33,931 nucleotides of DNA from positions 169,286-203,216 of the forward strand of contig JAJPKR010000016.1 of the NCBI GenBank assembly GCA_021323595.1, written 5' to 3'. Below the pieces are notes generated by a model. It made no database searches and was not told the origin of the DNA. It was given only the letters and a program-made list of their open reading frames with translations. The stretch comes from Terriglobia bacterium (GTDB lineage: Bacteria; Acidobacteriota; Terriglobia; Terriglobales; SCQP01). Made by a program: the position numbers and the translations under genes. Position 1 is the stretch's first letter, and every line of letters begins with the position of its first letter. Of this stretch, positions 1 to 33,931 are shown in pieces.

Positions 1-443
1 ACTTCCTGCTGCAGGAACTGTCGCTGGATCTTCGCCCCACGCCGCGCTTGGACATCACCAATCTCTACTTCCAAAACCGGCTGGTCACCTCGGGGCGCAC
101 CGGCCAGCCTGCGGGGCGGAATATCTTCAACGAGAACATCTGGCGCAGCGAATGGCTTTACCAGTTCAACCGCGCGCTTTCATTCCGTTACATCCTGCAA
201 TACCAAAATTCCCTGCCCAACGCCTCCTTGACGGCATCGCCCTACCAAAAGCAGCTCGACTTCGACGGCTTGCTGACCTACTTGGTGACGCCGGGCACGG
301 CCGTCTATTTGGGCTACGACAGCTTGAACGAAAACTTCGTGCGGCCCTTGACGCTCGGACCCGACGGCCTGCTGCGCGGTCCCGACTTCCTCAACGACGG
401 GCGCGTCTTGTTTCTGAAAGTCTCCTACCTCTGGCGCTATTGA
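1..443 (+). CDS. C-terminal part of an outer-membrane beta-barrel protein, DUF5916-like (5' end outside window)
   Basis: The frame is open from base 3, so only about the last 146 residues are present. What remains alternates polar and aromatic residues as in membrane beta strands (LYFQNRL, WLYQFNRALSFRYILQYQ, VYLGYD) and ends KVSYLWRY, a C-terminal aromatic of the kind recognised by the Bam machinery. The spacing of the strand motifs and the ending resemble the DUF5916 barrel domain of large Acidobacteriota proteins that carry an N-terminal carbohydrate-binding-like domain. That domain cannot be checked here. The stop lies four bases from the stop of the convergent LOG-family gene, leaving no room for a conventional terminator. 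The barrel assignment is fairly safe; the DUF5916 label is recognition by eye. Confidence 0.62.
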   Translation, partial: FLLQELSLDLRPTPRLDITNLYFQNRLVTSGRTGQPAGRNIFNENIWRSEWLYQFNRALSFRYILQYQNSLPNASLTASPYQKQLDFDGLLTYLVTPGTAVYLGYDSLNENFVRPLTLGPDGLLRGPDFLNDGRVLFLKVSYLWRY

Positions 444-447
444 GCCG

Positions 448-1371
448 CTAGCGCGTGCGCGAAATCGCGGGGGCGCCTTCTTCCTCCATTGCGGCCGCCG
501 GGCGCAAGAAGTACTTTTCCAGGTCCGCCTTGAGCATCTCGAACGCCTCGGCCGGGGTGTCGGCGAAGCGGAACAACTCCAAGTCGGCCGGCGCGATCGT
601 CCCCCAATCCACCAGAGCGTTGAAATTGAGGACTTGCTTCCAATAGCGGCTGCCGTAGAGCAGCACCAGGATTTTCTTGGCCAGCTTTTGCGTTTGCGCC
701 AAGGTCAGAATTTCCATCAGCTCGTCGAGCGTGCCGAAGCCGCCGGGGAAGGCGACCAGCGCCTTCGCCGGATAGGCGAACCAGAACTTGCGCATGAAGA
801 AATAATGAAATTCGAAGGCCAAGGCTTCGCTGATATAGGGATTGGGATGTTGCTCGAAGGGCAGGTGGATATTCAGGGCGATGGTCTTGCCGCCGGCCTC
901 GCTGGCGCCGCGGTTGGCGGCTTCCATGATGCCGGGCCCGCCGCCCGAGCAGACCACGAATCGGCGGCGGCGGCTGGGCAAGGCATCGGCCCAGCGGGTC
1001 AGCAGGCGCGCCAGCTCCCGCGCATCTTCGTAGTACTGCGAGAGCTCGAGCGCGCGTTGCCGGTCGTGCTCGAGCGCCAGTTGATCGGCGCTGGGGCGGC
1101 CTTCGCGCTCGGCGGCCAGGCGGTTTTGCCGTTCAAACTCGCTGAAATAGCGGGCCAGCTCCTCTTGCGCCACCTGCCGGCTCTTGATGCGCGCGGAGCC
1201 GAAGAACACGATCGTATCTTGCACGTTTTCGCGCCGCAAGCGGTAAAGCGGTTCCAGATACTCGGCCAAGATGCGCAACGAGCGCGCTTCCGGGCTGTCG
1301 AGGAACGCCTTGTTCAGATAGGCAAGCGGCGGGGACGGCGCGACTGCGGACTCTTCCGGCGGCTGCGGCAT
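448..1371 (-). CDS. LOG family protein (Rossmann-fold nucleotide phosphoribohydrolase-like)
   Basis: A 307-residue protein with both signatures of the LOG family, often mislabelled lysine decarboxylase: GGGPGIMEAANRGA at about 143-156 and PGGFGTLDELMEILT at about 209-223. These form the nucleotide-binding and catalytic site. Characterised members release the base from nucleoside 5'-monophosphates, such as cytokinin riboside monophosphate in LonelyGuy enzymes. The N-terminal 130 residues are longer than in the minimal family of about 190 residues and are charged and helical, as in the larger bacterial subgroup. The ATG at 1371 is preceded by GAGGT. The gene diverges from the Rel gene across a 125-base region containing TATAAT. 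The true substrate is unknown. Confidence 0.85.
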   Translation of the reverse strand: MPQPPEESAVAPSPPLAYLNKAFLDSPEARSLRILAEYLEPLYRLRRENVQDTIVFFGSARIKSRQVAQEELARYFSEFERQNRLAAEREGRPSADQLALEHDRQRALELSQYYEDARELARLLTRWADALPSRRRRFVVCSGGGPGIMEAANRGASEAGGKTIALNIHLPFEQHPNPYISEALAFEFHYFFMRKFWFAYPAKALVAFPGGFGTLDELMEILTLAQTQKLAKKILVLLYGSRYWKQVLNFNALVDWGTIAPADLELFRFADTPAEAFEMLKADLEKYFLRPAAAMEEEGAPAISRTR

Positions 1372-1396
1372 CGGACCTCGATTCGACTTCGGACTT

Positions 1397-1402
1397 TATA
1401 AT
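1397..1402. promoter_or_regulatory. Possible -10 element(s) between the divergent LOG and Rel genes
   Basis: A perfect TATAAT sits in the 125-base divergent region on the plus strand, and the overlapping minus-strand reading is TATTATA. For the LOG gene it would give a leader of roughly 20 bases; for Rel a leader of nearly 90. No convincing TTGACA-like -35 is seen 17 bases upstream in either direction, so this rests on one hexamer in an otherwise GC-rich stretch. Confidence 0.35.
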
Positions 1403-1496
1403 ACTGGCAAGGACCTGGGCGGCGCCGCCGCCCGCTGGTAGCGGGCCGGTTACCTGGCCGCGCGGCGAGTCTGCGCGGCGCCGCCCGCGGCATCGC

Positions 1497-3674
1497 GTGT
1501 CCCCTTCCGACTCCACGCTCACGGCCAACCCCGTCGAGGCCGCCTTCCGCGCGCTGCTGGCGCGGGTGGCGGAGGCGCGGCCGCGCGAGCGCTTGGACCT
1601 GCTCGAGCGGGCCTTCGAGTTTTCCTGGCGCCACCACGCCGATCAGCGGCGCCGTTCCGGTGAAGCCTTCATCATGCATCCGCTGGCGGTCGCCACGATC
1701 TTGCACGAAATGCGCATGGACGTGGTGTGCATCGCCGCCGGCTTACTGCACGACGCCGTCGAAGACACCCCCGCCACCCACGAAGAGATCCGCGCCGCCT
1801 TCGGTCCCGTGGTCGCCCATTTGGTGGCCGGAGTGACCAAGATCGACCGCCTCGACTTTTCGAGCCAAGGCGCCCGCCAGGCCGAAAACGTGCGCAAGAT
1901 GCTGCTGGCCATGGTGGATGACATTCGGGTCATCCTCATCAAGCTGGCCGACCGCCTGCACAACATGCGCACCCTCCGCCACCTCCCGCCCGACCGCCAG
2001 CGCGCGGTGGCGCTCGAGACGATGGAAATTTACGCGCCCTTGGCCCATCGCCTGGGCATGGGCAAGATGCGGGGCGAACTCGAGGATTTGGCCTTCAGTT
2101 TTCTCGAACCCGATGCCTACGAACAGGTGCGGCGCGCGGTGGAAGGGCGGCGCAAGGTGAGCGAAGAGTTCTTGGCGCAGGTGCGCGAGCGCGTCGAGCG
2201 GGTGATGGCCGAGCACGAGATTCGCTGCCGCGTGGAGGGACGGGTGAAGCGCTTCTACAGCATCTGGCAGAAGCTGCAACGCCAGGCCATCGAGATCGAA
2301 CAAGTTTACGATCTGCTGGCGCTGCGGATCATCACTGGCTCGGTGCGCGATTGCTATGCCGCCCTCGGCGTGATCCACAACACTTGGCATCCCGTGCCCG
2401 GCCGCATCAAGGATTTCATCGCCATTCCCCGCCCCAACGGCTATCAAAGCCTGCATACCTCGGTGATTCACGAATCCGGCCAGCCCTTCGAGGCGCAGAT
2501 TCGCACCGAGGAGATGCACCGCACCGCCGAAGAAGGCATCGCCGCGCACTGGAAATACAAGGACGGCCAGCTTGCGCCGGAAAGCGAAGACGAACGGCTG
2601 GCCTGGGTGCGCCGGCTGGTGGAGTGGCAGCGCGAGATGCGCGATCCGGCGGAATTTCTCGCCACCCTCAAGGTGGATCTGCACCCGGAAGAAGTCTTCG
2701 CCTTCACTCCCAAGGGCCAGATCATCCGGCTGCCCCGCGACGCCACCGCCGTGGACTTCGCCTACGCCATCCACACCGAGGTCGGCAATCGCTGCGTGGG
2801 CGCCAAGGTGAACGGACGCATCGCGCCGTTGCGCTATCGCGTGCAGAGCGGCGACATCGTGGAGATCCTCACCCAAGCCGGCCATGCGCCCAGCCGCGAT
2901 TGGCTGGCCTTCGTGAAGACCTCGCGGGCGCGCCACAAGATCAAGCACTGGATCAACCTCAACGAGCGCCGCCGCGCGGTGGAGATCGGCCGCCGCGCCC
3001 TCGAGCGCGACGCCCGCCGCCACGACATCGCGCTCAAGCCGTACAAGGAGGCCGACTGGGTGCGCGCCGGCCAGGAATACGGCTTTTTGCGCTCCGAAGA
3101 CCTCTACGCCGCCATCGGCTACGGCAAGCTCTCCGCGCGCCAGGTGCTGGCGCGTTTGGTGCCGCCCGAGCAGCGCGCGGCGCTGGCGGGCCCGCCCCGC
3201 GCCACTCCCCGGCGCGCCGCGCCCAGCGGCGCGGCGATCCTGGTGCGCGGCTTCAGCGACTTAATGGTGTACCGCGCCCGTTGTTGCAATCCCGTCCACG
3301 GGGAAGCGATTGTCGGTTACATCACCCGCGGCCGCGGGGTGGCCGTGCACGCCGAACAGTGCGCGAACGTGCAGAATTTGATCTACCAGTCCGACCGCCG
3401 CATTGACGTCGGCTGGGCGCCGCGCGCCGAATCCCCCCAACCGGTCAAGCTCGCGATTTTCACCGACGATCGCGCCGGCATGCTCAACAGCATCACCGCC
3501 GTCATCTCGGAAAGCGGCGCCAACATCCGCAACATCGCCGCCAATACCGGCTCCGGCCAAGCCACTATTGACGTGGTGCTCGAAGTGCGCGACCTGCAGC
3601 ATTTGCAAGCCATCCAAGCCGGGCTCAAGAAGATCGCCGGCGTCCACGATGTCCAGCGTCTCTACAAGCTCTAG
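1497..3674 (+). CDS. rel: Bifunctional (p)ppGpp synthetase/hydrolase, RelA/SpoT family
   Basis: A full-length 725-residue long RSH protein starting at GTG. In order: an HD hydrolase domain with H61 and HDAVEDT at about 85-91, including the conserved HD and ED pairs; a (p)ppGpp synthetase domain with KRFYSIWQK and RIKDFIAIPRPNGYQSLH; a TGS domain beginning near EEVFAFTPKG; a region containing the paired cysteines of RCCNPVHG; and a C-terminal ACT domain (LAIFTDDRAGMLNSI). The RxKD form of the synthetase motif, rather than the ExDD of monofunctional RelA, together with an intact HD site, indicates that it both makes and degrades the alarmone in response to starvation. The small lipoprotein gene overlaps its 3' end by 26 bases. 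Confidence 0.96.
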   Translation: MSPSDSTLTANPVEAAFRALLARVAEARPRERLDLLERAFEFSWRHHADQRRRSGEAFIMHPLAVATILHEMRMDVVCIAAGLLHDAVEDTPATHEEIRAAFGPVVAHLVAGVTKIDRLDFSSQGARQAENVRKMLLAMVDDIRVILIKLADRLHNMRTLRHLPPDRQRAVALETMEIYAPLAHRLGMGKMRGELEDLAFSFLEPDAYEQVRRAVEGRRKVSEEFLAQVRERVERVMAEHEIRCRVEGRVKRFYSIWQKLQRQAIEIEQVYDLLALRIITGSVRDCYAALGVIHNTWHPVPGRIKDFIAIPRPNGYQSLHTSVIHESGQPFEAQIRTEEMHRTAEEGIAAHWKYKDGQLAPESEDERLAWVRRLVEWQREMRDPAEFLATLKVDLHPEEVFAFTPKGQIIRLPRDATAVDFAYAIHTEVGNRCVGAKVNGRIAPLRYRVQSGDIVEILTQAGHAPSRDWLAFVKTSRARHKIKHWINLNERRRAVEIGRRALERDARRHDIALKPYKEADWVRAGQEYGFLRSEDLYAAIGYGKLSARQVLARLVPPEQRAALAGPPRATPRRAAPSGAAILVRGFSDLMVYRARCCNPVHGEAIVGYITRGRGVAVHAEQCANVQNLIYQSDRRIDVGWAPRAESPQPVKLAIFTDDRAGMLNSITAVISESGANIRNIAANTGSGQATIDVVLEVRDLQHLQAIQAGLKKIAGVHDVQRLYKL

Positions 3675-4152
3675 CCTTGGCCGCTGGCTGCTGCTGGCGG
3701 GCATTGCCGCCGCCACCGCCGCCGGCGTGCTCGGCTGCGCGGCGCCCTACCGCATTCCCTCCGGCAGCCGGCCCCTGGCGCAAGCGCCCAGCCCCGCCCA
3801 TCCCGACTGGACCACGCTCTTGCCGGGGACCTGGGACGTCCGCGCCGCCCTCGCGCCGCAATCGCCGACCTACGCCGGCAATTTGATCCGGCGTTCCGCC
3901 GACATGGCCGGCGTGAGCGCATGGCGGCAGCTCATCTTCGCGCCGGCCCGCGACGGCGGCGCCACGCTCGAACTGCGCGACGGCGGCGTCACGCGCCGGC
4001 TCGAGTACCGCATCGAGGGCGATCTGGTCGCGATCGGCCCGGAAAATCCCCAGCTCAGCCACGAACACTGGCAGCCCAACTATGCCAATGGCCTGCTCTA
4101 CCTGCGCTCGCTCTCCGATGGCGAGGTGCTGACCCTGGCGCGCGCGCAGTGA
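3649..4152 (+). CDS. Small predicted lipoprotein of unknown function
   Basis: The ATG at 3649 lies inside the 3' end of the Rel gene in another frame. The 167-residue product begins with a signal peptide: a hydrophobic stretch at about 11-28, then VLGC with the lipidation cysteine at residue 30. The mature part has no motif I recognise. It contains short strand-like segments (ATLELRDGG, RRLEYRIEGDLVAIG, NGLLYLRSL) that look like a small beta-sandwich or lipocalin-like fold, and tryptophans near WDVRAAL and WRQLIF. The coding frame is open further upstream, but that part is a shadow of Rel and would bury the signal peptide. The overlap suggests translational coupling to Rel; a functional link is not implied. 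Confidence 0.7.
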   Translation: MSSVSTSSSLGRWLLLAGIAAATAAGVLGCAAPYRIPSGSRPLAQAPSPAHPDWTTLLPGTWDVRAALAPQSPTYAGNLIRRSADMAGVSAWRQLIFAPARDGGATLELRDGGVTRRLEYRIEGDLVAIGPENPQLSHEHWQPNYANGLLYLRSLSDGEVLTLARAQ

Positions 4153-4165
4153 TATTCTGGGCGGC

Positions 4166-4534
4166 ATGCTGCGCCATTATCGCTGGGACGAACTGGAACC
4201 CGAGGCGGTCAATCCGCTCTTCGACCGGCAGATGATCGTCGGCGATCAGCTCATGGTGGCGCGCATCCGGTTGAAGAAGGGCGCGATCGTGCCCTTGCAC
4301 AGCCACGTCAACGAGCAGGTCACTTATATCCTCGAAGGCGCGCTGCGCTTTCGCATCGAGGATCGCGAAATCGTGGTGCGCGCGGGCGAGGTGCTCACCA
4401 TTCCCTCGAACTTGCCCCATCAAGCGGAAGCGATCGAAGACACCCTCGACCTCGACATCTTCACGCCGCCGCGGGCCGATTGGCTGGGCAAGCGCGACGC
4501 CTACCTGCGGTCAGGCGCGCCCGCGGCCCGCTAG
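4166..4534 (+). CDS. Cupin-domain protein
   Basis: A 122-residue single-domain cupin. Motif 1 is HSHVNEQVTYILEGALRF at about 49-66, with two histidines and a glutamate as metal ligands. Motif 2 is AGEVLTIPSNLPHQAEA, with a third histidine ligand. It most resembles small cytoplasmic cupins annotated as sugar or metabolite binding or dioxygenase-like; no substrate can be deduced. The gene starts 13 bases after the lipoprotein stop, probably in the same transcript. Its stop codon shares the palindrome CTAG at 4531-4534 with the stop codon of the convergent glycosyltransferase gene. Confidence 0.85.
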   Translation: MLRHYRWDELEPEAVNPLFDRQMIVGDQLMVARIRLKKGAIVPLHSHVNEQVTYILEGALRFRIEDREIVVRAGEVLTIPSNLPHQAEAIEDTLDLDIFTPPRADWLGKRDAYLRSGAPAAR

Positions 4535-5301
4535 GCGATGCTGGCGGCGCGCTGCTCCGGCGCGGCGCGATAGCGCCCGCACCAGGCATTGAGCCGAATC
4601 CTGAGCACGTCCAAGAACATGCGCGCGCCATCGCGCAGCAGGTGAATCTTGGCGCCTTCGGCGTGCGACCAGATGACCGGCACCTCCGCCACGCGCCACC
4701 CTTGGCGGCGCGCGATGAACAGCAACTCCGGATCGAATCCCCAGCGTTCGATGCGCTGCAAGGGAAAGATCGCCGCCGCCGCTTCGCGGCGGAAAAGCTT
4801 GAAGCCGCACTGGGTATCCGCGAAGCGCAACCCGAGCAGCGCCACCACCACCCAGTGGAATAGATGGCCGGCGGTTTCCCGCCAGCGGCTTTGGCGCGCG
4901 CGCAGCAATTCGCGCCGGGCACGGCTGCCGATGGCGATATCGGCGCCCGCCGCCAACGCCGCCCGCAGCTTCTCCACTTCGGCGATGGGCGCGGAGAGAT
5001 CGGCGTCAGTGAACAGCAGTTCGCGGCCGCGCGCCGCCATCATGCCGTGGCGCACGCTGTATCCCTTGCCGCGATTGCCCGGATTCTCCAGCACGCGCAC
5101 CGGCTGCCGCGCGGCGAAGGCCCGAGCCAGCCGCGCCGTAGCGTCGGTCGAGCCGTCGTTGACGACAAGAATCTCCGCCGCCACGCCGCGCGTGCGGCAA
5201 TACTCCTCGATTGCCAGCAGGGTGGCGCCCAAACGCTTTTCTTCGTTATAGGCGGGAATGATCACGCTCAAGGCGGGCGGGCTGGACTCGGTGGCGGTCA
5301 T
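4531..5301 (-). CDS. Family 2 glycosyltransferase, dolichyl-phosphate beta-glucosyltransferase (ALG5)-like
   Basis: A 256-residue GT-A glycosyltransferase. Seen in order: SVIIPAYNEEKRLGATL near the N-terminus, ILVVNDGSTD for nucleotide binding, NRGKGYSVRHGM, the metal-binding LFTDADLSAP, IGSRARR, FADTQCGFKLFRR, WGFDPELLFIARR and VPVIWSHAEGAKI. This motif set matches bacterial relatives of ALG5, which transfer a sugar from a nucleotide donor to a polyprenyl phosphate at the membrane. No C-terminal multi-helix membrane domain is present. The ATG at 5301 overlaps the stop of the response-regulator gene as ATGA, which favours it over the longer open frame that reaches 5379. It is the last gene of the minus-strand operon starting at 7964. 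Confidence 0.85.
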   Translation of the reverse strand: MTATESSPPALSVIIPAYNEEKRLGATLLAIEEYCRTRGVAAEILVVNDGSTDATARLARAFAARQPVRVLENPGNRGKGYSVRHGMMAARGRELLFTDADLSAPIAEVEKLRAALAAGADIAIGSRARRELLRARQSRWRETAGHLFHWVVVALLGLRFADTQCGFKLFRREAAAAIFPLQRIERWGFDPELLFIARRQGWRVAEVPVIWSHAEGAKIHLLRDGARMFLDVLRIRLNAWCGRYRAAPEQRAASIA

Positions 5302-6365
5302 GTCTGCCCTCGCCCGAGGAGCGCGCCTTGCTCCTCCGCCAGCTTGAAAAATTCCCTCGCCACCACCGGGTCCCACCACTGCTGCTCGACCTCCCGGCGC
5401 ATCTGGTCGATCGCGCGGCGGTGGGGCCAGGCCGGCTTATACGGCCGTTCCGTGGTCAGCGCATCATAGGCGTCTACCACCTGCAAGATGCGCGCCAGCA
5501 AGGGGATGCGCTCGGCCTCCAAACCGTCGGGATAGCCGCGGCCGTTCCAATGTTCGTGATGGTGCCGGATCACCGGCAGCACCCGCGTCAGCGAGCGCAA
5601 GGGATGGCAAATCTCCTCCCCCAAGATCGGATGACGCCGCATAACCCGCCATTCCTCCGCTGTCAAGCCGCCCGGCTTGCGTAAAATCGCGTCCGGAACG
5701 CCGATCTTGCCGATATCGTGCAGCACGCCGGCGCGGCGCAGTGCCAGAACGTCTTCTTCCGGCAGGTCCAAGCGCCGGCCGAGAGCGGCGGCGTAGTTGG
5801 CCAGCCGCTCGCAATGCCCCTGCGTATAGCTGTCGCGCGCCTCGACGCCCAGCGCCAGCGAGAACAGCACGTCCTCGGCGTTCTCCAGCTCGTCGGTGAA
5901 GCGCTTGAGCCGCAGCAGGCTCTGCACCCGCGCGAATAATTCCTGCGGGTCCATCGGCTTGTTCAGAAAATCGTCCGCGCCGACTTCGATCCCGGCCAGC
6001 TTGGAATTGCGGTCCGTCAGGCCGGTGATCAGAATGACGGGGATCAGCCGCGTCTGCGGATTGTCCTTGAGCTGGCGGCAGAGCGCGATGCCGCTCTGAT
6101 CGGGAAGGACCACATCCAGCAACACCAAGTCCGGATGCCAGTCCTGAACGCGGCGCCGGCCGCTTGCCGCGTCAGCCACTCCTTCGACGGTGTAGCCGCG
6201 CAGGGCCAGCATGTCCATGGTGAGCTGGCGTCCGATATCGTCATCGTCCACGACCAGAATGCGGGCTCCGGCCAGAGACGCCGTCAAATCAGCATTGGTC
6301 AAAGCAGTGGCCTCGGTTGCCTGCTGCTTGATTGGGAGCGCCGGTTCCCGCGCTGGGGTGGCCAT
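5298..6365 (-). CDS. Response regulator with HD-GYP domain (cyclic di-GMP phosphodiesterase-like)
   Basis: A 355-residue RpfG-like protein. The receiver domain, about 33-155, has an acidic pocket at D40-D43, the phospho-acceptor D84 in LVLLDVVLP and the conserved lysine K136 in FLNKPMDP. After a short helical linker comes an HD-GYP domain with HDIGKIG at 216-222, HHEHWNGRGYP at 269-279 and VVDAYDALTTERPYK near 297-310. All metal-ligand motifs are intact, so hydrolysis of cyclic di-GMP is expected. GGGGAGGTGGG lies directly before the ATG. It follows the outer-membrane protein gene by 10 bases. No partner histidine kinase is visible in the window. Confidence 0.93.
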   Translation of the reverse strand: MATPAREPALPIKQQATEATALTNADLTASLAGARILVVDDDDIGRQLTMDMLALRGYTVEGVADAASGRRRVQDWHPDLVLLDVVLPDQSGIALCRQLKDNPQTRLIPVILITGLTDRNSKLAGIEVGADDFLNKPMDPQELFARVQSLLRLKRFTDELENAEDVLFSLALGVEARDSYTQGHCERLANYAAALGRRLDLPEEDVLALRRAGVLHDIGKIGVPDAILRKPGGLTAEEWRVMRRHPILGEEICHPLRSLTRVLPVIRHHHEHWNGRGYPDGLEAERIPLLARILQVVDAYDALTTERPYKPAWPHRRAIDQMRREVEQQWWDPVVAREFFKLAEEQGALLGRGQT

Positions 6366-6375
6366 CCCACCTCCC

Positions 6376-7152
6376 CTAAAAATCGAAGCGATAGCCGAGA
6401 ATGACCTTCGCGATCAGATGGTCAGTGCTTCGCGTCATGCCCACGCCCACCCCGGCATTGAATTCCCACTTGGGCGAGAAGTTCAGATTGATGGCGGGGA
6501 AGATCTGCTGCTGCTGCTCGGCAAGCGGGTCGAATCCGGTAATGGGCCCCAAAGATCCATAGTATTCCAGCGCACCGTTCACCAAATGGCTGAAGTCGTA
6601 GCTGATCGTGAAATTGGGCGAAAACACCAACCCTTGATGGACGCCCGGGCCATGAAAAGACCGGTCGAAGGAGGGATTGAACGACCAATACCATCGCCCC
6701 ATTTGCTTGTCGATGATCGGCCGGATTTCCCAGGTCCAGGTGTCCTCCGAGAAGGGGCGGCGCTGGTAGCCGATTTCGTTCGATAGGCTGACGCCGACCG
6801 GCCAATGCCAGCTTTCCGGAATCCGAAAGCGCGGCCGTATGTGATCGCCAACCCAGTCCCAACCGTCGCCATTGCGCACGCTGGTGAAAATGTAAAAGCC
6901 GGTCTCGAACCAGGAATTGAAGCCGTGCGTGATCTCGATCGTTTCGTGAAACGCATCCTGAGTGGGCCGAATAGAGAGGTCGCTATTGCCTTCGAGCGCC
7001 ACGTTGCTGTGCAGTTCCACCATCGTGTGGCCTGCGGGCACGGTGTCGGAACCATAAACCTGAATCTCGTAGTTGTCCTGAGCGGGCGCCGGCCGGCAGG
7101 TCCACAACCAAATCAACCCGGTCGCGGCGAGAATTGCCGGGTACCGTTTCAT
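6376..7152 (-). CDS. Outer-membrane beta-barrel protein of unknown function
   Basis: A 258-residue product with a signal peptide (basic MKRYP, hydrophobic core, cleavage probably after PAPAQ near residue 25). The mature protein is rich in aromatic alternating segments (WHWPVGVSLSNEIGYQRR, WYWSFNPSFD, NFTISYDFSHL) and ends GYRFDF. The terminal phenylalanine, length and strand pattern fit a barrel of about 10-12 strands. I do not recognise a substrate or family. The ATG at 7152 has GGGAGG seven to eight bases upstream and overlaps the stop of the preceding small gene as ATGA, so this start is preferred over the longer frame reaching 7227. Its position suggests co-expression with arginine decarboxylase and the HD-GYP regulator. 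Confidence 0.75.
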   Translation of the reverse strand: MKRYPAILAATGLIWLWTCRPAPAQDNYEIQVYGSDTVPAGHTMVELHSNVALEGNSDLSIRPTQDAFHETIEITHGFNSWFETGFYIFTSVRNGDGWDWVGDHIRPRFRIPESWHWPVGVSLSNEIGYQRRPFSEDTWTWEIRPIIDKQMGRWYWSFNPSFDRSFHGPGVHQGLVFSPNFTISYDFSHLVNGALEYYGSLGPITGFDPLAEQQQQIFPAINLNFSPKWEFNAGVGVGMTRSTDHLIAKVILGYRFDF

Positions 7153-7409
7153 TCCGCCTCCCGATCCCGTAATCGCGCTCGGCCCGCCGCGGTAATGCGG
7201 TACGTGACGATTTGGTCGGCATTGCACTCCTCGGCCATCGCGCCGCCCGCGACCAACTCCACCAGCGTGCGCTGAATCTCGGCTTCGCTATAGCGCTCTT
7301 GGTAGTTTCCGCCCGGGGCGGTGTTCAACATTATATAGATCGCCGGAAAATTCATTTCCCTATCGTTGCGCGGCGCCAGTAAAGCTAGAATTTCGCGCGC
7401 TAGGGTCAC
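7149..7409 (-). CDS. Small winged-helix-like (PadR-like) regulator
   Basis: An 86-residue protein starting at GTG, nine bases after the arginine decarboxylase stop and overlapping the outer-membrane gene by four bases. The order of a first helix (AREILALLAP), a second (FPAIYIMLN), a recognition-helix region (EAEIQRTLVELVAGGAMAEE) and a beta wing (NADQIVTYRITAAGRARLRD) resembles the minimal PadR-type winged helix, where the phrase Y.ITaaGrarL is typical. An internal ATG at codon 19 has a better Shine-Dalgarno-like GATAGGG but would remove the first helix. It may regulate its own operon. DNA-binding function is inferred from pattern only. Confidence 0.65.
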   Translation of the reverse strand: MTLAREILALLAPRNDREMNFPAIYIMLNTAPGGNYQERYSEAEIQRTLVELVAGGAMAEECNADQIVTYRITAAGRARLRDREAE

Positions 7410-7418
7410 GGGTCCGGG

Positions 7419-7964
7419 CTAGTCGCCGATCAAAATGGCGCAACTCAAGACAGTCGTCCACAGGCCACGCTTATCGCCCACCGCCGACTGCGTGATATTG
7501 GTGGTGCGGACGATCTTGTTCGAGATGCGGTAGATTTCCTTTTTTTCGTCCCAAGAACGGTCGGGGTCGAAATCCACGTTGAGCGTCGTTGCCAGCATCT
7601 CCGCCGCCAGCTCCTCGGCGTATTCGCCGGCCTGCTGCTCGGTCTCGCCGAAGGAATGATGCTCGGAAAGATAGCCATACGCGTCCCGGTCGGCGGGCAG
7701 CGCCAGCCCGATGGAGGCGGCAATCAAGCGATGCGGCTCGCGCGTGGAATTCTCGCTGAGCACCGCGAACACCACCTCGCCCGGGCTCAGCAGCTTCAGC
7801 CCGGCCGAGCGGGGGATCAGGCGGCACCGCGGCGGAAAGATACTCGACACCCGCACGAGATTGCAGGCGGCAATCCCGGCGTCCCGCAGCGCCAATTCGA
7901 AGCTCGTCAGGCGCTCGCGGTGTTTTCCCACCCCTTTGGAGAGGAAAATCTGTTTTGCGATCAT
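7419..7964 (-). CDS. pdaD: Pyruvoyl-dependent arginine decarboxylase
   Basis: A 181-residue protein matching the PvlArgDC family, which converts arginine to agmatine and CO2, the first step of a polyamine route. The self-processing site is visible as [11 protein letters not shown]: cleavage between Ser40 and Ser41 should give a beta chain of about 40 residues and an alpha chain whose N-terminal Ser41 becomes the pyruvoyl cofactor. Other family features are [13 protein letters not shown], a central [12 protein letters not shown] and the C-terminal [18 protein letters not shown]. The length is near the usual 165-195 residues. It heads the minus-strand operon 7964-4531. Agmatinase and spermidine synthase genes are not in the window. 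Confidence 0.93.
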
Positions 7965-8161
7965 TTCCGGTAATCCCGCGCCTCGCCGGCCTCGGGCACA
8001 CTGCGGACGGGGTAATCCTGAAACCTAACAAATGGCTGCCCCAGCGTCAAACGGAAAATCGTGCGCCGAGCCCCTGACCCTCCGGTACGCAGGGCGCCGC
8101 GGGCTCGCGCGCCGAGGCCGGCTCGCCTCCGCCCGCTCGAGCCGGTGCTGCGCGTGCGCCG

Positions 8162-8440
8162 CTAGCGCGAGCCGCCGGCGATGGACGGCAGGATCAAGAC
8201 GTCGTCGCCGTCGCGAAAGCGATACTCGGGGCCGCCGAGAAAGCGAATGTCTTCTTCATTCACGTAAATATTGAAGAAACGCCGCGGCCGCCCGTCGGCT
8301 TCGCAGATGCGGTCGCGCAGTTCGGGATAGCGCCCGCTCAGTTCCACCAGCAATCCGTGGAGATCCGCGGCTTCGCAACGAAGCTGCTCGGCGCCGCCGG
8401 TGAAGCGCTGCAGGGGCGCGGGAATGCGTACCGTGTACAT
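8162..8440 (-). CDS. MoaD/ThiS-like ubiquitin-fold sulfur-carrier protein with GGSR tail
   Basis: A 92-residue beta-grasp protein. VRIPAPLQRFTGG opens the fold, FNIYVNEEDIRFLGG is the characteristic central strand and turn, and DGDDVLILPSIAGGSR is the C-terminal tail. MoaD, ThiS and SAMP-type carriers are adenylated and thiocarboxylated on a C-terminal Gly-Gly. Here the pair is G89-G90 but two residues, Ser-Arg, follow, so a protease would have to expose the glycine, as described for CysO-, QbsE- and HcyS-type precursors. The gene starts 11 bases after the threonine-synthase-like gene, and its AAGGAA ribosome-binding site overlaps that stop codon, so the two are translationally coupled and share the SAM riboswitch upstream. 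No E1-like or JAMM protease gene is nearby. Confidence 0.85.
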   Translation of the reverse strand: MYTVRIPAPLQRFTGGAEQLRCEAADLHGLLVELSGRYPELRDRICEADGRPRRFFNIYVNEEDIRFLGGPEYRFRDGDDVLILPSIAGGSR

Positions 8441-8451
8441 GGCTGAGTTCC

Positions 8452-9699
8452 TTAAACCGCGGTCACTTCCGCCGGCGCGGCTGTATCTAAATACGCCTGC
8501 ACGTCGGCCAGCCGTGGGGCGAACACCGGCGCCTCCTCGGCGCGGGGCGCGACGGCATCGAGGGTCTTGAGGCCATTGCCGGTGATCACCAGCACGATCG
8601 GCTGGTCGGGATCGAGCTTGCCCGTCGCCAGCAATTTGCGGGCGCAGGCCACGGTCACGCCGCCCGCCGTTTCCGCGAAGATGCCTTCCGTCTCCGCGAG
8701 CAGGCGCATGCCGGCCACAATCTCTTCGTCGCTCGCGTCTTCGGCCCAGCCGCCGCTCTCTCCAATGAGCCGCGCCGCATAATAGCCATCGGCCGGGTTT
8801 CCGATCGCCAGCGAACGCGCGATCGTTCGCGGCCGCTCTGGCTCGATCTCACAGCGACCAGCCTTGATCGCGGCGCTAATGGGCGCGCAGCCGGTCGCCT
8901 GCGCGCCATAGAACCGGGTGTCGCCTTCCGCCCAGCCCAACTGCCGCAGCTCCTCGAACGCCTTGGCGATTTTTCCGATCAGTGCGCCCCCCGCCATCGG
9001 ACAGACTACCGCGGCCGGCAGCCGCCAGCCGAGCGCCTCGGCGATCTCGTAGCCGACGGTCTTCGAGCCTTCGGCGTAATAGGGACGCAAATTGACGTTG
9101 ACGATGCCCCAGGGCAGCGAGGCCGCGATTTCCGTGCAGAGCCGGTTCACTTGATCGTAGTTCCCGGCGATCTTGATCAGCTTGGCGCCGTAAACCAGGG
9201 TATTCGCCACCTTGGCGGGCTCCAGTTCCTCGGGCACGAAGATGTAGGCGGTCAAGCCCAGCGCCGCCGCCTGTGCCGCCACGGCATTGGCCAAATTGCC
9301 GGTCGAGGAGCACGCCACCACCTCGAAGCCGAACTCGCGCGCCTTGCGCAGGGCCACCGCCACCACCCGGTCTTTGAACGACAGGGTGGGATAGTTCACC
9401 GCATCGTTCTTGACGAAGACCTGCTTCGCGCCCAGCGCGCGAGCCAGCTTCGGCGTCGCCACGAAGGGCGTTCCGCCGACCGGCGGCAGGTCGCCGGCCA
9501 CGGTCACCGGCAGCAACTCGCGATAGCGCCACATATCGGCGCGGCGCGCGGCTAGATCGTCGCGCCGCACCCCCCAGGCGACGGCGCCCAAATCATAGGC
9601 CACCTCCAGCGGCGCAAAGCATTCGTCGCAGCCCGCCAGCGGCGCCGAAGCGAATTCCTTCCCGCAATCCCGACAGCGCAATCCCAGCTCGAACGACAT
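8452..9699 (-). CDS. thrC: Threonine synthase family PLP enzyme, under SAM-I riboswitch control
   Basis: A 415-residue fold-type II PLP enzyme. The N-terminus carries a zinc-ribbon-like set C9, C12, C24, C27, as in the short bacterial/archaeal threonine synthases. The PLP lysine is K109 in NYPTLSFKDR, and the phosphate-binding SSTGNLANA follows. A glycine-rich loop (MAGGALIGKIAK) and the C-terminal region are complete. The family converts O-phosphohomoserine to threonine. ATG at 9699 has GGGAG upstream. The leader (9700-9945) contains a SAM-I riboswitch and terminator, and a sulfur-carrier gene is coupled downstream. Both would suit an enzyme replacing the phosphate with sulfur to give homocysteine. 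That alternative is inference; by sequence alone it looks like an ordinary threonine synthase. Confidence 0.85.
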   Translation of the reverse strand: MSFELGLRCRDCGKEFASAPLAGCDECFAPLEVAYDLGAVAWGVRRDDLAARRADMWRYRELLPVTVAGDLPPVGGTPFVATPKLARALGAKQVFVKNDAVNYPTLSFKDRVVAVALRKAREFGFEVVACSSTGNLANAVAAQAAALGLTAYIFVPEELEPAKVANTLVYGAKLIKIAGNYDQVNRLCTEIAASLPWGIVNVNLRPYYAEGSKTVGYEIAEALGWRLPAAVVCPMAGGALIGKIAKAFEELRQLGWAEGDTRFYGAQATGCAPISAAIKAGRCEIEPERPRTIARSLAIGNPADGYYAARLIGESGGWAEDASDEEIVAGMRLLAETEGIFAETAGGVTVACARKLLATGKLDPDQPIVLVITGNGLKTLDAVAPRAEEAPVFAPRLADVQAYLDTAAPAEVTAV

Positions 9700-9762
9700 T
9701 CGTTTCTCCCGCGGCGCGCGGCGCGCCCGCCTGCAAGCTGCCCGGATTGCGAGGGGAGCAAC

Positions 9763-9789
9763 AAAAAACCCTCTTCGCGAGGAAGAGGG
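9763..9789 (-). terminator. Rho-independent terminator of the SAM riboswitch expression platform
   Basis: On the minus strand, CCCTCTTC (plus 9782-9789) pairs perfectly with GAAGAGGG (plus 9769-9776) across a five-base loop and is followed by six T (plus 9763-9768). This is a textbook intrinsic terminator lying 64 bases before the threonine-synthase-like ATG and about 35 bases after the aptamer. The 5' arm can instead pair with the 3' side of the aptamer: plus 9826-9833 against 9779-9786 gives eight pairs with one G-U. Confidence 0.93.
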
Positions 9790-9822
9790 CGTGGATGGCT
9801 GAACTTTGGCTCAGCCCCTATC

Positions 9823-9945
9823 TCATCTTCCCCAGCATTCACCGGGCAGGAATTGGCACCTCGACGTTTCCGAGCCGGCTTGCGCCGGACCAAAAACCGG
9901 TTGCCGTGGCTTCTTCGGGCCTGATCCCTCAGCCACTCTGGATGA
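9823..9945 (-). promoter_or_regulatory. SAM-I (S-box) riboswitch aptamer
   Basis: Read on the minus strand, the landmarks of the SAM-I aptamer occur in order. P1 5' strand TCATC (plus 9941-9945); CAGAGTGGCTGAGGGA with the conserved GAGGGA (plus 9925-9930); GGCCCGAAGAAGCC and CGGCAACC (GGCAACC at plus 9899-9905); a variable P3 hairpin; GGTGCCAATTCC (plus 9849-9860); a P4 hairpin; and GAAGATGAG, whose GATGA (plus 9823-9827) closes P1. S-adenosylmethionine binding stabilises P1 and, in this family with a downstream terminator, turns expression off. It leads into the thrC-like and MoaD-like genes. Confidence 0.97.
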
Positions 9946-10105
9946 TTCAGGGCGATCCGAATCGCCGGGTGGCGATCCAGATCCGTATTCAATTGTCCCA
10001 CTCAATATACCCTCGGCCCCGCCGCGGCGCAAGGCGAAAATGGGCGAAATTCTCGCCACCGCGGTATGAGTCGCCGCGAGACAGGTTGTTATATTAAAGT
10101 CTCCG

Positions 10106-10858
10106 ATGGCTGAACCCTCGATTCACTTGCGCATCGTTCCGCCCGCCGACTTCGGCGCGGCCGCGGGCCGGCTGGTGGCGGACTTGCTGCGCGAGAACCC
10201 CGCCGCCCTCGTCGGCCTCCCCACCGGCAACACTCCCATTCCGGTCTATGAATACCTGCTGGCGCAGCAGCGCGCGGGCGCGCTCGATCTTTCCCGCATG
10301 CGCGCGGTCATGCTCGATGAATACCTCGGCGCCGACGATAGTCCGATGAGCTTTCACCATTGGCTCCAGCGCCGGTTTCTCGGGCCGGCCGGCATCGGCC
10401 CCGATCGGCTGCTGCGCATCCCTTCGCAACCCGAGGGCATCGAGGCCGCCTGCGCCGACTTCGAGGCGCGGTTGGCGGCTTGGGGCGGCTGCGACCTGCA
10501 ATTGCTCGGCCTGGGCCTGACCGGTCACATCGGCTTCAACGAGCCTGGCTCCGCCGCCGATTCCCACACTCGCGTGGTCCGCCTCAGCGCGATTACGCGC
10601 GAAGCCAACGAAGAGTATTGGCAGGGCGAGGAAGTTCCCGCTTACGGCGTCACCACGGGGATCGCGACGCTGCTGCAGGCGCGGCGCCTGGTGCTGTTGG
10701 TCAATGGCGAGCGCAAAGCGGCGATTCTGCGCCGGACGTTAGAAGGGCCGATCGGCCCCGACGTGCCTGCCACCTTCTTGCGCCAGGGACGCGACGTTTG
10801 GGTTATTGCCGATCAGCCCGCCGCCGCACTGCTCGGCGCTGGCGCGCCGCATGCCTAG
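10106..10858 (+). CDS. nagB: Glucosamine-6-phosphate deaminase family protein
   Basis: A 250-residue NagB/6-phosphogluconolactonase-fold protein of typical length. The substrate loop LVGLPTGNTP, the catalytic D71-E72 in VMLDEY, and GHIGFNEPGS with H141 and E146 correspond to the E. coli catalytic set D72, H143 and E148. The residue matching E. coli D141 is threonine (T139) in LGLTGHIGF; this position varies among bacterial NagB proteins. The expected reaction is glucosamine-6-phosphate to fructose-6-phosphate plus ammonia in amino-sugar catabolism. No other amino-sugar genes are nearby. The start is an ATG with a TATATT stretch 11 bases upstream; a clear Shine-Dalgarno is not seen. Confidence 0.87.
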   Translation: MAEPSIHLRIVPPADFGAAAGRLVADLLRENPAALVGLPTGNTPIPVYEYLLAQQRAGALDLSRMRAVMLDEYLGADDSPMSFHHWLQRRFLGPAGIGPDRLLRIPSQPEGIEAACADFEARLAAWGGCDLQLLGLGLTGHIGFNEPGSAADSHTRVVRLSAITREANEEYWQGEEVPAYGVTTGIATLLQARRLVLLVNGERKAAILRRTLEGPIGPDVPATFLRQGRDVWVIADQPAAALLGAGAPHA

Positions 10859-10877
10859 CCGCGCCCATCGGCGCGGC
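10858..10877. terminator. Hairpin between convergent nagB and ketoacyl synthase genes
   Basis: GCCGCGCC and GGCGCGGC form a perfect eight-base-pair stem with a four-base loop immediately after the nagB stop and 27 bases from the stop of the convergent ketoacyl synthase gene. There is no T tract on either strand, so it may only assist termination or protect transcript 3' ends. Confidence 0.4.
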
Positions 10878-10903
10878 CGGCAATCCGCAATCGCCGACGC
10901 GGG

Positions 10904-12145
10904 CTACCGGTAGGCCTTAACTGCCAGCACGGCGTTCAAGCCGCCGAACGCGAAGGAATTCGAGAGCAGGGCGCGAATCGGCCGGGGCCGCGCTTGATTG
11001 GGCGTCACGTCCAAATCGCAGGCGGGATCGGGCCGGGTGAAGTTCGCCGTCGGCGGCGCCACCTGATTCTGCAGGGCCAGCAGCGACACCGCCAATTCGA
11101 GCGCGCCACTCGCCCCCATGGCGTGCCCGTGCATGGACTTGGTCGAGCTCACCGAAACGCGGTCGGCCTGCGCCCCCAGCAACTGCCGGATGGCAGTGGT
11201 CTCGGTCGCGTCGTTCAATTTGGTGCCGGTGCCGTGGGCGTTGATGTAGTCCAAGTCCTCGGCCGCCAGCCCGGCGCTCTCCATCGCCTGGCGCATGGCG
11301 TGGAGCGGTCCTTCCACGGAAGGCTGGGTGATGTGGCCGGCGTCAGCGCTGGCGCCATAGCCGGCCAGTTCGCCGTAGATGCGCGCGCCCCGCTGCCGCG
11401 CCAGACTCTCGCGCTCGAGCACGAAAATCGCCGCGCCTTCGGCCAGTACCAGCCCGGCGCGATCGGCGCTGAAGGGACGGCAGGCCGCGGCCGGATTGCC
11501 GTTGGCCGGCGCCATCACCCGCATTGCTTCCCACGCCTTGAAGACGCCCAGCGTCAGGGGCGCGTCGGAGCCGCCCGCCAGGGCGATGTCGGCGAGGCCG
11601 TGGCGCACCATGCGCCAGGCTTCGCCCAGCGCGTGCGTGGAGGATGCGCAGGCCGTGGAAACCGCAAAACTGATGCCGCGCGCGCCCGTATCCATAGTGA
11701 TATGCGAGGTGCCGGCGTTGAACATCATGCGCGGGATGCTGAAGGGATGCAGCCGCGTCGCCTGGCGCGCGTACAACTGATGAAACCCTTGGTCCTCGCT
11801 CTCGACTCCGCCCAGCGCCGTGCCTGTGATCACCGCCACCCGGTGCGGCGGCGGACCCCCATTGGCGTCCAGCCGCCGCGGCCAGCCGGCATCCGCCAGC
11901 GCCGCGCGCGCGCAGACCACCGCGAACTGGGCGAAGCGGTCGAGAAAATCCACTTCCTTGCCGAAGTGCTGCTCAGGTTGAAAGTCGCGCACCTCACCGC
12001 AGACGCCGGTTTGCAGCCGGCTGCTTTCGACGCGGGTCACCGGTCCCAAGCCGCTGCGCCCCGCCGCCAGGCTGGCCCATAGCGCGGCCGGAGTGCTGCC
12101 ACAGGCGCTGAGCACGCCCATGCCGGTGATCACGACTTTTTCCAT
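10904..12145 (-). CDS. fabF: Beta-ketoacyl-ACP synthase (KAS II / FabF family)
   Basis: A 413-residue thiolase-fold condensing enzyme of standard length. The catalytic triad is visible: C166 in VSTACASS, H304 in NAHGTGTKLND and H339 in TKSMHGHAMGASG, with K336 nearby. It condenses malonyl-ACP with an acyl-ACP. An acyl carrier protein gene lies 16 bases upstream in the same operon, giving a two-gene KAS-ACP unit. The malonyltransferase, reductase and dehydratase genes that accompany fabF in a main fatty-acid cluster are absent. It could therefore be the housekeeping elongation enzyme placed separately or a condensing enzyme for a specialised lipid. The sequence does not decide this. Confidence 0.92.
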   Translation of the reverse strand: MEKVVITGMGVLSACGSTPAALWASLAAGRSGLGPVTRVESSRLQTGVCGEVRDFQPEQHFGKEVDFLDRFAQFAVVCARAALADAGWPRRLDANGGPPPHRVAVITGTALGGVESEDQGFHQLYARQATRLHPFSIPRMMFNAGTSHITMDTGARGISFAVSTACASSTHALGEAWRMVRHGLADIALAGGSDAPLTLGVFKAWEAMRVMAPANGNPAAACRPFSADRAGLVLAEGAAIFVLERESLARQRGARIYGELAGYGASADAGHITQPSVEGPLHAMRQAMESAGLAAEDLDYINAHGTGTKLNDATETTAIRQLLGAQADRVSVSSTKSMHGHAMGASGALELAVSLLALQNQVAPPTANFTRPDPACDLDVTPNQARPRPIRALLSNSFAFGGLNAVLAVKAYR

Positions 12146-12161
12146 TCGCTTGGCGCGCGCC

Positions 12162-12422
12162 CTAACTCGTGGGGGCCGGCGAAGCCGTGGCGTTCAACTG
12201 CTGGCGGAGCGCGTCAATGACCTGGCGCACGCTCTTCATTTCCCGCGCAATTTCGTCGGGAATGGTGAGGTTGTACTTCTCCTCCAGCGCAAACACGATG
12301 TTGACGCCGTCCAACGAGTCGATCTTGAGCTGTTCGAACGTCGATTCGGGGCTAATCGATTCTGCCGGCACGCGCTGCTCGCGGGCGATGATGGAGATCA
12401 CATCTTGAGTCAAAGCGTCCAA
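12162..12422 (-). CDS. acpP: Acyl carrier protein
   Basis: An 86-residue four-helix acyl carrier protein. The phosphopantetheine attachment serine is S36 in LKIDSLDGVNIVFALEE; the acidic helix II residues and the final hydrophobic helix (VRQVIDALRQQL) are typical. The tail ending TASPAPTS is slightly longer than in E. coli AcpP. The start is unusual. An in-frame TGA sits seven codons upstream, so only CTG or TTG codons are available; TTG at 12422 is used here, with GGAGG about 12 bases before it. It diverges from PolX, with 84 bases between the two starts. Confidence 0.88.
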   Translation of the reverse strand: MDALTQDVISIIAREQRVPAESISPESTFEQLKIDSLDGVNIVFALEEKYNLTIPDEIAREMKSVRQVIDALRQQLNATASPAPTS

Positions 12423-12506
12423 GGCGGCGTTCAGCCTCCGTCAATCAACCGATGATACAACAGATGCCACCCGAAAGACCGGCGAAGGCTGGATACTGAG
12501 AGCCAG

Positions 12507-14255
12507 ATGGAGAATCAGGACCTGGGCCGCCTGCTGCGCGAGACTGCCGACCTGCTGGAAGTGGCCGGCGAAGACGCCTTCCGGGTCCGCAGCTATCGCA
12601 AAGCCGCGGAGGCGGTCGAAAGCTGCCCGGAGCGGCTGGCCGATCTGTGCGCGGATCGCAAGCGCCTGCTGGCGCTTCCCGGCATCGGTGCGCGCATGGC
12701 CGACAACATCGCCGAGATGGTCAGCACCGGCCGCCTCCGCTTGCGCGAGGAGCTGATCGAGCGTTACCAGCCGGGCATGCTGGAGCTCTTGAAGGTCCAG
12801 GGCTTGGGCCCCAAGACCGTCTCGCTCATCTGGCAGACCCACCGCGTCGCCACCCTCGACGAGGTCGAGGCATTAGCGCGGGCGGGCCGCCTGCGCGAGC
12901 TGCCGCGCCTGGGTGCCAAAGCCGAGGAGAAGATCCTGCGCGCCATCGCCAACTATCGCTCCGTGCGCGGCCGCACCCTGCGCGCCACGGCCGAACCGAT
13001 CGTCGAGGAGGTTGTCGCCCGCCTGCGCGCCCGGCCCGAAGTCCGGCAGGCCGCCGTCGCCGGCTCCTTTCGCCGTGGCTGCGAAACCGTTGGCGATCTC
13101 GACTTCCTCGTCGCCGGCCCGGACCTGGGCCACGGCGCCGAGCCGCCGGTCATCGCCGCCTTTCTCGCCCTGCCGAGCCTGGCGGAGACCCTCGCGCAAG
13201 GCGAAAACAAAGTCTCGGTGCGCCGCCACGACGGGCTGCAAATGGATTTGCGCCTGGTGCCGGAGGCCAGCTTCGGCGCCGCCCTCCAGTACTTCACCGG
13301 CTCGCAGAGCCATAACGTCAAACTTCGCCAGCGCGCCCAGCGCCGCGGCGCCAAGCTGAACGAATACGGCCTCTTCGACGCCGCCGGCGCCAGCCTGGCC
13401 GAAGGGAGCGAGGAAGCCGCTATCTACCGCCAGCTCGGCCTGGACTGGATTCCGCCTGAATTGCGGGAAGACGCCGGGGAAATCGAAGCCGCCGCCGCGC
13501 ACGCGCTGCCCGCGCTGCTCGCGCCCGGCGATCTGCGCGGCGATTTGCATATGCACACGGTCGAGACCGACGGCCGCGCCACCATCGAAGAGATGGCCGA
13601 GGCGGCGCGCGCGCGCGGCTACGAATACATCGCCATCACCGACCACTCTCAAGCCTTGGCCATGGCGCACGGCCTCGATGAAACGCGCGCCCGCGCGCAC
13701 ATCGCCCGCATCCGCGCCGCCGACGCCGTCTTCGCCGCCGGCACGCCGCCGCTGCGCATCCTGGCCGGCATCGAGGTGGATATCCTCGCCGACGGCCGTC
13801 TCGACCTTGCCGACGATGTGCTGGCGGAAATGGACGTGGTCATCGCCAGCGTGCACTCCCGCTTCGACCAAAGCGCCGCGCAAATGACCGAACGCCTGCT
13901 GCGCGCCGTCGCCCACCCCAGCGTGCGCGTGCTCGGCCATGCCACCGGCCGCCTGCTCTTGCGCCGCCCCGCCTATCAGTTCGACTTTGCGCGCGTGCTC
14001 GCCGCCTGCCGGGATCACGGCGTCGCCATCGAGATCAACGCCTCGCCCGACCGCCTGGATATCAACGACGTGCAGGCCCGCGCCTGCGCGCAGCAGGGCG
14101 TCGCGGTGGTGATCAACACCGACGCCCACCATCCCCGTCACCTGGATTTCATGCGGTATGGCGTGGCCACCGCGCGCCGCGGCTGGCTGCGCGCCGCCGA
14201 TGTCCTCAACACCTTGCCCTGCGCCCAACTGCTCGCCCGCCTCGCCCGCCGCTAG
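12507..14255 (+). CDS. polX: DNA polymerase X family protein with PHP domain (PolX)
   Basis: A 582-residue full-length bacterial PolX. The N-terminal helix-hairpin-helix region, about 1-100, includes LLALPGIGARMADNIAEM and LLKVQGLGPKTV. The polymerase palm has AGSFRRGCETVGDLDFLV near 188-205, with the two metal-binding aspartates, and the third aspartate in LQMDLRLV. The C-terminal PHP domain begins at about 345 with RGDLHMHTVETDGR and continues with AITDHSQ, GIEVDI, SVHSRF and NTDAHHP, the metal ligands of a 3'-5' exonuclease. It is expected to act in gap filling during base-excision or end repair. The start ATG follows CTGAGAGCCAG without a strong ribosome-binding site. Confidence 0.95.
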   Translation: MENQDLGRLLRETADLLEVAGEDAFRVRSYRKAAEAVESCPERLADLCADRKRLLALPGIGARMADNIAEMVSTGRLRLREELIERYQPGMLELLKVQGLGPKTVSLIWQTHRVATLDEVEALARAGRLRELPRLGAKAEEKILRAIANYRSVRGRTLRATAEPIVEEVVARLRARPEVRQAAVAGSFRRGCETVGDLDFLVAGPDLGHGAEPPVIAAFLALPSLAETLAQGENKVSVRRHDGLQMDLRLVPEASFGAALQYFTGSQSHNVKLRQRAQRRGAKLNEYGLFDAAGASLAEGSEEAAIYRQLGLDWIPPELREDAGEIEAAAAHALPALLAPGDLRGDLHMHTVETDGRATIEEMAEAARARGYEYIAITDHSQALAMAHGLDETRARAHIARIRAADAVFAAGTPPLRILAGIEVDILADGRLDLADDVLAEMDVVIASVHSRFDQSAAQMTERLLRAVAHPSVRVLGHATGRLLLRRPAYQFDFARVLAACRDHGVAIEINASPDRLDINDVQARACAQQGVAVVINTDAHHPRHLDFMRYGVATARRGWLRAADVLNTLPCAQLLARLARR

Positions 14256-14285
14256 CTCCGCCCGCGCGCGCCGCGGCCGGCGGCG

Positions 14286-15515
14286 TCACTCGTAGCGCAG
14301 CGTTTCCGCCGGCCGCACTCGCACCGCCCGCCCCGCCGGATACACGCTCGCCAGCACGCTCACGACCAGCGCCAGCACCGCGACGAGAACCCCGTCGCTC
14401 CAGCGCGCGTGAAAGGGCACGTAATCCATGGCGTAGACGGCGGAGGAGATATGAATCCAGTGGTAGCGATTTGCGGCCCAGGCGAAGCCATACGCCGCCG
14501 CCAAGCCCACTGCCGTCCCTACCAGGTCGATGAAAACGCCCTGGAGCACGAAAATGCGCCGGATTTGCCGCCGCCGCGCGCCCAGGCTTTGCAGCACCGC
14601 GATCTCCTTGCGCTTCTCCAGCACCAGCATCGAGAGCAAGATCAGCACGTTCATGCCCGCGACGAAGACAATCAAGCCGATGACGATGATCGTACCCAGC
14701 CGCTGCGTTTTCAGCGCCTGGAAGATGGCGCGGTTTTGCGACATCCACGTCGTGGACGTGAAGGCGGGCCCGGCCATCTGGACCGCCGCCGCCGCCACCG
14801 GATCGGCGCGATAAATATCGTCGAGGCGGAACTCGATCACGCTGGCGAAATCGCCGCTGCCCGGCGCCAACTGCTGCGCCGCCTGGAAACCGGTGTACGC
14901 CCAGCCGCCGTCGAAGTCGGAAAAGCCGGAGCGGAAAATGCCCACCACGCGAAACGGCGTGGTGCGGCCCTCGTACCCCAGCGGCGTCAGCACCGCCTGG
15001 GGAACATACACATCCACCCAGTCGCCCACGCCCGCGCCCAAGGTTCGCGAAAGCTCGTCGCCGATCACCAAGTCGTGCGCCGCCGAATTCGCCGCCAGCG
15101 GCTGCCAGGAGCCCACCTGCACGCGGTCCAGCATGTTGCTGACCCGCAATTCCTGTTTCGGCTCGATGCCCTTGAGCGTGACTTGCGCCACGCGCGCGCC
15201 CCGGCTCAAGATCACCATCTGGTAGACCGCCGGCGCCACCGCCCGGACATGCGGCAGCGCCGCCAGCCGGCTCATCAAATTCCGGTAGTTCGAGATCCCC
15301 GCCGGATCCTTGCGCAAGAGATTTACTTCCGCCGTCGCTCCCACCAGTTCTTGCTGCAAGGCGTCGCGAAAGCCGCTGGTCACCGCCAGCGCCAAAATCA
15401 GCGCCCCCACCCCGGCGGCAAAGCCCAAGACCGCGATCGCCGTCACCACCGACACCAAACCCCGCCCGCGTCTGGGACGCAGGTAGCGCAGCGCGACGAA
15501 TGACGGAAAGCCCAT
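14286..15515 (-). CDS. LolC/LolE-family ABC transporter permease
   Basis: A 409-residue permease with the topology of lipoprotein-releasing permeases. The start MGFPSFVALRYLRPRRGRGLV, one transmembrane helix at about 25-50 and a large periplasmic MacB-like domain are followed by three C-terminal transmembrane helices (IVIGLIVFVAGMNVLILLSM, a segment near VFIDLVGTAVGLAAAYGFAW, and VLVAVLALVVSVLASVYPA). It ends RPAETLRYE, the usual FtsX/LolC terminus. With a LolD-type ATPase it would extract lipoproteins from the inner membrane for delivery to LolA. One permease gene is present, suggesting a homodimeric LolF-like arrangement, but a second copy elsewhere cannot be excluded. The longer open frame to 15569 lacks a membrane-protein character, so the ATG at 15515 is preferred. 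Confidence 0.9.
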   Translation of the reverse strand: MGFPSFVALRYLRPRRGRGLVSVVTAIAVLGFAAGVGALILALAVTSGFRDALQQELVGATAEVNLLRKDPAGISNYRNLMSRLAALPHVRAVAPAVYQMVILSRGARVAQVTLKGIEPKQELRVSNMLDRVQVGSWQPLAANSAAHDLVIGDELSRTLGAGVGDWVDVYVPQAVLTPLGYEGRTTPFRVVGIFRSGFSDFDGGWAYTGFQAAQQLAPGSGDFASVIEFRLDDIYRADPVAAAAVQMAGPAFTSTTWMSQNRAIFQALKTQRLGTIIVIGLIVFVAGMNVLILLSMLVLEKRKEIAVLQSLGARRRQIRRIFVLQGVFIDLVGTAVGLAAAYGFAWAANRYHWIHISSAVYAMDYVPFHARWSDGVLVAVLALVVSVLASVYPAGRAVRVRPAETLRYE

Positions 15516-15790
15516 GTGGCCTCGGAGCGTGGCGAACACCGGCAGCCGCCCGCTGGCCCGCGCGCTCACTCACAAGCGAATGCGCCTCGCCGGCCACGCC
15601 GGCGATTTGCCGGCTCCCTTTCCCATGCTACCCGTGCCGGCAGGCGGCGGGGTCTAAGTCGAATCGGGCGCCGGCGGGCGCGCCTCCGGCCGCAGGCCGC
15701 GTCCCCTGCCCGCTGCCGCGGGATCGGGCGGCCGTGGACGCGCAGGCTACCCGCGGCGGATAATCAAAGCAAGGACTATTCGGCTCTTCC

Positions 15791-16552
15791 ATGTCCGCCC
15801 TCTCGCGCGCCGCTCGCATCCCCGCCGCCGCTGCGGCATCGAATAGTCAGCTTGCTCTCGAAGCCGTGGGATTGAAGAAGGTTTACCGCTCGGGCGACGC
15901 GGCGCTCGAGGTCCTGACCGGTCTTTCGGTCCAGGTATTCAAGGGGGAAATGGTGGCCATTGTCGGCGAGTCGGGAACCGGAAAGAGCACTCTGTTGCAG
16001 TTGCTGAGCGGCCTGGACAGGCCTTCCGACGGTGACGTATACTTTGGCCAAAGATGTCTTGGCGCGCTCGACGATGACGAACTCGCCGAGTTTCGCAATC
16101 GGGAAATCGGTTTCGTGTGGCAGTCCCACTACTTGTTGCCCGAGTTCACCGCCTTGGAGAATGTCATGATGCCGTTGCTGGTGGGTGGACGCAAAGAGCG
16201 CGAGGCGGCGAGTTTGGCGGGTGCGGCTTTGGCGGACGTGGGACTGGCGGCGCGCGCCGCGCACCGCGCCGGAGAGCTCTCCGGCGGCGAACAGCAACGG
16301 GTGGGCCTCGCGCGCGCGTTGGTGAACCGGCCCTCCGTGCTGATGGCCGACGAACCGACCGGCAACCTCGATGAGAAGACCGCCGGAGCGGTTTTCGCGC
16401 TGCTGCAAGACCTGCATCGCCGGCACGGCTTGACGTCCATTCTTGTCACTCACAATTTGCCATTTGCCCGCCGTTGCAGCCGGATCTTGCGGCTGCACGA
16501 CGGCGCCTTGGAGCCGGTGACCGCTGCGAGCGGCCACGATCTAGGAACTTAG
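15791..16552 (+). CDS. lolD: LolD-type ABC transporter ATP-binding protein
   Basis: A 253-residue ABC ATPase of the MacB/LolD group. The Walker A GESGTGKST is at 59-67, the Q-loop lies in VWQSHYLLPEFT, the signature LSGGEQQR is at 163-170, Walker B VLMADEPTGNLD has catalytic E188, and the switch histidine is in LVTHN. A 20-residue alanine-rich N-terminal extension precedes the domain. The LolC/E-type permease gene lies 275 bases away in the opposite direction, so the pair is divergent rather than in the usual same-strand operon; their pairing is inferred from adjacency. The intergenic stretch holds no gene I can support. Confidence 0.9.
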   Translation: MSALSRAARIPAAAAASNSQLALEAVGLKKVYRSGDAALEVLTGLSVQVFKGEMVAIVGESGTGKSTLLQLLSGLDRPSDGDVYFGQRCLGALDDDELAEFRNREIGFVWQSHYLLPEFTALENVMMPLLVGGRKEREAASLAGAALADVGLAARAAHRAGELSGGEQQRVGLARALVNRPSVLMADEPTGNLDEKTAGAVFALLQDLHRRHGLTSILVTHNLPFARRCSRILRLHDGALEPVTAASGHDLGT

Positions 16553-16559
16553 AAAACAA

Positions 16560-16584
16560 CTCGGCCGAACCAGGGGCGGCCGAG
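16560..16584. promoter_or_regulatory. Perfect 8-bp inverted repeat with 9-base spacer ahead of clpC
   Basis: CTCGGCCG and CGGCCGAG are separated by nine bases, between the lolD stop and the clpC start. The stem could be a terminator-like hairpin for lolD, although no T tract follows, or an operator or leader hairpin controlling clpC. The nine-base spacing recalls the HrcA/CIRCE operator, but the arm sequence is different. Confidence 0.45.
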
Positions 16585-16603
16585 CCGGGGGAAGACTGGG
16601 ACC

Positions 16604-19029
<2,426 letters not shown>

Positions 19030-19033
<4 letters not shown>

Positions 19034-19830
19034 TCGCGGCGCTGGCCGCGCTCATCTTCTGCGCCGCCCCTTCGCCCGCGCGCCCCGCGTCCGGCTCGCC
19101 GCCCAGCGCCGAGTCCATTCGCGCCGTCGCCGTGCGCAACTTCAGCGCCGATGCCGAGAACCTCTGGCGCTACTCCCATCTCGAGACAGAAGTCGTTACC
19201 AAGAACGGCCGCACCACGCGCCGCAAGCTCTGGGTCTATTACGTCAACGGGCATCAGGTCAGCATCACGCTGGCCGTCAACGGCCGCGCGGTCAGCGGCG
19301 CGCAACTTGCCCAGGAGCGCCACGCCGCCCAGATGCGCGCCGCCGACCTGCGGCTCCGGCCCCCTCCGCCCTCTGGATCGCTAGTCTTCAACGGCCGTGC
19401 CTATCCGTTCGCCAAATTGGCAGGGGATTATCTCTACGCACCGGCGCGCGTCGAGCAGTGGCGCGGGCGCACCACTTGGATCTACCCGGTGACTCCCAAC
19501 CCCAACGCTCCGGCGCGCTCCCGCGAAGAGCAGGTGCTGCTCTCCTCCGAGGGCGAGGTATGGGTGGACGCCCAAGACCTCCATGTCGTTCGCATCTCTT
19601 TGCACACGTTCGAGCCGGTGAAATATTTTTTGGGCATTCTCGCCACCGTCCATTCCGCGCATCTCGATCTGCAACTGCAAAGAATTTCGCCAGGGGAATG
19701 GATGCCCGACCGAACCGACTTCGCCTTCGACGCCACCATTCTGGTGTTCAAGCGCCTGCGGCAGTCGAAACTGCAAACCTTCACCGATTTTCAGCCGCTC
19801 CCCGCCTCGGGAACGCCGTCTTTACCGTAG
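19030..19830 (+). CDS. Secreted protein of unknown function, lipoprotein-sorting-like beta fold
   Basis: A 266-residue protein whose ATG overlaps the clpC stop as ATGA. An N-terminal signal sequence (MIAALAALIFCAAPSPARPA) predicts export to the periplasm. The rest is a run of beta strands (HLETEVVTKNGRTTRRKLWVYYVNG is the first part), with the closing pattern VWVDAQDLHVVRISLHT, ATVHSAHLDLQLQRI, WMPDRTDFAFDATI. This looks like proteins with a LolA/LppX-like half-barrel that are common and uncharacterised in Acidobacteriota. No catalytic motif is seen. Its place behind clpC and not far from bamD may reflect an envelope role, but the operon spacing is the only support. Confidence 0.72.
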
Positions 19831-19832
19831 AA

Positions 19833-20390
19833 TTGAAGCAGGAGCTTGGCGGGTCCCTCATTTTGCCGCAAAAATTCGCGAGCTGGCTTAGTCGTGTCTT
19901 GCGTGGATGGACGCCGGTGGCAGCGGTTTGCGCGGCCATTTTCTTGCTGTCGCGCGACTCGAATTCCGGTCGTCACAGCGCCGAAGTTCTGAGCTGGTTC
20001 TTGTGGCTCTTCCACGCCGCTACACCGGAGCGGATCGCCGCCTGGAACGAGCCCTTCCGCAAGCTCTGCCATTTCAGCGTATACCTCATCCTCGGCTTGA
20101 TCACCTATCGCGCCCTGGCCCTCGATCGCGGGCCGCGCTTTCGATTTTCTTCCGCCCTTGGCTCGCTGCTCTTCGTTTTTCTTTACGCCTCGAGCGACGA
20201 ACTGCACCAGAGCTTCGTCCCGGGCCGGGGCGTCGAATTCAGCGATGTGCTGCTCGACACCCTGGGCGCCGCCATCGGCCTGGCCATCTTGTGGTTCTAC
20301 CTCTCGCGTCGCTATCCGCAGCAGCCCACGCCGCCGCATCCTGAAGCCGCTTTACCCGCTTTCAAGAGACACCCGGAACGGCTGAGATGA
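19833..20390 (+). CDS. VanZ-like membrane protein
   Basis: About 185 residues with four hydrophobic segments (VAAVCAAIFLLS, LCHFSVYLILGLITYRAL, LGSLLFVFLYASSDELHQSF, LLDTLGAAIGLAILWFYL). The conserved polar signature of VanZ-like proteins is clear: FRKLCHFSVY, SSDELHQSFVPGR and SDVLLDTLGAAIG. The biochemical role of this family is unsettled; VanZ itself gives low-level teicoplanin resistance. No ATG is available: TTG at 19833, used here, and TTG at 19863 are the candidates and neither has a good ribosome-binding site, so the start is uncertain. It lies two bases after the preceding gene and is probably cotranscribed. Confidence 0.8.
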   Translation: MKQELGGSLILPQKFASWLSRVLRGWTPVAAVCAAIFLLSRDSNSGRHSAEVLSWFLWLFHAATPERIAAWNEPFRKLCHFSVYLILGLITYRALALDRGPRFRFSSALGSLLFVFLYASSDELHQSFVPGRGVEFSDVLLDTLGAAIGLAILWFYLSRRYPQQPTPPHPEAALPAFKRHPERLR

Positions 20391-20580
20391 ACCGCGGTGC
20401 GGGGCATCCGGCGCCGCCCGGAGACCCAGAGGGGCGATTCCCACCGTTCCGCGACGACAGCGAGCGGAAGAGCCTTGCCGCTTTTCGCCCCAGCCGGGGT
20501 TCAACTTGTCGTAAACTGAGCAAGTAAATTCGCCACCTTGGGCGGACCCTCCATCGCTTCGGCTCGCGGAGGTGTCGCGC

Positions 20581-22095
20581 GTGGCGCCGGCGCCGATGAG
20601 ACGTTTTTGGATCTTCCCCCTAGCGGCAGCCTTGTGCTTCGCAAGCGCCGGCTGCCTCTTCGGTCATCACGCCAATATCAATCCCCTGGCCGGCGTCAAT
20701 TCCGCCCAGCCCGACAAGGACCTTTTCGACAAGGCCATGTCGGACCTGGCGAAGGGCAAGTTCACCGTCTCCCGCCTGCTGCTGCAAACCCTGATCAACT
20801 CCTACCCGGATAGCGAGTACTTGGCGCGCGCCAAGCTGGCCATTGCCGATAGCTGGTTCCGTGAAGGCGGCACCGAGGGTCTGGCCCAAGCCGAGGCGGA
20901 ATACCGCGACTTCATCACCTTCTTTCCCACCATGAAGGAGGCGCAAGAGGCGCAGTTGAAGATCGCCGAGATTCATTTCCGCCAGCTCCAAAAGCCCGAT
21001 CGTGACAACAGCGAGGCCGTGGCGGCCGAGCAGGATCTGCGCACGTTCCTGATCAATTATCCCGACGGCCCGATGGCCAAGCAGGCGCGGGAGATGCTGC
21101 GCCAGGTGGACGAGGTGCTCGCTGAAGGCGAGTTCCGCATCGCCAGCTTCTACATGCTGCGCGACGAATTTCGCGCGGCGCAGAGCCGCCTCGAAGATTT
21201 GCTCGAGAAATACCCCCTCTACAGCCGGGGGGACGAAGCGACCGCGATGCTGGCGCATTCGTACCTTGTCACCTCCAGCCGTTACGCTTGGGCGGTGAAG
21301 TACGAATTCAATCCCTTGATGAAAAAGCTGATGCAGGATAACGAGAGCAACGATCGCGCGCTCGCGGAAAAATACTACGAGCGGCTGATCGAGCGTTATC
21401 CGCTGAGCCCGGAGGTCAAGCCGGCGGAAAAGGAATTGGCGGCGCTGCATGCGCCCATTCCCAAACCGTCCCCGCAAGCGGTGGCCTTCAATCGCCGCGA
21501 GCTGGCCAGCCGGACCGAGCCGACCCGCTTCGAGCGCTGGACGGGCATGTTCCGGGGCCGGCCGATCACGGAACTGGATCGTGCCGACAAGGTCGGCAAT
21601 CCGCCCTTGGGCGCGCCCTCGAATACCGCGCCCATGACCGCGCAAGCCGAGTTGGCGCAACTGACCGGCGCTTCCTCGGCCGGTGCGCCCGGCGCCGCCG
21701 CCGGCGGGCCCAGCGCCGCCAGCGGCGCCCTGCAATTGCAGTCGGTGGGCTCGGGCGGTTTTCAAGATCCCAACAGCGTCGTCACGCCGACGGCCACGGA
21801 GGCCACGGACGTGAACAGCGATTCTCAGAACGTAACCGCCAGCGTCGTCAACGACCCGATTCCCGGCGCGCCCAAGATTCCCAGCGGCAATCTCACGCCC
21901 GACGAACTCGACCGCCTCCAGCACGAGCAATTGCTGGCCGATGAAGTTCATCGCAGCGTTCCCTTCCCGCACTCGATCAAGCTCAATCGGCGGCAGCGTG
22001 CGGTCCTGGAGAAGTTCGAGAAGCGAGTGCCCGGCGCGCAGGCGGCGAAGCCGCCCGCTGCAAAGCCAGCGCCGCCGCCATCGCCCGGCCTGTAG
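20581..22095 (+). CDS. bamD: BamD-like outer-membrane assembly lipoprotein with long C-terminal extension
   Basis: A 504-residue lipoprotein. GTG at 20581 has GGAGG eight bases upstream and gives a signal peptide ending FASAGC, with lipidation at C25. Residues about 45-300 are TPR-like repeats of the BamD/YfiO family (FDKAMSDLAKGKFTVSRLLLQTLINSYPDS, part of the first repeat, and SRLEDLLEKYPLYS later), which scaffold the BamA complex at the outer membrane. The last 200 residues are a low-complexity tail rich in Ala, Pro, Gly and Ser, with short acidic and basic pieces, not present in E. coli BamD of about 245 residues. The role of this tail is unknown. IspF starts six bases downstream. Confidence 0.86.
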   Translation: MAPAPMRRFWIFPLAAALCFASAGCLFGHHANINPLAGVNSAQPDKDLFDKAMSDLAKGKFTVSRLLLQTLINSYPDSEYLARAKLAIADSWFREGGTEGLAQAEAEYRDFITFFPTMKEAQEAQLKIAEIHFRQLQKPDRDNSEAVAAEQDLRTFLINYPDGPMAKQAREMLRQVDEVLAEGEFRIASFYMLRDEFRAAQSRLEDLLEKYPLYSRGDEATAMLAHSYLVTSSRYAWAVKYEFNPLMKKLMQDNESNDRALAEKYYERLIERYPLSPEVKPAEKELAALHAPIPKPSPQAVAFNRRELASRTEPTRFERWTGMFRGRPITELDRADKVGNPPLGAPSNTAPMTAQAELAQLTGASSAGAPGAAAGGPSAASGALQLQSVGSGGFQDPNSVVTPTATEATDVNSDSQNVTASVVNDPIPGAPKIPSGNLTPDELDRLQHEQLLADEVHRSVPFPHSIKLNRRQRAVLEKFEKRVPGAQAAKPPAAKPAPPPSPGL

Positions 22096-22101
22096 CCGGC
22101 C

Positions 22102-23121
22102 GTGCCGGCGCTTTTCCCATTTCGCATCGGCTTCGGCTGGGATTCCCACGCCTTCGCCGCCGGCCGCCGCCTCTGGCTTGGCGGCATCGAGATTCCTCAT
22201 GATCGCGGCCTCGCCGGTCACAGCGACGGCGACGTGCTGCTGCATGCATTGGCCGACGCCCTGCTGGGCGCGCTCGCGCTCGGCGATATCGGCACCCATT
22301 TCCCTCCCGAGGCCGAAGCGCTGCGCGACGCCCCGAGCGCGCAGTTCGTGCGCCACGCTTTGAGCCTGGCGCAGCGCCAGGGCTGGCGCGTCGGCAACGT
22401 GGATGCCACCGTGATTCTCGCGCGCCCCAAGCTCGCCCCGCTGCGGGCGGCGCTGCAGGAATCCATCGCCGAACTGCTCGGCATTGACGGCGGCCAGGTC
22501 TCGATCAAGGCCAAGACGCCCGAAGGCTTGCCTTGGGACGATCTGGCCGTCGCCGAATGCGTCGTCTTGCTCTTCCGCCCCGCACCGGCCCCCCGGCGAA
22601 TCGGTTCGAATTTAGGCCCGCGGCGCGGCGGCGACGCGCGACCCCGGCAGCGTCAGCGGCAGTCGGCGATCAGTTCGAAGCGGCGGCGACCGCCGGTCGC
22701 GACCAGGGCGGTGTCGCGGCTGCGCCCGATCAACGGAACCGCATCGCCATTGGCGCGCACCGCGCGCACCTCGCGCCCCGGCGGCAGCCGGAATTTGACC
22801 GCCAGCTCCGCCGGCGCCGCGCGGCCCTCGCAGACCACCTCCGCAACCGCGCGCCCGCGCGCCAGTTCGCCCGCCATCCGCAGGCGCACGCGCCCCCAGC
22901 GCGTGGGCGCGTCGTCGAGGCGAATTTCACGGCCCGAAGCCAGCCACCGCCGGGGCACGCCCTTGGCCAGCTCGAGACGGTCCCGGTCGGGATGCTCGAG
23001 CGCCAACATCCAGCGGACGAGCAGAGGAATCGTTTGCTGCGCGGGAATGCAAAACAGCGGCATGCCGCCGGTCAGCCCCGCCACTTCCCCCGCCGTCCAA
23101 CTGCCGGGCGTGTGGTCGTGA
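22102..23121 (+). CDS. ispF: 2-C-methyl-D-erythritol 2,4-cyclodiphosphate synthase; reading frame runs on past the normal end
   Basis: The first 160 residues are a complete IspF, starting at GTG. GWDSHAF provides metal ligands D and H, GHSDGDVLLHALADALLGAL holds the third histidine ligand, GDIGTHFP and IKAKTPEGL are family signatures, and the domain ends near VVLLFRP at about 22581. It cyclises CDP-ME-2-phosphate in the MEP isoprenoid pathway. The frame then stays open for 180 more arginine- and serine-rich residues that are antisense to the convergent gene from 22653. A run of six C at 22589-22594 precedes a TAG at 22613-22615 in the next frame; one C fewer would end the protein at about 170 residues. 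The extension is probably not real. Confidence 0.85.
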   Translation: MPALFPFRIGFGWDSHAFAAGRRLWLGGIEIPHDRGLAGHSDGDVLLHALADALLGALALGDIGTHFPPEAEALRDAPSAQFVRHALSLAQRQGWRVGNVDATVILARPKLAPLRAALQESIAELLGIDGGQVSIKAKTPEGLPWDDLAVAECVVLLFRPAPAPRRIGSNLGPRRGGDARPRQRQRQSAISSKRRRPPVATRAVSRLRPINGTASPLARTARTSRPGGSRNLTASSAGAARPSQTTSATARPRASSPAIRRRTRPQRVGASSRRISRPEASHRRGTPLASSRRSRSGCSSANIQRTSRGIVCCAGMQNSGMPPVSPATSPAVQLPGVWS

Positions 23122-25094
23122 TAGCGGTGCGAGTACAAGAACAGTAGAAATTCGTCGATGCGGTCGAGGCGCAGGAGCGCCAGCGCGTAGCCGTAGGAGA
23201 TGAAGCCGAGAATGTCGCGGCCGGTCGGATGCGGCCGCTCCATGTTCGCCACCACGCCGAGCGTCGTGCCGCCATAAGCCCGCATGCAGTCGATCACGGC
23301 ATTCGCCAGATCGTCCGGCAGCACGCCGGGCTGGAGCAGCTCGCAATACGGGCGGTGCGCCCAGCGCTGCGGGCTCGGCCGCTCCCGCGCCAACGATTCC
23401 CACACCGTCAGCCGCGCCCCCGCATACGGCGGAACGAAGGGCGGCGTCAGATCGCGGCGAATGCCGGCGCGCACGGCGGCGATCAGCCTCGACTGCAGGC
23501 GGTCCGCGCGGCGCTGCCATTCCGCCGCCGGCCGCGCCAGGCCGACGCCGGGGCGCGCGTGCCCGAGCGCGCGCCAGGCTTGCGCCAAGTCCCGCCAGCC
23601 GCGCACCGCCATGGCGCTGTTGCCGAAATACGGCAGCCACCACACTTGCGGCCGCGGCGCCAGGCAAGAGTCCGACTCGCTCCAGCCGTGAATCAGCCCA
23701 TGGCCCGGATCGCTCGCGGGCAGGCGCAGGCCCTCGTCGTGCAGCTGCGCCAGCAGGCCGGCGCAGGCTTCGATCTTTTCCCGGTGCCGCAGCAGCAGCG
23801 CGCCGTCGCCCGTATAAGCGAGATAGCGCGCCACCAGCGAAAGCGTCAGCCCGTACTGGCCGGTTTCCGGCCCGCGCATGTCGATCAATCCATCGGCCGC
23901 GGTGTAGTCGCCGAAGTATTGGTCGATCACGGCGCGCGCCATCTCGAACCGGCCCCATTCGAGATTCGCGCCAACCGACATCGTGAAGATGTCTTGAAAG
24001 CCGTCGTATTCCGAGCCGGCATAGTCGCGATCCACGGCGCCATATTTCGGATAAACGCCGCCAGGACGGACCATCAGCTCCTTGGCGAATGCGTGCCGCG
24101 CCATCGCCGCCCAGGCCGGGTCCGGAAGCGCCGCCTCGCACATATCGCCGAGCTCGCGCCGCCAATCCTGAGCGAACCGCAGGAGGGCGCGATAGAACTC
24201 TTCGGGTGCGGGCGCCGCGCGGCGCGGAGGAAAGGGCGGGTACGTGTGGCCGTAAACGACCCGCGCCATGCGGCCCTGGCGCACCTCGCAGGTGCGATGC
24301 CACGTCTGCACGATGAACTTGTCTTGGAACTCCCCGCGCAGGCGCGGATCGGCGAACACGATGACTTCGAAATATTCCGGCGGATTGTCATCGCTCGGCG
24401 GCGCGGCGCCGGCCGGCCTGGCCGCGGGCTCGATCGGCATCACCTTGCGCGCGGCGGGCAGGCCTTCGCCGAGGATCCCTTCCCAGCGGCGCTCGACCCT
24501 CCCGGCGATCTCGGGGACGAACTGGGAGGGATGGTACGTGCGCGTGTCGCCGCCCGGGAACACCGGTTGGGTATCGTACGCGGCCTTGTTGCCGACGAAG
24601 GTCGTCCACGGCGGCCGACGGGAAAACCGGCTCGGCGCCGGCGGCGGCGATCCCAACGGCGGCGCCGCCTCGCGCACTTGCTCCGGATCCGGCTCGCCGC
24701 CGGCCAACAGCCGCTCCGCCAGCAGATCGCGCGGCGACATGCCGATCTCGCGCAGGCTCAGCCCGAGGTAGGGCGCGGCGGCGGTGGCGAACGCCGGCTC
24801 GGCCGTCTTGGCGAGCACAACGCTGTCGCCATGGTCGGCGACAAACGTGATCGCACCGTCGCGCCGGCGCAGGTCTTCGTAAACCCGCCAGCCGGCGCCA
24901 TCCGGCTCGCGGAACTCGCACAGCAAGGTATGGCCTGCGATATCGGGCGAGGGGCCGGGCCGCGTTCGCGGCGCGGACCGGCGGGGCGCGGTCGCGGCGG
25001 GCGAATCCGGCGGCGGGGATCCCGATGCCGTCACCGAAAGGGCCTTCCAGCCGGCGGCGGCGGCCATGTCACGAAGGAACTTGCGCCGGTGCAT
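22653..25094 (-). CDS. Tat-exported protein with a six-hairpin glycosidase-like domain
   Basis: An 813-residue protein with a twin-arginine signal (HRRKFLRDM followed by a weakly hydrophobic stretch). Residues about 30-330 have mixed alpha/beta content that I do not recognise. Residues about 330-720 show helix-loop-helix repeats with acidic and aromatic loops (GSEYDGFQDIFTMSVGANLE, YLAYTGDGALLLRHREKIEA, GHGLIHGWSESDSC, WWLPYFGNSAMAVRGW), a pattern of (alpha/alpha)6-barrel glycoside hydrolases. The last 90 residues form a beta domain (RWGRVRLRMAGELARGRAVAE), as is common after such barrels. Substrate and family number cannot be assigned. ATG at 25094; the TgpA-like gene ends 153 bases upstream on the same strand. 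Confidence 0.68.
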   Translation of the reverse strand: MHRRKFLRDMAAAAGWKALSVTASGSPPPDSPAATAPRRSAPRTRPGPSPDIAGHTLLCEFREPDGAGWRVYEDLRRRDGAITFVADHGDSVVLAKTAEPAFATAAAPYLGLSLREIGMSPRDLLAERLLAGGEPDPEQVREAAPPLGSPPPAPSRFSRRPPWTTFVGNKAAYDTQPVFPGGDTRTYHPSQFVPEIAGRVERRWEGILGEGLPAARKVMPIEPAARPAGAAPPSDDNPPEYFEVIVFADPRLRGEFQDKFIVQTWHRTCEVRQGRMARVVYGHTYPPFPPRRAAPAPEEFYRALLRFAQDWRRELGDMCEAALPDPAWAAMARHAFAKELMVRPGGVYPKYGAVDRDYAGSEYDGFQDIFTMSVGANLEWGRFEMARAVIDQYFGDYTAADGLIDMRGPETGQYGLTLSLVARYLAYTGDGALLLRHREKIEACAGLLAQLHDEGLRLPASDPGHGLIHGWSESDSCLAPRPQVWWLPYFGNSAMAVRGWRDLAQAWRALGHARPGVGLARPAAEWQRRADRLQSRLIAAVRAGIRRDLTPPFVPPYAGARLTVWESLARERPSPQRWAHRPYCELLQPGVLPDDLANAVIDCMRAYGGTTLGVVANMERPHPTGRDILGFISYGYALALLRLDRIDEFLLFLYSHRYHDHTPGSWTAGEVAGLTGGMPLFCIPAQQTIPLLVRWMLALEHPDRDRLELAKGVPRRWLASGREIRLDDAPTRWGRVRLRMAGELARGRAVAEVVCEGRAAPAELAVKFRLPPGREVRAVRANGDAVPLIGRSRDTALVATGGRRRFELIADCR

Positions 25095-25247
25095 GGGAAA
25101 TGAGCCCGGAGGCGAACCGAAACGGATACTGTATATTGCATCCGTACCGCGTGCAACAGCTTTGTCTGCAAGGTGCGAAGCTTGGCCGGGGCAAGTAAAG
25201 CGAGCACAGCCTCGCGCGGTCGCTTATCTTGGGCGCCGGCGGCGAAC

Positions 25248-27485
25248 TCAGCTTCGAGCTGTCGCTTGTCTGAGCTGCCGGCGGACCCAGCGAAGGTCTT
25301 CCGGCAGGCGCGACAAACCGGCGCTGTCGCCGCCGAAGCGCGCGCGCTGATAATCGGCGATGAACTGCGACAGGGCCTCGTGCGCGGAGGCGCGCACGCG
25401 CTCGGGCACGGCGGCGATGAGTTCCTCCGGCGTCAGAGCGGCTTCGGGGCGAACGCCGCGGCGCCGCAACTGCCGCTGCAAACGGCGGTAGTAACGCGTG
25501 GCTTCGGCGAGGCGATGGCGGCCGGCGCGCGCCGGCCCCTCCGGCCATTGCCGCCGCACTACCCAGACCAGCGCCGTCCCCGCGACCAACGCCAACAGCC
25601 ACCCCAGCCACCCATCGCCGGGCTCGCCGGCCCCGGCGGCGAGAGCAGCGAAGGGCTTGCGCATGGCGGTGATCAGCCGGTCAGTGGCGGTGGCGAGCCA
25701 GCCCGCCCAGGTGCGCGCCTGCCCGCTGATGGCCGCGCGCGCCGTTTGCGCCAGGCGCATCTGGTGGAAGAAGTCGTAATTGATGACCCATTCCTGCCAG
25801 AAGCTTTGCATCGCGTCCCAGTACATCGCGGCCCGGCTCCAGGCGGGCGCGCCCTCCGCGTCGCCGGCGGTGCCGTCGAAGGGCAGCCACAGCCCGCCGC
25901 CGCCAGGCGCGGGAAAATACGCCTGGACCCAGGAATGGGCGTCCCGGCCGCGAAAGACATACTCGCCGGAGAATTCGTTGTACTGGCCGCCGACGAAGCC
26001 ATTGACCACGCGCGTGGGGATGCCCAGGGCGCGGCCCATCACCGCCAGCGCGGAGGCGAAATACTCGCAGTGGCCGGCGCGCACGCGAAACAAAAAGTCG
26101 GCGAGCGGATCGGGCCCGCTCGCGCGCTGGTCGAGCGTGTAGCGATAGTGCGTGCGCAGATAGGCTTCGAGCGCCCGCATTTGCGCGATCGGCGCCTTGC
26201 GCCGTCCGACGATCGCGCGCGCCAGCGCCGGAATGCGCGGGTCGAGATTGGGCGGCAGTTCCAGGTATTGGCTGGCGATTTGCGGCGGCTCATGGCGGCT
26301 CGCCGACAACAATTGCCGATCCGAGGGCTCGCCGAGGTCGCTCAGCACCGAATAGGCCAGGCCGCCGAAGCCGCGCCCCAGCGGCATCAGGGTGCCGGTC
26401 GCGTCCCAGGCGATGTTCGGCAGGCGGGATTGCAGATCGCGCACCCGAGGCGCGACGAAGAGCACATCGGCGCCGACGGGCTCGAGCGCGACCGAATAGC
26501 GCACGAAGCGGTGCACGTAGTTCCAGGTCTTCACCGGCGGCGGCAGCGGCAGCCGCCCGAACTCGGTGGGCGCGACGCGCGGGCGGTCGGGGTCGTACCA
26601 GCTGCGCCCGTCGAACTCGGTCAGCACCCTTCCCTGCAGCCGCCACACGAAGCTGCCGGGCGGTTCGGGGGGCAGGCTCTCCTCGACGCGCAGATGCATC
26701 ACCGGCGCGTTGCTGCGCTGCAGTTCGCCGATCTCCCCCAAGCGCACGTCGTCGCTGAAGCCGGTGAGGCGCCCCACGCCGGGGTTCGGGTTCCAATAGC
26801 CGAAGGCGAAGCGCGGCAGCAAGAAGAACAGGCCGGCGGCGCACAAGGCCACGCAGCCCGCCGCCGCCACGGAGATTCCGAACAAGGCGCGGCGCAGGCT
26901 CGGCGTCCGCCGCCGCGGCACGCCCGCCTCCGCCCATTCGCCGCGCGCAGGCGCCGCGCTCTCGGCGCGGAAGACCTCGTAGGAGATCACCGTCGCGACC
27001 GTCAGCACCAGAAATACGGTGAAGTAGAGCAGAAAGACTGAGCCGACAGTGAGGGTCGCCGCTGCCAGCACTTCGAGGAAGGCGAGCACGCAGAGGTAGG
27101 CGTAATCGCGCGGCCGCGAAGCGGAAAAGAGCTTCACCACGGCGACCAGCAGCACCAGGTGCACGGTCGCCGGCAGAAACCCGCCGGAGAGGTAGTAAAC
27201 GTCGATGGGATAAAAGGCGAGATAAAGGACGCTGATTACGTTGGTGAATGAGCTGGACAGCCGCGGCCGGATGCCGGCCGCGGGCAGGATCACGCGCAGC
27301 GCCAGCGCCAGGGTGCCCAGCAGCACGACCGGCCGCTCCAAGCGGCCGGTGCCCACCAGGGTGAAGAATCCGGCAGCCAGCAGCAGCAAGAGCAAGGCTT
27401 CGAAATACGGGCGGATGCTGCTCGGGTCGCCCCCCTCCGCCGCCCGCTTCCCCCACGCCGCCATGGCCTTGCCGCGGCCCATCAT
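25248..27485 (-). CDS. TgpA-like membrane transglutaminase (DUF3488-transglutaminase-DUF4129)
   Basis: A 745-residue inner-membrane protein. The first 200 residues contain about six transmembrane helices (FEALLLLLLAAGFFTLV, VVLLGTLALALRVIL, VFLLYFTVFLVLTVATVISY). A periplasmic region is followed by a transglutaminase core with the catalytic triad Cys in RAGHCEYFASAL near 471, His in RDAHSWVQAYF near 515 and Asp in LPFDGTAG near 538, where relatives usually have FDPT. One more transmembrane helix (WLGWLLALVAGTALVWVV) and a C-terminal helical domain (ATRYYRRLQRQLRRRG, ALSQFIADYQRARFG) complete the TgpA layout. TgpA is essential in Pseudomonas aeruginosa, but its substrate is unknown. The usual neighbours, a MoxR ATPase and DUF58 protein, are absent. 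Confidence 0.92.
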   Translation of the reverse strand: MMGRGKAMAAWGKRAAEGGDPSSIRPYFEALLLLLLAAGFFTLVGTGRLERPVVLLGTLALALRVILPAAGIRPRLSSSFTNVISVLYLAFYPIDVYYLSGGFLPATVHLVLLVAVVKLFSASRPRDYAYLCVLAFLEVLAAATLTVGSVFLLYFTVFLVLTVATVISYEVFRAESAAPARGEWAEAGVPRRRTPSLRRALFGISVAAAGCVALCAAGLFFLLPRFAFGYWNPNPGVGRLTGFSDDVRLGEIGELQRSNAPVMHLRVEESLPPEPPGSFVWRLQGRVLTEFDGRSWYDPDRPRVAPTEFGRLPLPPPVKTWNYVHRFVRYSVALEPVGADVLFVAPRVRDLQSRLPNIAWDATGTLMPLGRGFGGLAYSVLSDLGEPSDRQLLSASRHEPPQIASQYLELPPNLDPRIPALARAIVGRRKAPIAQMRALEAYLRTHYRYTLDQRASGPDPLADFLFRVRAGHCEYFASALAVMGRALGIPTRVVNGFVGGQYNEFSGEYVFRGRDAHSWVQAYFPAPGGGGLWLPFDGTAGDAEGAPAWSRAAMYWDAMQSFWQEWVINYDFFHQMRLAQTARAAISGQARTWAGWLATATDRLITAMRKPFAALAAGAGEPGDGWLGWLLALVAGTALVWVVRRQWPEGPARAGRHRLAEATRYYRRLQRQLRRRGVRPEAALTPEELIAAVPERVRASAHEALSQFIADYQRARFGGDSAGLSRLPEDLRWVRRQLRQATARS

Positions 27486-27875
27486 GGGTGCAGTCTACCA
27501 TCCGCCTTTCATAGCAGTTCGCGCAGCGCCCGGCCTTCGCCCTGGGCGCAGGGCCGTCTCGCCGCAGGCCGGACCGCGCTACGCCCGGCATGGCGGCGAC
27601 GAGACCACCAAACCTTTAGGGATGATTAGTATCTTATTGATAATTATCCACTTGTAAAATGAGACGAACAATCAAAATGGTCTCCTCCCCCAAACGTGGG
27701 GTGCGGCCTGCTGGAATCTTGGGCGCCACCGCGAGGCGTCCGCAGGCACACGCCGCCGCCTTTCGAGGGGAGCATAAAGGCCATAAAGACTAGGATGCAG
27801 GCGAGAGTGGGACGGGTTGGAATCCCCCTGCGGTTCGCTTGCAGGCGGCCGCGAGCGGCGTGATAAAGTCCTCGC
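27486..27875. other. Intergenic region with an AT-rich island; candidate minus-strand promoter
   Basis: This 390-base divergent gap separates the TgpA-like gene from the unknown gene at 27876. Bases about 27610-27680 are markedly AT-rich against a very GC-rich background and contain the palindrome GATAATTATC. On the minus strand TTTACA (plus 27653-27658) and TAAGAT (plus 27631-27636) are spaced by 16 bases, a plausible promoter for the TgpA-like gene with a leader of about 140 bases. The remainder, including a repeated CATAAAG near 27774-27790, shows no gene I can support. Confidence 0.4.
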
Positions 27876-28940
27876 GTGCCCGCTCTCGGCTTTGGCTGGA
27901 CGTTCCACAACGTCCACGAGGATGAGACCGGCGAATTTCTCGCCCTGCTGGCGCCGATCGCGGCCGCGCACAATGCCCGCCTGACCTGGCGCACGAGCGG
28001 CGACGGCGGGCTGCTGCTCCGCGCGGAGTTCGCCGGCGAAGAGGCCGCGCGCGCCTTCTGGCTGGAACTGCACGAGCGCTCGAACGACGCCAATTTAGCG
28101 ATGGAACTCGTCGCCGCCGACGGCGGCGACTGGCAGAGCTGGCCGCCGCGGCCGCAGGAGCCGGCGCCGCCGACGCCCGGAGAGATAGAGGCCGAGGTGC
28201 TGGCGGTCGCGGCCGGCGCGGCCGGCGCGCCCGCCGCCGGCCTGGCGCATTACCGGCCGGAGATTCCCACCGACACGATCTACGATTTGCTCCGGCAAGA
28301 CGATCCCGAACTCGACGGCAAGCTCGACGCCACCATCGCGGCGATTGACGCAGCGGGGATGCCGGTGATCAATCTGCTCAGTTATCTCGACCTGCCGCTA
28401 TTCACCGAATATGCCGCCGAGCATGAGGCAGAGCGCGACCAAAACCTCTTCCTCCATATGCTGCATACCTGGACCTGCTATCGACGCTTCGGCGCCGTTC
28501 ATGCCGCCATCTCGCCGGAGCTGGGGGAGACGCTGTCGGATCCGCGCTGGCTGCGCATCAACACGACGCAGTTTCAGTCGCCGGCGCCGGCGCTCTGCCT
28601 GCAACTGCCGGCCTGGTGGCAGACGCTGCGCGCGCCCGGCTCGCTACATTGGGTCAAGGAGATCTACGTCACGCATTGCGAGCCGCCCACGCCGGCCGAC
28701 GATCGCGAATTGACGTTCATGATCGTGACCCACGATGAGCGCGGGCAATACAGCTTCGTGCCGCTGGAGCTGCCGCTGTCGCTGCCGGGCGTGGATCAAT
28801 CCATCGAAGCCTTCTTCGCGCCCAGCCTCGAGGACGACGAACTCGGGGCCAACACCCAAGATCTCCGGCGCATTACCATCATCACCGCCGCTTATTGCCT
28901 CTACGCCTGCGCGAAAGATCCGGTGCGCTACCTGGAATAG
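27876..28940 (+). CDS. Conserved-looking protein of unknown function
   Basis: A 354-residue acidic protein starting at GTG. The frame has convincing codon use and a protein-like composition, but I do not recognise the family. The N-terminal 70 residues form an alpha/beta unit (GFGWTFHNVHEDETGEFLAL to AARAFWLELHERS). A Pro/Ala-rich linker follows at about 85-125. The larger C-terminal part has helical and strand segments (DLLRQDDPELDGKLDATIAA, NLLSYLDLPLFTEYAAEHEA, QNLFLHMLHTWTCYRRFGAV, ITIITAAYCLYACAKD). There is no signal peptide and no membrane helix, so it should be cytoplasmic. No ribosome-binding site of note precedes the GTG, and an upstream extension is blocked by a TGA, so the start is constrained. 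Confidence 0.65.
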   Translation: MPALGFGWTFHNVHEDETGEFLALLAPIAAAHNARLTWRTSGDGGLLLRAEFAGEEAARAFWLELHERSNDANLAMELVAADGGDWQSWPPRPQEPAPPTPGEIEAEVLAVAAGAAGAPAAGLAHYRPEIPTDTIYDLLRQDDPELDGKLDATIAAIDAAGMPVINLLSYLDLPLFTEYAAEHEAERDQNLFLHMLHTWTCYRRFGAVHAAISPELGETLSDPRWLRINTTQFQSPAPALCLQLPAWWQTLRAPGSLHWVKEIYVTHCEPPTPADDRELTFMIVTHDERGQYSFVPLELPLSLPGVDQSIEAFFAPSLEDDELGANTQDLRRITIITAAYCLYACAKDPVRYLE

Positions 28941-29336
28941 CCGCGACGGGGCCGGAGGGTGCTCGGTATGGTGGGCGGGACGATCAGCTGCGCAGGGCGT
29001 CGTTCTCCCACCCCAAGGCGCGCCGCTGCGCCTTGGGGACCCCGCGGTTCGTCCCGCTCGAGCGTCATTACCAGGTACGGACCCGCGCTGCGGAATTTCG
29101 CGGGGCTTTTCTTGGCGCTACGCTGCGCTGCGCATTGTCTCTCGATCTCGGATGGCTGGATTTTCCGTGGTGGACTCGAGGGCTGCCGCCGCCGGCGAAC
29201 GGCGAGGCAGGGACGCGTCCTGTCCTCGCGTCCAGGAATCAACGACGCCATCGCGATGCGCGTTTTGAGGTGAACACCTCATGGCAATTCCAAGGCGATC
29301 TGGGCAGAGTAAAGCGAGCGTCGCTTCCGCGGCCTC
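28941..29336. repeat. Intergenic stretch with palindromes, possibly a dispersed repeat
   Basis: Nearly 400 bases without a supportable gene. At 29011-29038 CCCCAAGGCGC and its exact complement flank a six-base loop, a strong 11-bp hairpin that could terminate the preceding gene. At about 29202-29227 an imperfect palindrome is centred on ACGCGT. Short open frames occur in several phases, but none has a ribosome-binding site or a protein-like composition. Translated fragments of this stretch resemble spurious hypothetical peptides I associate with repeated intergenic DNA in Acidobacteriota. That is memory, not a search result. Only one copy is in the window. Confidence 0.4.
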
Positions 29337-31367
29337 GTGCGAGTTGCCTTGCTGCTTCGTCTCGCTGCATTGCGCATCGCCTTCGCGGCTTTTGCGCTTT
29401 TTTGCTCGGTCCTGGCCGCGCCTTTGCCGCGCGCCGCGGCGCCCTGCGACATCAACGACAACGCCTGCCTGACGGCGCTGGTGACCCGCGCCAATCCGTA
29501 CCTGTGGCACAGCCTGGCGCCGCGCGCCGCCTCGGCCGTGATCGCCGCGCAAGCGAAGGACATCGGCGGCGACGTCGTCGAGCTGTACCGGCTGCGCTAC
29601 GAGGAGGTGGAGGCCAACGGCCTCTCCAGCCAAGTGGTGCAGCGGGTCTTTTATCTGCCCACGGCGGCGGGGGCGCACAGCTTCGACAACGACGATTTCT
29701 GGTACGACTCCTCGCGCTGGACGTTTCGCCTGTGGCAAGGCGTGGTGCGGCACGCGGACGGCACGAGCGGCGACATCGGCGACGCCGGCGACGCCGATCC
29801 GCACGGCCTGGGCAACCGCGCCCGCGGGCTGGCGATGCCGCCGCTGCGCGGCGGCGACGTGATCGACATCGTGTACGTGCTGACGCCGGTGGCGCCGCAA
29901 GCCTGGGCCACGCTCGGCACCGGCTATCTCGGCGATCTCTTCGCCTTCGAAGACTCCTACCCCGCCGAGCGCGTGACGTACGTGCTGCGCTCGCGCCAGC
30001 CGATCGCCGTCGCGGCGGTAGGCCTGCCGGCGGCGGCGGCGGCGAGCGAGCCGGGCGGCTGGACGCGCTATCTCTGGAGCGCCGGACCGGAGCCGGCGTA
30101 CTGGCCCGATGCCGACGGCCCCTCGATCACCGACTCGTCGCCCTACGTGCAGACGGGTAGTTTCAGCGGCTGGGGCGGACTGGTGGACTGGTATAGCGCG
30201 CGGCTGGCGGCGCGCGGCGCGCTCAGCCCGGACTTTCGCGCCCGCCTGCGCGCGATCGTGCCGCCGCAAGCAACGCCGCTGGCCACGGTGCGCGCGATCT
30301 GGAATTATCTGGCGGCGCATCTCGACTATGAAGGCGCCGAGACCGGCGTGCACGGTTTTCTGCCCGCGCCGCCGGAGGAAGTGTTTCGCGCCCGCCAAGG
30401 CGACTGCAAGGACGGGGCGCTGCTGATGGCGGCGTGGCTGCGCGCCGACGGCATCCCCGCCGACTTGGCGCTGGTGCGCACCTGGAAGATGGGCGGCGTG
30501 GCCGACGCCGCGGCCACCATCGCCGCCTTCGATCACGCCATTCTTTACGTGCCCGAGCTCGAGCTGTGGGTGGACACCACCGCGCCCAACTTGACGGTGG
30601 GCGAGCTGCCCGCCAGCGATCAAGGCGCTTTGGCGCTGGTGGTGGCGCCCGGGCAAGACCGGCTGCGGCACATTCCCGTGCTCGCCGCCGACGCCAACAC
30701 CGTGACCCGCGACATTCACCTGACGCCGCACGGCGGCGAGCAATGGGAGATGACCGGCACGATCGTCGCCACCGGCGCCAAGGCGGAGGATTGGCGCAGC
30801 GAGATCTACGCCGAGAACACCGCCGCGCTGGCGCGCTGGGTGCGCGGGTATTTCCCGCGCTCGCGGCTGCTGGCCACCAGCGCGGAACCCGGGCCGGGGG
30901 CGGTGCGCCTGCATTTTCGCGCGCTGATTCCGCGCCGCGACTTCAGCGGCGACCTGACGCTTTTCCCCGCCCGCTACGCCAACCTGCTTGCCAGCGAGCG
31001 CGAGCGCCGCGAACCCAAGCGGCTGCCGGTGCGCTGGCAAGTGACCGACCGCTGGACGCTGCCGGTCGCCGCTTGCCCGGGTCGCGCGGCCGCCGCGAGC
31101 GCCGGCGCGGGCGGCGTTGCCGATTCGCTCACGAGTCCTTTCGGCGCGCTCGCGGTCACGCGCAGTTGCGCCGCCGGCATGATGACCACGACGGTGCGCG
31201 TGACGCAAGCGGCGACCGAGATCGAGCCCGACCAATACCCGAGCTTCCGCGCCTTTTGGCGCGCCGTGGATGCGCGGCTGGCTCCCGCGTCCGGCGCGAC
31301 GCCCGTCCTCGCCGCCGCCGCGCCCACCGCCGCCGTTCCCGCATCCGCTTCTCCCGAATCGAAATAG
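29337..31367 (+). CDS. DUF3857 and transglutaminase-domain protein
   Basis: A 676-residue exported protein starting at GTG, with a signal sequence (ALRIAFAAFALFCSVLAAPL). After it comes a DUF3857-like beta domain with VVELYRLRYEEVEANGLSSQ and GGDVIDIVYVLTPVA. The transglutaminase core, about 320-420, has Cys in RQGDCKDGALLMAAWLRADG near 356, His in AFDHAILYVP near 400 and Asp in LWVDTTAPN near 413, so the triad is intact. A further beta domain with DUF3858-like character and an Ala/Pro-rich tail complete it. Such proteins are periplasmic or surface-associated cysteine-protease-fold enzymes of unknown substrate. It is the second transglutaminase-fold protein within 4 kb, on the opposite strand to the first. 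Confidence 0.88.
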   Translation: MRVALLLRLAALRIAFAAFALFCSVLAAPLPRAAAPCDINDNACLTALVTRANPYLWHSLAPRAASAVIAAQAKDIGGDVVELYRLRYEEVEANGLSSQVVQRVFYLPTAAGAHSFDNDDFWYDSSRWTFRLWQGVVRHADGTSGDIGDAGDADPHGLGNRARGLAMPPLRGGDVIDIVYVLTPVAPQAWATLGTGYLGDLFAFEDSYPAERVTYVLRSRQPIAVAAVGLPAAAAASEPGGWTRYLWSAGPEPAYWPDADGPSITDSSPYVQTGSFSGWGGLVDWYSARLAARGALSPDFRARLRAIVPPQATPLATVRAIWNYLAAHLDYEGAETGVHGFLPAPPEEVFRARQGDCKDGALLMAAWLRADGIPADLALVRTWKMGGVADAAATIAAFDHAILYVPELELWVDTTAPNLTVGELPASDQGALALVVAPGQDRLRHIPVLAADANTVTRDIHLTPHGGEQWEMTGTIVATGAKAEDWRSEIYAENTAALARWVRGYFPRSRLLATSAEPGPGAVRLHFRALIPRRDFSGDLTLFPARYANLLASERERREPKRLPVRWQVTDRWTLPVAACPGRAAAASAGAGGVADSLTSPFGALAVTRSCAAGMMTTTVRVTQAATEIEPDQYPSFRAFWRAVDARLAPASGATPVLAAAAPTAAVPASASPESK

Positions 31368-31612
31368 CCATCGCGCCGGCCTGACGTTCGGTTCTCGCAT
31401 CGGCCCTAGCGCGGCGCAGTCGCGGGGCCTCGCCTCAATCCAGCCTGGCTGGAGCGCCGCGACGATCCTTCCGGCGCCGCCGACGAGGGGCCTGGGCGGG
31501 GCGCGCGCGGTAGTCACTCTAAATTAGCGGATTAGTTTTCGCAGAGTATCGTTCGCGCGATTTGCCGGCAGATAGCCTAACGCAGTTTGCAACCGGGACA
31601 AACGAGGACACT

Positions 31613-32233
31613 ATGGCTTGGATCAAGACCGTGCCGATGGCGGAGGCGGGCGAGGCGCTGCGCCGGGCAATGGAGGCGCAGCGAGCGCTTTATCCGATCG
31701 AATACGCGACGCCGGTGCACCCTTCCGAGGGCGGCGGGGCGCAGATCGTGGAGTCGCACAGCCTGATTCCGGAAGCGCTGTTTCATGCGTTTTCGACCTT
31801 CGGCGTGCTGATGTCCGCGGGGCTGCCGCTGCAGCGGCGGCAGCACGAGATGATCGCGACGATGGTCTCGGTCACCAACCGCTGCCACTATTGAATCGAC
31901 TCGCACGCAGAGTTTCTGCGTCGGGTCACGCTGGATGAAGAGCTGGTGCGGGCGCTCGCAACCGACTATACCCAGGCCGCGCTCACGGCGGCGGAGCGGG
32001 TGATGGTGGAGTACGTCGTGCAGCTCACGAAAGACGCCACGCGGATCGGGCCGGAACACCATGAGCGGCTGCGCGCGGCCGGCTTCGACGACCAGGCGAT
32101 CTTGCAGATCACGCTGATCGCCGCCTGGTTCAACTACATCAACCGCGTCGCGGACGCGCTGGGGGTGGGGCGCGAGGGCGCGGCGACGGGCGCCGAAGCG
32201 CAGGCCGCCGGGGAAGCCGCGCCTGCCCGCTAG
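31613..32233 (+). CDS. AhpD-like peroxidase-related selenoprotein (in-frame TGA = selenocysteine)
   Basis: Read through one TGA at 31892-31894, the gene encodes 206 residues of the carboxymuconolactone-decarboxylase/AhpD fold, close to the peroxidase-related group. ATG at 31613 has GAGGA upstream. The redox motif is [16 protein letters not shown]-Sec-IDSH: C91, Sec94 and H98 take the places of the CxxC and histidine in AhpD. The frame is the same on both sides of the TGA, and the sequence after it ([37 protein letters not shown]) is normal for the family. A SECIS-like hairpin starts three bases after the TGA. The likely role is thiol/selenol-dependent peroxide reduction in the cytoplasm. A nonsense-mutated gene is the alternative and looks much less likely. 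Confidence 0.85.
31898..31927 (+). promoter_or_regulatory. SECIS-like hairpin for selenocysteine insertion
   Basis: The hairpin lies inside the coding region just after the TGA. Lower stem GACTCG (31898-31903) pairs with CGGGTC (31922-31927), including one U-G pair. A single bulged C is at 31904. Upper stem ACGCAG (31905-31910) pairs with CTGCGT (31916-31921). The five-base apical loop AGTTT (31911-31915) begins 16 bases after the TGA and has G in its second position. Bacterial SECIS elements read by SelB place the loop about 16-37 bases after UGA with a G in the first two loop positions, so this fits. Confidence 0.82.
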
Positions 32234-32264
32234 CGCCGGCGCGGCCGCGCGCGCGCCCGCCGAT

Positions 32265-33566
32265 TTGCAGCGCCGGCTGGGGCTGGGAGCGGCGGTCGCG
32301 GCCGCCGCCGGCGAAGCCATCGGGGTCGGAATTTTTCTGACGCCGGCGGAGATGGCGCGGCAGCTGGGATCGCCCTTCTGGCTGCTGCTGGTGTGGCTGC
32401 TGATGGGCGCGATGGCGGTAACGGGCGCGCTCTGTTTCGGCGGCCTGGCGGCGTATTTTCCCGAAGCCGGCGGGACCTACGTCTATCTGCGCGAAGCATT
32501 CGGCGCGCGCACGGCATTCCTCTACGGCTGGATGCAACTGCTGGTGGTGGACCCCGGGGTGACGGCCTCGCTGGCCGCGGGGCTGGCGGCGTATGCCGCG
32601 GTGGCCGCGCGCCTGACGCCGCTGGAGCAGAAGGGGCTGGGGGTGGCGGCGATCGCGGGCTTGGCGGCGGCGAATATTCGCGGCGCCCGGCTGGGCGCGG
32701 CGTTCTTGGAGTCGCTGACGTGGCTGAAGATCGGCGCGCTGGCGCTGCTGCCGGCGTGGGCGATCGCGCTGCGGCTGGGAAGCTGGTCGCACTTCATCCC
32801 CTTCATGGCGCGGCGCGCCGCCTCCCCTCCGCTCTCGCCGGCGCTGGCGGCAAGCGCGATGGCGGCTTTCTACTCCTTCGGTGGCTGGTGGGAGGCGGCG
32901 AAGATCGCCGGGGAGGTGCGCGATCCGGAGCGGGTGATGCCGCGCGCGCTCACGCTCGGCGTGGCGGCGGTCACGCTGGTATACATCTTGGTGAGCGGCG
33001 CGTTCCTCTATCTCGTCCCCATCGGCGGCATCGAGCCGGGCTTGACGTTCATGGCGCAGGCGGGCGAACGGCTCTTCGGCGTTGCCGGGAGCGGCGTCAT
33101 GGTGGCGCTGGTGGGCTTATGCGTGCTGGGCAGCTTGGCGGCGTTGGTGATGCTGTCGCCCCGCGTCTATTTCGCGATGGCGCGGGACGGGCTGTTTTTT
33201 CACCAGGTGGCGCAGGTGCATCCGCGATTTCGAACGCCGGCGCGCGCCATCGCCGTACAGGCGGGGCTGGCCTCGCTGCTGGTCGCTCTGGGCACGTTCG
33301 AGGAGATCGTCGCGTATTTCATTTTCGCCGCGGTGTGCTTCTTGGGGCTGACCGTGGCCGGCATCTTTCGAGCACGGCGGCAAGAAACGGGAGCGCGGAT
33401 GCCGCTGCGCGTGCCAGGGTATCCGTTCACGCCGCTGGCGTTTCTCGCGCTCGTCGCCGGGTTGCTGGCGCTGCTGGCGCTGCACGATCCGCTGCAGGCA
33501 CTGTGCGGGGCGGGGGTGGTGCTGCTGGGGATTCCCGCGTTCCGGCTGGCGCGGCAGGCGCAGTGA
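32265..33566 (+). CDS. APC-family amino acid permease
   Basis: A 433-residue integral membrane protein with about twelve hydrophobic helices. The first helix region GEAIGVGIFLTPAEMARQLG carries the unwound GxGIF-type substrate site of the amino acid-polyamine-organocation superfamily. YFPEAGGTYVYLREAFG and FGGWWEAAKIAGEVRDPERV are the other conserved stretches, and the layout is that of LAT-like transporters such as YfnA. The substrate is not predictable. It starts at TTG 32265, 31 bases after the selenoprotein stop, with no visible Shine-Dalgarno; no ATG or GTG occurs upstream in frame near the domain start. It may share a transcript with the selenoprotein gene. Confidence 0.9.
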   Translation: MQRRLGLGAAVAAAAGEAIGVGIFLTPAEMARQLGSPFWLLLVWLLMGAMAVTGALCFGGLAAYFPEAGGTYVYLREAFGARTAFLYGWMQLLVVDPGVTASLAAGLAAYAAVAARLTPLEQKGLGVAAIAGLAAANIRGARLGAAFLESLTWLKIGALALLPAWAIALRLGSWSHFIPFMARRAASPPLSPALAASAMAAFYSFGGWWEAAKIAGEVRDPERVMPRALTLGVAAVTLVYILVSGAFLYLVPIGGIEPGLTFMAQAGERLFGVAGSGVMVALVGLCVLGSLAALVMLSPRVYFAMARDGLFFHQVAQVHPRFRTPARAIAVQAGLASLLVALGTFEEIVAYFIFAAVCFLGLTVAGIFRARRQETGARMPLRVPGYPFTPLAFLALVAGLLALLALHDPLQALCGAGVVLLGIPAFRLARQAQ

Positions 33567-33592
33567 AAAGCCTGGAAGTTTTCAATTGGAAA

Positions 33593-33637
33593 TGGCGGGG
33601 ACGACGGGGCTCGAACCCGCGACCTCCGACGTGACAG
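33593..33637 (-). tRNA. 3' fragment of tRNA-Asp (anticodon loop to CCA), probable integration attachment site
   Basis: The minus strand reads CTGTCAC, the tRNA-Asp anticodon loop with GTC, then GTCGG as the 3' anticodon-stem strand, a five-base variable loop, a T arm with TTCGAGC loop, the acceptor strand CGTCCCC, discriminator G and encoded CCA. The expected 5' half is missing: before the loop the sequence is TAGAA, not CCGAC, and no GGGGACG acceptor partner lies upstream. Homology starting exactly at the anticodon loop is the usual footprint of tyrosine-recombinase integration into a tRNA gene. The old chromosome would lie to the left and the element to the right. Confidence 0.8.
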
Positions 33638-33864
33638 TTCTAACTGTAAGTTATCACCTGATGCTACCTTCGGTCACTGACTGACGCTGAACACCGCGAT
33701 TGGCGCGGACTTTAGCGTGTTCTTGCCGCGTGGTGCTAGTAGGTGACAGCAGGCGAAAATAGGCGGGTATTGCCGCTTCCATTTGGACATTCATTTGGAC
33801 ATCGGCCTGCCACGCTTCCACCTGACACTGTAACCTTTCTACCCATTCGCGTTACGCTGGTGTC
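33638..33864. mobile_element. End of a putative integrated element (continues beyond window)
   Basis: Sequence to the right of the tRNA fragment is less GC-rich than the genes to the left and carries a direct repeat ATTTGGACAT at 33781-33790 and 33793-33802, with a 12-base period, which could be an integrase arm-type site. A 55-codon minus-strand frame (33654-33821, GTG start) is open but has no ribosome-binding site, and I do not consider it a gene. No integrase is visible; it would lie further right or at the other end. Confidence 0.45.
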
Positions 33865-33931
33865 ATGCGCGGGGCGTGCAAATGCTGCTGGCTGCCGAGC
33901 GAGGATTTAGCGTGGCTGGAGAGTCTGGCGA
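33865..33931 (+). CDS. Start of an open frame running off the window
   Basis: An ATG at 33865 opens a frame that stays open to the last base, giving 22 residues beginning MRGACKCCWLPSEDLAW. The closely spaced cysteines are reminiscent of the short zinc-binding start of small phage or plasmid proteins, but the fragment is too short to classify. It would be the first gene of the putative integrated element. Confidence 0.3.
   Translation, partial: MRGACKCCWLPSEDLAWLESLA

Follow-up and report, generated by a model that had tools for sequence, protein, structure and literature searches.

We found, in a 33,931-nt stretch of DNA from a Terriglobia bacterium of the phylum Acidobacteriota (hereafter the window), a gene that very probably encodes an AhpD-like redox enzyme with selenocysteine (Sec) as the second active-site residue, inserted under the direction of a hairpin and acting in catalysis by the route proposed below. 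The frame holds one internal TGA and closes with TAG at 32233, and residues 91-98 read CHYUIDSH (C91-H-Y-U94-I-D-S-H98). The initial annotation had placed the TGA at the second cysteine of an AhpD-type CxxC...H motif, in a frame running on to a normal stop, and was exact in both coordinates and motif. It had also anticipated that standard annotation would misread the gene; ORF calling does split it into two pieces, 31562-31894 and 31946-32233, the downstream one starting with GTG. The gene is an example of a selenoprotein split by standard ORF calling (Table 1).

Table 1. Features of the selenoprotein locus, in window coordinates.
Feature	Position	Strand	Basis
Ribosome-binding-site-like GAGGA, 4 bases 5′ of the ATG	31604..31608	+	sequence; presumed role in ribosome binding
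AhpD-like selenoprotein (CMD fold, TIGR01926), 206 aa with Sec94	31613..32233	+	relatives, family model, fold model
TGA codon 94, probably read as selenocysteine (CHYU)	31892..31894	+	TGA/TGC in relatives; Cys in distant homologues
Lower 6-bp hairpin extension (31898-31903 with 31922-31927), not conserved	31898..31927	+	folding
Conserved apical stem-loop of putative bacterial SECIS (7 bp, loop GTT), codons 98-103	31905..31921	+	synonymous conservation, folding
LAT/xCT-type APC amino acid permease, 31 bases downstream of the selenoprotein gene	32265..33566	+	PF13520/PF00324

A scan of the genome collection returned 80 near relatives, with TGA at the codon 94 column in 79 and TGC in one. Together with samples from Acidobacteriota the relatives numbered 113 sequences, or 107 once near copies were removed. 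The column carries TGA in 105 of these 107 non-redundant relatives, which excludes a chance occurrence of the codon, and TGC in 2; the residue is Cys in distant homologues, among them the structurally solved proteins 2pfx, 3c1l and 2oyo. The column is thus occupied by TGA or Cys, the pattern that the initial annotation had put forward as a check. The AhpD-type catalytic site (Glu, CxxC(U) and the His of the relay) is conserved around it, with Glu79 and His98 present in all 107 relatives and Cys91 in 106. We take Glu79, the CxxU motif and His98 to be the equivalents of the catalytic Glu, CxxC and His of Mycobacterium tuberculosis AhpD, an enzyme in which the substrate is attacked by the second Cys of the CxxC.

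The hairpin noted after the TGA in the initial annotation is present, with a minimum free energy (MFE) of -19.4 kcal/mol and a z-score of -2.7 relative to dinucleotide shuffles, 3 of 200 of which were as stable. It lies 3′ of the UGA and has a G in its apical loop, as required of a bacterial SECIS. The apical stem (ACGCAGA-GTT-TCTGCGT) is part of the MFE structure of 103 of the 105 TGA relatives, and 4 of the 6 pairs of the lower extension form in just 23-70% of relatives. For each codon we compared synonymous-codon homozygosity with the expectation from family codon usage. Codons 98-103 (CAC GCA GAG TTT CTG CGT), which are 94-100% identical across relatives, are the six top columns of the gene, with an excess codon homozygosity of 0.43-0.70, whereas the 157 columns outside 95-107 average 0.05 and reach 0.33 at most. 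The 17-base hairpin sequence occurs at a single site in the host genome, and Rfam at E<=1 gave no match at the hairpin and no SECIS family. Because the apical stem is nearly invariant, covariation is unusable and the support comes from folding and synonymous-site conservation, the latter pointing to strong selection on the apical part.

The window belongs to a contig (C49) of a 3.55 Mb assembly that is 97.6% complete. The genes on which the initial annotation had made its reading depend are all found in this genome: selA (521 bits, cut-off 268), selB (346 bits, cut-off 242), selD (351 bits, cut-off 125) and, by ARAGORN, a tRNA-Sec with anticodon TCA. At the level of sequence, comparison establishes the proposed Sec decoding, on the strength of the sel genes, the TGA/TGC/Cys column and the synonymously frozen hairpin, together with the SECIS element and the conservation of the active-site residues. 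The host selD (L018, contig C5:39148-40068) itself has one in-frame TGA, and hence probably encodes a Sec-containing SelD, an already known selenoprotein (PMC13188914). The host also encodes a second, distant AhpD-like protein (L028, contig C63:15987-16382) with an in-frame TGA in CHYU and a TIGR01926 score of 96.4 bits, above the cut-off. Elsewhere in the window, a 354-aa ORF at 27876-28940 had no Pfam match.

Among the 396 Acidobacteriota genomes examined, selA is present in 28 of the 29 with a strong family match and in 224 of the 367 without one (Fisher p = 3e-5, uncorrected for relatedness). The sole strong-match genome without selA, G027, is 99% complete; in its copy (L139), codon 94 is TGC, Thr stands in place of Cys91 and the hairpin codons are changed (CAC ACG GAG TTC CTG ACG). 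The gene most like a tRNA-Sec in G027 is assigned to tRNA-Ser by ARAGORN. TGC also stands at the Sec codon of L071, from a Latescibacterota bin, with the hairpin intact. This looks like a recent change and, since the L071 genome has selA and a tRNA-Sec, Cys can serve there. The two copies, of which L139 has lost the hairpin and L071 retains it, are natural material on the decay of a SECIS element. At a looser threshold (E<=1e-20), a selA hit was absent in 7 of 76 genomes, G027 being the one among these in which the codon was inspected. Three of nine relative-holding genomes (G411, G414 and G416, metagenomic bins whose completeness is not known) likewise had no selA hit.

The permease encoded next to the selenoprotein, a neighbour already mentioned in the initial annotation, has xCT, y+LAT and BasC as its nearest solved relatives. 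A relative of this permease adjoins the selenoprotein gene in 41 of the 113 loci, on the same strand every time, with gaps of <=200 bases in 37 loci and a median gap of 54 bases. It precedes the selenoprotein gene in 38 loci and follows it in 3, namely the window, L033 and L034, so that the order is reversed in the window's own clade with the linkage retained. In counts uncorrected for phylogeny, this retention despite altered order argues for a functional tie. In the protein tree, permease-linked rows are spread over most branches, in Acidobacteriota, Gemmatimonadota, Planctomycetota, Zixibacteria and KSB1 (at least five phyla, with the proviso that contig assignments of metagenomic bins may be erroneous), and the linkage is absent from two clades totalling 47 rows, a 36-row Terriglobia clade and an 11-row clade. 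When the other neighbours were clustered across loci, none was found in more than 15 loci and several clusters resembled antisense shadow ORFs; for the gene upstream, which has a transglutaminase domain (29337-31367), no other locus gave a match. L071 and ~10 other permease-less loci have a large same-strand gene close to the selenoprotein gene, mostly upstream, which in L071 encodes 993 aa with cytochrome-c-type CxxCH motifs. We did not find the AhpD/permease pairing in the literature searched, most subscription papers being outside its scope, and the recurring same-strand partner may be a new observation. Tentatively, the two genes could form a dedicated module across at least five phyla, the transported amino acid or disulfide being the substrate of the CxxU enzyme or protected by it.

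This neighbourhood also bears on an alternative in which Sec is inserted but the protein works mainly as a thiol-disulfide or selenenylsulfide reductase partnering the LAT/xCT-type permease, for example on imported cystine, and not a hydroperoxidase. The close, same-strand linkage that outlasts a reversal of gene order would fit such a partnership, as would the cystine/glutamate exchangers among the permease's best solved relatives and the thioredoxin-like activity credited to AhpD in the title of 1knc. However, SLC7-like permeases for many substrates score nearly as high, and the two unlinked clades have no such partner; we consider this alternative rather unlikely. That the UGA is a genuine stop between two separate proteins, or is read non-specifically as Trp, is very improbable in spite of the GTG-started downstream ORF, given that homologues without TGA have Cys at the column, never Trp, and that a synonymously frozen apical hairpin fits Sec decoding but not termination or general suppression. 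Least probable of all is a disabled gene or a sequencing error, with TGA in place of an earlier TGC or TGT and a mere fragment left, which would match the two ORFs of ordinary annotation but not the identical TGA in nearly all relatives, the almost unvarying hairpin or the Sec genes of the host. A real stop, a pseudogene, a sequencing error and Trp decoding were therefore rejected on the basis of the TGA/TGC column, the frozen hairpin codons and the sel genes, and the pattern in G027 counts against the first three as well.

In the preferred reading, that of a Sec-containing AhpD-like redox enzyme, the hairpin starting about ten bases past the UGA would be bound by SelB carrying Sec-tRNA(Sec), and Sec would be inserted at codon 94 to give a CMD-fold protein predicted to consist of helices throughout. 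Glu79 and His98 would activate Sec94 as the attacking nucleophile, and the enzyme would reduce a hydroperoxide or a disulfide, leaving a Sec94-Cys91 selenenylsulfide that a thiol donor would then reduce. We infer this chemistry, the nature of the substrate, the peroxidase role and the functional link to the adjacent permease. No substrate was found assigned to any AhpD-like selenoprotein in the literature searched, and the recurring permease neighbour offers a concrete lead to one.

An AlphaFold2 model, built from 30 family sequences with Cys replacing Sec, has a mean pLDDT of 75, with values mostly >90 in the helical core (approximately residues 70-180). Foldseek searches with this model gave 6k40, 3c1l, 2oyo, 2prr and 2pfx as best matches, M. 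tuberculosis AhpD (1knc, 1gu9) being weaker. The protein scores 111.6 bits with TIGR01926 (cut-off 81.8), and therefore belongs to a known kind. It stays below the cut-offs of TIGR00777, AhpD proper (25.5 against 191.95 bits), NF041238, AhpD_rel_CFYUT (62.4 against 175 bits), and NF053654 (46.6 against 310 bits).

The initial annotation had rightly stated that AhpD-like selenoproteins were already reported, and the selenoproteins known so far do include the 'peroxidase-related' form of TIGR01926. The 'AhpD-like protein, COG2128, CXXU' was introduced in 2005 in a Sargasso Sea survey with 27 sequences (PMC1088965), 299 'AhpD-like 1' (COG2128) proteins were counted in the GOS survey of 2008 (PMC2398784), and Table 1 of a 2026 review lists the AhpD-like selenoprotein under TIGR01926, and NF041238 with a CxxU motif (PMC13188914). 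We did not find the present branch singled out in the literature searched. With the known COG2128/TIGR01926 selenoprotein it shares the family model, the CxxU motif with Sec second and a SECIS 3′ of the UGA; it differs in being mostly from Acidobacteriota with some other phyla, and in the nearly invariant apical hairpin particular to it and the permease gene that recurs beside it. NF041238, the AhpD-related (seleno)protein CFYUT, and NF053654, the YciW-related (seleno)protein, are both AhpD-type and detectably homologous, but with scores below their cut-offs the present protein is a member of neither. The Cys-type peroxidase-related structures 2pfx, 3c1l, 2oyo and 6k40, at ~30% identity, have the same fold and the same active-site frame E...CxxC...H, with Cys where the present protein has Sec.
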